Of a stretch of DNA of 64,000 bases, positions 1 to 64,000 are shown piece after piece. The stretch is from Methylotenera sp. (GTDB lineage: Bacteria > Pseudomonadota > Gammaproteobacteria > Burkholderiales > Methylophilaceae). Position numbers and translations under genes: made by a program. The stretch is from NCBI GenBank assembly GCA_013141075.1, contig JABFRQ010000005.1, forward strand, positions 186,001 through 250,000, read 5' to 3'. Within the stretch, counting starts at the first letter, position 1. Every line of letters starts with the position of its first letter. The notes beneath the pieces are model-generated. The model was not told the origin of the DNA and made no database searches. It saw only the letters and a program-made list of their open reading frames with translations.

Positions 1-129
1 TTAGTGATTATCATTTTATTGGCCATCATTTTTAATGTGTACAAACAATTAGTGCCATTTGCGCTAATTGCAGGTTTAGCGGCCTCAGCCTTGTTTTCAG
101 GCGCTGCTTTGAGTAAGTTAAAAGTTTAA
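1..129 (+). CDS. atpI: ATP synthase subunit I, C-terminal fragment
   Basis: This is an open frame entering from the left edge and ending at a TAA at 127-129, giving 42 residues. The piece is strongly hydrophobic (LVIIILLAIIFNVYK, then ALIAGLAASALFSGAAL), consistent with the last two membrane helices of AtpI, the small membrane protein that helps assemble the c-ring or supplies Mg2+. Its position directly before atpB, with a 29-base gap, is the usual first place of an atp operon. The identification relies mainly on this position, because AtpI sequence is poorly conserved and most of the gene is outside the window. Confidence 0.75.
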   Translation, partial: LVIIILLAIIFNVYKQLVPFALIAGLAASALFSGAALSKLKV

Positions 130-158
130 AACAATTTTGCTAGAGTAAATATTAGATT

Positions 159-1010
159 ATGGCTACAGAACACGCAGAACACGCAGAACAAGCAGAGCAA
201 GCGCTAACCCCATCAAGCTATATTGAGCATCACCTGAGCTTTAACGCGCACGGCATTAATGGCAATGTTACTGAAAAAGGTTTTTGGGTGCTACATTACG
301 ACACGCTAATTATGTCGGTAGTGTTGGGCATTTTAGTCATGGGCTTAATCTGGCTGGTTGCACGTAAGGCAACTGCTGGTGTGCCAAGCAAAGGTCAAGC
401 CTTTGTAGAGCTAATTTTTAGCTTTATTGACGATCAAGTAAAAAACATTTTCCACGGCAACCGCCACAGCTTTATTGCCCCAACTGCACTTACAGTGTTT
501 TTATGGGTATTTGCTATGAATTCTATGGACTTTTTGCCGGTAGATTGGGTGGCTGGCATCGTTTCATTCTTCGGTGGCGCACATGCTAAATGGCGCGCAG
601 TACCAACTTCAGACATTAACACCACTTTTGCTTTAGCCTTAGCCGTTTGGTTTCTAATGATTTTCTTTTCAATTAAAGTTAAAGGTTTCGGTGGCTGGAT
701 ACACGAGCTGTTCTATTCACCATTTGGCACCAAATTTTGGGTGTTACCGCTTAACTTCTTGTTCAATCTAATTGAATACGTTTCAAAACCACTTTCACAT
801 TCATTGCGGTTATTCGGCAATATGTACGCGGGTGAAGTAATTTTCTTATTGCTCGGCATGTGGGCAGCCACAGGCGTTGCTGGTACTGTTTTTGGTGCGA
901 TATTAGGTGCGGGTTGGTCAATCTTCCACATTTTAATCGTGGCATTGCAAGCGTTTATTTTCATGATGTTGACAGTGGTTTATTTGGCTATGGCGCATGA
1001 ATCGCATTAG
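159..1010 (+). CDS. atpB: F0F1 ATP synthase subunit a
   Basis: This is the integral membrane subunit a (283 aa), which forms the two proton half-channels next to the c-ring. After a hydrophilic, His/Glu/Ala-rich N-terminus ([12 protein letters not shown]) there are about five to six membrane helices. The signature near residues 205-225 ([17 protein letters not shown]) contains the essential stator arginine that faces the c-ring carboxylate. The last helix ends in VYLAMAHES, typical of proteobacterial AtpB. It lies between atpI and atpE in the classical operon order. Length and motifs fit the family fully. Confidence 0.97.
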
Positions 1011-1082
1011 TTTTAATGTAGTTTGGTAGTTTTATTTTTTTTGTAGTTTAGTAGGTAAGTTTAAGTTTAGTTTAATTTTTGA

Positions 1083-1361
<279 letters not shown>

Positions 1362-1429
1362 TTAGCCTCAATAATTTGGCGGCTAATTTAACTTAGCACA
1401 AATTAACGACTTAAATATTGGAGTAAGTA

Positions 1430-1900
1430 ATGAACATTAACTTTACACTTATCGCACAAGCTATTGCATTTGCTGTGTTGATTTGGACCACGGTGAAATT
1501 CATTTGGCCACCGCTGTTATCAGCGATTGAAACGCGCCAAAAAGAAATCACGGATGGTTTAGCGGCAGCCTCTGAAGGTAGAAGTGCCTTAGAAGTAGCG
1601 GCTAAACAGTCAGAAGTGACTTTGAATGAAGCTAAGCAAAAAGCCTCTGAAATCATTGGACAAGCTGAAAAGCGTGGCTCACAAATTGTTGAAGAAGCTA
1701 AAGGCACGGCCAAAACTGAAGGCGACCGTATTATTGCGGGTGCTAAAGCTGAAATCGAGCAAGAAGTAAACCGCGCAAAAGAAGGTTTACGTTCACAAGT
1801 GTCTGCACTTGCAATTGCAGGTGCTGAAAAAATCTTGCGTAAAGAAATCGACGGCAAAGCACATAGCGAAATGCTTTCTAAACTTGCGGCGGAGCTATAA
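1430..1900 (+). CDS. atpF: F0F1 ATP synthase subunit b
   Basis: This is the peripheral stalk subunit b (156 aa). One N-terminal membrane helix (about residues 5-26, ALIAQAIAFAVLIW-like) is followed by a long charged, Ala/Glu/Lys-rich helix that dimerises and connects F0 to the delta subunit. GGAG lies before the ATG. It ends 3 bases before atpH, so the two are probably translationally coupled. The length is that of the E. coli protein (156 aa). Confidence 0.96.
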   Translation: MNINFTLIAQAIAFAVLIWTTVKFIWPPLLSAIETRQKEITDGLAAASEGRSALEVAAKQSEVTLNEAKQKASEIIGQAEKRGSQIVEEAKGTAKTEGDRIIAGAKAEIEQEVNRAKEGLRSQVSALAIAGAEKILRKEIDGKAHSEMLSKLAAEL

Positions 1901-1903
1901 GAG

Positions 1904-2440
1904 ATGGCTGAAATATCAACCATCGCACGGCCTTATGCAGTTGCTGCTTTTAATCTTGCTAGCGAGACAAAGTCGCTTGCTAAGTGGTCTGAAATGTTAG
2001 GTTTTGCCGCTGCAGTTGCTAATGACGCGCAGATGCAAGCCTATATCCAAGATCCGAAAGTAGTAGCGAGTAATTTGCAAAACACTTTTTTAAAAGTGTG
2101 TGGCGATAATCTTAATGAGCAAGGTCAAAACTTGATTAAAGTGTTGGTTGAATATAACCGCATGTCTATTTTGCCAGCGATTACTTCTGCTTTTGAAGAA
2201 TTAAAAGCGCAAGCTGAAGGTGTGTTAGACGCGCAAATTATTGCCGCTGCCAAACCAAGTGCTGCAGAAGTTAAAGATTTAGTAAAACGCTTAGAAGTTA
2301 AGTTCGGTAAAAAAATAGAAGCCAATGTTTCTGTAGACGCAGAGCTCATTGGCGGCATGAAAATTATTGTTGGCGACACCGTGATAGACGCGTCCGTCAA
2401 AGGTCAGTTACAAAATTTAGCTTACACGCTATCGGCATAA
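1904..2440 (+). CDS. atpH: F0F1 ATP synthase subunit delta
   Basis: This is the delta (OSCP) subunit, 178 aa, which links the b stalk to the top of the alpha3beta3 head. It begins with the conserved IARPYAVAAFNLA helix and ends with the typical (L)IGGMKIIVGDTVIDASVKGQL region seen in all delta subunits. The start codon follows atpF by 3 bases, with an AAGAG just before it inside the end of atpF. Confidence 0.96.
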   Translation: MAEISTIARPYAVAAFNLASETKSLAKWSEMLGFAAAVANDAQMQAYIQDPKVVASNLQNTFLKVCGDNLNEQGQNLIKVLVEYNRMSILPAITSAFEELKAQAEGVLDAQIIAAAKPSAAEVKDLVKRLEVKFGKKIEANVSVDAELIGGMKIIVGDTVIDASVKGQLQNLAYTLSA

Positions 2441-2493
2441 GCCAAAACTAATTTAAGTCTGAAATACAAGGCAAAGAACATTTAGGAGCCACA

Positions 2494-4035
2494 ATGCAGT
2501 TATCTACATCAGAAATCAGTGAACTGATTAAAAGCAGATTAGAAAATTTTTCTACCTCAGCTGAAGCGCGTACTCAAGGTACAGTAATTTCAGTGACTGA
2601 CGGTATTGTTCGTATTCACGGTCTTTCAAACGTGATGGCGGGCGAGATGATCGAATTCCCAGGCAATACTTTCGGTTTGGCGCTTAACTTAGAGCGCGAT
2701 TCTGTGGGTGCGGTTGTGCTAGGTGACTATGAGCATATTACTGAAGGCGACATTTGTAAATGTACAGGTCGTATTTTAGAAGTGCCAGTAGGACCAGAGT
2801 TGATTGGTCGTGTTGTGAATGCATTGGGTCAGCCAATTGATGGCAAAGGCCCTGTAAATGCAAAAATGACGGACAAAATTGAAAAAGTTGCGCCAGGCGT
2901 TATTGCCCGTAAATCAGTTTCACAACCGGTGCAAACAGGTTTGAAATCAGTGGATTCTATGGTGCCAGTTGGTCGTGGTCAACGTGAGTTGATTATTGGT
3001 GACCGTCAAACAGGTAAAACAGCGGTTGCGATTGATGCCATCATCAATCAAAAAGGTCAAAACATGACCTGTATCTACGTTGCGATTGGCCAAAAGGCTT
3101 CTACAGTGGCTAACGTGGTACGTAAGCTTGAAGAAAATGGCGCGCTAGCTTACACAATCGTGGTTGCTGCTACAGCGTCTGATTCTGCTGCATTACAATT
3201 CTTGGCTCCATACGCTGGTTGTACAATGGGTGAATACTTCCGTGACCGCGGTGAAGATGCACTGATTGTGTATGATGATTTGACAAAACAAGCGATTGCT
3301 TACCGTCAGATTTCATTGCTATTACGTCGTCCACCAGGCCGTGAAGCTTACCCAGGTGATGTGTTTTACATTCACTCACGTTTACTAGAGCGTGCTGCTC
3401 GTGTTAACGAAGAGTATGTAGAAAAATTCACTAACGGTGCTGTAAAAGGTAAAACAGGTTCATTAACTGCATTGCCAGTGATTGAAACTGCGGCTGGTGA
3501 CGTTTCTGCATTCGTGCCAACTAACGTGATTTCTATTACCGATGGTCAAATCTTTTTAGAAACGGATTTGTTCAACGCTGGTATTCGTCCTGCGATTAAC
3601 GCTGGTATTTCAGTATCTCGCGTTGGTGGTGCTGCTCAAACTAAAGTCATCAAGAAACTTGGCGGCGGTGTACGTTTAGCATTAGCGCAATACCGTGAAT
3701 TGGCTGCTTTCGCGCAGTTCGCTTCAGATTTGGATGAAGCAACACGTAAACAATTGGACCGTGGTCGTATGTTTACTGAGTTGATGAAACAAGCTCAATA
3801 TGCACCACTAAGCGTTTCTAAAATGGCGATTACATTGTTAGCTGCTAATAAAGGCTACTTTGATGATGTTCCAACCAATAAAGTATTAGCTTTTGAAAAT
3901 GCATTGCATGGTTTCATGGGCTCTAAATACAAAGTGTTGATGGATGGCATTGAATCTAGCAAAGATTTAGCTGGCGATAGCGAAAAAGCTGTTGACGCGG
4001 CAATTCAAGATTTTAAAGCGACAAACGCTTACTAA
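2494..4035 (+). CDS. atpA: F0F1 ATP synthase subunit alpha
   Basis: This is the non-catalytic nucleotide-binding alpha subunit (513 aa, exactly the E. coli length). The P-loop GDRQTGKT has its lysine at residue 175, as in E. coli. The ALSPAV-type beta barrel lies at the N-terminus, and the C-terminal helical domain carries [14 protein letters not shown] strong ribosome-binding site (TTTAGGAG) lies 8 bases before the ATG. It follows atpH after 53 bases with no terminator. Confidence 0.98.
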
Positions 4036-4059
4036 TAATTCTACTATCTAGGACTAAAA

Positions 4060-4926
4060 ATGGCTGGTAGTAAAGAGATTAGAACCAAGATTAAGAGCGT
4101 TGAAAATACGCGCAAGATTACTAAGGCGATGGAAATGGTGGCCGCTTCTAAAATGCGTAAAGCGCAAGATAGAATGCGTGCTAGCCGCCCATATGCTGAG
4201 AAAATCCGCAATGTTGCAGCGCATCTTTCATTTGCAAATCCTGAATACAAACATCCGTATTTAGTGAAGCGTGATGTGGTAAAAAACGTTGGCTTAATCG
4301 TTGTGAGCTCAGATAAAGGCTTATGTGGTGGTTTAAATACCAATATGTTGCGTCTATCAGTGAACCAAATGAAAAATTGGGAAACTGAAGGCAAGGCAAT
4401 TAGCGTGAGCGCAATTGGTAATAAAGGCTTTAGCTTTATGAACCGCGTGGGTGCTGATGTTAAATCACATGTCACTGGTTTGGGTGATGTGCCACATTTG
4501 GAAACATTGATTGGTACCATCAAAGTGATGTTAGATGCGTATGAAGCGGGCGAAATTGACCAGCTTTATATTTGTTACACTAAGTTCATCAACACCATGA
4601 AGCAAGAGCCTGTGATGCAACAATTGTTACCATTAAGTGGTGAGCAATTAGGCAGCCCAAAAGGACATTGGGATTACATCTACGAGCCAGAAGCTAAGCC
4701 AGTGGTAGACCAATTGATGACGCGTTATATTGAATCATTAGTCTATAACGCCGTTGCAGAGAACATGGCTTCAGAGCAATCATCACGTATGGTGGCGATG
4801 AAGTCAGCGTCTGACAATGCAAAAGAAGTGATTGGTGATTTAAAGCTGATTTACAACAAAGCACGGCAAGCAGCCATTACCAAAGAGATTTCAGAAATCG
4901 TCGGCGGCGCGGCGGCAGTAGCTTAA
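4060..4926 (+). CDS. atpG: F0F1 ATP synthase subunit gamma
   Basis: This is the central rotor shaft (288 aa). The N-terminal helix opens with [20 protein letters not shown] and continues with [14 protein letters not shown]. The C-terminal helix ends in [20 protein letters not shown]. These two helices form the coiled coil that turns in the alpha3beta3 barrel. It lies between atpA and atpD, as in nearly all proteobacterial operons. Confidence 0.97.
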
Positions 4927-4964
4927 AAAGAATTTAATTAACATTCAACAGATAGCTTGAATAG

Positions 4965-6413
<1,449 letters not shown>

Positions 6414-6414
6414 T

Positions 6415-6434
6415 CGTTAGACGTTAGACGTTAG
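6415..6434 (+). repeat. Short tandem repeat in the atpD-atpC gap
   Basis: The 7-base unit CGTTAGA occurs twice, followed by a partial third copy (CGTTAG), immediately after the atpD stop codon. It lies in the 43-base spacer before atpC. No function is evident. Confidence 0.6.
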
Positions 6435-6456
6435 TTAAAAGTTTTTAAGGAATAAC

Positions 6457-6882
6457 ATGGCAAATACGGTTCATATTGATGTAGTAAGTGCAGAAGCAAG
6501 CATATTCTCAGGTGAAGCCGAGTTTGTGGTTGCGCCTGCAAGTGCTGGTGAAGTGGGTATTTACCCACATCATGCACCAATGGTAACAAGCATTAAACCT
6601 GGTGCTCTACGCATTAAATTACCAGATACAGCTGAAGAAACTCTGATTTTTATTTCAGGTGGCTTGCTAGAAGTGCAGCCAGGTTTAATTACTGTGTTAG
6701 CGGATACTGCGGTGCGCGGCCATGATTTAGATGAAGCTAAAGCAATTGCAGCAAAAGTAGCTGCTGAAGAGGCAATGAAAAATCGTACTTCAGATATTGA
6801 TTACGCAAAAGCGCAAGCTGAGTTATCAGAAGCGCTTGCGCAAATTCAAGCAATTGAACGCTTACGTAAAACTACGCATTAA
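6457..6882 (+). CDS. atpC: F0F1 ATP synthase subunit epsilon
   Basis: This is the rotor subunit epsilon (141 aa). The N-terminal beta sandwich contains the family signature [19 protein letters not shown]. The C-terminal two-helix hairpin (about residues 90-138, Ala/Glu-rich, ending in IERLRKTTH) inhibits ATP hydrolysis when extended. AAGGAA lies before the ATG. It is the last gene of the operon, with a terminator shortly downstream. Confidence 0.97.
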
Positions 6883-6926
6883 AAGTAACGTGAATAAAAA
6901 GTTGTTTAACATAAGTTAACATCAGC

Positions 6927-6953
6927 AAAAAGGCGGCCTAGGCTGCCTTTTTT
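6927..6953 (+). terminator. Rho-independent terminator of the atp operon
   Basis: The hairpin AAAAAGGC...GCCTTTTT has extra G/C pairing in the inner arm and ends in a run of T. It sits 45 bases after the atpC stop and before glmU. The A-run/T-run symmetry would let it work in both directions. Confidence 0.85.
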
Positions 6954-7008
6954 GTTATACTTTAACCAATAATTCTTGATGAATCCAAATAAATAAATCA
7001 AACAGTAT

Positions 7009-8379
7009 ATGCGTAAATTGAACATAGTGATTCTTGCTGCGGGTAAAGGCACACGCATGCATTCTAGTAAACCTAAAGTGCTGCATGAAATTGGCGCAAA
7101 ACCAATATTGGCACATGTGATTGATTGTGCAAAAGCGCTAAATCCGTTAAAAATAATTGTGGTATATGGTTACGGCGGTGACACTGTACGTGAAGCATTT
7201 GCGCATGAAAATATTACATGGGTAAACCAAGCGGAACAGCTAGGTACAGGCCATGCGGTACAGCAAGCCAGCCCACATTTAGATAACGACGCCAATACAC
7301 TCATTTTGCTGGGTGATGTGCCGTTGGTAGATATTCAGGCTTGCAAACAATTGATTGAGCAAGCCGATAAAAAACTGGTGATTCAGTCGTTTAATAAAGA
7401 TGATCCAACTGGTTATGGTCGCATAGTGCGGGCTGCCACACACAATGTGTTGGCAATTGTTGAGCATAAAGATGCCACTGAACTGCAGCGCAAAATTGTT
7501 GAGGTAAATACTGGCATTATGGCAATGCCAACGCAGCACTTAATAAAATGGTTATCACAGCTCACCAATAATAATGCGCAAGGCGAATATTACTTAACTG
7601 ACATTGTCGCGCTGGCCGTGGCGCAAAGTGTAGACGTGATTGCTGAAATCACCCCAGATGAATGGTCAGTGACTGGCATAAATTCAAAAACAGATTTAGC
7701 GCAAATTGAACGTATTTATCAAACGCGCGTGGCACAACAATTGTTACTACAAGGCGTAACACTCAAAGATCCTGCGCGCTTAGATGTACGTGGCGTGCTT
7801 AATTGCGGCCAAGATGTGCAAATAGATGTAAATTGCCTATTTGAAGGTGTGGTGACGCTTGGCGATAATGTAAAAATCGGCGCAAATTGTGTCATAAAAA
7901 ATGCAGTAATAGCTACAGGCTCGCATATTGCACCATTTACCCATATTGATGACAGTAAAATTGGCGAAAATAGCCGCATAGGGCCTTTTGCGCGTTTACG
8001 ACCAGGCACGGTTTTACAAAGTGAAACGCATGTGGGTAATTTTGTAGAACTTAAAAATGCACAAGTTGATATTGGCAGTAAAATCAATCACTTAAGTTAT
8101 GTGGGTGATGCTACCATAGGCAAAAACGTGAATATCGGTGCTGGTACGATTACTTGTAATTATGATGGCGCAAATAAATTTAGAACGGTCATTGAAGATG
8201 GCGCATTTATTGGCTCAGATACGCAGCTAATCGCGCCAGTCACAATTGGTGCCAATGCGACTATAGCCGCAGGCTCAACCATTACCAAAGATGCGCCTGC
8301 GGATGCGCTCACTTTTTGCCGCGCAAAAGAACAAAAATCAATAGTAGGTTGGAAACGACCAGTAAAGATTAAAAAATAG
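7009..8379 (+). CDS. glmU: Bifunctional N-acetylglucosamine-1-phosphate uridyltransferase / glucosamine-1-phosphate acetyltransferase
   Basis: This enzyme makes UDP-GlcNAc from glucosamine-1-phosphate, acetyl-CoA and UTP for peptidoglycan and lipopolysaccharide. The N-terminal nucleotidyltransferase domain begins with ILAAGKGTRMHSSKPKVLH, the GxGTRM pyrophosphorylase motif. From about residue 250 a left-handed beta helix of hexapeptide repeats follows (IGANCVIKNAVI, IGENSRIGPFARL). The acetyltransferase site includes NYDGANK. The length (456 aa) matches E. coli GlmU exactly. It is followed by glmS, which supplies its upstream precursor; 72 bases separate the two. Confidence 0.98.
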   Translation: MRKLNIVILAAGKGTRMHSSKPKVLHEIGAKPILAHVIDCAKALNPLKIIVVYGYGGDTVREAFAHENITWVNQAEQLGTGHAVQQASPHLDNDANTLILLGDVPLVDIQACKQLIEQADKKLVIQSFNKDDPTGYGRIVRAATHNVLAIVEHKDATELQRKIVEVNTGIMAMPTQHLIKWLSQLTNNNAQGEYYLTDIVALAVAQSVDVIAEITPDEWSVTGINSKTDLAQIERIYQTRVAQQLLLQGVTLKDPARLDVRGVLNCGQDVQIDVNCLFEGVVTLGDNVKIGANCVIKNAVIATGSHIAPFTHIDDSKIGENSRIGPFARLRPGTVLQSETHVGNFVELKNAQVDIGSKINHLSYVGDATIGKNVNIGAGTITCNYDGANKFRTVIEDGAFIGSDTQLIAPVTIGANATIAAGSTITKDAPADALTFCRAKEQKSIVGWKRPVKIKK

Positions 8380-8451
8380 AAATATAATATTTCGTTGTTT
8401 CTTCTTGCATGCAGAATGAGGAAATCGAGATGAACATTAGGAAAAAAGTAT

Positions 8452-10284
8452 ATGTGTGGAATTGTAGGCGCAGTTGCCAGTAGAAATGTTGTTTCAACGC
8501 TCATTGAGGGATTAAGTCGCTTAGAATATCGCGGATATGACTCAGCAGGCATTGCTGTGTTAAACAGCGCGGGCATAGAGCGCGTGCGTGCAGTAGGCCG
8601 CGTGGCGAACATGACTGAAAAAGCCAATGAAGTGAGCTTGAGCGGGCGAGTTGGCATTGGTCATACCCGCTGGGCAACGCATGGTGGTGTTACTGAAAGC
8701 AACGCACACCCACATGTATCCAAAGGTGAAGTCGCCGTAGTACATAACGGTATTATTGAAAACCATGATGAGCAGCGTGATAAATTAAAAAAATTAGGTT
8801 ATGAATTCACTTCACAAACTGACACTGAAGTGATTGCGCACTTAATTCATTATTACCATACAAATGGCTTAAACTTATTGGCGGCCACACAAAAAGCCGT
8901 AGCAGAGCTTACAGGCGCATTTGCGATTAGTGTAATTTCGGTGAAAGAGCCAGAGCACATGATTACAGCACGCTTAGGATGCCCATTATTATTGGGTCTT
9001 GGCGAAGGTGAAAACTTTATTGCATCTGACGTTTCAGCGGTGTTATCAGTCACTCGCAAAGTCATTTACCTAGAAGACGGCGATGTGGCGGATATTCGCC
9101 GCGACGGCGTAACCATTTTTGGCCGCGATGGCGCAGAAGTCACCCGCAAAATTCACGTGAGTGATGTATCACTCGCTAGCATGGAGCTCGGCCCTTACGC
9201 GCACTTTATGCAAAAAGAAATTCACGAGCAACCACGTGCATTAACAGATACGATTGAAGCCTTAATTGATAATAATAGTTTTTCGGCAGCATTATTTGGC
9301 AATAATGCTGGTCAAGTTTTTGACCAAATCGATAGTGTGTTGATACTCGCCGCAGGCACTAGTTATTACGCTGCTCTCACTGCCAAATATTGGCTAGAAA
9401 GCATCGCAAAATTGCCGACCAATGTTGAAATTGCTAGTGAATATCGCTATCGCGAATCTGTACCTAATCCAAAACAATTGATTGTGACTATTTCACAATC
9501 AGGCGAAACTTTAGACACAATGGAGGCGCTAAAACATGCAAAATCGCTGGGACAAAATTTAACTTTAGCCATTTGCAATGTGCAAGAGAGCGCCATTCCA
9601 CGCGCATCAACGCTAGTTTTTTACACGCGTGCAGGGGCTGAAATTGGCGTAGCATCAACTAAAGCCTTTACCACGCAATTAGTCGCCCTATTCACTTTAG
9701 CCGCTACGCTGGCAAAACAACGCGGTCTACTAGCCACAGCTAAAGAGCAAGAATATTTAAGCGCATTAAGGCAGCTCGGTGGTAGCGTACAGCACGCACT
9801 TAACCTAGAGCCACAAATTGCCAAATGGGCAAAAGCATTTGCCAATAAACAACATGCCTTATTTTTAGGCCGCGGCATACACTATCCAATCGCGCTAGAA
9901 GGCGCACTCAAGCTTAAAGAAATTAGCTATATTCATGCAGAAGCCTACCCCGCAGGCGAGCTAAAACATGGCCCACTGGCATTGGTAGATACTGAAATGC
10001 CCGTGGTAGTAATTGCGCCAAACGATGCGCTACTAGAAAAAGTAAAATCTAACATGCAAGAAGTCAGCGCGCGTGGCGGTGAGCTATTTGTGTTTGCCGA
10101 TGCCGACAGCCACTTTGCTGAGTCGGACGGCGTACACGTCATCCGCACTCCGCGCCACGTAGGCGTGCTCTCCCCTATTTTGCACACCATTCCAGTGCAG
10201 TTGTTGGCGTATCATGTGGCCTTGATAAAGGGCACGGATGTGGATAAACCGAGAAATTTGGCGAAAAGCGTAACGGTTGAGTAA
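8452..10284 (+). CDS. glmS: Glutamine--fructose-6-phosphate aminotransferase (isomerizing)
   Basis: This enzyme converts fructose-6-phosphate and glutamine to glucosamine-6-phosphate (610 aa, the family length). The protein starts MCGIVGAV, so the catalytic cysteine becomes residue 1 after methionine removal. A class II glutaminase domain (RYEGYDS-like [17 protein letters not shown]) is followed by two SIS domains ([29 protein letters not shown]) and the conserved C-terminal end [15 protein letters not shown]. No glmS ribozyme is seen upstream, as expected outside Firmicutes-like bacteria. AGGAAAA lies before the ATG. Confidence 0.98.
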
Positions 10285-10312
10285 CTCAATAACATAATTA
10301 CTTTACGATAAC

Positions 10313-10340
10313 TTGCTATATTGATTAGTTATATTAGCAA
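10313..10340. promoter_or_regulatory. Imperfect inverted repeat before the dinD-like gene
   Basis: TTGCTATAT and ATATTAGCAA face each other with one bulged base, about 22 bases before the start codon at 10363. The position suggests an operator or promoter element. No LexA-type CTGT-N8-ACAG box was seen in this gap. The functional reading is inferred. Confidence 0.35.
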
Positions 10341-10362
10341 AATAAAATCTAGGGAGTTTTAA

Positions 10363-11301
10363 ATGAGCATAGAGAAAGCAGACACAAATAAATTAGCGGG
10401 CGTTGCTTTTGATGATGCATTAACACATATGAATGAGCCATCTGACCGTTCAATAGATACATTAATTGCTGACTTTGAAGCTGCTGCCTATATAGATGAT
10501 GATGGTATTGAGTATTGGACTGCTAGAGACCTGCAAAAACTTCTAGGATATTCTGACTATCGCAATTTTCTTAATATTGTAAATAAGGCAAAAGAGGCCT
10601 GTACAAATAGTGGGAATAATATTGAGCATCATTTCGTTGACGTCACCGACATGATAGAAGTGGGTAAAGGTGCAACGCGTGAGGTTGATAATATCAAACT
10701 TACAAGGTATGCCTCATATTTAATAGCTCAAAATGGTGACGCACGTAAAGAACAAATTGCTTTTGCTCAGACATATTTTGCTATCCAAACCCGTAAACAA
10801 GAAATTCAAGACGACGATATTGCTCAATACACGCCCTTGTCGGAAGATCAAAAACGAGTTTTATTACGAAACGAAATTAAAGAGCACAATAAAAATTTAG
10901 CAAGTGCTGCAAAACTGGCTGGCGTTATTGAACCAATGGATTTTGCTATATTTCAGACTTTTGGATACAAAGGTTTATATGGAGGCCTAGATAAAGCAGG
11001 GATACAACGTAAAAAAGGTTTGGTATCAAAGCAAAATATCCTAGACCATATGGGCAGTACTGAATTAGCCGCCAATTTATTCCGCGCAACTCAAACAGAA
11101 GAGAAGTTGCGCAGAGATAAAGTTGTAGGAAAGCATAATGCAAATAATGTTCACTACGAAGTTGGTCAAAAAGTAAGGCAGGCTATTATTGATATTGGTG
11201 GGACGATGCCAGAGAATCTGCCTCAGGCCGAAGATGTAGTTAAAGTTGGCAGGCGCTTACAAAAAGCTATAAAAGCTACGCAAAAATTAGACAAAAAATA
11301 A
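10363..11301 (+). CDS. dinD: DNA-damage-inducible protein D-like protein
   Basis: This protein (312 aa) resembles E. coli DinD, an SOS protein that inhibits RecA-mediated strand exchange. The N-terminal half is a BRO/ANT-like domain: YWTARDLQKLLGYSDYRNF (about residues 45-63), then LTRYASYLIAQNGDARKE and FAQTYFAIQTRKQE. The C-terminal half, with AKLAGVIEPMDFAIFQTFGYKGLYGG, matches the DinD/Rhav-type architecture as remembered. AGGGAG lies 7 bases before the ATG. The base usage is more AT-rich than in glmS, and the gene is a singleton between housekeeping genes, so horizontal acquisition is plausible. SOS control could not be supported, because no LexA box is visible. Confidence 0.8.
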   Translation: MSIEKADTNKLAGVAFDDALTHMNEPSDRSIDTLIADFEAAAYIDDDGIEYWTARDLQKLLGYSDYRNFLNIVNKAKEACTNSGNNIEHHFVDVTDMIEVGKGATREVDNIKLTRYASYLIAQNGDARKEQIAFAQTYFAIQTRKQEIQDDDIAQYTPLSEDQKRVLLRNEIKEHNKNLASAAKLAGVIEPMDFAIFQTFGYKGLYGGLDKAGIQRKKGLVSKQNILDHMGSTELAANLFRATQTEEKLRRDKVVGKHNANNVHYEVGQKVRQAIIDIGGTMPENLPQAEDVVKVGRRLQKAIKATQKLDKK

Positions 11302-11320
11302 TCTTTCAAAAGTGTGAGGC

Positions 11321-11866
11321 TTAGTAAGTACTCGGTTCTTTTAAAATCACTGGCGAAATATCCAAACTCCCGCCATCATGCCCCACCATGATTTGCCCAT
11401 CTTGAATGGTGCAACTTATGCTAATACTCTTGGCTGCAAGCCGCGCCAAGATTAAAGTTTCAGGCAGGTTGATGACGGTTAAATTATTCAGCTTTAACAA
11501 GCCTTTGCTATTTTGCTCCCACCACATATCAGCGATTCTGCCACCGTAAAGCATTATTACTACTTGGCGCGAGCGGCCACAAGCTTTGCGAATGTCTTTT
11601 TCAGTGGGTAGGCCAACGTCCATCCAAAGTTGAATCGCGCCTGTTAAATCTTTTTGCCATAAATCAGGCTCTTCGTCGTCACTTAAACCTTTGCCGAATA
11701 TTAACGCTTCGTTGGCATACATTGCAAAGCCAATCAGCCGCACCATCACACGCTCGTCGGTTTCTGAGGGATGTTTTGCCAGCGTTAAATTGTGTGCCTG
11801 ATAATAGTTTCTATCCATGTCAGACACTTGTAAATCTATTTTATAGATGGTGGATTTAATTGCCAT
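11321..11866 (-). CDS. yaeQ: YaeQ family protein
   Basis: This 181-aa protein is of the YaeQ family, a PD-(D/E)XK-like fold of unknown biochemical role originally linked to RfaH-mutant suppression. It opens with the diagnostic AIKSTIYKIDLQVSDMDRNY and continues with HPSETDERVMVRLIGFA. It also has the conserved DLWQKDLTGAIQLWMDVG-like segment with the acidic and Gln/Trp residues of the family. Its 3' end faces the dinD-like gene, and it is divergent from ettA. Confidence 0.92.
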   Translation of the reverse strand: MAIKSTIYKIDLQVSDMDRNYYQAHNLTLAKHPSETDERVMVRLIGFAMYANEALIFGKGLSDDEEPDLWQKDLTGAIQLWMDVGLPTEKDIRKACGRSRQVVIMLYGGRIADMWWEQNSKGLLKLNNLTVINLPETLILARLAAKSISISCTIQDGQIMVGHDGGSLDISPVILKEPSTY

Positions 11867-11896
11867 AACAACAGCCTAGCTTGTAAAAGTTGGCTC

Positions 11897-11902
11897 ATTA
11901 TA
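11897..11902 (-). promoter_or_regulatory. Candidate -10 element of yaeQ
   Basis: Read on the minus strand, this is a perfect TATAAT, about 30 bases upstream of the yaeQ ATG (11866). No convincing -35 hexamer lies at 16-18 bases, so the call rests on the -10 and its position only. Confidence 0.4.
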
Positions 11903-12016
11903 CGCGTGAATTTTCTTGAAAACCTTGCTTTATATTTCAAACACTTACATTCGCAACTTTAAGGCTGGCGTGCTTTCTGTTAAGATTTACACCTTTCAAA
12001 TATGTAAAGCATCATC

Positions 12017-13681
12017 ATGGCTCAATATGTAATGTCTATGCTCCGCGTGAGCAAAATCGTCCCACCTAAAAAAACCATTATTAAAGATATTTCTTTATCG
12101 TTTTTCCCAGGCGCAAAAATTGGTTTGCTGGGCTTAAATGGCTCAGGTAAATCTACTGTGTTGCGCATTATGGCGGGCGTGGATAAAGAGTTTGAGGGCG
12201 AAGTGCAATGGCAGCCAAATATGACCATTGGCTATTTGCCGCAAGAGCCGCAATTAGATGCAAATAAAACTGTGCGCGAAGAAGTGGAAAGCGGCATGGG
12301 CGAAGTCATGCAAGCGCAAGCCAAGCTAGAAGCCGTATACGCGGCTTATGCCGAGCCAGATGCAGATTTTGATAAATTAGCCGAAGAGCAAGCCAAGTGG
12401 GAAAATATTATTGCCGCAAGCGGCAGTGATTTAAGCACGCAGTTAGAAATTGCTGCCGATGCGCTGCGTTTACCGCCGTGGGATGCGAAAATTGGTCCGC
12501 TTTCTGGCGGTGAAAAACGCCGCGTGGCTTTGTGTAAGTTATTGCTTTCTAAGCCTGATATGCTGCTACTAGACGAGCCGACCAACCATTTGGATGCTGA
12601 ATCTGTAGAATGGTTAGAGCAGTTTTTAGTGCGTTTTACAGGCACAGTGGTCGCGGTAACTCATGATAGATACTTTTTAGATAACGCTGCCGAATGGATT
12701 TTAGAGCTAGACCGCGGCCATGGTATTCCGTGGAAAGGCAATTACTCAAGCTGGCTAGACCAAAAGCAAGCGCGTTTAGCCTTAGAAGAATCGCAAGAAT
12801 CATCACGCCGCAAAGCGCTAAATACCGAATTAGAATGGGTGCGCCAAAACCCAAAAGCGCGCCAAGCTAAAAGTAAATCACGTATTGCCCGTTATGAAGA
12901 GCTCGCCAGTGCCGAGTACCAAAAACGCAACGAAACGCAGGAAATTTTCATCCCCGCAGGTGAGCGTTTAGGCGACCAGGTCATTGAGTTTAACGGTGTG
13001 ACTAAAGCGTTTAAAGACCGTTTATTGATGGATAATTTAAGCTTTAGCGTGCCAGCAGGGGCAATTGTTGGCATTATCGGCCCAAATGGCGCGGGTAAAT
13101 CGACCTTATTCAAAATGATTACTGGCTTAGAACAACCCGATAGCGGAGAAGTTAAAATCGGCCAAACCGTGAAGCTCGCTTATGTAGACCAAAGCCGCGA
13201 TGATTTAGCCAACGATAAAACTGTGTTTGATGAAATTTCAGGCGGCTCAGATATTCTCACCGTGGGGCGATATGAAACGCCAAGTCGCGCCTATATTGGT
13301 CGTTTCAATTTTAAAGGTGGCGATCAACAAAAAATAGTCGGCCAACTTTCAGGCGGCGAACGTGGTCGATTACATTTGGCTAAAACGCTGATTTCGGGCG
13401 GCAATGTGTTGCTACTCGATGAGCCATCAAACGACTTAGATATTGAAACTTTACGTGCGCTAGAAGACGCGTTGTTAGAGTTTGCAGGCTGCGTATTGGT
13501 CATTTCACATGATCGCTGGTTTTTAGATCGTATCGCCACGCATATTTTGGCCGCCGAAGGCGATTCGCAATGGACGTTCTTTAACGGTAATTATCAAGAA
13601 TATGAAGCTGATAAGCGTAAACGTCTGGGTGAAGAAGGTGCGAAACCAAAACGTATTAGATATAAACCAATTACTCGGTAG
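12017..13681 (+). CDS. ettA: Energy-dependent translational throttle protein EttA (ABC-F ATPase)
   Basis: This ABC-F protein (554 aa) binds the ribosomal E site and gates translation according to ADP/ATP. It has two ABC domains: Walker A GLNGSGKST near residue 40 and signature LSGGEKRR, then a second pair GPNGAGKST and LSGGERGR. Between them lies the charged linker (PtIM) containing ELEWVRQNPKARQAKSKSRI, typical of EttA rather than Uup. The C-terminus (KRIRYKPITR) also matches EttA. There are no membrane segments, so it is not a transporter. Confidence 0.95.
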   Translation: MAQYVMSMLRVSKIVPPKKTIIKDISLSFFPGAKIGLLGLNGSGKSTVLRIMAGVDKEFEGEVQWQPNMTIGYLPQEPQLDANKTVREEVESGMGEVMQAQAKLEAVYAAYAEPDADFDKLAEEQAKWENIIAASGSDLSTQLEIAADALRLPPWDAKIGPLSGGEKRRVALCKLLLSKPDMLLLDEPTNHLDAESVEWLEQFLVRFTGTVVAVTHDRYFLDNAAEWILELDRGHGIPWKGNYSSWLDQKQARLALEESQESSRRKALNTELEWVRQNPKARQAKSKSRIARYEELASAEYQKRNETQEIFIPAGERLGDQVIEFNGVTKAFKDRLLMDNLSFSVPAGAIVGIIGPNGAGKSTLFKMITGLEQPDSGEVKIGQTVKLAYVDQSRDDLANDKTVFDEISGGSDILTVGRYETPSRAYIGRFNFKGGDQQKIVGQLSGGERGRLHLAKTLISGGNVLLLDEPSNDLDIETLRALEDALLEFAGCVLVISHDRWFLDRIATHILAAEGDSQWTFFNGNYQEYEADKRKRLGEEGAKPKRIRYKPITR

Positions 13682-13695
13682 GTGAACATTTGACA

Positions 13696-14043
13696 ATGCA
13701 AATTCAATCGACGATACCAATACTTGCTTCGCTTGATATTAGTGAAACGATAGACTTTTATACTCAAATGTTAGGATTTACAGAAAAGTTGAAGATGGAT
13801 AGTTATGCCATTGTTAGTCGCGATGGCGCAGAGCTGCATTTTTGGTTGGGTACTGAGCGGCACATTGCAGAAAACACTTCCTGCTATATACGAGTTGCTG
13901 ACTTAAAAGTGCTATATGAGGAATTTAAAGCCAAAGGAGTAAGTTTAGAGCCGCCTTCTGTAAGGCCATGGGGTATGGAAGAAATGTATGTTATGGATCC
14001 ACATGGAAATTTAATTAAGTTAGGACGAGATTTTCAGGCCTGA
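13696..14043 (+). CDS. VOC superfamily (glyoxalase / bleomycin-resistance type) protein
   Basis: This small single-domain protein (115 aa from this ATG) has the vicinal oxygen chelate fold. PILASLDISETIDFYTQMLGF is the first beta-alpha-beta unit, ELHFWLGT supplies a possible metal His, and the closing strand MDPHGNLIKLG carries a second His. A TTG at 13690 would add two residues, but the AGGTG at 13680-13684 is better spaced for the ATG at 13696. It follows ettA by only a few bases and may be cotranscribed. The substrate cannot be told from sequence; it resembles bleomycin-binding homologues more than glyoxalase I. Confidence 0.85.
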   Translation: MQIQSTIPILASLDISETIDFYTQMLGFTEKLKMDSYAIVSRDGAELHFWLGTERHIAENTSCYIRVADLKVLYEEFKAKGVSLEPPSVRPWGMEEMYVMDPHGNLIKLGRDFQA

Positions 14044-14046
14044 AGA

Positions 14047-14865
14047 TTATAACCAATCCCAATCTATGCGCTTTTTATGAGGCGCTTTTTTCATAGCTAA
14101 ATCCCATAGAAACGGCGGTATCAAGCGCATCAATCTTGCGACTATGCCCATTTGCCACGGAATCACCACGAAGCGACGTTTATTTTTAACGGCACCAGCA
14201 AATTTATGGGCAAACACGTCTGAATCCATGAGAAAAGGCATTTTGTAGTCGTTCACAGCGGTCATGGGCGTGCGAATATAACCTGGCGCAATGGTGGTGA
14301 CGGCAATATTATCGCGCACCATTTCTACACGTAAGCTTTCTAAGTAACTAATCGCGGCGGCTTTGCTGGCGCTATAAGCGCCTGCACCTGGCAAGCCGCG
14401 TATGCCTGCCACGCTGGCAACGCCTACAAGCTGGCCTTGGCCAGCAGCTTTCATGGATGCAATAAAAGGCTGAAAAGTATGCACCATGCCCATCACGTTA
14501 ATATCCATCACCGCTTGAAAGGCGCTGATATCTTCTTTGTGTTCGGTTAGCGTGCCGCGGCTAACGCCAGCATTGGCAATTACAATGTTTGGCGCGCCAA
14601 AATTTTGTATAAAGTCTGCCGCAGCCGCTTGTAAGGCGGCGCTATTTCGCACGTCTAGCGGATAAATTGCGCAAGTAACTTGGTATTGCGCATGTAAATC
14701 AGCCGCGAGTTTTTGTAAGGGCTCAATTCGCCTAGCCGCCAAGCCAATAACGGTGCGGCTCTCAGGCATGCTGTTGGCACCTCGCATTAAGCTGCTCTGT
14801 TTTGCATACTCGTGTGCGAGCGCTTCACCTATGCCACTTGAGGCGCCTGTGATAAATATGTTCAT
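14047..14865 (-). CDS. Short-chain dehydrogenase/reductase (SDR)
   Basis: This is an NAD(P)-dependent SDR (272 aa from this start). The Rossmann motif TGASSGIGEA lies at residues 6-15 (NIFITGASSGIG), then NAGVSRG and the catalytic Ser...Tyr-x-x-x-Lys (VASVAG, YSASKAA). An in-frame ATG 60 bases upstream (14925) would add 20 residues before the first beta strand. SDRs normally start just before that strand, so 14865 is preferred. The C-terminal tail includes a basic, Trp-rich end. The substrate is unknown. It converges with the VOC gene. Confidence 0.9.
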   Translation of the reverse strand: MNIFITGASSGIGEALAHEYAKQSSLMRGANSMPESRTVIGLAARRIEPLQKLAADLHAQYQVTCAIYPLDVRNSAALQAAAADFIQNFGAPNIVIANAGVSRGTLTEHKEDISAFQAVMDINVMGMVHTFQPFIASMKAAGQGQLVGVASVAGIRGLPGAGAYSASKAAAISYLESLRVEMVRDNIAVTTIAPGYIRTPMTAVNDYKMPFLMDSDVFAHKFAGAVKNKRRFVVIPWQMGIVARLMRLIPPFLWDLAMKKAPHKKRIDWDWL

Positions 14866-14960
14866 GTGCTTTGTGAGCTGTTTAATGAGTAATGGTGACT
14901 GGCATTTTATCAGCAATATTGGCATCTATCGTGATAGCCGTTCACAAAAACTATGTCATA

Positions 14961-14988
14961 GTCATTGCCACGCTATGCTCGCAATGAC
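14961..14988. repeat. REP-like palindrome (GTCATTGC type)
   Basis: GTCATTGC and GCAATGAC form an 8-bp perfect stem around a 12-base centre (CACGCTATGCTC). The pattern, GTCATTGCGAGC... on the minus strand, resembles a widespread extragenic palindromic repeat of many bacterial genomes. It lies in the gap between the SDR and dsbA. Confidence 0.6.
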
Positions 14989-15013
14989 GGTATATATTGA
15001 AATATAGCAAAAT

Positions 15014-15051
15014 AAAAGCCCGCTTTACCGAAAGGTAAAGCGGGCTTTTAT
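15014..15051 (-). terminator. Strong Rho-independent terminator downstream of dsbA
   Basis: A perfect 17-bp stem (AAGCCCGCTTTACC type) is closed by a GAAA tetraloop and flanked by A and T runs on both sides, so it can act in both directions. It lies 110 bases beyond the dsbA stop codon and also insulates the SDR from it. Confidence 0.9.
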
Positions 15052-15161
15052 TAGAACTTCTAGCCGCTATAGCAGACTAGAAAGTTTTTATGCTTGTGGT
15101 ATTGAAAATCACCAGCTAAAAATTTTTGCGAAAAAAGTTTTAAACCAGTTTGATTCTTCAA

Positions 15162-15806
15162 CTACTTTTTTTTTGGTATTGCCTTTGCTTTATCTGCGCG
15201 CACATTAGCAATAATGTAGTCGGCAGTTTTTAGTGTACTTTCATTACCACCAGCGGTGCTCATGGTGGCATATTGACCATCAATAATAAGTGTTGGTACG
15301 CCAGTTGCGCCAGATGCGCGGAAAATTTGCGCAGCGCGATTTAAGCGGTTGTTCATTGAAAATGATTTAAATGAAGCCTCCACTTTCGCTTTATCTAAAC
15401 CGCTTTTTTTAACTATCCAGTTAATTGTAGCGGCTTCATCTGATGGGTTGAGTGATTTTTCTTCATGTATCGCATCAAATAAAGCAGTATGAAGTTTGCC
15501 TGATAGTTTTAAATCTTCCATCGCGTAAAATGCTTTTGCCATAGGCGCCCAGTGTGGCACGGCCAACCCTGGTATGCGTTTAAATGTAACATCAGCTGGC
15601 AGTTTTTTAACCCATGCTTCAAGTAGCGGATCCATGTGGTAACAATGGCTACAGCCGTACCAAAACAGCTCAACCACCTCAATTTTATTAGGTGTGTCGG
15701 TTGGAATCGCCTGTAGCGTTTTATCAAAATCCGTGCCTAGTTGTGGCTCTGCCAACACATTAAATGAGGCTAATAAAAGTAAAGTGCCGAGTAATTTTTT
15801 AAACAT
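15162..15806 (-). CDS. dsbA: Thiol:disulfide interchange protein DsbA
   Basis: This periplasmic oxidase introduces disulfides into exported proteins (214 aa). The signal peptide is FKKLLGTLLLLASFNVLA, cleaved before EPQLG. The thioredoxin-fold active site is Cys52-Ser-His-Cys55 (FWYGCSHCYHMDP); E. coli has CPHC, and CSHC is a variant. The cis-proline loop is GVPTLII. A helical insertion domain lies between. Its partner DsbB is not in the window. It lies behind the SPOR gene with a 126-base gap. Confidence 0.93.
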   Translation of the reverse strand: MFKKLLGTLLLLASFNVLAEPQLGTDFDKTLQAIPTDTPNKIEVVELFWYGCSHCYHMDPLLEAWVKKLPADVTFKRIPGLAVPHWAPMAKAFYAMEDLKLSGKLHTALFDAIHEEKSLNPSDEAATINWIVKKSGLDKAKVEASFKSFSMNNRLNRAAQIFRASGATGVPTLIIDGQYATMSTAGGNESTLKTADYIIANVRADKAKAIPKKK

Positions 15807-15932
15807 AAATATTCCTTAATTTTCTGTTGAAAGTGTTGTTAAAGCTAACAGGTTGAAATGTGCGCTTTAACCAAACAAGTTATAAACGTGTGACCTATGT
15901 TTTGGCTGACAGTTCTAGCGAAAATCAATTAG

Positions 15933-16556
15933 CTACTGATTTTCATTATTCACTTTAATTAAATCGGCGTTAAAGCCATTTTCAATTAAGTCACTTTTTG
16001 TTTTGTTGATTTGCTCTAAATCGTCCAACGGGCCAACGCGCACGCGGTGCCAAACACCTTTGTCTGGAATATTGGCCGTTTGCACAACCGCCTCGAAGCC
16101 TTGCAATGCTAATTTGGCCTTTAAATTATCGGCTTCTTCTTCAGTGTGAAAGGCGCCTACTTGTAAGAAATAACTTTTAGTAACAACGGGTTGCGCATCA
16201 GCTTCTTTAATTTTATTTTCTTCTTCAGGGCTTACTTTGCTCTCGCTACCTGGCAGAATGGTGTAAAAATCAAAGCGCGTATCGTCAGGCTGGGTGTCAT
16301 TCGCTTCAACAGGTTTTTGCGCTTCTGTAGTAGCAGCGCTTGTTTTAGCATCTTCAGCAATTTTATCTGCAATAGATTTTGCTTGCTCAGTGCTGGTTTT
16401 GCTGGCAAATGGGCTGTCGCCGCCTTTAACAAACATCACCACGCTTAACGATGCTGCAACGCCCAATAAAACGCCCACCAATAAGCCCGTTAAAAATGGA
16501 CTACCTTTGCTGCTGCCCTTAGATTTTTCAGGGCTTGGTTTGTAATCTCTACTCAT
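15933..16556 (-). CDS. SPOR-domain membrane protein (FtsN/DedD-like)
   Basis: This 207-aa protein has a short basic cytoplasmic start (SRDYKPSPEKSKGSSKG), one membrane helix at about residues 22-44, an Ala/Lys/Glu-rich periplasmic linker, and a C-terminal SPOR domain from about residue 127 (KSYFLQVGAFHTEEEADNL, then VWHRVRVGPLDDLEQ). SPOR domains bind denuded glycan at the septum. The arrangement matches FtsN or DedD. Position next to argS is a common place for an FtsN-like gene in proteobacteria. Confidence 0.88.
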   Translation of the reverse strand: MSRDYKPSPEKSKGSSKGSPFLTGLLVGVLLGVAASLSVVMFVKGGDSPFASKTSTEQAKSIADKIAEDAKTSAATTEAQKPVEANDTQPDDTRFDFYTILPGSESKVSPEEENKIKEADAQPVVTKSYFLQVGAFHTEEEADNLKAKLALQGFEAVVQTANIPDKGVWHRVRVGPLDDLEQINKTKSDLIENGFNADLIKVNNENQ

Positions 16557-16583
16557 AAATAATTTTTAATCCTTATGTGTTAT

Positions 16584-18239
16584 CTACATTTTACTTGGCG
16601 CGCTAACGCCTAGTAAATCTAACCCATTTTGTAATACTTGCTGCGTGGCACTAATTAAGCTTAAGCGTGCTATTTTAACTGCTTCATCATCAATTAAAAA
16701 CTTATATTCATTGTAATAGCTGTGCAAATCGCTGGCGAGTTCTTTTAAATAGTTGGCAATAGTATGCGGCGCAAGCTCTGTTGCAGCGTTCTCAACTACT
16801 TCAGGGTAGCTGCTTAAACGTTGCATTAGCGCGGTTTCGTGTGCGTTAGTCAGCGGGCTTAAATCTGTATTTTGCAAGCTGGTTTTATCACCAGCCCATT
16901 GGCTTAACACGCTGCAAATACGCGCATGCGCATACTGAATATAGTACACAGGGTTATCGTTAGTTTGTGCTCGGGCTAAATCAATATCAAAAATCAATTG
17001 TGAATCTGAACGGCGCGCGGCTAAAAAGTAGCGTGTGGCATCGCATCCTACTTCTTCAATTAAATCACGTAGTGTTACATAACTGCCCGCCCGTTTGCTG
17101 AGTTTCACTTCTTCGCCACCACGCATTACCGTTACCATTTGGTGCAATACGTAATCAGGCCAACCTGCAGGAATGGCTACATCTAGAGCCTGCAAACCAG
17201 CACGCACGCGGGTGATGGTGCTGTGGTGGTCTGCACCCTGCTCGTTAATTACACGCACAAAACCGCGGTTCCATTTATCTAAATGGTAAGCCACATCGGG
17301 CACAAAATACGTGTAGCCACCGTCAGTTTTGCGCATTACGCGGTCTTTGTCATCGCCAAAATCGGTGGTTTTTAGCCATAGAGCTTCGTTTTCTTCATAA
17401 GTATGGCCGCTTTTCACAAGCGCTTGTACGGTCTGCTCAACTTTACCTGTGGTATAAAGCGCGCTTTCTAGTGAAAAAACGTCAAATTTAATTTGAAAGG
17501 CTTTTAAATCTAAATCTTGCTCATGCCGTAAATAGGCCACGCTAAATGCGCGAATTGACTCCAAATTATCAATATCGCCGCTGGCGGTCACTTCAATATC
17601 ATCCGCAATTACGGTGTGTTTAGTTAAATATGCGGCAGCAATATCGTTAATATATTCACCACGATAGCCATTTTCAGGAAAGCTCTCATGCTCAACTGAA
17701 ATGCCTTTGCAGCGCGCTAATACTGAAATAGTGAGGTTATCAATTTGCGCACCCGCATCGTTATAATAAAACTCGCGGGTTACATCCCAACCGTTAGCAT
17801 CGAGTAAACGTGCCAAGCAATCACCCACCGCCGCACCGCGCCCGTGGCCTACGTGCAGTGGCCCAGTTGGGTTGGCAGAAACAAACTCCACCTGTACTTT
17901 TTGGCGGCCGCCTAAATTGTTGCGACCATATTGATTGCCCGCTTTTAGAATGTCGCGCACCACCACTTGTTGCGATTGCGCGTTTAAAAAGAAGTTAATA
18001 AACCCTGCACCCGCGATTTCAGTTTTAGCAATGTAATCACTCGCAGGCAGCGCCGCGATTAGCTGCGTGGCAATTGCACGTGGGTTTTGTTTTAGTGGTT
18101 TAGCCAAAACCAAAGCTAAATTAGTCGCAAAATCGCCATGCTCGGCAGATTTTGGGCGCTCTAATACAATGGCAGAGTTAAATTCAGGCGCAATAGTTTT
18201 TGCGGCAACGGTTAATAATTCGGTAAGATGTGTTTTCAC
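16584..18239 (-). CDS. argS: Arginyl-tRNA synthetase
   Basis: This is a class I aminoacyl-tRNA synthetase (551 aa). The HIGH motif appears as HVGH at residues 129-132 within [22 protein letters not shown]-like site [15 protein letters not shown] follows. The N-terminal Add1 domain and C-terminal DALR anticodon domain ([29 protein letters not shown]) are present. The start is GTG (18237-18239). It lies 27 bases upstream of the SPOR gene, so they probably share a transcript. Confidence 0.97.
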
Positions 18240-18347
18240 AATAATTGCGTAAAATACTAAAGTCGCTATTTTAACCTAAAGTAAAGCGCTGTTTTTGTAA
18301 TTATTTCCCCTTGCCAACACTTGCGAGCTTTCATTATCATCTACACA

Positions 18348-18875
18348 TTAGTGTTGAATAGTAATGGCTTTTTTATATAAGGGATTAGCGATAACTATTT
18401 CGTCACTATTTTTTATGAAGCTAAGGTTTTCAGGCGGCGAATCAAGTAGCTTGACTGTGGGAAAGCTTTTATCATGGCGGTAAATTACAATACATGGTGT
18501 ATTGATTAAATTGTTATTTACCCAAGCTAAAAATGGCTCAAACAAACGAGTTTCCCATAGCAGTTCACGGTTTACATAAAAAGTATCATCATCTGCGTGG
18601 CGCAAGCTATCTACATAATAGCCACGATAAAATTCAGGTACAGCTTCAAAGTAAATTAAATAATCCCAAAAAATACCATCCCAATTAAACTGAACGCTGA
18701 TTTCTCGTGATGTCAATGTTGCGCTTATCATTGAATTGGCATTTGTGAACGTTAGCTCAATACTTTGTTTAGTGTGTTTGGTAATTGTTAGTGGCGTGGA
18801 AAATAACTGGCTTGAATCTTTAAACCACTTAATAAAGGCGTGCTGAATAAGGCTGGTATCGTGTTGTTTGGTCAT
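18348..18875 (-). CDS. Hypothetical protein
   Basis: This 175-aa protein is not recognised. It is soluble, rich in aromatic residues (FNWDGIFWDYLIYFEAVPEFYRGYYVD) and has no signal peptide or catalytic motif that can be named. A clear ATG lies at 18873-18875, and the frame is long for this AT-rich stretch, so it is probably real. Composition is more AT-rich than argS. It stands divergent from the GIY-YIG gene across a 190-base gap, which is the left edge of a small accessory block. Confidence 0.65.
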   Translation of the reverse strand: MTKQHDTSLIQHAFIKWFKDSSQLFSTPLTITKHTKQSIELTFTNANSMISATLTSREISVQFNWDGIFWDYLIYFEAVPEFYRGYYVDSLRHADDDTFYVNRELLWETRLFEPFLAWVNNNLINTPCIVIYRHDKSFPTVKLLDSPPENLSFIKNSDEIVIANPLYKKAITIQH

Positions 18876-19065
18876 GCAGCAATTTTACAATAATTGTCAT
18901 AGTAAATAAGTGCGGGTAAATAACACTACGAGCTAGTTGTTAATTTCAGTACAATAGGCTATAAAGTTCTAAATCAGATATATTGCGCTAAGAAAATTAA
19001 CAAGCCAATCTGTGGTTAGTGGCATTAAAAATTAGTGCAAAAACAAAAAAATATAAGGAAATTGA

Positions 19066-19902
19066 ATGATTCAGCAAAGTTTTTGGAATGGTCGACTGAT
19101 TGAAGAAAAGTTAGGTGCATATGTATATGCGTTAATTGACCCACAGCAGGATGAAGTTTTTTATATTGGTCTTGCTGGAGGGTTGAATGAGCAAGGCAAC
19201 AACCGCCCCATAGGTCATTTAAATGAAACTAGTGAAGCTATATCAAAAGAACTCCATTTGAATGCCAAACAGACGAAAATCAAAGAAATCTGGGATAGAG
19301 GTCAAGAAGTAAAGCTTGCAATTATTAGGCGTAGTCTTAATCGAGATGAAGCTAAACATGTTGAGGCTTCTCTGATTGACTTGCTAAGTGTTGTTAAATC
19401 AAGTGGAAGTCTTACTAATATTGTGCGAGGACACGGTACTGATAAGCACTCATTGGTTAATGAAACTAACAATATTGATATTATGGCTAATCCAGTAAAT
19501 CCAAACTTAGAGGTCAACAATGTATGGTTATTTAATATTTCAAATGCGATAGATCGTGGCGAAAATCCATACGAGGCAACCATAGGAGATTGGATTATAG
19601 GTAATGAGCACTGTCAAATTAAGGAAGATGAACCTCAATATGCAATTGGGCTCAATCGGGGTGTTTCAAGGGTTGTAATCCTTATATCTAAATGGGGCGT
19701 GGTTTTAGATAATAAGAAAAAAATAATGGGTGAAAATATTAATGAAAGTGAAATTGGAAAACAATTATTGGAAAAAGATTTTTCCCAGATTATTACAGGC
19801 GTTGGTTTTTGGCAGAGAGGTCGGCCAATTCGAGTTAATCTAAAGAAAGACGAGTTCACTATTACTTACGGGGTTGTGGGCGGTCGCAGTGGTCAATATT
19901 AA
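19066..19902 (+). CDS. GIY-YIG domain protein (LEM3-like) with unknown C-terminal domain
   Basis: The N-terminal part (about residues 17-125) resembles LEM3-like GIY-YIG endonucleases. AYVYALID supplies the GIY-type strand, YIG is residues 33-35, a basic His/Arg region follows, and Glu100 in KHVEASLID is the likely metal-binding glutamate, with LTNIVRGHGT closing the domain. The C-terminal half (about 138-278) is unrecognised and has a DWIIGNEHCQIKEDE motif. AAGGAA precedes the ATG. Codon usage (AGG, GGA, AGA) is AT-rich and unlike the neighbours. The next gene, a predicted nuclease, follows after 17 bases, suggesting one unit. Confidence 0.72.
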   Translation: MIQQSFWNGRLIEEKLGAYVYALIDPQQDEVFYIGLAGGLNEQGNNRPIGHLNETSEAISKELHLNAKQTKIKEIWDRGQEVKLAIIRRSLNRDEAKHVEASLIDLLSVVKSSGSLTNIVRGHGTDKHSLVNETNNIDIMANPVNPNLEVNNVWLFNISNAIDRGENPYEATIGDWIIGNEHCQIKEDEPQYAIGLNRGVSRVVILISKWGVVLDNKKKIMGENINESEIGKQLLEKDFSQIITGVGFWQRGRPIRVNLKKDEFTITYGVVGGRSGQY

Positions 19903-19919
19903 GCCGAAATAATTAAACA

Positions 19920-21872
19920 ATGAAAACTCGCTATCTTACAAAATCTCGTTTCAAGCTCGCTATTGAGTGCCCAACCAAACTCTATTATTCAGGAAAACCT
20001 GATGAATATCGCGATGCGATGTCTGAAGATGCTTTTATGGCAATGCTCGCAGAAGGTGGCTATCAAGTAGGAGAGTTAGCTAAGGCGCGTTATCCACTTG
20101 GTATTGAAGTAGCAGGCTTTAATCACCAAAAAGTTGCACAGCAAACGCAAGAATATCTGCAACAAGACCAAGTGGTGCTATTTGAGCCAGCCATTATGGT
20201 GGGTAGCTACTTTGTGCGTATTGATATTTTAGTTAAAAATGGTAATCACTTTGAGTTGATAGAGGTAAAAGCTAAGTCTTATGACAGCATGAACCCTGAT
20301 ATTGAAAGTAAGCGTGGTGGTATTAGTTCTAGCATGTTGCCATATATTCAAGACGTTGCTTTTCAAAAATGGGTGTTGCAGCAAGCATATCCAACGGCAG
20401 AAATATCTACTTATTTGATGATGCTTGATAAAGCGAAAACGACTGATGTTAATGGTGTAAACCAAATATTTAAAATTAACGGTCGTTCAAATATTGAAGT
20501 GCATAATCCAAAACACGTTGACCTTCAACAACTGGCAGGCACTTTACTCAATAAGGTTAGCGTAGATCAATACGTTGAACAGGTGATTTCTAACCCAATT
20601 GTTTTTTCAGGGGGCGAAGATTTTATTCAGAATATTGCACCTACATTTGCTACTGCTTATCAAAGTAACCAGCGCATTGCCCCAGCGATAGGCGCGCAAT
20701 GTGGCGGTTGTCAGTATAAAACTAGCTTTGATGATCAATTGAAAAGTGGCTTTCACGAATGCTGGCAGCAAGCGCTCGGTTGGAAACCTGAAGACTTTGA
20801 TGGTGGCACGGTATTGGATATTTGGAATTTCAGAAAAAAACAGCAACTGATAGACCAAGGCGTACATAAAATATCGCAAGTGCAGCGTGATAACTTGGGT
20901 GAGTTTGATGATGAAGCTGGGGTTGAAGGCTTAAATCGAATGCAACGCCAATGGCTGCAAATCAACGGTATTCCCAGTGAAATGAATCGTGGAAGTTATT
21001 ATTTTGACCAAGCACTTGGTCAGGTTGAAATGTCAAAATGGCATTATCCTTATCACTTAATAGATTTTGAAACCTCAGCCGTTGCTTTGCCATTTCATGC
21101 GGGTATGCGGCCTTATGAGGCAGTGGCTTTTCAATTCTCTCATCATGTAATGGAGTCGGATGGTAGTGTTCGCCATGCAGGCGAGTTTTTGTGTGTAGAA
21201 CCTGGCGTGTTTCCTAACTATGCGTTTGCTAGGGCGCTAAAAGCTGAATTAGATCAAGATTGCGGTACTGTATTTATGTGGAGCCACCACGAAAATACCA
21301 TATTAAGCGCAATTGTTGAGCAACTAGCGCATGATAAAAACCCGCCAAAAGATGCAGAAGATTTAATTAAATTTCTAAAAACCTTAATTAAAGGTGGCGA
21401 ACGGGTAATGTTTGACTTATGTACTTTCGCAGAAAAAGCATTTTTTTATCCTGATACCAAAGGTAGCAATTCCATTAAAAAAGTGTTGCCTGCGATGCTT
21501 AAAGTTTCACAGAAGCTTATCAGTACTTATAGCCAGCCTATTTACGGTAAGCCTAATGGTATAGTCAGCCTTAATTTCGCATCTGCTGATGGCTTTACTT
21601 GGTTATCAAAAGAAGCTGATGGTAGCGTACTCGATCCTTATGCAAAATTAAAAATACATGCCAGCACATTACTGCCAGATAATGTTGCTACAGATTCTAG
21701 TGTAATTGCTGATGGTGGTGCGGCCGCCACCGCCTACGCAAGGTTGCAATTTGAAAGTCTTGATGGTGAAACAAGGTCAAGAATTAAAGCTTCTTTACTT
21801 AGATATTGTGAATTAGATACCTTCGCAATGGTGATGATTGTTCAAGGCTGGCAAGCTGATTGCCATTTATGA
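19920..21872 (+). CDS. DUF2779 protein: Fe-S PD-(D/E)XK nuclease fused to DEDD-type exonuclease domain
   Basis: This 650-aa protein belongs to the DUF2779 family. The N-terminal half looks like a Cas4/AddB-type nuclease. Cys17 (IECPTKLYYS) pairs with a distal cluster Cys261-x2-Cys264 and Cys281 that could hold a 4Fe-4S centre. Between them lies the nuclease core Asp102...Glu115-Val-Lys117 (RIDILV, LIEVKAKS). The C-terminal half resembles a DEDD exonuclease with an RNase H fold: LIDFET (Asp382, Glu384) near the start and YCELDTFAMV (Asp633) at the end. Cofactor and activity are inferred from these residues; the biological role is unknown. It follows the GIY-YIG gene by 17 bases. Confidence 0.8.
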   Translation: MKTRYLTKSRFKLAIECPTKLYYSGKPDEYRDAMSEDAFMAMLAEGGYQVGELAKARYPLGIEVAGFNHQKVAQQTQEYLQQDQVVLFEPAIMVGSYFVRIDILVKNGNHFELIEVKAKSYDSMNPDIESKRGGISSSMLPYIQDVAFQKWVLQQAYPTAEISTYLMMLDKAKTTDVNGVNQIFKINGRSNIEVHNPKHVDLQQLAGTLLNKVSVDQYVEQVISNPIVFSGGEDFIQNIAPTFATAYQSNQRIAPAIGAQCGGCQYKTSFDDQLKSGFHECWQQALGWKPEDFDGGTVLDIWNFRKKQQLIDQGVHKISQVQRDNLGEFDDEAGVEGLNRMQRQWLQINGIPSEMNRGSYYFDQALGQVEMSKWHYPYHLIDFETSAVALPFHAGMRPYEAVAFQFSHHVMESDGSVRHAGEFLCVEPGVFPNYAFARALKAELDQDCGTVFMWSHHENTILSAIVEQLAHDKNPPKDAEDLIKFLKTLIKGGERVMFDLCTFAEKAFFYPDTKGSNSIKKVLPAMLKVSQKLISTYSQPIYGKPNGIVSLNFASADGFTWLSKEADGSVLDPYAKLKIHASTLLPDNVATDSSVIADGGAAATAYARLQFESLDGETRSRIKASLLRYCELDTFAMVMIVQGWQADCHL

Positions 21873-21912
21873 TTTCAAAAAAGTCTAATTTTTATTACAT
21901 TATTGTCTTATT

Positions 21913-24132
21913 TTGCCAAAACCCATCCTAAAAATCGCCCTAGACGTACCGCTAGACCGCTTGTTTGATTACTTAAGCGGCGGTTTGCACGTGCAAATTG
22001 GTCAGCGCGTGCTGGTGCCGTTTGGGCGGCGTAGCCAAATTGGCATTGTCATGGGTTTTGCGGATACGAGTGATTTTGCGATTGAAAAGCTCAAGCCAAT
22101 TACTCAAGCATTTGCGGATGAGTTGCCGATTGATGCGCAAACGCTTAACTTAATTAAATTTAGTGCAGATTATTACCAATATCCGTTTGGGCAGGCGCTG
22201 CTTTCTGCGTTGCCAGCGCGGTTGCGACAGATTGCGCCTGCAGTTTCACGCAAGCAGTTTGCTTATGGGTTAACGGCTTTGGGGCAAACGATTGCGGTTG
22301 AGAAAATTCCAAAGCGCCAAATGGTGACGCAGCGCGTGTTTGCTGCTTTGCAGGCGAGTGAAACGCTTACTGAGGCAGAGCTGGATGCGATTTCAAGCAG
22401 TGCGCGCAAAGCTGCAAAGCAGCTGGTGGCGCAAGGCTGGGCGAGTAGCCAACAAGTGCAGGCGACTATTAAAACCCTCACAATGCCGCCCGCAATAGAA
22501 CCGCAATTGAATGATGAGCAAACGCTGGCGGTTGAGCGCATTACCCAAGAGGCACAAACCTTTAAAGCGTGGCTGTTGCACGGCATTACAGGTAGCGGCA
22601 AAACCGAGGTGTATATTCGTTTGATGCAGCATGTGTTGGCGGAAAAAGATGCGCAAATATTAGTGCTAGTGCCAGAAATAAACTTAACTCCCCAGCTTGA
22701 AGCGCGTTTTAGAAGCCGCTTGCCAAATTACCCACTAGTGAGCTTGCACAGCAATTTAAGCGAGAGTGAACGCTTACATCATTGGCAATTAGCGCAATCT
22801 GGTGCGGCTAAAATTATCATCGGCACGCGGCTTTCTATTTTTACGCCTTTGCCTAATTTGAAGCTCATTATTATTGATGAAGAGCACGATAGCTCGTACA
22901 AACAGCAAGATAGCATGCGTTACCACGCGCGTGATATAGCGTTGGTGCGGGCGCAGCGGTTGAAGATTCCAGTAGTGTTAGGTTCAGCCACGCCTGCACT
23001 TGAGAGTTGGCACAATGCCACTGCAAATTTAAATGCCCTGCAAGCCAGTAAATACGGGCTTCTCAGCCTTAATCAGCGCGCAGTAACGGCCGCGCAATTG
23101 CCAATGATTGAGTGCATAGATACCACCAAAGTCAATTTGCAACACGGCCTAACGCCCCAGCTTATTGCCGCGCTTAAATTGCGGCTTGCGCGCAAAGAGC
23201 AAAGTTTATTGTTCATCAATCGCCGTGGTTATTCGCCTGTGTTGTTGTGCGCGGCCTGCCATTGGATAGCGCCTTGCACGCGTTGCTCGGCAAGGCTGGT
23301 GGTGCATTTGGGGCAGCGCAAATTACGTTGCCACCATTGTGGGCATGAGCAAAAAATCCCATTGCAATGCCCAAGTTGTGGCGATGCAGATTTGCACCCA
23401 ACAGGCCACGGCACGCAGCGTTTAGAGCAAACATTGGCGCAGTTGCTACCAACTGCACGCATTGCCCGTGTTGACCGCGACAGCATCAGCCGCAAAAATG
23501 CGCTGGTTGAAATTTTAGATAAAGTGAATAATCAAGAAATTGATATTTTGGTAGGCACGCAAATGCTCGCCAAAGGGCATGATTTTCCTAATTTAACGCT
23601 AGTGGGCGTGATTGATACTGATAGCGCCCTACACAGCCCAGATTTTCGCGCAAGTGAGCGCTTATTTGCGCAACTGATGCAAGTGGCAGGCCGCGCAGGC
23701 CGCGCAGATAAAGCAGGACAAGTGATTATTCAAACGCAGTTTCCTGACCATGAGCTATTTAACGCTTTGCGCACGCAAGATTACGTTAGTTATGCCAATG
23801 CCTTGTTGTTGGAGCGCGAGCAAGTGCAGTTTCCACCTTATGTTTTTACTGCGCTCATACGCGCTGAGGCTAATGATTTTGCGCTTGTGCAAGCATTTTT
23901 GCAGCACGCATTTACACTAGCGCGCAGCATGACTAACGCCGTGCTGGTGTACGACCCAGTGCGCCCGCAAATGGAGCGCTTAAAAGGCATGGAGCGCGGT
24001 CATGTGTTGCTACAAGCGACTCACAGGCCTGCGCTGCAACATTTGCTTAAACCTTTAGTGAGCCAACTACGCGCTCATAAAGTAGCGGCTAAAGTGAGAT
24101 GGGCTGTAGATGTGAATCCACTAGAGTTTTGA
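21913..24132 (+). CDS. priA: Primosomal replication protein PriA (helicase)
   Basis: PriA (739 aa) reloads the replisome at stalled forks. The N-terminal 3'-DNA-binding region starts ILKIALDVPLDRLFDYL. The helicase has Walker A GITGSGKTEVY, a DEEH box (IIDEEHDSSYKQQD), and a zinc-binding insertion with paired cysteines (CAACHWIAPCTRC, CHHCGHE, CPSCGD). Motif VI is QVAGRAGR. The start is a TTG with no clear ribosome-binding site; the conserved N-terminus begins immediately after it, so it is likely correct. Confidence 0.96.
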   Translation: MPKPILKIALDVPLDRLFDYLSGGLHVQIGQRVLVPFGRRSQIGIVMGFADTSDFAIEKLKPITQAFADELPIDAQTLNLIKFSADYYQYPFGQALLSALPARLRQIAPAVSRKQFAYGLTALGQTIAVEKIPKRQMVTQRVFAALQASETLTEAELDAISSSARKAAKQLVAQGWASSQQVQATIKTLTMPPAIEPQLNDEQTLAVERITQEAQTFKAWLLHGITGSGKTEVYIRLMQHVLAEKDAQILVLVPEINLTPQLEARFRSRLPNYPLVSLHSNLSESERLHHWQLAQSGAAKIIIGTRLSIFTPLPNLKLIIIDEEHDSSYKQQDSMRYHARDIALVRAQRLKIPVVLGSATPALESWHNATANLNALQASKYGLLSLNQRAVTAAQLPMIECIDTTKVNLQHGLTPQLIAALKLRLARKEQSLLFINRRGYSPVLLCAACHWIAPCTRCSARLVVHLGQRKLRCHHCGHEQKIPLQCPSCGDADLHPTGHGTQRLEQTLAQLLPTARIARVDRDSISRKNALVEILDKVNNQEIDILVGTQMLAKGHDFPNLTLVGVIDTDSALHSPDFRASERLFAQLMQVAGRAGRADKAGQVIIQTQFPDHELFNALRTQDYVSYANALLLEREQVQFPPYVFTALIRAEANDFALVQAFLQHAFTLARSMTNAVLVYDPVRPQMERLKGMERGHVLLQATHRPALQHLLKPLVSQLRAHKVAAKVRWAVDVNPLEF

Positions 24133-24169
24133 TATAAATGGCGCAAAATGCAGTAAAATAGAAGCTTAC

Positions 24170-24243
24170 GCGGGCGTCGTATAATGGTAATACCCTAGCT
24201 TCCCAAGCTAGAGCCGTGGGTTCGATTCCCATCGCCCGCTCCA
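24170..24243 (+). tRNA. tRNA-Gly (anticodon CCC)
   Basis: This is a 74-base cloverleaf. The acceptor GCGGGCG pairs with CGCCCGC, followed by an encoded CCA (24241-24243). The D arm has TGGTAA. The anticodon stem CTAGC/GCTAG encloses the loop TTCCCAA, giving anticodon CCC. The T arm is GTGGGTTCGATTCCCAT. It sits between priA and thiD. Confidence 0.95.
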
Positions 24244-24267
24244 TTTTTAATATTTTGTTAAGACAAT

Positions 24268-25131
24268 ATGGCCAATCAAGCACCCCCTTCAGTTTTGACA
24301 TTTGCAGGCACAGACCCTAGCGGTGGCGCGGGTTTGCAGGCAGATATTCTTACCTTTGCGAGCATTGGTTGCCACCCACTTTCTGTGGTCACGGCCATTA
24401 CCGTGCAAGATACCGTGGGCGTAGATAGCGTGCTGGCGATGGATGCAGATTGGGTGAACGACCAAGCGCGCGCCATTTTAGAAGATGTGCAAGTATCAGC
24501 ATTTAAACTTGGGCTTTTGGGCTCGGTAGAAAACATCGCGGTGATTGCCGAAATTATGGCAGATTACCCTGATATTCCATTGTTGATTGACCCGATTTTA
24601 ACCTCAGGCCGTGGTGACGATTTAACGAACGACGACATGATGGATGCAATGATAGAGCTGCTTTTTCCGCAGGCCACATTGATTACGCCAAATAGTCTTG
24701 AAGCGCGCCGTTTCGCCTTTGCAGATGATATGGACGATAAAATTTCGCTCACTTCATTAGATGAAGCCGCCGCGCGTTTGTTAGAAATGGGCAGTGAATA
24801 CGTGCTAATTACTGGCACGCACGAACGCACCTTAGAAGTCACCAATACACTTTATGGCGAAAATAAACTGATTAAAGCTTATAAATGGGAGCGCTTGGTA
24901 GGTAGCTATCATGGCTCAGGCTGTACGCTCACTAGCGCGATTGCGGCTTGCATGGCACATGGCCTAAGTTTAGAAGAAGCCATTGAAGAGGCGCAAGAAT
25001 TCACTTGGCAAACCCTTAAAAATGGCTTCAGGCCAGGCATGGGGCAATATATTCCAGACCGCATGTTCTGGGCGCGCGATGAAGAAGATGTAGTGGTAAC
25101 TGGCGGCGACGGCAGCATTAAAGCGCATTAA
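24268..25131 (+). CDS. thiD: Hydroxymethylpyrimidine/phosphomethylpyrimidine kinase
   Basis: ThiD (287 aa) phosphorylates HMP and HMP-P to HMP-PP for thiamine synthesis. It is a ribokinase-fold protein. The N-terminal FAGTDPSGGAGLQADI binds the pyrimidine, and the C-terminal GSYHGSGCTLTSAIAA is the anion-hole and catalytic loop. No TPP riboswitch was recognised before it; the tRNA gene is directly upstream. thiE follows after 5 bases. Confidence 0.95.
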   Translation: MANQAPPSVLTFAGTDPSGGAGLQADILTFASIGCHPLSVVTAITVQDTVGVDSVLAMDADWVNDQARAILEDVQVSAFKLGLLGSVENIAVIAEIMADYPDIPLLIDPILTSGRGDDLTNDDMMDAMIELLFPQATLITPNSLEARRFAFADDMDDKISLTSLDEAAARLLEMGSEYVLITGTHERTLEVTNTLYGENKLIKAYKWERLVGSYHGSGCTLTSAIAACMAHGLSLEEAIEEAQEFTWQTLKNGFRPGMGQYIPDRMFWARDEEDVVVTGGDGSIKAH

Positions 25132-25136
25132 AAACA

Positions 25137-25772
25137 TTGTCACAAGCACATCAAATAAGCGGCCTGTACGCAATTACGCCAGATGAGCCAAATACCGCCC
25201 TTCTGCTCACTAAAGTAGAAGCGGCCCTGCAAGGCGGCGTTTCAATATTGCAATACCGCAACAAATTAGCCAACCACAAGCTGCAAACTCAACAATCACG
25301 CGAGATTTTGTTGTTGTGCAGACAATACAATGTACCGCTAATTATCAATGATTCCGTAAAGCTATGCTTAACGTTAGATGCAGATGGCGTACATTTAGGC
25401 GCAGATGATGGAAATTTAGCCGAAGTTAGAGCCAGAATTGGCGCAGATAAAATTTTAGGTGCATCATGTTACAACCGCTTTGATTTAGCCTTGCAAGCCC
25501 AGCAATCAGGCGCAAACTACGTTGCTTTTGGCGCATGCTTTGCCTCTAGCACCAAACCCAATGCGCCTGTAGCGAACTTGGAATTATTTAAGCTTGCACA
25601 AGCACAGCTTAATATCCCAGCCGTTGCCATTGGCGGCATTACGCTGACAAATGCTGATTTAGTTATCCAAGCTGGCGCAAACGCAATTGCGGTAATCAAT
25701 GCAATTTTCAGTCAAGATGACGTAAAATCTACTACTCAACAATTTACACAATTATTTAGCTCTAAATCTTAA
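25137..25772 (+). CDS. thiE: Thiamine-phosphate synthase
   Basis: ThiE (211 aa) joins HMP-PP and thiazole phosphate to make thiamine monophosphate. The TIM barrel begins with ISGLYAITPDE. GVSILQYRNKLANHK provides the pyrophosphate-binding arginine region, LIINDSVKLCL and VHLGADD follow, and the late loop is AIGGIT. The start is TTG at 25137, 5 bases after thiD, with no clear Shine-Dalgarno site, which suggests translational coupling. Confidence 0.94.
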   Translation: MSQAHQISGLYAITPDEPNTALLLTKVEAALQGGVSILQYRNKLANHKLQTQQSREILLLCRQYNVPLIINDSVKLCLTLDADGVHLGADDGNLAEVRARIGADKILGASCYNRFDLALQAQQSGANYVAFGACFASSTKPNAPVANLELFKLAQAQLNIPAVAIGGITLTNADLVIQAGANAIAVINAIFSQDDVKSTTQQFTQLFSSKS

Positions 25773-25781
25773 GGCAAAATT

Positions 25782-27089
25782 ATGACATCACTCAATCAAA
25801 CCCTTTTCGATAAATCTCAACAACTTATCCCAGGCGGTGTAAATTCGCCCGTGCGCGCGTTTCGTAGCGTGGGCGGCACGCCGATATTTTTTAAAAAAGG
25901 CTTGGGTTCTAAACTTTGGGATGTGGATGGTAAAGAATATATTGATTACATCAATTCTTGGGGGCCGATGATTGTGGGGCATGCGCACCCAGCCGTGATT
26001 AAAGCGGTGCAAGAAGTGGCGGCAAATAGTTTGTCATTCGGCGCGCCAACTGGCCTAGAGCTTGAAATGGCTGAGGTGATTAACAAGCTTGTGCCCAGCA
26101 TGGAGCAAGTGCGTTTAGTGAGTAGCGGTACAGAAGCCACTATGAGTGCTATTCGCGTGGCGCGTGGCTTTACAGGCCGCAATAAAATTGTGAAATTTGA
26201 AGGCTGTTACCATGGCCATTCTGATGCTTTGTTGGTTAAAGCAGGTTCTGGATTGCTCACATTTGGTGAAAATAATGCACAGGCTGTGCCAAGTTCTGCG
26301 GGTGTTCCAGCAGAAGTGGTCGCTCACACTCTCACCTTAGAATATAACAATGTGCAAGCGCTTAAAGAGTTGTTTTCAAAAATCGGCAATGAAATTGCCT
26401 GCGTGATTATTGAGCCTGTGGTTGGCAATATGAATTTGATTGTGCCAACGCAAGAATTTTTGCAAACGCTGCGTGAGCTTTGTACAAAACATGGCGCAAT
26501 ATTGATTTTTGATGAGGTGATGACGGGTTTCCGCGTGGCACTAGGCGGCGCGCAAGCGTTGTATAACATCAAGCCAGATATGACTACGCTAGGTAAGGTG
26601 ATTGGCGGCGGCATGCCTGTTGGTGCGTTTGGTGGCCGCAAAGACATTATGCAATGCCTCGCCCCAATTGGTGCGGTGTATCAAGCAGGCACGCTGTCTG
26701 GCAACCCTGTAGCGGTGACTGCAGGGTTGGCAACGCTAAAAATTATTCAAGAAAATGGCTTTCACGATAAACTCACAGCGCAAACCAAAAAACTGATAGA
26801 TGGCTTGGTTCTTGCCGCAAAAGAAGCGAATGTGACGTTTAGCGCGCAAAGCGTGGGCGGCATGTTTGGGCTATATTTCTGCGAAAAATGCCCGACAAGT
26901 TACGATGAAGTAATGCAATCCAACAAAGAGCACTTCAATAAATTTTTCCACAGCATGTTAGATAGCGGCATTTACCTTGGGCCTTCAGCGTTTGAAGCAG
27001 GCTTTGTTTCGGCGGCGTTGAGCGATGAAGATGTTGCTTTTACAATTAAGGCGGCGAAAAAAGCATTTCAATCATTGGTTGCATCTTAA
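25782..27089 (+). CDS. hemL: Glutamate-1-semialdehyde 2,1-aminomutase
   Basis: HemL (435 aa) converts glutamate-1-semialdehyde to 5-aminolevulinate for haem and cobalamin synthesis. It is a PLP fold-type I enzyme. The N-terminal signature is [17 protein letters not shown]. The PLP lysine is Lys272 in [15 protein letters not shown], with the aspartate at DEVMTGFR. Ten bases separate it from thiE, so thiD-thiE-hemL probably form one operon. Confidence 0.97.
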
Positions 27090-27113
27090 GGCAGTATTCG
27101 TTTAAACCACAAA

Positions 27114-27143
27114 TTGCGGGTTATTTGGGTAAATAATCCGCAA
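27114..27143. terminator. Hairpin downstream of hemL
   Basis: TTGCGGGTTATTT and AAATAATCCGCAA form a 13-bp stem (one G-T wobble) around GGGT. It lies 25 bases after the hemL stop. It lacks a good T tract, so termination is only probable. Confidence 0.5.
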
Positions 27144-27224
27144 CTTTGGCCTCTATCTTATTGAACAGATAGGCATTTAGCGGTAAAATTGAAGGTTCCG
27201 CTCAATGTTTTGTGATTAGATAAT

Positions 27225-30200
27225 ATGGCTTCAGATTTAAACTCAAATTTAAACAACTCAATCAACCTCAACAACCAGCCTGTAAGCCAAGGTTTATATA
27301 GCCCTTCAAATGAGCGCGATGCTTGTGGCGTGGGCTTTGTGGCGCATATCAAAGGCAAGAAAAGCCACGATATTGTGCAAAAAGGTTTGGAGTTGCTCAC
27401 CAATTTAACGCATCGTGGCGCAACGGGTTATGACCCTAAATTAGGCGATGGCGCTGGTTTGCTGATGCAAATGCCAGACGCATTTATGCGTAAAGAGACG
27501 GCAAAGCTTAATATTGCGCTGCCAGAAGTGGGACAATATGCAGTTGGTAACGTATTTTTACCGCAATTGGCTAAAAATCGCGAAGCGTGTGAAGCGCTAA
27601 TAGCAAAAATTATTGCGGAAGAAAATCAAACATTACTCGGCTGGCGCGATGTGCCAGTAGATAATAGTAATATTGCCGATGCGGCGCGCGATGTTGAGCC
27701 TACGATGCGTCAGGTGTTGGTTAGCTCAACATCTGCAGATCAAACCGTTTTTGAACGCAAATTATTCGTTATTCGCAAACGCATTGAGCATGCGGTTCGA
27801 GCGCTTAAATTGCAAGACAAAGCCGCGTTTTATATCCCATCACTTTCTTCTCGCACCATTGTGTACAAAGGCATGTTGCTGGCCAACGAAGTGGGCGTTT
27901 ATTACCAAGATTTAAATGACGAAAGCCTAGTTTCAGCACTTGCTTTAGTGCATCAGCGTTTTTCAACCAACACTTTCCCTGCTTGGGATCTTGCGCATCC
28001 ATTTCGCATGATTGCGCATAATGGCGAAATTAACACCGTAGACGGCAATGTAAACTGGATGGCGGCGCGTCACGAGACCATGAAATCGTCAATTATTGGC
28101 GAAGATTTAGAAAAACTTTGGCCGCTAATTAGCGAAGGCCAATCAGATTCTGCCTGTTTTGATAATTGTTTAGAGTTACTCGTGGCGGGTGGTTACAGCT
28201 TACCGCATGCCATGATGATGTTGATTCCAGAAGCGTGGAATAACAACGCGTTGATGGATGATAATCGCCGCGCGTTTTACGAATATCACGCCGCGTTGAT
28301 GGAGCCGTGGGACGGCCCAGCCGCAGTAGCGTTTACTGATGGTAATTTGATAGGCGCGACCCTAGACCGCAATGGTTTACGCCCAGCGCGTTATTTGGTT
28401 ACCGATGATGACATCGTGATGATGGCCTCTGAAATGGGTGTGCTGACGTTTGATCAAGCAAAAATCGTTAAAAAATGGCGCTTAGAGCCTGGCAAAATGT
28501 TGTTAATAGATACCGTGCAAGGCCGCATTATTGCCGATGCCGAAATTAAAAACACGCTTGCCACTGCCAAGCCTTATAAACAATGGATTGAAAAAACACG
28601 CTACTTTTTGGCAGATATGCCAAAAGTAGAAGGCGAGCTAGAAATGGCGGCCAGCTTGTTAGATACGCAACAAGCTTTTGGTTACACGCAAGAAGACATC
28701 AAATTTGTGATGCAACCCATGGTGCAAAATGGTGAAGAAGGCGCGGGTTCTATGGGTAACGACGCGGCTTTACCAGTGCTGTCAGCCAAACCAAAATTGC
28801 TTTATAACTACTTTAAACAATTATTTGCGCAAGTGACCAACCCGCCAATTGACCCGATTCGTGAAGAGTTGGTGATGTCATTGGTCACGTTCATCGGCCC
28901 AAAACCAAACTTACTAGCTGTGGATGAAACCACGCCGCCTATGCGTTTAGAGGCCGCACAACCAGTATTGATGTTAGATGAGTTAGAGCAATTAAAAGCC
29001 ATTGCCACGCTTACGCAAAACCAATATAAATCGCTAGTGCTAGATATTACTTACCCAGCCACGCAGGGCAAGGCTGGCATGGCCGCAGCGGTGGCGAGCA
29101 TTACCAGCGCTGCTGAAAGTGCAGTAAAAAGTGGCTTTAACATTCTTATTCTTTCAGATAGAAACATCAGCGAAGCACGTATAGCGATACCTGCGTTACT
29201 AGCATGCTCTGCAACGCATGAGCATTTAGTAAAAGCAGGCCTACGCACGAGCACTGGCTTGGTGGTTGATACTGGTTCTGCGCGTGAAGTACACCATTTT
29301 GCGCTGCTAGCAGGTTATGGCGCAGAGGCCGTTTGCCCTTGGTTGGCGTTTGAAACCATTAAGCACATGAATGTTAAAGATAACTATGTGGCCGCCAAAA
29401 ACTTTGTAAAAGCGATTGGCAAAGGCTTGTATAAAGTCATGTCAAAAATGGGTATTTCTACATATCAGTCATACTGCGGTGCGCAAAAATTTGAGGCGAT
29501 TGGCCTAAGCACGGCTTTTGTTGATCAATATTTCACAGGCACAACCACCAATATTGAAGGTATCGGTTTAGCGCAAGTGGCTGAAGAGGCGGAACGTTTA
29601 CATGTTGCCGCGTTTGGTGAAGACCCAGTGTTGGCCAATAGCTTAGATGCAGGCGGCGAGTACGCATTTAGAGTGCGTGGCGAAGAGCACACTTGGACGC
29701 CAGATTCTATTGCAAAATTGCAGCATGCTACACGTACCAATTCAGCTTCTACTTATAAGGAATACGCTAAGTTAATTAACGACCAAACGCGCCGTCACAT
29801 GACTTTACGCGGCTTGTTTGAAATTAAACCAATCGGCGCGGCGATTCCGCTTGAAAGCGTTGAATCAGCTAAAGAAATTGTAAAACGTTTTGCTACGGGT
29901 GCAATGTCGCTAGGCTCAATTTCAACTGAGGCGCATGCAACTTTAGCGGTTGCTATGAACCGCATCGGTGGTAAATCAAACACTGGCGAGGGCGGCGAAG
30001 ATGCAAAACGCTTTATCCCAGTAGCTACAGATACCACCATGGCTAAAGTGATTGGTGAAAATATCATCGTTAAAGATATCCCACTTAAAGCGGGCGATTC
30101 TATGCGCTCACGCATTAAACAGGTGGCTTCAGGTCGTTTTGGTGTAACGGCTGAATACTTGGCGAGTGCAGACCAGATTCAAATTAAAATGGCGCAAGGC

Positions 30201-31874
30201 GCAAAGCCTGGTGAAGGCGGCCAGTTGCCAGGCCATAAAGTTTCAGAATACATTGCAAAATTGCGTTTTTCAGTGCCTGGCGTGGGTTTGATTTCACCGC
30301 CGCCACACCATGATATTTACTCCATTGAAGATTTAGCACAGCTGATTCACGACCTTAAAAATGCAAATCCAAAAGCATCAATTTCAGTTAAATTGGTAGC
30401 TGAAACTGGCGTAGGTACTGTGGCTGCTGGCGTAGCAAAAGCAAAATCAGACCATATTGTGATTGCAGGGCATGATGGTGGTACAGGCGCATCACCAATT
30501 TCATCAGTCAAACATGCAGGTGGCCCGTGGGAGATTGGTTTAGCTGAAACGCAACAAACCTTAGTGCTCAACCAATTGCGCGGCCGCGTGATTGTGCAGG
30601 TAGATGGTCAAATTAAAACAGGCCGCGATGTAGTGATTGGTGCGCTGTTAGGGGCAGATGAATTTGGCTTTGCCACCGCGCCGCTAGTGGTTGAGGGTTG
30701 TATTATGATGCGTAAATGCCATCTAAATACCTGCCCAGTTGGCGTTGCCACGCAAGACCCTGAATTACGTAAACGCTTTACGGGCCAACCCGAACACGTG
30801 GTCAATTACTTCTTCTTTGTGGCTGAAGAAGTCCGCGAACTCATGGCGGGCATGGGCATTGCCAAGTTTGATGATTTAATCGGCCGTGCCGATTTACTTG
30901 ATATGCAAGCAGGTATTGACCATTGGAAAATTCAAGGGCTAGATTTCGCCAAGGTATTCCACATGCCAGCGATGCCATCGACAGTGTCGCGCAAAAACAA
31001 TGATATCCAAGACCACGGGCTAGTGAACGCGTTGGACAACAAGTTAATTGCGTTAGCAAAACCAGCGTTGGAAGATGGCAAAAAAGTGGCGTTAGATATA
31101 GCAATTTCTAACACTAACCGCACAGTGGGTACAATGTTATCTAACCAAGTGGCCGTTCGTTACGGTAGCGCTGGTTTGCCAGACGACACAATTCGCGTCA
31201 ATTTTACAGGAACTTCAGGCCAAAGTTTTGCCGCCTTTTTAGCCAAAGGCATTACTTTTGAGCTCACGGGTGAAGGCAACGATTACGTAGGTAAAGGCTT
31301 ATGTGGCGGCCGCATTATCATTAAACCGCCAGTCGCTTTCCGCGGTGTAGCGCATGAAAATATTATTATCGGCAACACGGTTATGTACGGCGCTACCACA
31401 GGTGAAAGTTACTTTAGAGGCGTAGCAGGCGAGCGTTTCTGTGTGCGTAACTCAGGCGCATCTGCTGTGGTTGAAGGTGTAGGTAATCACGGTTGCGAAT
31501 ATATGACAGGTGGCACGGTGGTGGTGCTTGGCGTTACTGGCCAAAACTTTGCGGCAGGCATGAGCGGCGGCGTGGCGTATGTATATGATGAAGATGGCTT
31601 GTTCGCTAAACGTTGCAATATGAGCATGGTGTCATTAGAGAAAGTAGAAAGCGCAGAATCTAGCGTGGGTAAAGTGCATCATTTAGATCAACCAGATGAA
31701 ATTACGCTGAAAACGTTGATTGAAAATCATGCAAAATATACAGGCAGTGTGCGTGCTAATGCGATGTTGGCGGATTGGGCCAACTACAGAGCCAAGTTTG
31801 TAAAAGTAATGCCGAATGAATACAAACGGGCTTTAATTGAGTTGGCTGAAGACAAAGCGCTGGTTGCGGCCTAA
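27225..31874 (+). CDS. gltB: Glutamate synthase (NADPH) large subunit
   Basis: GltB (1549 aa) transfers the amide nitrogen of glutamine to 2-oxoglutarate, with GltD. After a propeptide of about 33 residues, the glutaminase nucleophile is Cys34 ([13 protein letters not shown]). The central domain, the FMN-binding synthase barrel ([27 protein letters not shown]) and the 3Fe-4S cysteines ([15 protein letters not shown]) follow. The C-terminal beta helix ([17 protein letters not shown]) is present. Length and domain order are normal. The ammonium or Ntr regulation of this gene was not visible upstream. Confidence 0.98.
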
Positions 31875-31928
31875 GGCCGTGGCGGCAACATTGCGAAAAA
31901 CTATAAATGATGAGTAAAGGCTTTTAGT

Positions 31929-33356
31929 ATGGGCAAAGTAACAGGTTTTATGGAATACGATAGGCTGGCAGAAGCAAATTTGCCAGTGGCTGGGCGCGTT
32001 AAAAATTACAAAGAATTTGTATTGCATTTAACTGATGCAGAAGCCAAACAACAAGGCGCGCGCTGTATGGATTGCGGCATTCCATTTTGTACCACAGGTT
32101 GCCCAGTGAACAATATCATTCCTGATTTTAACGACTTGGTGTACAACCAAGATTGGAAAACAGCGATTGATGTATTGCATTCAACCAATAACTTTCCAGA
32201 ATTTACTGGCCGCATTTGCCCAGCACCTTGCGAAGCGGCTTGCACGCTGAATATCAACGCAGAAGCGGTTGGTATTAAATCGATTGAGCATGCAATTATT
32301 GATAAAGCGTGGGAAAACGATTGGGTTACATCGCAAATTTCTAGCCATAAAACGGGTAAAAAAGTCGCAATTGTTGGCTCAGGCCCAGCTGGTTTGGCCA
32401 CCGCACAACAATTGGCGCGCGTTGGTCACACAGTTGTATTGCTAGAAAAAAATGGCCGTATCGGCGGTTTATTACGTTACGGTATTCCAGATTTTAAATT
32501 AGAAAAATCACACATTGACCGTCGCATGGCGCAAATGCAAGCCGAAGGAGTTGAGTTTCGCGTCAATCAAAATGTAGGTGAAAACGTCAATGCAGATGAT
32601 TTACTCGCTGAATTTGACGCCGTAGTGTTAGCAGGCGGCGCAGAGCATCCACGTGATTTGCCAGTCACAGGCCGTGAACTTGATGGCGTAATGTATGCCA
32701 TGGATTTTTTAACACCGCAAAACAAAGTGAATGCGGGTGATGTGATTGAAAACCAAGTGATGGCTACTGGTAAACACGTAGTCGTCATTGGCGGTGGCGA
32801 TACAGGTTCAGATTGCGTAGGCACGAGCAACCGCCACGGCGCAGCCAGCATTACACAGTTTGAATTGATGCCACAACCGCCAGAAAAAGAAAATAAAGAA
32901 TTAGTATGGCCAAACTGGCCGCTCAAAATGCGCACTTCAAGCTCACATGAAGAAGGTGCAAATCGTGATTGGTCTATCACCACCAAAGAATTGATTGGTG
33001 AAAATGGCAAAGTGGTTGCGCTAAAAGGCGCCAAAGTTGAGTGGGTAGATGGCAAAATGGTTGAAGTTGCAGGCTCAGAATTCACCATTAAAGCGGATTT
33101 AGTTTTGCTAGCAATGGGCTTTGTTTCCCCAGTGCAAAAATTGTTAGATGCATTTGGCGTGAACAAAGACGCGCGCGGCAACGCGCAAGCCGCTACAGAA
33201 GGCAAAAACCCGTATAAAACCAGCGTGGATAAAGTGTTTGCAGCAGGCGATGTACGCCGTGGGCAGTCGCTAGTGGTGTGGGCAATTCGTGAAGGTCGCC
33301 AAGCCGCACGCGCCGTAGATGAATTTTTAATGGGCAGCTCTACATTGCCAAGATAA
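31929..33356 (+). CDS. gltD: Glutamate synthase (NADPH) small subunit
   Basis: GltD (475 aa) passes electrons from NADPH through FAD and Fe-S clusters to GltB. The N-terminal cysteines ([26 protein letters not shown]) hold the 4Fe-4S clusters. The FAD motif [18 protein letters not shown] and the NADPH motif [12 protein letters not shown] follow, and the protein ends with [18 protein letters not shown]. It lies 54 bases after gltB on the same strand, as the usual operon partner. Confidence 0.97.
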
Positions 33357-33485
33357 CTAAAGGTGCCCCTTAGTTAGTCACACCAGCACCGCAGAGTTTG
33401 TTACAAAAAATGGCGAGTAATTGCGATATTGTACTTTAATGGCGACGCCAAATTTTACCAATAGAAGCACACATAGAGCCATACA

Positions 33486-34568
33486 ATGAAACCCAGCATG
33501 ACCACCAAACTCGCCAATTTGAGCGAGCGTTTAGAAGAAATCAACCGCCTGATGAGTAGCGAGGGCGTCACTAATAATATGGATAATTACCGCAAACTCA
33601 CGCAAGAGCATGCGGAAATTACGCCAATTGTTGAGCAATATCACGCTTTTACAAAAGCCGAGGCCGACATTGCAGAAGCGCACAGCATGCTCAGCGACCC
33701 TGAAATGAAAGAATTCGCACAAGAAGAAATTTCAGCAGGCAAGGCTAAGTTAGAAGAAGTTGAAAACGCGCTACAAATGCTGCTGCTGCCTAAAGACCCC
33801 AATGACGATAAAAATATATTCTTAGAAATTCGCGCAGGTACAGGCGGCGATGAGTCAGGCTTATTTGTGGGCAACTTATTCAGAATGTACTCAAGATACG
33901 CTGAAAAGCAAAAGTGGAAAGTAGAGATTATGTCTGCCAATGAAAGTGAAATAGGCGGCTACAAAGAAATTATCGCCAAAATTGAAGGCTACGGCGCGTA
34001 TTCTAAAATGAAATTTGAAAGCGGCGTGCACCGCGTGCAACGCGTGCCAGACACCGAAACACAAGGCCGCATTCATACGAGCGCCTGCACGGTTGCGGTG
34101 CTGGCTGAAGCGGATGAAGTGAGCGATGTGGTCATCAACCCCGCTGATATTCGCATTGATACTTATCGCGCCAGTGGTGCGGGCGGTCAGCACATTAACA
34201 AAACAGATTCCGCCGTGCGCATTACCCACGCGCCAACAGGCATTGTGGTGGAATGCCAAGAAGGCCGCAGCCAACACGCCAACAAAGCGCAAGCCATGGC
34301 AGTACTCGCCGCGCGCATTAAAGCCAAGCAAGTAGATGCGCAAAATAGCGCGATTGCCAGCGAACGCAAAAGCTTAATTGGTAGCGGTGACCGCTCAGAG
34401 CGCATCCGCACCTACAACTATCCACAAGGCCGCATCACCGACCACCGCATTAACCTCACGCTTTATAAAATTGATGCGATTACAGAAGGTGATATGGATG
34501 AATTGATTGGCGCGTTATCTGCTGAACATCAGGCTGATTTGTTGGCGAGTTTGGGTGATGATAACTAA
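33486..34568 (+). CDS. prfA: Peptide chain release factor 1
   Basis: RF1 (360 aa) reads UAA and UAG stop codons. The GGQ tripeptide, which triggers peptide release, lies at residues 233-235 ([17 protein letters not shown]). The anticodon-like PxT region is present in domain 2, and domain 4 carries [14 protein letters not shown]. Its glutamine is methylated by PrmC, encoded 0.6 kb downstream. A second ATG five codons in is also possible as the start. Confidence 0.97.
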
Positions 34569-34608
34569 AACAATCATTAAGAATGCTTTTTCTAGATAAG
34601 GATGAGTA

Positions 34609-34860
34609 ATGTTTGCTAGAACACTATATTCTGATGAAAAAATCAGGTTGGAAATCAATTGGTTTGGATTAGGCTCACTACAAACTATAAATGCACTTGG
34701 CAAAAGAATTGCTCACCCAATTCAGAAAAAAGTTTTTATTGAAGTTGTTGATAATTTCAAGCAGTTAGGCCAAGACATAAGCCCTTCCAACCCAAAATGT
34801 GCTCGCCTATTCAAGGAATTTGCCGTTCTTTTAGAGTCACAACCTAACAGCCTTACTTAG
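34609..34860 (+). CDS. Small hypothetical protein
   Basis: This 83-aa frame has AAGGATGAG just before its ATG, giving good translation support. The protein is soluble, with a basic helix (KRIAHPIQKKVFIEVVDNF) and no motif that can be named. It is inserted between prfA and prmC, which are adjacent in many genomes. With the next small frame it forms an extra segment of about 0.5 kb. Reality is likely but unproven. Confidence 0.5.
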   Translation: MFARTLYSDEKIRLEINWFGLGSLQTINALGKRIAHPIQKKVFIEVVDNFKQLGQDISPSNPKCARLFKEFAVLLESQPNSLT

Positions 34861-34920
34861 CGTACTTTATACGCTTCTGATTTATTAGAAGTTGCAAAAA
34901 GGTTTATCTAGGATAATAAC

Positions 34921-35085
34921 ATGATAGGGATTGTAAAAATGTCAAGAGGAGAAGTTGGTAAACAAAATCATCAATCTTTTGCCTGTAGCTTCGTCAATTG
35001 GAAAGGTCTTTTAATTATTGCTGAAAACTTTGGGTGGGTACCAACGGGAAGCATTCCTGACGAACAAATGTCCAAGCAAGCGTAG
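34921..35085 (+). CDS. Short hypothetical protein, probably truncated by a REP element
   Basis: This 54-aa frame (second Met at 34939: MSRGEVGKQNHQ) ends with its TAG exactly in the GTAG of the following REP-like element. The segment NWKGLLIIAENFGWVPTGSI looks like the beginning of a longer family protein, so this may be a remnant cut off by the repeat. AGGA lies about 9 bases before the ATG. No function is recognised. Confidence 0.35.
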   Translation: MIGIVKMSRGEVGKQNHQSFACSFVNWKGLLIIAENFGWVPTGSIPDEQMSKQA

Positions 35086-35147
35086 CCTCGATGAAATCGA
35101 GGATATTGTAAACTTCCCTTGATTTCACTTTGTTTCATCAAGGCTAC
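35082..35147. repeat. REP-like head-to-head palindrome pair (GTAG type)
   Basis: The left unit is GTAG followed by the hairpin CCTCGAT-GAA-ATCGAGG. The right unit on the other strand is GTAG followed by CCTTGAT...ATCAAGG. The outer 15 bases of both ends match with one mismatch in inverted order. A GTAG tetranucleotide at the foot of a hairpin is typical of REP sequences recognised by REP-associated tyrosine transposases, and two in opposite orientation resemble a BIME. Confidence 0.7.
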
Positions 35148-35168
35148 TACTTACATCACATTTCTTAT

Positions 35169-36152
35169 ATGACTTTGCCTAAAACCATCCAATCCACCTT
35201 GCTTACGGCATCCGCCCAACTTGGCACTGATGAAGCCAAGCTAGAAGCGCAATTGCTGTTGCAGAATGTGCTAAAAGTTAACCGCGCATGGTTAATTGCG
35301 CATGAAAGAGATGCTCTGCAAGCCAGTATCCATGGGGTGTTTGAGGCATTGCTTAAACGTCGTTTGAATGGCGAACCGATGGCTTATATTTTGGGTTATC
35401 GTGAGTTTTATGGTTTGGCGTTGATGGTGACGGCGGATACATTGATTCCGCGGCCTGATACGGAGACATTGGTGGAGGCGGCTTTGGGTAAGATTTACCC
35501 CTCTCCCCAGCCCTCTCCCACGAGGGGAGAGGGAGCCGCTCTATTGGAAAAGGCTGAGGCATCCCCTCTCCCCCTGCGGGAGAGGGTTAGGGAGAGGGGT
35601 GGTAATCACGAAAATTTAACCATCCTTGACCTAGGCACAGGCTCTGGCGCAATTGCTTTAGCCATTGCTAAAAACCGCCCACAGGCTAACGTAACTGCGG
35701 TGGATGCGTCACAAGCCGCGTTAGAAATCGCCAAGAAAAATGCGCAAAACTTAAACATTACTAACGTGCAATTTGTTTTAAGCAATTGGTTTGATGCTTT
35801 AGACGATTTTAATTCCAGCACCCAATTTAACATCATCGTTAGCAATCCGCCGTACATTGAGCAAAATGACGCGCATTTAAGCCAAGGTGATTTACGTTTT
35901 GAGCCAATATCCGCGCTGGCATCTGGCGCGGATGGCTTGGATGATATTCGCAAAATTATTGATAATTGCTTAGTTTACCTAAAGCCACAAGGCTGGCTGA
36001 TGCTGGAGCATGGCTATAACCAGGGTGAATTGGTGGCCGATTTAATGGCAACAATTGGCTTAACCAATATTGAAACCATGCAAGATTTAGGCGGTAATAA
36101 TCGCGTCACTATCGGCAAAAATCCGCTCATTGTGAGCAGGCATTGGGATTAA
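35169..36152 (+). CDS. prmC: Release factor glutamine methyltransferase PrmC (HemK), with palindromic insertion
   Basis: PrmC methylates the GGQ glutamine of release factors with S-adenosylmethionine. It is 327 aa from this ATG. The start at 35169 (MTLPKTIQS) is preferred because an earlier TTG at 35130 lies inside the REP element. The N-terminal helical domain (LLLQNVLKVNRAWLIAHE, RRLNGEPMAYILGYREFYGL) is followed by RPDTETLVEAA, the SAM motif LDLGTGSGAIALAIA and the catalytic NPPY (IIVSNPPYIEQND). A 102-base element (35498-35599) adds 34 codons between the domains in frame. Without it the length is about 293, the family norm. Confidence 0.92.
   Translation: MTLPKTIQSTLLTASAQLGTDEAKLEAQLLLQNVLKVNRAWLIAHERDALQASIHGVFEALLKRRLNGEPMAYILGYREFYGLALMVTADTLIPRPDTETLVEAALGKIYPSPQPSPTRGEGAALLEKAEASPLPLRERVRERGGNHENLTILDLGTGSGAIALAIAKNRPQANVTAVDASQAALEIAKKNAQNLNITNVQFVLSNWFDALDDFNSSTQFNIIVSNPPYIEQNDAHLSQGDLRFEPISALASGADGLDDIRKIIDNCLVYLKPQGWLMLEHGYNQGELVADLMATIGLTNIETMQDLGGNNRVTIGKNPLIVSRHWD
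35498..35599. repeat. Palindromic repeat inserted in frame inside prmC
   Basis: The segment consists of two C-rich/G-rich hairpins: CCCTCTCCC...GGGAGAGGG, then CCCCTCTCCC...GGGAGAGG, with end arms that match as an inverted repeat (20 of 22 bases). It is 102 bases (34 codons) and translates to a PSPQPSPTRGEG... and LPLRERVRERG peptide, known as the translated form of a dispersed palindromic repeat seen in many proteobacteria. Confidence 0.85.
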
Positions 36153-36174
36153 ACGCCTAACCGCTTAGTGTTTT

Positions 36175-36876
36175 CTATAATTGCTCAATGAAATTTTGTA
36201 TGTGCAAAGCCGCTTCTTTTGCGGCCACTTGCAACAGCAAATGCGGTGCTTCTAGCGTAAACAATTCAACATTTTTTGCGCATTGTTGAATTAGTTTTGC
36301 GGCTGATGCGGGCACTAAATAATCGTGCCGCGCTTGTAAATACAAGATTGGCGCTTGAATGTTTTTTAGTTTTTCTGAGTAGTCAACGTTTATCACTGAA
36401 TCTAGCCGCGCGCGCATGGTTTTAGGCGGCACTTTGCTTAATGTGGCTGCAAGCAAACTTCGTACATTGTTATCATAAAATTTGCCCATTAACACTTTGC
36501 ATGCACTGGGGAATAGCCATTTATTTATCGGCATGGCGGGTACTAAAAAACTCAATTTAGAGAGTAATGGCCTTGGGTTGCTGGCAAATGTACAAGCTAA
36601 AATTAAGCCTTTTAATTGGTAATCGGCCTGCGCGGCAAGCGATATTGCGATTGGCCCAGAGAACGATTCGCCCAATAAAATATATGGTGAATCTTTAGGA
36701 ATATACGCCAGCGCATAGGTGGTTAATTCACCATAACTCATGATTTTTTCAGTCGGGTAGCGCACAATAACGGTTTTTACTGTGCTTGGTAACGCATTCA
36801 CTAAAGGTGCAAATAAATCGCCCGTGCCATCCATGCCTGGCAAGAGTACTAGCGTAATGGGTGGTGTAATACGCAT
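36175..36876 (-). CDS. Alpha/beta hydrolase
   Basis: This 233-aa alpha/beta hydrolase has the oxyanion region LLPGMDGTGDLFAPL near the start and the nucleophile elbow LLGESFSGPIAI with Ser71. The usual GxSxG here reads GxSxS-G, as in several bacterial esterase-like proteins. A late His (EAPHLLLQ) completes the likely triad, with Asp at RHDYLVPA. It has no signal peptide. The substrate is unknown. It is divergent from metX. Confidence 0.85.
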   Translation of the reverse strand: MRITPPITLVLLPGMDGTGDLFAPLVNALPSTVKTVIVRYPTEKIMSYGELTTYALAYIPKDSPYILLGESFSGPIAISLAAQADYQLKGLILACTFASNPRPLLSKLSFLVPAMPINKWLFPSACKVLMGKFYDNNVRSLLAATLSKVPPKTMRARLDSVINVDYSEKLKNIQAPILYLQARHDYLVPASAAKLIQQCAKNVELFTLEAPHLLLQVAAKEAALHIQNFIEQL

Positions 36877-36988
36877 GCGAAAAAATCTCTTTTATCTAAA
36901 GGCATTCTATAATTTATAGGTTGGTTTAGTTTAACTTAAGCCAAGCTATTTATGCGAACCTATTTAAGCCATAGTATTTAACCCATAG

Positions 36989-36994
36989 TATAAT
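36989..36994 (+). promoter_or_regulatory. Candidate metX -10 element, possibly for a leaderless transcript
   Basis: A perfect TATAAT ends 6 bases before the metX ATG at 37001, so the predicted start of transcription would be at or next to the ATG. There is no ribosome-binding site in front of it. A direct repeat CCATAGTAT (36969 and 36983) surrounds the site. No good -35 hexamer is seen. Confidence 0.4.
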
Positions 36995-37000
36995 TATCGC

Positions 37001-38140
37001 ATGAATGAAAATAACGCTATTGGCACTAATTCTGTTGGAATTGTAGCCCCACAAACCGCGCATTTTAACGCACCGCTCACGCTAAAAAGTGGTGCAGTGT
37101 TGCCGCAATTTACCCTTGTGTATGAAACTTACGGCAAATTAAATGCTGATAAATCTAACGCGGTGCTCATTTGCCATGCGCTTTCTGGCACGCATCACGT
37201 GGCTGGCAAATATAGCGTAGATGACAAATACCCTGGCTGGTGGGATAACTTAGTAGGCCCCAATAAGCCGCTTGATACCAATAAATTTTTTGTAATCGGC
37301 GTAAATAATTTAGGTGGCTGCCACGGCAGCACTGGCGCTGCTAGCATTAACCCTGCCACGCAGCAACCTTGGGGTTCACAATTTCCCGTGTTAACCGTTG
37401 AAGATTGGGTAACTTCACAAGCTTTGCTGGCCGATTACTTAGGCATTAAGCAACTAGCCGCAGTAGTAGGTGGCAGTTTAGGCGGCATGCAAGCATTGCA
37501 ATGGACAATCGCCCAACCTGAACGTGTGCGCCACGCATTGGTAATCGCCTCAGCACCCAATCTCACCGCGCAAAATATGGCCTTTAATGAAGTTGCGCGC
37601 CAAGCGATTATTACCGACCCAGAATTTCATGGTGGTGATTATTATGCGCATGGCGTTGTGCCGCGCCGCGGCTTGCGCATTGCCCGTATGCTAGGCCACA
37701 TTACGTATTTAAGCGACGATGCAATGGGCGCAAAATTTGGCCGCAAGCTTAAAGATGGCGTTAAATATAGCTTTGATGCTGAGTTTGAAATGGAATCATA
37801 CTTGCGCTATCAAGGTGATAAATTTGCTGGTGAGTTTGATGCCAACACCTACTTACGCATGACGCGCGCGCTAGATTATTACGACCCTGCGCTACCCTTT
37901 GATAATGATTTAAGCGCCGCTTTAAAAAATGTGAGTGCGCAATTTTTAGTGGTTTCATTCACTAGCGATTGGCGTTTTTCACCAGCCCGCTCACGCGAAA
38001 TTGTGAAAGCGCTGCTCGATAATGAACGCACCGTGAGCTACGCCGAAGTGACCGCTGCACATGGGCATGACGCATTTTTAATGCCAGACAAACATTATCA
38101 CGACATTTTGCATACTTATTTAAGTAAGATTGAGGTATGA
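37001..38140 (+). CDS. metX: Homoserine O-acyltransferase MetX
   Basis: MetX (379 aa) activates homoserine with acetyl-CoA or succinyl-CoA for methionine synthesis; many proteobacterial MetX enzymes use succinyl-CoA, so the acyl donor is not assigned here. It is an alpha/beta hydrolase fold with nucleophile Ser159 in [24 protein letters not shown] and [11 protein letters not shown] are near the N-terminus, and the catalytic Asp and His are in FTSDWRFSP and HGHDAFL. It overlaps metW by 4 bases. Confidence 0.96.
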
Positions 38141-38772
38141 CTATGCAAACCACAGTGACAAATAATGTAAATATTACAAATTCAGACGCACAGTTTCGCC
38201 AAGATTTTGCGATTATCGCAAATTGGGTAAAATTTGGCTCAAAAGTGCTAGATTTAGGTTGTGGCGATGGCGAGTTGTTACAATTTTTGCGCACAGGCAT
38301 GGAAGTAAAAGGCTACGGCGTAGAAAAAGACGATGCTAACTGGCTTGCTTGCTTGAACAATGGCACGAATGTGATTCAAATGGACTTAGAAGACGGTTTA
38401 TCGGGCTTTGAAGACCAATCGTTTGATACCGTTATTCTCTCGCAAACCTTGCAAGCTATGCATAATACGCAAGAAATTGTGCAAGAAATGCTACGCGTTG
38501 GGCATGAAATTATTGTCACTTTTCCCAATTTTGGCTATTGGCGCAACCGCATACAAATTACCAATGGGCACATGCCAGTTTCAAAAACTCTGCCATATGA
38601 ATGGTATAACACACCCAATGTGCACCTTTGCACAATCAACGACTTTGATCAATTTTGTAAAAAATACAAAATTACTATTTTAGAACGCAAAGTCATTACC
38701 GATGGTAGTGAAGTAAACTTTATGCCTAATTTATTAGGTAATTTGGCTATGTATCGATTGAAAGCAATATAG
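38137..38772 (+). CDS. metW: Methionine biosynthesis protein MetW
   Basis: MetW (211 aa) is a small SAM-dependent methyltransferase-like protein that works with MetX in a complex. The SAM motif [15 protein letters not shown] is at about residues 36-50, with [12 protein letters not shown] further on. The start overlaps the metX stop (ATGA), giving translational coupling. A second ATG two codons later is possible. It ends with a TAG that overlaps the next GTG start by one base. Confidence 0.95.
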
Positions 38773-40064
38773 TGACGCTGCAAACTTCAACGCAAGCCAC
38801 CATCCCGCCAACCACAGTGCAACCCTCGATTTGGCAGTCGCTTATGAGCAAAAAAATGCTCATTTGTATTTTTACAGGGTTTAGCTCGGGCTTGCCGCTG
38901 TATATTTTAATTAGCTTGTTACCAGCTTGGTTGCGAAGTGAAGGGGTAAATCTTAAAGCCATTGGCCTATTTGCCTTAATAAATTTACCATTTACTTGGA
39001 AGTTTTTATGGGCGCCGATATTTGACCGCTACACACCGCCATTAGGGCGTAGGCGTGGTTGGCTGTTAATTTCACAAATTTTACTGCTAGTTTCCATCCC
39101 AATTTTTGGCGCATTTAACCCAAAATTTGATATTTGGACAATTGCCTACCTTGCCACGGTTGTCGCGTTTTTTAGCGCATGCCAAGATATTGTGTTAGAT
39201 GCTTATAGACGCGAATTGCTTATCGATAACGAGCTAGGCTTAGGCAATGCCGTGCATGTAAATGCTTATAAAATCGCGGGTTTGATTCCAGGTTCACTGT
39301 CACTTATTTTGGCAGACCACATGGCTTGGAGCAGCGTATTTATGATCACCGCGTTGTTTATGATTCCAGGTGTTTTGATGACTATTTTTGTGCAAGAGCC
39401 TGCCTTAAAAAATGGCGCACCAAAAACGCTAAGAGCCGCCGTGGTAGAGCCTTTTAACGAATTTATTGGCCGCAATGGCATACAAACAGCGCTGCTGATT
39501 TTGGCATTTATTTTCTTGTATAAACTTGGCGACAGCATGGCAACCGCGCTGGCCACACCGTTTTATTTAGACATGGGTTTTAGCAAAACAGAGATTGGTT
39601 TAATCGCTAAAAATGCAGGTTTATGGCCTAGCGTTATAGGTGGTTTGCTGGGTGGCGTGTGGATGTTTAAGCTGGGTATTAACCGCGCGCTATGGGTATT
39701 TGGCGTGGTGCAAATGGTTGCAATTTTAGGCTTTGCGTGGCTTGCAACAGTTGGGCACAGCCTACTTTGGCTAGGCATTGTCATAGGTGTTGAAGCCTTT
39801 GGCGTAGGCTTAGGCACGGCGGCGTTTGTGGCCTACATTGCCCACACCACGCACCCACTTTACACCGCCACACAATTTGCATTATTCACCAGCTTGGCCG
39901 CCGTGCCACGCACTTTTGCCAACGCCGCCACTGGCTATTTGGTAGAAAATTTAGGCTGGTTTAGATTCTTTATTTTGTGTTTTATTCTCGCAATACCAGG
40001 CATGCTTTTGCTAATAAAAATTGCACCTTGGAACACCATTAAAGAAAACGAAAAAGCACTGTAA
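38772..40064 (+). CDS. AmpG-like MFS permease
   Basis: This 430-aa major facilitator resembles AmpG, the muropeptide (GlcNAc-anhydroMurNAc peptide) importer of peptidoglycan recycling. The signature FTGFSSGLPLYILISLLPAW starts the first helices, with GRRRGWLL in the loop 2-3 region and QDIVLDAYRRELL after. About 12 membrane segments are visible. The start is GTG (38772) overlapping the metW stop by one base. The specific substrate is inferred from family resemblance only. Confidence 0.85.
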   Translation: MTLQTSTQATIPPTTVQPSIWQSLMSKKMLICIFTGFSSGLPLYILISLLPAWLRSEGVNLKAIGLFALINLPFTWKFLWAPIFDRYTPPLGRRRGWLLISQILLLVSIPIFGAFNPKFDIWTIAYLATVVAFFSACQDIVLDAYRRELLIDNELGLGNAVHVNAYKIAGLIPGSLSLILADHMAWSSVFMITALFMIPGVLMTIFVQEPALKNGAPKTLRAAVVEPFNEFIGRNGIQTALLILAFIFLYKLGDSMATALATPFYLDMGFSKTEIGLIAKNAGLWPSVIGGLLGGVWMFKLGINRALWVFGVVQMVAILGFAWLATVGHSLLWLGIVIGVEAFGVGLGTAAFVAYIAHTTHPLYTATQFALFTSLAAVPRTFANAATGYLVENLGWFRFFILCFILAIPGMLLLIKIAPWNTIKENEKAL

Positions 40065-40115
40065 GGGTTTGCCAAGTACCACGACTAATCTCTAACTTAA
40101 ACGGAGATTAAAATC

Positions 40116-40886
40116 ATGAAACTTGCCAGCAAACTGTTAATAGCATTTAGCCTTTTTTATATCCCCTTACAACCCGCAATTGCTGCCGAGTGCAGCGCAA
40201 AAAGTGGTGCGTCCACCGTGCCTTTGCTTGAGCTTTACACCAGCGAGGGTTGCAGCAGCTGCCCGCCTGCGGATAAATGGCTAAGCGGCTTGCAGCCTAA
40301 CCCAACGCAAGTAATACCGCTGGCTTTTCATGTGGATTATTGGGATTACATCGGTTGGAAAGACAAGTTTTCAAAGGCCGAATACTCAGACCGCCAACGC
40401 AAAACCGCCGCATTTGCAGGCGCAGGCTTTGTTTACACCCCACAATTTGTATTCAATGGCCACGATTTTAAAGGCGCAGACGCATCACGCTTAAAACAAG
40501 CCGTTTCTGCCAGCCAAAAATTAGCCTCACGCGCCAATTTAAGCTTAAATGCCGTAACGCAACCCAATGGCGAAATTTCACTGCAAGTCACCGCCAAAGC
40601 CGTGAACCCAGCGGATATTAAAAATGCTGATATTTTTGTGGCGATTTATGAAAATAAATTAGTTAGCCAAGTCAATGCGGGTGAAAACAATGGCCGCGAG
40701 CTCAAGCATGATTACGTAGTGCGCGAATTTTTGGGTGCTTACCAATTTAGCAATAAAAATGAATTTGCAAAAAGCATCGCCCTAAAACCAGAATGGAAAG
40801 GCAGACAAGCAGGCGCGGTATTATTTGTGCAAGATTCAAAAAACGGCGAGATTTTGCAGAGTTTAGCTTTGCCATTTTGCGGATAA
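40116..40886 (+). CDS. DUF1223 secreted thioredoxin-like protein
   Basis: This protein (256 aa) is a DUF1223 family member. The signal peptide ends near AIAA before ECSAKSG. The thioredoxin-like region has LLELYTSEGCSSCPPADKWL, with the Cys-Ser-Ser-Cys pair, then HVDYWDYIGWKDKF and YTPQFVFNG. A second domain with beta strands and Ala-rich text follows. It has a good GGAGA before the ATG. The role is unknown; redox function in the periplasm is only suggested by the CxxC motif. Confidence 0.85.
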   Translation: MKLASKLLIAFSLFYIPLQPAIAAECSAKSGASTVPLLELYTSEGCSSCPPADKWLSGLQPNPTQVIPLAFHVDYWDYIGWKDKFSKAEYSDRQRKTAAFAGAGFVYTPQFVFNGHDFKGADASRLKQAVSASQKLASRANLSLNAVTQPNGEISLQVTAKAVNPADIKNADIFVAIYENKLVSQVNAGENNGRELKHDYVVREFLGAYQFSNKNEFAKSIALKPEWKGRQAGAVLFVQDSKNGEILQSLALPFCG

Positions 40887-40996
40887 TATATAGTGTCGTT
40901 GATAAACGATTTATCCGCGCATAACAAATTCAAAACAAAAATTGCTGAGGATTTAAGATAGAATTAACTTCCTATATTTAAACACAGCGCCACTAC

Positions 40997-41860
40997 GTGA
41001 ATACAGACCACCCCCAAAAAGGCATTTTATTCATCTGTGCCGCTGTGTTTTTGTTTGCAAGTAGCGATGCGCTATCTAAATACCTCACCGATTTTTATCC
41101 TGTTGTGATGGTGCTATGGGTGAGGTATGTTGTGCATATTTCGCTAATGCTAGCCGTAATAAGGCCACCATCATTCCACACTTTATTAGCCACTAAAAAC
41201 CCCAAACTGCAAATTATTCGCGGCTTATGCATGGCGAATACCAACTTGATGTTCATCAGCGCCTTACACTACATCCCCTTGGCGGAAGGCACGGCCATTA
41301 TTTACCTCAGCCCGTTAATAATCACGGCAATGTCTGGCCCACTTTTAGGTGAACGCATCGCGCGTTTACAGTGGGTTGCGGTGGCTATTGGCTTTATAGG
41401 TGTTTTATTCATCGTGCGCCCTGGTGGTAGCATGTTTCACCCCGTTGCATTGCTAGCGTTAGGCGCGGCATTCTCGTTCAGCCTGTATCAAATCATTACC
41501 CGCAAGCTTAACCATACGGATAAATCAAGCACCACCAACTTTATTAGCGGGTTGGTTTGCGCCATAGTCACCAGCTTGCTATTGCCATTTTTTTGGAAAA
41601 CGCCCACGCTACACTTTGCCATATTGATGGTGTTACTGGGGGTATCCGCACTTGTCAGCCACTTGTGGATGACCAAAGCTTACCAGCACGCAAAACCCTC
41701 CACACTCGCGCCATTTTCATACACGCAGCTATTATTTGCAGGCCTAATTGGCTATATCTTTTTTGACCACACCCCAGATTTTATGGGTTTAGTCGGCATG
41801 TTAATTATTGTGGCGGGTGGGTTATTGGTATTTAGTAAGATTAGCTACAAGAAAACATAA
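40997..41860 (+). CDS. EamA/DMT-family transporter
   Basis: This 287-aa drug/metabolite transporter has 10 predicted membrane helices in two EamA repeats; the first begins with LFICAAVFLFASSDALSKYL and the second with ALGAAFSFSLYQI. The start is GTG at 40997. The substrate (metabolite exporter or amino acid derivative) cannot be told. It is convergent with the ATPase gene. Confidence 0.85.
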   Translation: MNTDHPQKGILFICAAVFLFASSDALSKYLTDFYPVVMVLWVRYVVHISLMLAVIRPPSFHTLLATKNPKLQIIRGLCMANTNLMFISALHYIPLAEGTAIIYLSPLIITAMSGPLLGERIARLQWVAVAIGFIGVLFIVRPGGSMFHPVALLALGAAFSFSLYQIITRKLNHTDKSSTTNFISGLVCAIVTSLLLPFFWKTPTLHFAILMVLLGVSALVSHLWMTKAYQHAKPSTLAPFSYTQLLFAGLIGYIFFDHTPDFMGLVGMLIIVAGGLLVFSKISYKKT

Positions 41861-41885
41861 AGCATCTGCTCTGCAAGTTATTGAA

Positions 41886-43325
41886 TCAATAATGTATTCT
41901 TCTAAGCCAATTATAAGTCGCAGTGTTTTTTGTCTCATTTGCAATAAATCTTGCATAATGAACAAGAGAACCTTTTGCTGTGACTGTATATACGTCTCGA
42001 TTGAATTCATCATCTGTAGATGAGTCCTCGATAGATTTACTTAATATCCCTAATTTTACTAAATTTCGTAGCCACTTCTCAAATGTAGATTGTGTTATTT
42101 GCACTTTGCTATTAGAACTAAATGAATCAAAATCTCCAATTCCAAAAGTACCTTTATAGTTATCACTCATTGCTATATCTAAAACAAGCCATGTATCTTG
42201 TGGTATTCGCGAAGATAAAGTTCTGTAACTATCTTTAGTTACTTTTGGCAACCAGTCTTTGAATCTTTTTTCTTTTTGCTCTTCAGTAAGGTCTAATTTA
42301 CCAATATTAAAATGATGTTCACAATATTCATCTGCTAAATTTAATAAATCACGCAAATTTGAATTAATTATTATATAAAGCGTTGTTAAATCCTGAAGTC
42401 TAATAGGTAAACAGTTTTCCATGTTGTCTGTGCCCATTGCAAACTCTTTTAATCGAGTCTTAATTAACGGTTCGATATGACTCTGAGTAATATTTTGTAC
42501 ATCGATAATAGGCGTATTTAAAAACGAACCCAATCTTGGCGAGGCTGCTAAACTATGCACAACTCCATTTGCTCCGCAGAATACCCAACGCAAGCCATTT
42601 ACATTAAATAATTTATCACGCAACCCCTCAAGAGTTCTCCGAGCCGCGGCTCCTGATTCAAGCAACTCAAGATTATCAATCACACAAACAACACCACCAT
42701 TTCCTTGTACTGAAAAAATTTCATTCAGCCATTTTCGTACTAACTGCTCGAATCCTTCTTGTGAAAAACCCGCACTCGTGTTTGTTTGTTTAGTTGTAGT
42801 TGTTGAACTACTCAATGTTGAACTTGCTACTAAAGGAACTCCAGCATTTACAGCCCCCCCTAAAGTATCGTTTATCAATTCCACAATAGGAGAATTTAGC
42901 CAAGCATTCACATGCTCTAGATTTGTTCCAGAAAAACTAAATGACTTAAGCTGTTCTCTATGCGCTAATAGACCATTAGCTACTTTTCTGAATACCCTAT
43001 CACAGAAATCATTAACATTGTCATCCTTAGCTAATTGAAACGACTCACTTAGTGGAACCAATAATTGAGTCGTTTCTCCATGAAGAAAAGCTTGGAAACA
43101 ATCATAGGTGGCAACATTCACTAAACTAGTTTTACCAACTCCGACATGTCCGTCCAAACAAGTTATTTTTCCATGTTTATGAAGCCTTTGTGCAACAAGT
43201 TGTACTTGTTCATCTCGCCCCACTAGAAGTCTTTTGCCAACTTCATTTGCTCCTAACGCATGAATCTTGAAAGGATTTTCTTGAAGACCTAGTGCAGCAT
43301 AACAATCATATTCTATTGAATTCAT
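41886..43325 (-). CDS. Orphan AAA/STAND-like ATPase with predicted C-terminal helical region
   Basis: This 479-aa P-loop ATPase has Walker A GHVGVGKTS at residues 59-67 and Walker B VVCVIDNLE at 212-220, with a hydrophobic strand before it. A sensor-like RWVFCGANG follows at about 246-254. There is a Ser/Thr-rich stretch at 168-184. The C-terminal third (LLNLADEYCEHHFN, TQSTFEKWLRNLVKLGILSKS) may be a winged-helix. The DNA is AT-rich and the gene has no obvious operon mate. It is not a recognised named family; it could be a defence-type ATPase or a regulator. ATG is at 43325. Confidence 0.7.
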   Translation of the reverse strand: MNSIEYDCYAALGLQENPFKIHALGANEVGKRLLVGRDEQVQLVAQRLHKHGKITCLDGHVGVGKTSLVNVATYDCFQAFLHGETTQLLVPLSESFQLAKDDNVNDFCDRVFRKVANGLLAHREQLKSFSFSGTNLEHVNAWLNSPIVELINDTLGGAVNAGVPLVASSTLSSSTTTTKQTNTSAGFSQEGFEQLVRKWLNEIFSVQGNGGVVCVIDNLELLESGAAARRTLEGLRDKLFNVNGLRWVFCGANGVVHSLAASPRLGSFLNTPIIDVQNITQSHIEPLIKTRLKEFAMGTDNMENCLPIRLQDLTTLYIIINSNLRDLLNLADEYCEHHFNIGKLDLTEEQKEKRFKDWLPKVTKDSYRTLSSRIPQDTWLVLDIAMSDNYKGTFGIGDFDSFSSNSKVQITQSTFEKWLRNLVKLGILSKSIEDSSTDDEFNRDVYTVTAKGSLVHYARFIANETKNTATYNWLRRIHY

Positions 43326-43498
43326 TGCATCCCTTTATATTTTTTGTTTTTAATATTCTTGTCTAGCACATTAGCAGTCTAGCCCAATGTTATCAATAAT
43401 TTTGAATAAGATATGAGTATATTAGAAAAAAATACTAATTTTAGATGTTTGCAAATTCAGGCATTCTAAGCAATTCGAAGAAGACTGACCTGTGGAAT

Positions 43499-44290
43499 TT
43501 ATTTCTGTTTAACCGCGCTAATCATGCCTTCTTGCAACCAAGTTGCCAGATACTGTGCCGCTGTCGTCATTGCTTCCTCCTCATCCATCTCACATTCTAA
43601 ACTCTCACAAACCTCACCAAACGTTGCACCAGCCATCGCCATATTTAAGGCAATCACTTCCATTTCAGTAACCAACCTAAATTGTGAATTGAATTTTTTG
43701 CGCCAAATAAGCCATGATTGATAAGTGCTTTCTTGTGCGGGTTTTGTTGGGGTTTCATCGGCCTCTAGCGCTTGCCAAATGGGGATGGTATTCCAGCGGG
43801 TGCGCACTATTTTAATGGCGGGTTGAAAGGTAAAGCTTAGGTCAGCCCAGTTTTCTGGCGGAATTGTGGCTAAGTCTTGCAAAGTTAATTCTGGTACATC
43901 TTCTGCATCAAAAGCTAAAGATAGTGTCCATTCAAAGTCTGCCATTTCGGCGGCGATTGGGTGTTGCGGTAGTGTTGTAAGCAAGTGCTCGCGCATTTGG
44001 TTGCCGTACCAACGTAAGTTTCTGTAAGTAGATGGGTAGGCGCTAATGTATTCACGCGCGATGTTATCAAACAACACGTCGCCCAATAAGGCGTTTAGCT
44101 TTGGGTAGGCAGTGGCGAGGGCTTCGATTATGCGTAATCGGTAGGCATTGTGATAAATACTCAGGCGTTTTTTTGCACCTACTTTTTTATCGTCCACTAC
44201 GGCTTCAATAAAGCTTGTGCCTTGTGCGTCATCCAGCAAATAGGCTTGAAAATCTGCTTGTAATTGGGCTAAATGATTCATTTTAGGCAT
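43499..44290 (-). CDS. bufC: DUF2063 protein, BufC/HvfC-like partner of the MNIO enzyme
   Basis: This 263-aa protein has an N-terminal DUF2063 domain (LAQLQADFQAYLLDD, LSIYHNAYRLRIIEALATAYP), typical of the partner that binds MNIO enzymes in TglI/HvfC/BufC-type pairs. In known systems the partner positions the precursor peptide on the enzyme. The C-terminal part is unrecognised but conserved-looking (FEWTLSLAFDAEDVPEL). It overlaps the preceding bufB-like gene by 8 bases, so the two are coupled. The name is given by context and homology of type, not by a search. Confidence 0.85.
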   Translation of the reverse strand: MPKMNHLAQLQADFQAYLLDDAQGTSFIEAVVDDKKVGAKKRLSIYHNAYRLRIIEALATAYPKLNALLGDVLFDNIAREYISAYPSTYRNLRWYGNQMREHLLTTLPQHPIAAEMADFEWTLSLAFDAEDVPELTLQDLATIPPENWADLSFTFQPAIKIVRTRWNTIPIWQALEADETPTKPAQESTYQSWLIWRKKFNSQFRLVTEMEVIALNMAMAGATFGEVCESLECEMDEEEAMTTAAQYLATWLQEGMISAVKQK

Positions 44291-45173
44291 GCCCTGCGAC
44301 CCGCATGGATATTGGCTCTACGGGTGTAATATTAGGGGCATGCACCTTTTGTGCTATTTTTCTAGCAATTTCTAATTCTTCAACCAAAACATCTAATTCT
44401 GGCATGTTGTCATCGCGCTCTATCATAGTAGAAACCGCGCCCAGCTTGGCAATGGTGTATTCGTATAAATCCCACACAGGGTCTATTACTGGCGCATCGT
44501 GGGTATCAATAATATAATCGCCATTATTTTGATGCCCAGCTAAATGAATTTGCTGCACGCGCTTGGCTGGCACGCCGTCAATAAAGGTTTTAGCGTCAAA
44601 ATTGTGGTTGTAGCTGCTCACGTAAATGTTGTTTACGTCTAGCAGCAGCAAACAATCGGCTTTCTCGGCAATTAAGCTGATAAATTCCCATTCGCTCATG
44701 GTGGAATCTACATAGCTGGCATAGCTGGAGACATTTTCTAGCAGAATTTGGCGGCCTAGATAATCTTGCACAATTTTTACGCGCTCGGCGACGTGTTTGG
44801 CGGTTTCTTCTGTGTAGGGCAGCGGCAATAAATCGTGCATATTTTGGCCGTGAACGCCTGTCCAACATAGGTGATCAGAAATCCACGCGGGTTGAATACG
44901 ATCTGCCAGTTTTTTTAAATCGCGCAAATAAGCTTGGTCAAATGGCGTGGTAGAGCCAATGGAGAGTGAAACGCCATGCATCACAACTGGGTAATCTGCA
45001 CGAACTTTATCTAAAAAGTGCAGTGGTTTACCGCCTGGCACCATGTAGTTTTCTGAGAGCACTTCAAACCAATCTACTTTTGGTTTGGTTTCAATAATTG
45101 GGTGGTAATGTTCTGTGCGCAAGCCTAAGCCAAAGCCTAAATATGGCAAATCAATATTTGATTGTTTTTTCAT
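44283..45173 (-). CDS. bufB: MNIO-family enzyme (DUF692), BufB-like RiPP-modifying oxidase
   Basis: This 296-aa protein belongs to the multinuclear non-haem iron-dependent oxidases. It starts GFGLGLRTEHYHPI and carries the metal-binding pattern of the family: His in VVMHGVSLSIG, WISDHLCW, Glu in ILLENVSSYA, Asp/Asn in LLDVNNIYVSSYNHNF, and the late QIHLAGHQNN and IERDDNMPEL. Relatives modify cysteines in RiPP precursors (for example to oxazolone or thioamide or thiooxazole rings). It is directly followed by the partner gene and preceded by two cysteine-rich precursors, so it very probably acts on them. Confidence 0.9.
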   Translation of the reverse strand: MKKQSNIDLPYLGFGLGLRTEHYHPIIETKPKVDWFEVLSENYMVPGGKPLHFLDKVRADYPVVMHGVSLSIGSTTPFDQAYLRDLKKLADRIQPAWISDHLCWTGVHGQNMHDLLPLPYTEETAKHVAERVKIVQDYLGRQILLENVSSYASYVDSTMSEWEFISLIAEKADCLLLLDVNNIYVSSYNHNFDAKTFIDGVPAKRVQQIHLAGHQNNGDYIIDTHDAPVIDPVWDLYEYTIAKLGAVSTMIERDDNMPELDVLVEELEIARKIAQKVHAPNITPVEPISMRVAGHA

Positions 45174-45207
45174 GTACTGTGAGTTAAGCTTAAATTTCCA
45201 CTGAAAA

Positions 45208-45239
45208 AATAAAGGCTCACGCTCCTGTGAGCCTTTATT
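45208..45239 (-). terminator. Terminator/attenuator between precursor and MNIO genes
   Basis: A perfect 13-bp stem AATAAAGGCTCAC / GTGAGCCTTTATT around a 6-base loop is followed on the minus strand by a T run. It stands 10 bases after the first precursor's stop and 34 bases before the bufB start. Partial termination would give much more precursor than enzyme. Confidence 0.85.
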
Positions 45240-45249
45240 TTGCTAGTGT

Positions 45250-45516
45250 TTACTTCTCTAGTGTGCCGCCTTTTGCCGCACAATCTTTAGCAGTGGTTGA
45301 TGTAAAACCGATGCCTTTACAAACGTTTTGACCTTTACAAGCATTGTCTGCAGTTTTACAGTCACTAGTGCCTTTGCATGCGTTAATACCTACACAGTGA
45401 ACTTTAGCTTCCATCGTTTTTTCTGCGCTGAATGCTAAGCCAGATTGAATAAGTGCCGCAGCGCCTAATGCAATCATCGCGCCTGTGCGCATTTTATGTT
45501 GAATATTGGCATTCAT
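45250..45516 (-). CDS. Bufferin-like cysteine-rich RiPP precursor 1
   Basis: This small protein (88 aa) has a Sec-type signal ([23 protein letters not shown]) and a core with six cysteines at 41, 47, 53, 60, 66 and 79, in a repeating CxGxNxCKG / [17 protein letters not shown] pattern. The arrangement matches BufA-like precursors of MNIO enzymes. It is probably secreted to the periplasm, where modified cysteines could bind copper or another metal. The next gene upstream is a closely similar copy, so the pair looks like a duplication. Metal specificity is not established here. Confidence 0.88.
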
Positions 45517-45532
45517 AATAAATTTCCTTTAA

Positions 45533-45799
45533 TTAAATAATAGTACCGTGCTTGGCGCTGCAATCCGCCGCTGACATGCCTAAGAAGCCATGACCTTTAC
45601 ATACGTTTTGACCTTTACAAGCATTTTCTGCCGTTTTGCAATCACTAGTACCTTTGCATGAGTTTACGCCAGCACAATGCACCATTTCACCACTTGCTGC
45701 TGTTTTATTCATCGTGCCAGCACAGCCAGATAATATAAGCGCGGCCGCGCCAATGGCTAATAATGTACCGCTACGAACTGTAGGTGTTTGAATAGACAT
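45533..45799 (-). CDS. Bufferin-like cysteine-rich precursor 2 with lipobox
   Basis: This 88-aa protein shares nearly the whole core with the first precursor: cysteines at 42, 48, 54, 61, 67 and 80 in the same spacing. Unlike it, the signal region ends in LILSGCAG, a lipobox with Cys26 as the likely lipidation site. So one copy may be soluble and the other anchored to a membrane. The start at 45799 is the first gene of the operon, and the gap between the copies is 16 bases. Function as a metal-binding peptide is inferred. Confidence 0.85.
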   Translation of the reverse strand: MSIQTPTVRSGTLLAIGAAALILSGCAGTMNKTAASGEMVHCAGVNSCKGTSDCKTAENACKGQNVCKGHGFLGMSAADCSAKHGTII

Positions 45800-45922
45800 G
45801 ATATTTCCTTTCGAATTTATTTTAAAAATCTACCTCTATCATCCAAAATGATTGTGTAAAAAGGTAGTGAATTTTTCAACATGGGCTGCACAAAAGTACG
45901 TTGCATCTTGCGCCACACGGGG

Positions 45923-45951
45923 ATTAGTCGGAAGGATTTAACTAGCCTTAC
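45923..45951 (-). promoter_or_regulatory. Weak candidate ECF-type promoter of the bufferin-like operon
   Basis: On the minus strand GTAAGG and, 15 bases further, CGACTA resemble the GTAACC-N16-CGAA pattern reported for sigmaF-like promoters that control some bufferin genes. The site lies about 120 bases before the first precursor, in the gap after xth. This is a resemblance only. Confidence 0.25.
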
Positions 45952-45983
45952 AAATTTTTTACAATTAAATTTTTACCTGCTAT

Positions 45984-46772
45984 TTAGAAAGCGTAATCAA
46001 TAATTAAAGGCGCATGGTCACTAAAGCGCTCAGCCTTGTAGATGCTTGCTGTAAGTGCTTTTGCGGCAGTTGCAGGCGTGGCAATTTGGTAGTCTAACCG
46101 CCAACCCACATTTTTTGCCCAAGCTTGGCCGCGGTTGCTCCACCATGTGTAGCATTCATCTGTGGTGTTCGGGTGTAAGGTTCGGTAAACGTCTACCCAG
46201 CCAACTTGGTCAAATAATGTGGTGAGCCATGCGCGCTCTTCAGGTAAAAATCCTGAGTTCTTCTTGTTGCCTTTGTAGTTTTTAAGGTCGGCTTCTTTGT
46301 GTGCGATGTTCCAATCGCCACAGATAATGACTTCTCGACCGCTATTTATCAGCGTTTGCATGTGCAGCATAAAGCGCGTCATCACGCTAAATTTAAAGGC
46401 TTGGCGCTCTTCTCCGCTGGAGCCGCTTGGTAGGTAAAGTGAAATTACGCTTAAATTACCGAACTGACACTCAATATAACGGCCTTCAGCATCAATGTCA
46501 TCCACACCTTTATTTGAGCCACTTAAACCCTCAATCACCGCATCTGGCTTGGCTTTAGAGTAAATGCCTACGCCGCTGTAGCCCTTTTTTTCAGCATAAT
46601 GAAAATTGCCGTAATAGCCTGTTGGATTGAGCATTTCAGGTGTCATATCTGCGGCTTGTGCTTTGATTTCTTGCATACAAACGATGTCTGCATTTTGTGT
46701 TTGTAGCCAAGTTTGCACACCTTTATTGGTGGCAGAACGTATGCCGTTTAAATTTAGCGATATAATCTTCAA
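45984..46772 (-). CDS. xth: Exodeoxyribonuclease III
   Basis: Xth (262 aa) is the AP endonuclease and 3'-5' exonuclease of base excision repair. It begins MKIISLNLNGIRSATNKG and carries the catalytic residues in CMQEIKAQ (Glu), CGDWNIAH (Asp, Asn) and FSDHAPLIIDY (Asp, His). It is the usual length. Its start faces pyrE, with 23 bases between the two starts, so the promoters overlap. Confidence 0.96.
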   Translation of the reverse strand: MKIISLNLNGIRSATNKGVQTWLQTQNADIVCMQEIKAQAADMTPEMLNPTGYYGNFHYAEKKGYSGVGIYSKAKPDAVIEGLSGSNKGVDDIDAEGRYIECQFGNLSVISLYLPSGSSGEERQAFKFSVMTRFMLHMQTLINSGREVIICGDWNIAHKEADLKNYKGNKKNSGFLPEERAWLTTLFDQVGWVDVYRTLHPNTTDECYTWWSNRGQAWAKNVGWRLDYQIATPATAAKALTASIYKAERFSDHAPLIIDYAF

Positions 46773-46795
46773 AACTTATTCCTTAATTTATCAAA

Positions 46796-47467
46796 ATGAC
46801 ACAACAACAAAACCTAAGTAACCCAAAAAATCTAGTCAGCCAAGAGTTTATCGCATTTGCGGTAGAAAAAGAGGTTTTACGCTTTGGCGAATTTAAAACC
46901 AAAGCAGGCCGATTAAGCCCGTATTTTTTTAATGCAGGCTTGTTTAATGATGGGACTAGCTTGATGAAACTCGGCGAATTTTACGCCGCCGCTATTAAAA
47001 ATTCAGGCATTGAGTTTGATATGCTGTTTGGCCCAGCGTACAAAGGCATTACCTTGGTGGCAAGCATTGCCATTGCATTTGCCAAAAATGGTCACAATAT
47101 TCCTTATGCGTATAACCGCAAAGAGGCCAAAGACCACGGCGAAGGCGGCGTGATTGTGGGTAGCCCGCTTAAGGGGCGAGTTCTCATCATTGACGACGTG
47201 ATTTCAGCGGGTACTTCGGTGCGCGAATCTGTAGAACTTATTGCGGCGAATGGTGCTAAAGCTTGCGGAGTCGCCATTGCGATTGATAGGCAAGAAAAAG
47301 GCTTAGGCGAATTATCTGCCGTGCAGGAAGTGGTTAAGAATAACCAAATACCTGTGTGTGCAATTGCAAGTTTAAGTGATTTAATGGATTTTTTGCAAAA
47401 CCAGCCAAACATGGCGCAAAACTTGCTTACAGTAAAAGCCTACCGCCAACAATTTGGCGTAAATTAA
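46796..47467 (+). CDS. pyrE: Orotate phosphoribosyltransferase
   Basis: PyrE (223 aa) joins orotate to PRPP to form OMP in pyrimidine synthesis. The type I phosphoribosyltransferase motif is RVLIIDDVISAGTSVRESV. FGPAYKGITLVASIAIAF and the mobile loop region KEAKDHGEGG are present. It diverges from xth with very little space. It is followed after 24 bases by the DUF4124 gene. Confidence 0.96.
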   Translation: MTQQQNLSNPKNLVSQEFIAFAVEKEVLRFGEFKTKAGRLSPYFFNAGLFNDGTSLMKLGEFYAAAIKNSGIEFDMLFGPAYKGITLVASIAIAFAKNGHNIPYAYNRKEAKDHGEGGVIVGSPLKGRVLIIDDVISAGTSVRESVELIAANGAKACGVAIAIDRQEKGLGELSAVQEVVKNNQIPVCAIASLSDLMDFLQNQPNMAQNLLTVKAYRQQFGVN

Positions 47468-47491
47468 CTGTTTTAAGGATTTTGGTTAGTC

Positions 47492-48241
47492 ATGGTGAAA
47501 CTGCAAACAAACATTATTGATTACAGCATCAATCACACTAAAAATGGTTTAACCATTTTAGTGCTATTACTTTTGGCGCATCTACTTACTTTTTCGCATC
47601 ATGCGAGCGCAGGGAAAATTGTAAAATGGAAAGACGACCAGGGCGTAACGCATTATGGTGACCGCGTGCCCACGCAGTATGCCAATCGAGAAAGCTCAGA
47701 ACTTAACAAACAAGGTGTTATGGTAAAGCAGCACAAGCCTGCAAACCCACAAGCCCAAGCCTTTGATATTGCTAAAGTAGAGCAAGACAAAAAAGACAAA
47801 GCGCTACTCAATACTTTTACCAATGCTGAAGAAATTGACTTAGCGCGTGACCGCAATTTACAGTTAGATTTAGTGGCCGTTGAGGGATTGCAAGTACAGA
47901 AAAAAACGAGCTTGAAAAGATTGGCTACCAGCCAAAGTTATGCTGATAGCCTAGCTAAAAAGAAGAAGCCTGTGCCAGCTGATTTAAACGCGGAAATTAA
48001 AGCTAATCAAGCTGAAGTTGATAAACAAGAGCAACAAATTAGTGAACGCAAAGCGATTATGGAAAAAACCCGTAAACGTTTTGATGACGATAAAGCGCGC
48101 TTTATTATGCTAAAAAATATTGCTAGTGGCGGTGGCGCGACAGCAGAAGTGAAGCCACTTGTTAGCCCTACAACAGTAGCGCCTATTACGAGTGAGCCAG
48201 TAAAGGCGCCTGCCAATGGCGCTAATACTAGCAAGCGCTAG
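47492..48241 (+). CDS. DUF4124-domain exported protein
   Basis: This 249-aa protein has a hydrophobic segment (LTILVLLLLAHLLTFS) near residues 18-36 that probably acts as a signal or anchor, then a DUF4124-type region (GKIVKWKDDQGVTHYGDRVPTQ) and a long Lys/Glu-rich helix (about 120-205), likely a coiled coil. The role is unknown; such proteins are periplasmic or envelope-associated. It converges with gatB. Confidence 0.75.
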   Translation: MVKLQTNIIDYSINHTKNGLTILVLLLLAHLLTFSHHASAGKIVKWKDDQGVTHYGDRVPTQYANRESSELNKQGVMVKQHKPANPQAQAFDIAKVEQDKKDKALLNTFTNAEEIDLARDRNLQLDLVAVEGLQVQKKTSLKRLATSQSYADSLAKKKKPVPADLNAEIKANQAEVDKQEQQISERKAIMEKTRKRFDDDKARFIMLKNIASGGGATAEVKPLVSPTTVAPITSEPVKAPANGANTSKR

Positions 48242-48276
48242 GTTTACGCTATCACTTTTGCAAGTATTTAAGCAAC

Positions 48277-49725
48277 CTAGGCGCTTAGCTTTTTCTTCAA
48301 AATATCATTCACTTGCGTAGGGTTGGCTTTGCCTTTTGAGGCTTTCATGGCTTGACCCACCAAGGCATTAAACGCTTTTTCTTTACCTGCTTTAAACTCT
48401 TCTACCATCGCGGCATTGGCGGCTAATACTTCGTCAATAATCACTTCAATTGCGCCGCTGTCTGACTCTTGTTTTAAACCTTTTGCGGCAATAATAGCAT
48501 CAACTTCACCTTCACTATTCCACATAGCTTCAAACACTTGCTTGGCCGCATTGTTTGAAATGGTATTGTCGCTGATGCGTTTTAGCAGTTGCGCTAATTG
48601 CTGTGCGCTAATTGGCGAATCAACAATGGCTTTATCTTCAGCATTCAACTTGGCGGCAACGCTGCCCATTACCCAGTTTGCTGCTTGCTTAGCATCCACG
48701 CCAAAATTGGTGGTTTCTACAAAATAATTGGCTAAATCACGCGAAGTAGTTAATGCGTTTGCGTCGTAAGTAGATAAACCATATTGCACTTCAAAACGCG
48801 CTTTCATGGCTTCTGGCAATTCAGGCATGTTCACTAGCACACGCGCTTTATCAGCCTCAGAAATCACTAGCGGCAATAAATCAGGGTCAGGAAAGTAGCG
48901 GTAATCATTAGCTTCTTCTTTAGAGCGCATAGCGCGCGTTTCGCCAGTATCTGGGTTGAACAATACCGTTGCCTGGTGAATTGTTCCGCCATCTTCTAGC
49001 GTTTCAATCTGCCAGCGGGTTTCGTATTCAATGGCTTGCGTCATAAATTTAAAAGAGTTGAGATTTTTAATCTCACGACGCGTGCCGAGTTTTTCTGACC
49101 CTTTTGGTCGCACTGAAACGTTTACATCGCAGCGAAAACTGCCCTCTTGCATGTTGCCATCGCAAATATCTATCCACTGCACTAGCTCATGCAATTTTTT
49201 GGCATAAGCTACCGCCTCAGCTGCTGAGCGCATATCAGGTTCAGTGACGATTTCTAGCAATGGCGTACCTGCGCGGTTCAGGTCAATACCGCTCATGCCT
49301 TCAACTGCGCCATGCACCGATTTACCTGCATCTTCTTCTAAATGCGCACGGGTGATGTTCACCACTTTTTCATACGCCGCATTTTTGCCAACGGCAGGCA
49401 CCTGAATCGTTACCGCGCCTTTGCCGACCACAGGCAATTCAAATTGGCTAATTTGGTAGCCTTTTGGTAAATCAGGGTAAAAATAATTTTTACGCGCAAA
49501 TACGCTTCTTGGCGCAATGTGGGCGTTGATTGCAAGGCCAAATTTAATGGCACATTCTACGGCTTGGCGGTTTAATACAGGCAACACGCCAGGCAAGGCC
49601 AAGCTTACTTCGCAGGCTTGCGTATTTGGCTCAGCGCCGTATTTTACCGATGCGCCTGAAAAAATCTTAGTATTTGTTTTGAGTTGGGTGTGCGTTTCTA
49701 ACCCAATGACAACTTCCCATTCCAT
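48277..49725 (-). CDS. gatB: Aspartyl/glutamyl-tRNA(Asn/Gln) amidotransferase subunit B
   Basis: GatB (482 aa) carries the kinase-like site that activates the misacylated tRNA; with GatA and GatC it makes Asn-tRNA and Gln-tRNA. It begins [16 protein letters not shown], has [11 protein letters not shown] and the helical tail domain ([18 protein letters not shown]). It is separated from gatA by one base. The presence of the operon suggests that the organism uses the indirect pathway for Asn or Gln, as expected. Confidence 0.97.
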
Positions 49726-49726
49726 A

Positions 49727-51196
49727 TTATTTAACTTCCTTTGACAATGCCAGCTCTGGCATCGCGGTATGCCAATCTGTTACTTGTTGATATTGGTGCG
49801 CCACATTGAGCATGCGCGCTTCATCAAAATAATTGCCGATAATTTGCAAGCCTACAGGCAAGCCATCACTGAAACCAGCTGGCACGCTCATGCCTGGCAA
49901 GCCAGCCAAATTGGTAGAGATGGTGTAAATGTCTTGCAGATACATGGCAACTGGGTCGTCCACTTTTTCACCTGCTTTGAAAGCCGTTGAGGGTGCGGCT
50001 GGGCCCATAATTACATCACATTTTTTGAACGCTTCTACAAAATCTTGCGCGATTAAGCGCCGAATTTGTTGGGCTTTTAAGTAATAAGCATCGTAATAAC
50101 CCGCGCTTAAAACATAGGTACCAATTAAGATGCGGCGTTTGACTTCTGCGCCAAAGCCTTCAGCGCGGCTTTTGTTGTACATATCCATCAAGTCAGTATA
50201 TTCTGCAGCGCGATGGCCGTAGCGCACGCCATCGTAACGTGACAAGTTACTTGAGGCTTCCGCAGGCGCTAACACGTAATAAACAGGTATGGATAAGCTT
50301 GTATTTGGTAAAGAAATATCAATAATAGTCGCACCTAGTTTTTTGTACTCGGCGATGGCGGCTTCAATTATTTTACCTACGCCTGCATCTAAACCCTCAG
50401 CAAAAAATTCTTTAGGTAAGCCAATTTTCAAACCTTGCAGTGGCAGATTTAAATTACGTGTGTAATCTTCTTTTTCACGATTTAAACTGGTGGAATCACG
50501 CTCGTCAAAACCCGCCATCACGTTCATCATCAAGGCGCAATCTTCAGCCGATTTTGCCATAGGCCCTGCTTGGTCTAGGCTTGATGCAAAAGCAATCATG
50601 CCAAAACGAGAAACTACGCCATAAGTTGGTTTTAAGCCTGTAAATCCGCATAGTGAAGCTGGCTGGCGTATTGAGCCGCCAGTATCCGTGCCTGTTGCCG
50701 CCGCGCAAAGCCGTGCTGCTACTGCTGCCGCAGAGCCGCCGCTACTACCACCAGGTACGCGGTCAAAACTCCACGGGTTTTTAACGCCGCCAAAATAACT
50801 GGTTTCGTTAGATGAGCCCATGGCAAATTCATCCATATTGGTTTTACCCAAATTCACCGCGCCAGCGTTATCAAACTGGGTAATTACGTGTGCATCGTAC
50901 GGTGCAACAAAATTGGCTAACATTTTTGAGCCACATGTAGTTTTCCAGCCCATTGCGCAAAAAATATCTTTTTGCGCAATGGGGATTCCTGTTAAAGGCG
51001 CGGCATTGCCTGCGGCGATGCGCGTATCAGCCACCCTAGCTTGCGCCAGCGTTTTAGCTTCATCTAAGGCAATGTAAGCGTTGATGCTGGGGTTATGTTG
51101 CGTAATGCGATTTAAAAATGTTTGCGTCAGTTCAACGCTAGAAATTTTCTTGGTTTGGAGCAATTCTCCAAACTGCTTTAGGCTGCTATTGATCAT
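49727..51196 (-). CDS. gatA: Aspartyl/glutamyl-tRNA(Asn/Gln) amidotransferase subunit A
   Basis: GatA (489 aa) is the amidase that hydrolyses glutamine to release ammonia. The amidase signature [11 protein letters not shown] and [15 protein letters not shown] (catalytic Ser residues) is followed by [16 protein letters not shown]. It sits between gatC and gatB with 1-2 bases between them, so it is one operon gatCAB. Confidence 0.97.
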
Positions 51197-51198
51197 GA

Positions 51199-51513
51199 TT
51201 ATTCAATTACTTTAGGAACAAGGTACAAACCACCCGCCACCGCTTGCTCGGCAGAGCCGTTGCCAAGTGCTGGCGCGTTTTTTTGAAATTCATCGCGTAA
51301 GTTAGTTTTAGTCACTGCATCGTCACGCAAGCGCTGGCTTAAGTCTTGAGAGTGCGACATAGGCACAATGCCTGTGGTATCAACTGCTTGCATTTGCTCA
51401 ATTAAGCCCAAAATGCCAGTGAGTTTAGTTAAAGTGGCGGCAGCATCGCTGTCACTCACCTCAATGCGCGCTAAATGCGCGACTTTTTTGATATCTTCAA
51501 TACTTAATGCCAT
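51199..51513 (-). CDS. gatC: Aspartyl/glutamyl-tRNA(Asn/Gln) amidotransferase subunit C
   Basis: GatC (104 aa) is the small chaperone-like subunit that holds GatA and GatB together. It has the family pattern [17 protein letters not shown] and [16 protein letters not shown]. It is the first gene of gatCAB and diverges from mreB across a 221-base gap. Confidence 0.95.
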
Positions 51514-51572
51514 TTCAAATAATCCGAATTTTATGAGTACGTTTTTGCTTTTAAAATTTAAGCGGCTTAAAT

Positions 51573-51590
51573 TTACAAATTTGTTTGTAA
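51573..51590. repeat. Inverted repeat in the gatC-mreB gap
   Basis: TTACAAA and TTTGTAA, 7-base arms around TTTG, could be an operator for one of the divergent units. No function is known. Confidence 0.35.
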
Positions 51591-51607
51591 CAAGTTGTAA
51601 TCACACC

Positions 51608-51636
51608 TTAATTTTCAACGCGATATGCGGTATTAT
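51608..51636 (+). promoter_or_regulatory. Candidate mreB promoter
   Basis: TTAATT at 51608-51613 and TATTAT at 51631-51636 are 17 bases apart, about 100 bases before the mreB start. The -35 is weak. This is inferred by spacing only. Confidence 0.35.
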
Positions 51637-51689
51637 ACCCTGAATTTATGAGCGCCTTAAACGCGTGGCAAGATTAAGCCAAAGTCTAG

Positions 51690-52778
<1,089 letters not shown>

Positions 52779-52847
52779 GCTATGTGTAATTTGGCTTTAA
52801 TTGATGCGTAAATATATGCGCAGCAATTTTAAGCGTAACGAATGTAG

Positions 52848-52881
52848 TGTAATTTAGGCCGTGTATACGGCCTAAATTACA
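52848..52881 (+). terminator. Hairpin in the mreB-mreC gap (possible attenuator)
   Basis: A perfect stem of 15 bases (TGTAATTTAGGCCGT / ACGGCCTAAATTACA) around GTAT lies 69 bases after mreB and 34 bases before mreC. It has no strong T tract. A partial terminator could set MreB above MreC and MreD. Confidence 0.5.
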
Positions 52882-52915
52882 TTTAAACCTTAATGAAATT
52901 GAGTGCGGCTTAAAA

Positions 52916-53917
52916 ATGCGTCGTTTTAATCACAAGCTAGAGCAACAGCAAGCCCCAGCATTTTTTGTGCGCGGGCCTAGCGCATTCGCACGCTTAGCTT
53001 TTTTCTCAACGTTATCGCTCGTGCTAATGGCCACTGATGCGCGCCTGCAATATTTGGCAAGCGTACGCCAAAGTTTACAAACGTTAATTCACCCTTTGCA
53101 ACTGCTAGCCAACAAGCCATCGCAAATTTATCGTGACGTAGATGAGTATTTTACCCTGCACAACAATTTGATTGATGAAAATCAGCGATTAAAGCAACAC
53201 GCGCTACAGCAAGATATAGCATTACAAAAACTCAACACTTTAGCTTTTGAAAATGACAATCTTCGTCAATTATTACAAGCGAATAAGGCTATTGTTGAAA
53301 GCAGTATTGTTGCTGAAATTATGCACGTAGGCCGCGACTTATTTACCAAAAAAGTGATTGTTAATCGTGGGGAAACCCACAAAGTGGTAGCCGGTGAGGC
53401 CGTAGTAGATGCAACGGGCGTGATTGGGCAAGTGACGCGAGTTTACCCGTTAAGTAGTGAGGTCACACTGATTACCGATAAATCTTTGGCGATTCCTGTG
53501 CAAATTGAGCGTAACGGCTTGCGTGCGATTGCTTTTGGGCATGGGCGCGATAACACTTTAGATTTACCGTATTTGCCAATCAATGTTGATATACAACGTG
53601 GCGATCGATTGGTGACATCAGGCATAGACGGCGTATACCCCGCTGGGCTTTCGGTTGCAACAGTTTCACAAATTGAAATTACCCCAGATTCACCCTTTGC
53701 GCGCATTGTGTGCGTACCTACAGGCGGCATTGAAAATCATCGGCAAGTGCTTTTAGTCAGCATTCCACAAGTAGAAGCGATGCCAGAAAGCGCAATTGAA
53801 AGCCCTGCTAAGTTGGATGTGCGGCCTATCAATGCGCAAGCAAAACCGCCAAAGATACCAAAACCTATACCACCCCCAAAACCCAACAACACGAGCAAAC
53901 CCCATGCATCCGAGTAA
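52916..53917 (+). CDS. mreC: Rod shape-determining protein MreC
   Basis: MreC (333 aa) is a membrane-anchored scaffold that activates PBP2. One membrane helix (LAFFSTLSLVLMATDA) at about residues 25-42 is followed by a coiled coil (DENQRLKQHALQQDIALQKL) and beta-rich domains with GRDLFTKKVIVNRG and DATGVIGQV. The C-terminal end is proline- and lysine-rich (PPKIPKPIPPPKP). It overlaps mreD by 14 bases. Confidence 0.95.
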   Translation: MRRFNHKLEQQQAPAFFVRGPSAFARLAFFSTLSLVLMATDARLQYLASVRQSLQTLIHPLQLLANKPSQIYRDVDEYFTLHNNLIDENQRLKQHALQQDIALQKLNTLAFENDNLRQLLQANKAIVESSIVAEIMHVGRDLFTKKVIVNRGETHKVVAGEAVVDATGVIGQVTRVYPLSSEVTLITDKSLAIPVQIERNGLRAIAFGHGRDNTLDLPYLPINVDIQRGDRLVTSGIDGVYPAGLSVATVSQIEITPDSPFARIVCVPTGGIENHRQVLLVSIPQVEAMPESAIESPAKLDVRPINAQAKPPKIPKPIPPPKPNNTSKPHASE

Positions 53918-54383
53918 GCTCAAATTTATTGTATTATCGCTTTTTTGCGCCTATATTTTTTTGCTGCTGCCTTGGTCAGGTTTTGCCCTTAAAATTAGGC
54001 CAGATTTTGTATTGTTAGTCATTATTTTTTGGCTAATTCGCGCGCCAAATTTATGCAATGTAGGCATTGCTTGGCTTGTGGGCTTGTTTGTAGATTTGGC
54101 AACGGGCGGGACTTTTGGTCAATATGCTTTGGCTTATACTATTACCGCTTTTTTTGCAGTGAGCTACCAAAAACGTTTGGTTTTATTTAATGGCACGCAA
54201 CAATTATTCTATGTATTTTTACTGCTACTTATTTCACAAGTCGTATTGCTGATGCTTAAAACGTTTTCTGGCGCCCATTTTATGGGTTGGGTATATTTTG
54301 CGCCTAGTTTTATGGGTGTTTTATTATGGTTTATTGCCGTTTTATGTGGCTTAAATACTGGCGGACGGTCGCGTGGCAAGTAG
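53904..54383 (+). CDS. mreD: Rod shape-determining protein MreD
   Basis: MreD (159 aa) is a small, mostly hydrophobic membrane partner with about 5 helices (FIVLSLFCAYIFLLLPWSGFA; WLIRAPNLCNVGIAWLVGLFVD). The longer frame from 53796 is not used, because it lies fully inside mreC; the ATG at 53904 (MHPSKLKFIV) starts just before the first helix. It is in operon with mreC and mrdA. Confidence 0.93.
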   Translation: MHPSKLKFIVLSLFCAYIFLLLPWSGFALKIRPDFVLLVIIFWLIRAPNLCNVGIAWLVGLFVDLATGGTFGQYALAYTITAFFAVSYQKRLVLFNGTQQLFYVFLLLLISQVVLLMLKTFSGAHFMGWVYFAPSFMGVLLWFIAVLCGLNTGGRSRGK

Positions 54384-54437
54384 CATGCAGTTAAATGTTG
54401 ACGTAGCATTCAAAGTTACATTGCTTAGAATTTAAGC

Positions 54438-56409
54438 ATGCGCGCCGAACTTAAAAATTTTCAGCATGAGCAATATTACTTTAAGCTAAGGCTAGGTTTT
54501 ACTGCGTTCGTTGTGTTCGGTTTATTTGGCGTTTTAGCCTTTCGTTTTTCATATTTGCAAATCAAGCAATATCAGCATTATCAAACGCTCGCAGAAAATA
54601 ATCGCATTTCGCTTGTGCCTATTGTGCCGAATCGCGGCTTAATTCTTGATAAAAATGGCGTAGTGATGGCGCACAATTTTTTTGTTTATACGCTAGAAAT
54701 AACGCCCTCTAAAGTAGAGAACCTTGAGGCGACCATTGCTGAAGTAAGCAAGCTTGTTGAAGTGAGTTCGCTAGACCGCAAGCGTTTTAACAAGCTACGT
54801 GATGAAAGTCGTAATTTCGAAAGTGTACCAATCCGCACGCATTTAAATGAAGTTGAAGCGGCTAGCTTCGCCGTCAATCACTACCGTTTTCCAGGGGTTG
54901 AGATTAAATCTAGGCTTTATCGGCATTACCCGCTAGGCAAGCTGGGCGCTCACATGGTGGGTTACATTGGGCGCATCAACGATAAAGATTTGCTCAATCT
55001 AGAAAAAGATGGTGACTTGTCTAATTACAAAGGCTCAGATCACGTAGGTAAAAGCGGCATAGAGCAGTTTTATGAACGCCAATTACATGGCACCACGGGT
55101 TTTCAGCAAGTTGAAATTGATGCCGATGGCCGTGCAGTGCGCGTGTTATCTAGCACCGCGCCAGTGCCTGGTAGCAATCTAATTTTATCCATTGATAGTA
55201 AAATGCAAGAAATCGCTGAAACGGCTTTTGGTGAGCATCGTGGTGCTTTGGTTGCCATTAACCCAAAAACAGGTGAGGTTTTAAGTTATGTAAGCCAGCC
55301 GACTTTTGACCCAAATTTATTTGTAGATGGCATTGATGTTGATAATTGGAAGCTACTTAACGAGTCATTAGACAAGCCGTTAATTAACCGCCCAATTCGT
55401 GGTGTTTATCCACCAGGCTCTACCTTTAAGCCATTTGTAGCAATGGCTGGCTTAGAAAACGACAAACGTGCGCCACCTTTCGCCATTCATGATGCGGGTT
55501 ATTTTACTTTAGCTAATAGTACGCACCGATATAGAGACTGGAAGCCTGGCGGTCATGGCGTGGTGGATATGCAACGCGCTATTACTATTTCATGCGATAC
55601 CTTTTTTTATGGCTTAGCGCTTGAGTTAGGCATAGAAAAGCTCAGCAATTTTGTGCGTCATTTTGGATTTGGTGAAAAATCTGGCATTGATATTCAAGGT
55701 GAAAATGGCGGATTATTGCCAACGCCAGATTGGAAAATGCGCCGTTATAAACAGCCGTGGTATCAGGGTGAAACCGTTATTGTGGGCATGGTTGGCCAAG
55801 GCTATACTTTTGCGACCCTTTGCAGTTGGCATATTCTACTGCCACGCTAGCCAATGGTGGCGCGGCAATGAAGCCGCATTTAGTCACAAAAATTCAAAAG
55901 CCATTACAGGTGAAAGCCAAATAATACCGCCAACTGTGCAAGATAAAATCACACTTCGCCCCGAAAATATCGAAATCGTGAAACGTGGCATGATTGCAGT
56001 GACTTTACCAGGCGGCACCGCGGCTAATGTTGGGGCGAATGCAGGCTATAGCATTGCCGCAAAAACGGGTACAGCGCAAGTGATTGGCATTAAACAAAAT
56101 GCTAAATACAATGCTAAAAACATTGATGAACGCCATCGCGATCACGCATTATTTATTGCTTATGCCCCTGCGGATGACCCGACTATTGCATTGGCGGTGA
56201 TTGTAGAAAACGGTGGTCATGGCGGCTCTGCTGGCGGCCCAATTGCTAGAAAAGTGATGGATTATTATTTGTTAGGTAAAGTTCCTATGCCTGAAGTCAG
56301 CAAAGATGATAAAAAAACTGCGACCAAACCTAAAGCCAATTCCGCGTTAGAAAATGCCGTAGGTAACACCATTACGCCACCTATTTCTGAAGAAGAATTG
56401 CATGATTAG
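54438..56409 (+). pseudogene. mrdA: Penicillin-binding protein 2 (mrdA), interrupted by two frameshifts
   Basis: PBP2 is the transpeptidase for cell elongation. The first part reads to a TAG at 55848-55850 (470 aa): one membrane helix near residues 17-40, then Ser328-Thr-Phe-Lys331 (STFK) and SCD at 385-387. The KTGT box (AAKTGTAQV) lies in another frame from 55651. Between them a third frame gives PLQLAYSTATLANGGAAMKP. Adding a C to CCC (55816-55818) and an A near 55888-55899 rejoins all three into about 657 aa, the normal length. Such homopolymer losses suggest sequence errors in an essential gene, rather than decay. The listed end overlaps rodA by 8 bases. Confidence 0.85.
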
Positions 56410-57496
56410 CAAACTGTTACAGCAATTTTTAAAACACATAGATTCATTTTTAATGGTGTGTTTATTTTTCACCTTAATGGTTGGGCTCTTTGTGTTGTAT
56501 AGCGCTTCTGGGCAAAACATTTCACGCGTATATGGGCAAGGCATTAACATTATAGTAGCGTTCATTTTTATGTGGGTTACCGCTAATATTGCGCCGAATC
56601 AACTTGAGCGTATTGCACTGCCGCTATATGTATTGGGTGTTGTGCTGCTAATTGGTGTGGCGCTATTTGGCCACATTAGCCACGGCGCACAGCGCTGGCT
56701 TGATATTGGGCCAATTCATATTCAGCCTTCTGAAATTATGCGTATTGCCGTGCCGATGATGCTGGCTTTTTATTTTTCTAAACAAGAAGGCAAACCTAAG
56801 GTGGCTGACTTTGCTATCGGCGCTTTATTGCTCGCTGTGCCAGTCGCCTTGATTATGAAGCAACCTGATTTAGGTACGTCATTGCTGGTAGCTGCTTCAG
56901 GATTTTACATTTTGTTTTTAGCAGGCCTCAATTGGAAATTTTTGCTTGGAGGCGCGGTTACATTTGCCGCATTAACGCCAGTTTTTTGGTCTATGTTGCA
57001 CGAATATCAACGTAAGCGTATTCAAATTTTACTAGACCCAACGCAAGACCCGTTAGGTGCAGGCTACCACACCATTCAAGCAATGATTGCGATTGGTTCA
57101 GGCGGCACCGCTGGCAAAGGCTGGCTGAATGGCACACAAACGCAGTTAGATTTTTTGCCTGAACGCACCACAGATTTTATTTTTGCAGTATTCAGTGAAG
57201 AGTTCGGATTTTTGGGTAACATATTACTACTCGGTCTTTTTAGCCTGATTATTGCACGCGGCTTAATCATTGCCTCACAAGCGCAAAGCACCTTTTCCAG
57301 ATTATTAGCTGGCAGTATTACACTCACTTTTTTCACCTATGTATTTGTCAACATGGGCATGGTCAGCGGCATTTTGCCCGTTGTGGGTGTACCATTACCC
57401 TTTATTAGCTATGGCGGTACTTCGATGGTGACGCTGTGCTTGAGTTTTGGTATTTTGATGAGTATACAAACGCATAAAAAATTGGTGGCAACTTAA
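56402..57496 (+). CDS. rodA: Rod shape-determining protein RodA (SEDS glycosyltransferase)
   Basis: RodA (364 aa) polymerises lipid II with PBP2. It is a SEDS protein with about 10 membrane helices. The catalytic region includes QPDLGTSLLVAASGF and the loop with KRIQILLDPTQDPLGAGYH, and the end GVPLPFISYGGTSMV is a family signature. It overlaps the end of mrdA by 8 bases, so the two are translationally coupled. Confidence 0.96.
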   Translation: MISKLLQQFLKHIDSFLMVCLFFTLMVGLFVLYSASGQNISRVYGQGINIIVAFIFMWVTANIAPNQLERIALPLYVLGVVLLIGVALFGHISHGAQRWLDIGPIHIQPSEIMRIAVPMMLAFYFSKQEGKPKVADFAIGALLLAVPVALIMKQPDLGTSLLVAASGFYILFLAGLNWKFLLGGAVTFAALTPVFWSMLHEYQRKRIQILLDPTQDPLGAGYHTIQAMIAIGSGGTAGKGWLNGTQTQLDFLPERTTDFIFAVFSEEFGFLGNILLLGLFSLIIARGLIIASQAQSTFSRLLAGSITLTFFTYVFVNMGMVSGILPVVGVPLPFISYGGTSMVTLCLSFGILMSIQTHKKLVAT

Positions 57497-58554
57497 TGAT
57501 AAACAAATCCATAATTACACCGAGAATAGTCGCAGTAAAAAAATACGCCGTATTGTTAAGTGTTATTTTTCTTGCAGCATGTGCTGGTCAAGCAGCCATA
57601 AAGAAGACGCCACCTTCACCACAAACTTCTACACTGCAAGCACCCGCTACACAAGTACCTACAACGCAAAGTGCCGCTGATAATGCCAGCGCAAAGACTG
57701 AAACAAAATCAGAGGCTAAACCAGGTGCTGGCGGTTATTATTTAGATGATGGCCCAGGTGAAAATGCGCCCGCTAATATAGATAGCATACCGAGTGCGCC
57801 ACTTAAAACAGAGCAGCCTAGCAAGCGTGCGAATCGGCCATATATTGCTTTAGGCCAGCAATACACGCCCATGAAAAGCTACGCACCTTACAAAAAACAA
57901 GGCATTGCTTCATGGTATGGCAAGCGTTTTCATGGCAAAAAAACTTCTACGGGTGAAATTTATGACATGTATGCGATGTCTGCTGCGCATACCGTGTTAC
58001 CCATCCCAAGCTATGCTAAAGTCACCAATCCTGCCAATGGTCGCTTTGTTATTGTACGGGTTAACGATAGAGGGCCTTTTAAAAGTGATAGGCTGATTGA
58101 TTTATCTTACGCGGCGGCTTATCAATTGCGCTTAATCAAGCAGGGCAAGGGTTTGGTCGAAGTTGAGACGATTGACACCAGCGCTGAAGCTATACGCAGC
58201 CCATCAAATAAACCATTGGCACAAACTGCGGCAATACCTGAAAATTCAAGCCCGACCACTGCAACAACGACGCCAATTGTGTCAGAAACGGCTTCTACAA
58301 CACCCACGGCAAGCGCTACAGCCGCACAATTTTACGTGCAAGCGGGTGCTTTTAAATATGAGGCAAATGGCGAAGTATTGCAGAAAAAAATTCAAGGTTT
58401 AGAATTCGCCGAAAATGTAGGCATTGCTAACGTGTATAATAACGGCTTGTACCGCGTAAAGCTTGGGCCTTACGCAAGTAGAAAAGATGCAGACATTTTA
58501 GCTGCTAAAATTCGCGGGCAATTAAATATTGCCGCACACATCGTTCAACAATAA
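57496..58554 (+). CDS. rlpA: Septal ring lytic transglycosylase RlpA
   Basis: RlpA (352 aa) is an outer membrane lipoprotein that cuts denuded glycan. The lipobox LAAC has Cys29 as the lipidation site. A Pro/Thr/Ala-rich linker is followed by the double-psi beta barrel (GIASWYGKRFHGKKTSTGEIYDM, VRVNDRGPF with the catalytic Asp) at about residues 135-215. A C-terminal SPOR domain starts near 275 (FYVQAGAFKYEANGEVLQ). The ATG overlaps the rodA stop by one base. Confidence 0.95.
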   Translation: MINKSIITPRIVAVKKYAVLLSVIFLAACAGQAAIKKTPPSPQTSTLQAPATQVPTTQSAADNASAKTETKSEAKPGAGGYYLDDGPGENAPANIDSIPSAPLKTEQPSKRANRPYIALGQQYTPMKSYAPYKKQGIASWYGKRFHGKKTSTGEIYDMYAMSAAHTVLPIPSYAKVTNPANGRFVIVRVNDRGPFKSDRLIDLSYAAAYQLRLIKQGKGLVEVETIDTSAEAIRSPSNKPLAQTAAIPENSSPTTATTTPIVSETASTTPTASATAAQFYVQAGAFKYEANGEVLQKKIQGLEFAENVGIANVYNNGLYRVKLGPYASRKDADILAAKIRGQLNIAAHIVQQ

Positions 58555-58647
58555 ACTATATTTCATGCAAATTACCTGCCAAATAATGCCTCACACCTAC
58601 TTAAAAATATTTCAAATTCATTATGCTTAGCGCTTACGTTATCATCT

Positions 58648-59754
58648 TTGGCGCTATCGCCGCAGGCATTTGCAAATAATGCGCAAGTTGCCCCGCCACC
58701 TAACTTGGCCGTTAAAGCCTATTTGCTTAAAGACTATAACAGCGGCAATGTAATTGCAGCACAAAAAAGCGATATGCGCGTTGAGCCTGCATCACTCACT
58801 AAAATAATGACTGCTTATTTAAGCTTCAAAGCCCTTAAGAATCGCCAGTTAACGCTTACGCAAGCTTTACCTGTTAGTAATGCCGCTTGGAAAATAGAAG
58901 GCTCAAAAATGTTTATTGAGCCGAATAAGCCAGTTACAGTTGATGAGCTTTTACACGGCATGATTATCCAATCTGGCAATGATGCTTCAATCACCTTGGC
59001 CGATGGCATTGCAGGTTCTGAAGCGCAATTTGCTGACATGATGAATATTGAAGCGCAACGTTTGGGTATGAAAAATACCCATTATATGAATGCCACAGGC
59101 CTGCCTGATGCTCAGCATTACACCACGGCAAACGACTTGGCGATGCTGGCTACTGCTTTAATTACTGACTTTCCAGACCAATATCAGCGTTTATATTCAG
59201 TTAAAGAATACACGTATAATAAAATTACTCAACCTAACCGCAATCGCCTGCTTTGGTTAGATCCCTTTGTGGATGGCATGAAAACTGGCCATACTGAAAG
59301 CGCTGGCTATTGCTTAATTGCCTCGGCAAAGCGCGATGGCACACGTCGAATTTCAGTAGTGTTAGGCGCGGCAACCGATGCTGCTCGCGCGACAGAAAGC
59401 CAAAAACTACTTAATTATGGCTTTCAATTTTACGATTCAAAATTAGTGTATAAAAAAGACCAAGCCATTAGCCAGCTTAAGGTGTGGAAAGGCAATGTAA
59501 ATTTAGTCGCCTCAAGCGTTACAGAAGATTTATACGTCACCGTACCTAAAGGTGAATATGCTAATGTAAAAGCGGTGATGTCTAGCATGCAGCCGCTAAT
59601 TGCGCCGATTAAAAAAGGTCAAGTGATTGGCAATATCAAGTTTACATTGAACGGAAAAGTAATTGATGAGCGCACGCTCGTGGCTACAAAAAATGTAGAA
59701 ACTGCTGGCGTTTTAGGTCGCGCTTGGGATTCAATTAAACTATTATTACAATAA
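58648..59754 (+). CDS. dacC: D-alanyl-D-alanine carboxypeptidase (PBP5/6-like), N-terminus out of frame
   Basis: This low-molecular-mass PBP trims pentapeptides in the periplasm. It has SLTK (PASLTKIMTAYL), SGN (IIQSGNDASITL) and KTG (MKTGHTESAGYC) boxes, and a C-terminal beta domain. This frame starts with a TTG inside the signal peptide. The real start is probably ATG 58586 (MPHTYLK): one extra A in AAAAA at 58603-58607 gives a continuous signal peptide (LCLALTLSSLALSPQAFA) before NNAQVAPP. Length would then be about 389 aa. dacA or dacC is not decided. Confidence 0.9.
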   Translation: MALSPQAFANNAQVAPPPNLAVKAYLLKDYNSGNVIAAQKSDMRVEPASLTKIMTAYLSFKALKNRQLTLTQALPVSNAAWKIEGSKMFIEPNKPVTVDELLHGMIIQSGNDASITLADGIAGSEAQFADMMNIEAQRLGMKNTHYMNATGLPDAQHYTTANDLAMLATALITDFPDQYQRLYSVKEYTYNKITQPNRNRLLWLDPFVDGMKTGHTESAGYCLIASAKRDGTRRISVVLGAATDAARATESQKLLNYGFQFYDSKLVYKKDQAISQLKVWKGNVNLVASSVTEDLYVTVPKGEYANVKAVMSSMQPLIAPIKKGQVIGNIKFTLNGKVIDERTLVATKNVETAGVLGRAWDSIKLLLQ

Positions 59755-59783
59755 TAATCGTTGCATAGGGATTATCAATCATC

Positions 59784-60077
59784 ATGGCCGAAATTGACCC
59801 AAACATAAATGCCAGCAAAGCGCCGCCTTTAATTGATTTCCCCTGTGACTTTGCTATTAAAGTCATGGGAAAAACACACAGCACGTTCGCGGGGATAATT
59901 ATCGACCTAATTCAAACCATCTTGCCTGAATTCAGCGCAGCCCAAGTTGAATCACGGGTAAGCTCTACTGGCAAATATACCAGCCTTACTTGCACGGTAT
60001 ATGTAGATTCACAATTGCAGCTTGATGACATTTACCGCTTAATCAGCGCGCATCCACTCGTTAAATACTCACTTTAA
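59784..60077 (+). CDS. DUF493 / YbeD family protein
   Basis: This 97-aa protein matches the YbeD/DUF493 fold, a small ACT-like domain: [22 protein letters not shown] and the end [18 protein letters not shown] are characteristic. In E. coli the homologue lies between dacA and lipB, and the same order is seen here. The function is unknown. Confidence 0.93.
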
Positions 60078-60084
60078 TTTTTCG

Positions 60085-60723
60085 ATGCCATCGCCGATAA
60101 AAATCAGGCAGTTAGGCATTACTGACTTTGCCCAAACCTGCCTTGCCATGCAGCAATTTACGGCTGCCAGAACGGCTGAAACTGCTGACGAGCTTTGGTT
60201 AACCGAGCATTATCCTGTTTACACGCTTGGGCTTAATCGCAAAAATGTACGTTTACCTAGCCACTCAAATATTCCAGTTGTGCTCACAGATCGTGGCGGA
60301 AAAATTACCTATCATGGCGCTGGGCAGCTTATTATTTACGTTTTGTTCGATTTAAAACGTCACAATCTAAATGTGCGCAAGCTAGTGAGTTTGCTCGAAA
60401 ATGCGGTAATTGCATTACTAGCAAAATATGGCGTGAACGCGGCTGCCAAAGCAGATGCACCTGGCGTGTATGTGAATGAAGAAAAAATCGCCGCGCTTGG
60501 TTTACGCATTAAAAATAATTACTGTTATCATGGCTTAAGTTTAAATATTAATATGGATTTAACGCCATTTGAAGCCATAGATCCATGCGGATATGTCGGG
60601 TTAAGAGTTACCCAAACGCAAGTGCTAGGCATCAATATTAACATGCAAAATGCAGCTGAGTTTTTGGTGAAAACGCTCATAAATCATCTGGCACTCAAGG
60701 TAGATGCTCTGGAAGCCTCTTAG
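60085..60723 (+). CDS. lipB: Octanoyltransferase LipB
   Basis: LipB (212 aa) moves octanoyl from ACP to lipoate-dependent enzymes. It contains [18 protein letters not shown] (the RGG-x-THGPGQ-like motif), the Lys in [10 protein letters not shown], and the catalytic cysteine in [13 protein letters not shown]. The next gene, lipA, inserts sulfur into the product, so the two work in sequence. Seven bases separate it from the DUF493 gene. Confidence 0.96.
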
Positions 60724-60788
60724 ATACTGCCTTGCAGGGCAGAGATTTTCTCTCGAGACTTTTATGAATTTTAAAGTAGGGTTTACGC

Positions 60789-61757
60789 ATGACTGAAACA
60801 ATCATTCAAAATCGCAAAGTGACGGTAAAAGTGGCGGGGGTAAAAGAGGTTGATGCCGCAAAAACTTCGCGCATTCCTATCAAAATTATTCCACAACCTA
60901 TGCAGCGTAAACCTGAATGGATTCGCATGAAAGTGCCTGATTCTGCGCGTTATCAGGAGATTAAAAAAATTCTGCGTGAGAATAATCTGCACACGGTATG
61001 TGAAGAAGCTAGCTGCCCGAACATCGGCGAGTGTTTTAGTGGTGGCACAGCAACCTTTATGATTTTGGGCGACATTTGCACGCGTCGCTGCCCGTTTTGC
61101 GATGTGGCGCACGGCAAACCACTGCCGCCAGATGTGAATGAACCTGAAAATTTAGCCCGCACCATTGCGCAAATGCAGCTTAAATACGTGGTGATTACCT
61201 CAGTTGACCGAGACGATTTAAAAGACGGTGGCGCACAGCATTTTGTGGATTGTATTAGGGCTGTGCGCGCTCACTCACCTCACATTAAAATTGAAATTTT
61301 AGTGCCAGATTTTCGAGGTCGTTTAGATGTCGCAATGCAAATATTAAACAACGCACCGCCAGACGTGATGAACCATAATCTTGAAACCGTACCGCGCTTG
61401 TACAAGCAAGCTCGGCCAGGTTCTGACTACCAAAACTCGCTTAATCTACTCAAAACTTTTGGTGAAATGTATCCCAATATTCCAACAAAATCAGGCCTAA
61501 TGTTAGGCTTGGGTGAAACAGACGAAGAAATTTTAGATGTGATGCAAGATTTGCGTGCGCATAACGTGAGCATGCTCACGCTAGGCCAATATTTGCAACC
61601 TAGCGTGCATCATCACCCCGTGATGCGCTATGTAGAACCTGTTATTTTTGATGATTTAAAGCAAAAAGCTGAGGCTATGGGCTTTAATAATACCGCCAGC
61701 GGCCCCATGGTAAGAAGTAGTTATCACGCAGATTTACAGGCACATAGCGTCACATAA
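60789..61757 (+). CDS. lipA: Lipoyl synthase LipA
   Basis: LipA (322 aa) is a radical SAM enzyme that inserts two sulfurs into octanoyl groups. The auxiliary cluster cysteines are Cys71, Cys76 and Cys82 ([12 protein letters not shown]), and the radical SAM triad is Cys97, Cys101, Cys104 (CTRRCPFC). The end contains the RSSY-like serine ([10 protein letters not shown]), the fourth ligand of the auxiliary cluster. It is in the usual order after lipB. Confidence 0.97.
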
Positions 61758-61766
61758 AGGAAATTC

Positions 61767-63059
61767 ATGGTTCCACACTTAACAACTGCCCTTAACGGCC
61801 CACTACTAAGCTTAGAAAAAGCATGATCGATGCCATGCCAAAAATCGAACATTGGTTTCGTAGTCAATGGCTAGAATACGCCTCGCCTTTTATGCCAGCG
61901 TTGATTTACGCAACTCGGGCTTTAAACTCGCACCTGTGGATACCAATTTGTTTCAGGTGGCTTTAATAACCTTAACCCAGCATTTTTGCCTTTAAGCGTG
62001 CAAGCTGCACAAATTGCGGTTGAAAAAGTCTGCCCTGAAGCGCATCGTTTGCTGATAATTCCAGAAAATCATACGCGCAATACTTACTATTTGCGCAATG
62101 TGGTTGAGCTGGTGAATATTATGAAAGCCGCAGGTTTAGACGTGCGCGTGGGCAGCATTTCACCAGAAATTACCGAGCCAACCACCTTGCTTGCGAACGA
62201 TGGCCAGCCATTATTGCTAGAACCTGTGGTGCGTGTGGGTAACCGCATTAAGCTCATTAACAAAGAACTGGGGGACTTTGATAGTTGCGCGATTTTACTC
62301 AATAATGATTTATCGGGCGGCATTCCAGAGATTCTTAAAAACTTAGAGCAAAATTTAATTCCGCCATTGCATGCTGGCTGGAGCACGCGCCGTAAATCGC
62401 AGCACTTTGCCGCTTATAACGGAGTAGTGGCCGACTTTGCCAAGCTTTTAAATATTGATGAATGGTTACTAAACCCTTATTTTGAAACTTGCGGTGAAAT
62501 TGACTTTCAAGCACGCACAGGCGAAGAATGTTTAGCACTAAAAGTTGAACAATTATTAGCTAAAATAAAAGTTAAATACGCGCAATACGGAGTTACACAA
62601 GAACCTTTCGTCATAGTAAAAGCTGATGCTGGCACCTATGGCATGGGCATTATGACGGTGAAATCACCAGATGATGTACGCGATTTAAACCGTAAAGCAC
62701 GCAATAAAATGTCGGTAGTAAAAGAAGGTTTGCAAGTTTCTGAAGTGATTATTCAAGAAGGCGTGTACACCTTTGAGAGCATTAACGATGGCGTTGCCGA
62801 GCCTGTAATCTACATGATGGATCACTTTGTAATTGGCGGTTTTTATCGCGTGCATACCGAGCGCGGCGTGGATGAAAACCTAAACGCACCTGGCTCACAT
62901 TTTGTGCCTTTGGCGTTTGAAAAGCCTTGTACACTGCCAGATTGCGCAGGCGCGCCAGACGCCCCGCCTAACCGCTTTTATGCGTATGGCGTGGTTGCGC
63001 GTTTGGCATTGCTGGCGGCGGCAATTGAGTTGCAAGAGCAAGACCCTCTGAATAATTAG
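61767..63059 (+). pseudogene. gshA: Glutamate--cysteine ligase (gshA, proteobacterial type), interrupted by frameshifts
   Basis: GshA makes gamma-glutamylcysteine, the first step of glutathione synthesis. The ATG at 61767 (MVPHLTTALNGP) has a ribosome-binding site (AAAGGAAA) and reads only 19 codons. The main frame from 61986 continues to 63059 (PLSVQAAQIAVEKVCPEAH, then RAGVDENLNAPGSH-like text). Three single-base additions (A in AAAAA at 61816-61820, T in TTTT at 61888-61891, C at 61954) join everything into one frame of about 431 aa, with DLRNSGFKLAPVDTNLFPGG. This matches the T. ferrooxidans-type GshA family as remembered. gshB follows. Errors are more likely than loss. Confidence 0.85.
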
Positions 63060-63065
63060 CCACTT

Positions 63066-63111
63066 GTAGGTCAGATTTCAACCCGACATGACGGGCTAAA
63101 GCCCGACCTAC
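63066..63111. repeat. REP-like palindrome (GTAGGTC type)
   Basis: GTAGGTC and GACCTAC frame an inner CCCGAC...GGGC hairpin. The GTAG foot and the inner GGGCTAAAGCCCG resemble common REP elements in betaproteobacteria. It fills most of the 80-base gap between gshA and gshB. Confidence 0.7.
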
Positions 63112-63139
63112 AACTGCAAATAAATTGAGTAAATTTGAC

Positions 63140-64000
63140 ATGAAATTACTATTCATTCTTGACCCACTCGCTAGCCTAAAAACCTACAAAGATACTAGTC
63201 TTGCCATCATGCGTGAGGTAGATAAACGTGGCCATACGCTTTATGTGAGTATGCAACACGACCTATTTTTACGTGGCAATGTAGCTAGAATTAGCGCCAA
63301 AAAATTCACGTTTACCGAGCAACATTTTTTAACTGAAGATGCGATTGAATACGCGCCTGCAGACTTTTCTGCCATCATCATGCGCAAAGATCCGCCGTTT
63401 GATAATGAATATCTATACAGTACCTATTTGCTTGAAATTGCCGCACAGCAAGGCGCACGGGTGTTCAATAATCCTGCCGCCATTCGTGGCTGGAATGAAA
63501 AACTCTCTGTTACACGTTTTCCACAATTTGCACCTGAGTTTTTAGTCACGGCAAATAATGATTTAATCCGCGAGTTTTTACATACACACCACGATATTGT
63601 CGTTAAACCACTAGACGGCATGGGTGGTAGCAGTATTTTTAGGCTCACCTTAAGCGACCCCAATATCAGCGTGATATTAGAAACCATCACCAATTTTGGC
63701 GCACGCACTATTATGGCGCAGCGCTACTTGCCCGCTATTTTGCAAGGTGATAAACGCATTATTGTAATTGATGGCGAGCCGCTTGCTTATTCGCTAGCAC
63801 GCATTCCAAAAGCTGGTGAAACACGTGGCAACTTAGCCGCTGGCGGCACTGGTGTTGCGCAATTGTTGAGCGCAAGAGATTTAGAAATTGCCACAACCGT
63901 GGGCAAAATGCTCAAACAAGAAGGCTTATTTTTAGTTGGCTTAGATGTAATCGGCGACCATTTAACTGAAATTAATGTCACTAGCCCCACAGGTATGGTG
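63140..64000 (+). CDS. gshB: Glutathione synthetase, 3'-truncated by the window
   Basis: GshB joins gamma-glutamylcysteine and glycine. The open frame of 287 codons runs to the edge without a stop (family about 315 aa, so about 25-30 are missing). It starts MKLLFILDPLASLKTYKDTS and has the ATP-grasp features VVKPLDGMGGSSIF (glycine-rich loop), GDKRIIVIDGEPL, RGNLAAGGTG and the end NVTSPTGMV, near the usual NVTSPTG signature. It follows the gshA gene across the REP-like element. Confidence 0.95.
   Translation, partial: MKLLFILDPLASLKTYKDTSLAIMREVDKRGHTLYVSMQHDLFLRGNVARISAKKFTFTEQHFLTEDAIEYAPADFSAIIMRKDPPFDNEYLYSTYLLEIAAQQGARVFNNPAAIRGWNEKLSVTRFPQFAPEFLVTANNDLIREFLHTHHDIVVKPLDGMGGSSIFRLTLSDPNISVILETITNFGARTIMAQRYLPAILQGDKRIIVIDGEPLAYSLARIPKAGETRGNLAAGGTGVAQLLSARDLEIATTVGKMLKQEGLFLVGLDVIGDHLTEINVTSPTGMV

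Follow-up and report, generated by a model that had tools for sequence, protein, structure and literature searches.

Why should a single pair of maturation enzymes be encoded next to two precursor peptides that carry the same cysteine-rich core behind different export signals? This question is raised by a four-gene operon in Methylotenera sp., located in a stretch of 64,000 nucleotides, the whole of which is here called the window. The operon is read from the minus strand, and all four open reading frames, two for Cys-rich precursors beside the MNIO and DUF2063 genes, were found where they had been predicted. The features are:

45533..45799, minus strand: bufA2-lipo, 88 residues, predicted lipoprotein signal peptide, six-Cys core from Cys42; NF050166 97.3 bits (cut-off 60)
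45722..45739, minus strand: predicted lipobox L-I-L-S-G-C of bufA2-lipo, residues 21-26, +2 residue Ala (PROSITE-like rule)
45250..45516, minus strand: bufA2-Sec, 88 residues, predicted signal-peptidase-I-type signal, core Cys41-Cys79; NF050166 94.5 bits (cut-off 60); orthologues at L003/L032 (G006) and L035
45206..45241, minus strand: inverted repeat/hairpin in the gap from bufA2-Sec to bufB, -25.2 kcal/mol for the 76-nt gap
44283..45173, minus strand: bufB, MNIO (DUF692) maturase; NF050167 392 bits (cut-off 310); PF05114
43499..44290, minus strand: bufC, partner protein with DUF2063 and a predicted RRE-like fold; PF09836 77 bits (cut-off 27.2)

Because the whole operon is encoded on the minus strand, bufA2-lipo comes first in the direction of reading and bufA2-Sec is the one that adjoins bufB; the original prediction had numbered the precursors by plus-strand coordinates, so that its "first" and "second" change places. 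Its description of the copies themselves stands, with six core cysteines from Cys41 to Cys79 in the copy at 45250-45516; the copy at 45533-45799 has Cys26 in LILSGC and, from Cys42 on, a corresponding six-Cys core. Both cores follow the pattern C-x3-N-x-CKG-x3-C-x4-N-x-CKG-x3-CKG...C, with six cysteines and four Cys-Lys motifs each. The precursor genes are 16 nt apart, 76 nt separate bufA2-Sec from bufB, and bufC and bufB overlap by 8 nt. As read from the sequence, a ribosome-binding-like AAAGGAAA lies close 5' of the start in both precursor genes and no AAAGGAAA-like sequence is present near the ATG of bufB, a difference that fits a low dosage of the enzyme.

By its sequence the operon is of the BufA2 bufferin type, a kind already known, and the lipo/Sec precursor pair makes it a variant. 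The assignment is not a matter of chance, as the precursor and BufB scores are over the NCBIfam cut-offs, and the predicted bufferin-type operon was borne out by these family scores, by the alignment of BufB with a solved DUF692 protein and by the fold of BufC. BufB has ERDDN at residues 252-256, with Asp255 at the reported substrate-selecting site; aligned to it, the DUF692 structure 3bww reads ERDFN. Gadgil et al. give Phe at the site after the catalytic ERD in Lys-Cys MNIOs and Asp in Cys-Lys MNIOs (PMC13097082). The window BufB thus bears the mark of a Cys-Lys enzyme, which agrees with the four Cys-Lys motifs in each core. The AlphaFold model of BufC (pLDDT 94) matches the folds of 3dee (NGO1945; E 1.8e-6) and 8hci chain A (TglHI holoenzyme), with weak matches to RRE proteins such as 6jx3 and 5v1v (E 0.1-1), and together with the PF09836 score over cut-off this points to a DUF2063 domain fused to an RRE-type domain. 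Fold comparison was used here in place of sequence comparison, where the best match of BufC to solved structures (E 0.18) was not credible; the NCBIfam HvfC model scored BufC below its cut-off (41.9 vs 142 bits).

The assembly (90% complete) has two BufA2 matches, both at this operon, and a second MNIO elsewhere that falls below the BufB cut-off. Across the genus, 40 of 52 genomes including that of the window match the BufB model, 6 of them over the cut-off (G000:C1:625102-625902; L168-L191); EGKCG-like precursors stand beside 16 of the 24 such loci examined, and at 3 of them a strong fold follows the stop codon of the precursor. The loci compared below come from a contig scan of relatives (95 stretches, 84 relatives, 80 kept) and from searches of 1,751 genomes, drawn evenly rather than exhaustively, mostly as matches over the family cut-off. 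The closest relatives of the window are from Methylotenera and other Methylophilaceae. The BufB tree places one bufferin locus (L055) within the group of Legionella, although its contig bears the label of a Bacteroidetes MAG; this contig is probably mis-binned.

Lipoprotein bufferins and tandem precursors are both known. About 16% of the Buf2 bufferins are predicted lipoproteins by SignalP (Antoine et al. 2025, PMC12452194), and tandem precursors were reported in the same paper. Its Buf2/BufA2 group (Buf_6/12Cys) shares with the window the six-Cys precursor, the N-terminal export signal, the MNIO and the DUF2063-RRE partner, but in the parts of that paper available to us no lipo/Sec pair in one operon is described. 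The RiPP-lipoproteins DybA and NedA (PMC12636315) resemble bufA2-lipo as MNIO-modified peptides on a signal-peptidase-II signal; triacylated NedA was isolated after expression in E. coli, and a subset of bufferins is among the RiPP-lipoproteins predicted there. Their cores are of the chryseobasin and oxazolin type, whereas the window has the Cys-Lys BufA2 core, and the portion of that paper at hand describes no soluble partner copy. The captophorins, fontiphorin and the Cys-Lys group (PMC13097082) are like the window type in the expected installation of 5-thiooxazoles by an MNIO with a DUF2063-RRE partner, and in the MNIOs of this group, as in the window BufB, the residue beside the catalytic Asp is Asp instead of Phe. 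The worked example in that paper is an EGKCG repeat peptide, unlike the window precursors, and its main text contains no word beginning with "lipo". For a lipo/Sec pair in one operon we found no description in the bufferin/MNIO literature, as far as its texts were available in part.

The signal of bufA2-lipo is MSIQTPTVRSGTLLAIGAAALILSGC-AGT, where an n-region with K/R, a hydrophobic stretch and a lipobox L-x-[GA]-C are all present. Its first positive charge is Arg9, and the PROSITE lipoprotein rule asks for a positive charge within the first seven residues, so that Arg9 falls just outside. In bufA2-Sec a Leu replaces the lipobox Cys (Phe in two orthologues), and the three Sec copies all lack this Cys and all have Gln at -3. 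Signal types were called with a PROSITE-like rule on 261 distinct precursors whose cores scored at least 40 (341 records read), giving 60 lipoproteins, of which one (VTAC) probably rests on a core cysteine called wrongly, 195 ordinary signals and 6 transmembrane forms. Cys within the 45 residues before the called core was seen in 7 of the 195 precursors with ordinary signals, by eye five mis-called core cysteines and two over-extended N-termini, and a true N-terminal Cys therefore occurs almost only as a lipobox. None of the 60 precursors classed as lipoproteins has Asp at +2. According to the E. coli rule, a lipoprotein without Asp at +2 goes to the outer membrane, and sorting to the outer membrane is thus indicated for this class. 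The prediction that one copy is a lipoprotein and the other soluble is supported by the rule-based lipobox call and by the relatives, where 17 of 19 distinct Methylophilaceae loci have an S/A/T-G-C lipobox. In another set of loci (L214, L215, L256, L258, L260, L263 and L267) a GAAxSAGAAxAFYG-like membrane segment precedes the BufA2 core in place of a cleavable signal, some of these precursors carrying further N-terminal segments ahead of it; these forms are perhaps the MerC fusions of PMC12452194.

Within the 17 Methylophilaceae loci with a lipobox, one of which is cut at a contig end and one of which has a broken core, the Sec copy is present in addition to the lipobox copy in three. The remaining two of the 19 loci (L010 and L013) have an ordinary signal only; the BufB of L010 lies elsewhere in the BufB tree and the L013 locus is without BufB. 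In that tree 12 Methylophilaceae rows and one from another family (L118) group together (SH-aLRT 94), comprising 10 lipo-only and 3 mixed loci; near-identical rows with a single signal type had been dropped beforehand, and L203, L225 and L261 are not in the tree. This grouping suggests that the lipoprotein form is likely the older state in this operon line. The emphasis of the original prediction is thereby reversed: the lipobox form is the norm in the Methylophilaceae and the Sec copy an addition to it, and lipidated bufferins had already been published. One carrier of the Sec copy (L035) is sister to a locus without it (L041); either L041 has lost the copy, or the copy has moved. As the Sec copy is found in only three Methylophilaceae loci and is absent from this sister, the pair is dispensable. 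Elsewhere in the family (L015-L018, L031, L034, L036, L037, L040 and L042) an expanded ten-Cys lipoprotein BufA2 replaces the six-Cys form. Of 16 relatives' records, some representing one locus twice, 11 have beside the operon a homologue of the neighbouring gene, which we take to be exonuclease III-like. Between bufC and a transporter-like gene (presumably EamA), a 479-residue protein with weak matches to AAA/STAND-type ATPases is encoded (41886-43325, minus strand); a tblastn search of the 16 records gave no match to it, and it may therefore be an insertion.

Do such mixed pairs recur? There were 23 distinct loci with at least two precursors on one strand, 11 of them mixed and 12 of the same type; L260, with one ordinary and one transmembrane form, was counted as same type, and three truncated precursors were set aside. 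The mixed loci come from perhaps six lineages, namely the Methylophilaceae, a clade of L072, L154, L270 and L308, and the single loci L250, L203 (its two precursors about 2 kb apart), L225 and L261. The four-locus clade is well supported and its single-precursor members are of the ordinary-signal type, and as the Methylophilaceae are of the lipo type, it seems that mixed loci have arisen from either starting type. The pair is kept in G806, in G1182 and in the three Methylophilaceae loci, and is absent in sisters. The frequency of mixed pairs did not significantly exceed chance: 8 of 16 lineages as first counted, against an expectation of 35% (23% lipoproteins overall; p 0.29), or about 6 of 14 when L072, L154, L270 and L308 are taken as one clade. 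Likewise, the lipo copy comes first in 9 of the 11 mixed loci, by lineage 6 of 8 as first counted, which is not significant (p 0.29). Mixed pairs thus recur in several lineages at a frequency in line with chance, and the proposed division of labour between a soluble and an anchored bufferin is a plausible hypothesis. In a genome of the same order (G095; L008, L030, L193 and L194) nine BufA2-like matches with both signal types are spread over several places.

The simplest alternative is that the Sec copy is a tandem duplicate kept for dosage, whose lipobox was lost without any function of its own arising. Its narrow distribution, the chance-level frequency of mixed pairs and the equally common same-type tandem pairs (12/23) are all in line with such ordinary redundancy. 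We nevertheless think it rather unlikely. All three Sec copies group as a single clade of the precursor tree (93/91) and have in common the signal region GAAALIQSG and the C-terminus KGGT[LV]EK. They are also under purifying selection, the whole genes of the Sec orthologues giving dN 0.12-0.21 and dS 1.0-1.2 (dN/dS 0.10, 0.11 and 0.21); over all whole-gene comparisons dN was below dS in nine of nine, although several dS values were close to saturation or beyond it and dS could not be computed for some cores. These observations argue that the Sec form was retained while its sequence diverged. As to its origin, the best match outside the Sec group was for all three copies a Methylophilaceae lipo copy (L004), with Undibacterium precursors scoring nearly as high, which makes duplication likelier than acquisition, though not proven. 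Acquisition from another proteobacterium, for instance of an Oxalobacteraceae-type bufferin with LSG[FLY]AIA, would agree with the close Undibacterium scores and with the unresolved deeper branch of the precursor tree; that Undibacterium BufB lies in another part of the BufB tree speaks, with the L004 match, against it, and we consider it quite improbable.

The hairpin between bufA2 and bufB is a stronger and more general result than the lipo/Sec pair. In the window the predicted fold of the 76-nt gap is a stem of 15 pairs (-25.2 kcal/mol, z -5.5), equalled by none of 200 shuffles. Among 188 loci with distinct precursors, z was below -2 in 137 for the 80 nt that follow the final bufA2 stop codon; upstream of bufA2 this was so in 22 of 188, and within bufB in 13 of 188 and 15 of 187. 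When similar sequences were thinned the hairpin was present in 111 of 139. Divided by the length of the bufA2-bufB gap, which is approximate because the bufB start was placed by motif, the counts were 128/161 (30-200 nt), 5/20 (<30 nt) and 4/7 (>200 nt). Control gaps taken from ORF calls, which may include false genes, gave 11% of 70 same-strand gaps and also just 11% of 80 convergent gene ends, at which terminators would be common. At the homologous gene ends after bufC z was below -2 in 5 of 76, and in the 49 loci shared between the two sets the hairpin followed bufA2 in 39 and bufC in 2. Gaps between tandem precursors had it in 6 of 19, and hvfA-hvfB junctions of the same genus in 3 of 16, from 24 loci examined, a weaker control that is not like for like, since with such short gaps part of the 80 nt falls within hvfB.

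The sequence of the hairpin differs between lineages and most relatives' gaps have one, in L033 beyond the first 80 nt; in L042 (Methylophilaceae, long gap) none was found. In four Undibacterium loci all 52 of 52 cells were paired and 5 of 13 pairs were compensatory, as compared with 0-1 for slid partners. The Legionella hairpins, aligned from 19 listed loci with L065 left out and L053 lacking a precursor match, had 98.7% of cells paired and one compensatory pair only, which is little evidence of covariation. No known RNA family scored over its gathering score; the best, Phe_leader, was on the other strand (27.7 vs 55 bits) and was taken as a generic hairpin match. A mobile-element remnant as the source of the hairpin was not supported by eye, since the stems vary by lineage and the position is kept. 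We found no mention of the hairpin in the literature available to us in part, where the main text of PMC12452194 is without "hairpin", "terminator" and "stem-loop" and the Microbulbifer paper has none either.

What could the hairpin do? If it were a plain intrinsic terminator, the precursors would form one transcript and bufBC would have a promoter of their own under different control. By our own measure a T-rich tail follows 57 of 132 scored hairpins, that of the window among them, which speaks for termination; 75 of 132 are without such a tail, which speaks against it. A consensus terminator scan, moreover, placed the window site on the plus strand only, opposite to the operon, and found no minus-strand promoter-like match between the hairpin and bufB. 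We therefore hold plain termination to be doubtful. With a tail in just 57 of 132 and a plus-strand call only, attenuation and stabilisation of the 3'-end are both possible roles, and the hairpin probably sets the dosage of precursor over enzyme.

Taken together, the explanation that accounts best for these data, and that we hold with some confidence, is that one BufB-BufC pair serves two precursors, an anchored and a soluble copper buffer, with a dosage set by the hairpin. By analogy with characterised relatives, the Cys-Lys cysteines of both precursors, probably four of the six, would be converted to 5-thiooxazoles in the cytoplasm, and both precursors would then be exported by Sec. The bufA2-lipo product would be lipidated at Cys26 via Lgt/LspA/Lnt and, lacking Asp at +2, would reach the outer membrane; signal peptidase I would cleave the bufA2-Sec product, which would remain as a soluble periplasmic peptide. 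Between them the two peptides would take up surplus copper both at the surface of the membrane and throughout the periplasm. The hairpin, whose strong comparative signal speaks for a function, would either reduce transcription of bufB and bufC or make the precursor mRNA more stable, with a stoichiometric peptide in excess over a catalytic enzyme as the outcome. What the sequences themselves show are the genes present, their families, where the lipobox occurs, the trees and the statistics of the hairpin; thiooxazole chemistry, copper binding, acylation, localisation and the role of the hairpin are all inferred here.

A wider reading, which we offer tentatively as a possibility, is that a single maturase pair supplies two compartments with one and the same copper-binding warhead, that signals switch between lipo and soluble after duplication, repeatedly and in both directions, that membrane-bound and free periplasmic buffers could pass copper to the outer membrane or to vesicles, and that a lineage-specific hairpin fixes the ratio of peptide to enzyme across BufA2 operons. 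A pair with the same core, different anchors and one enzyme pair is a ready natural test of what anchoring contributes to copper buffering, and the hairpin at the bufA2-bufB junction offers a concrete, testable account of how these operons may produce a large amount of peptide with little enzyme.
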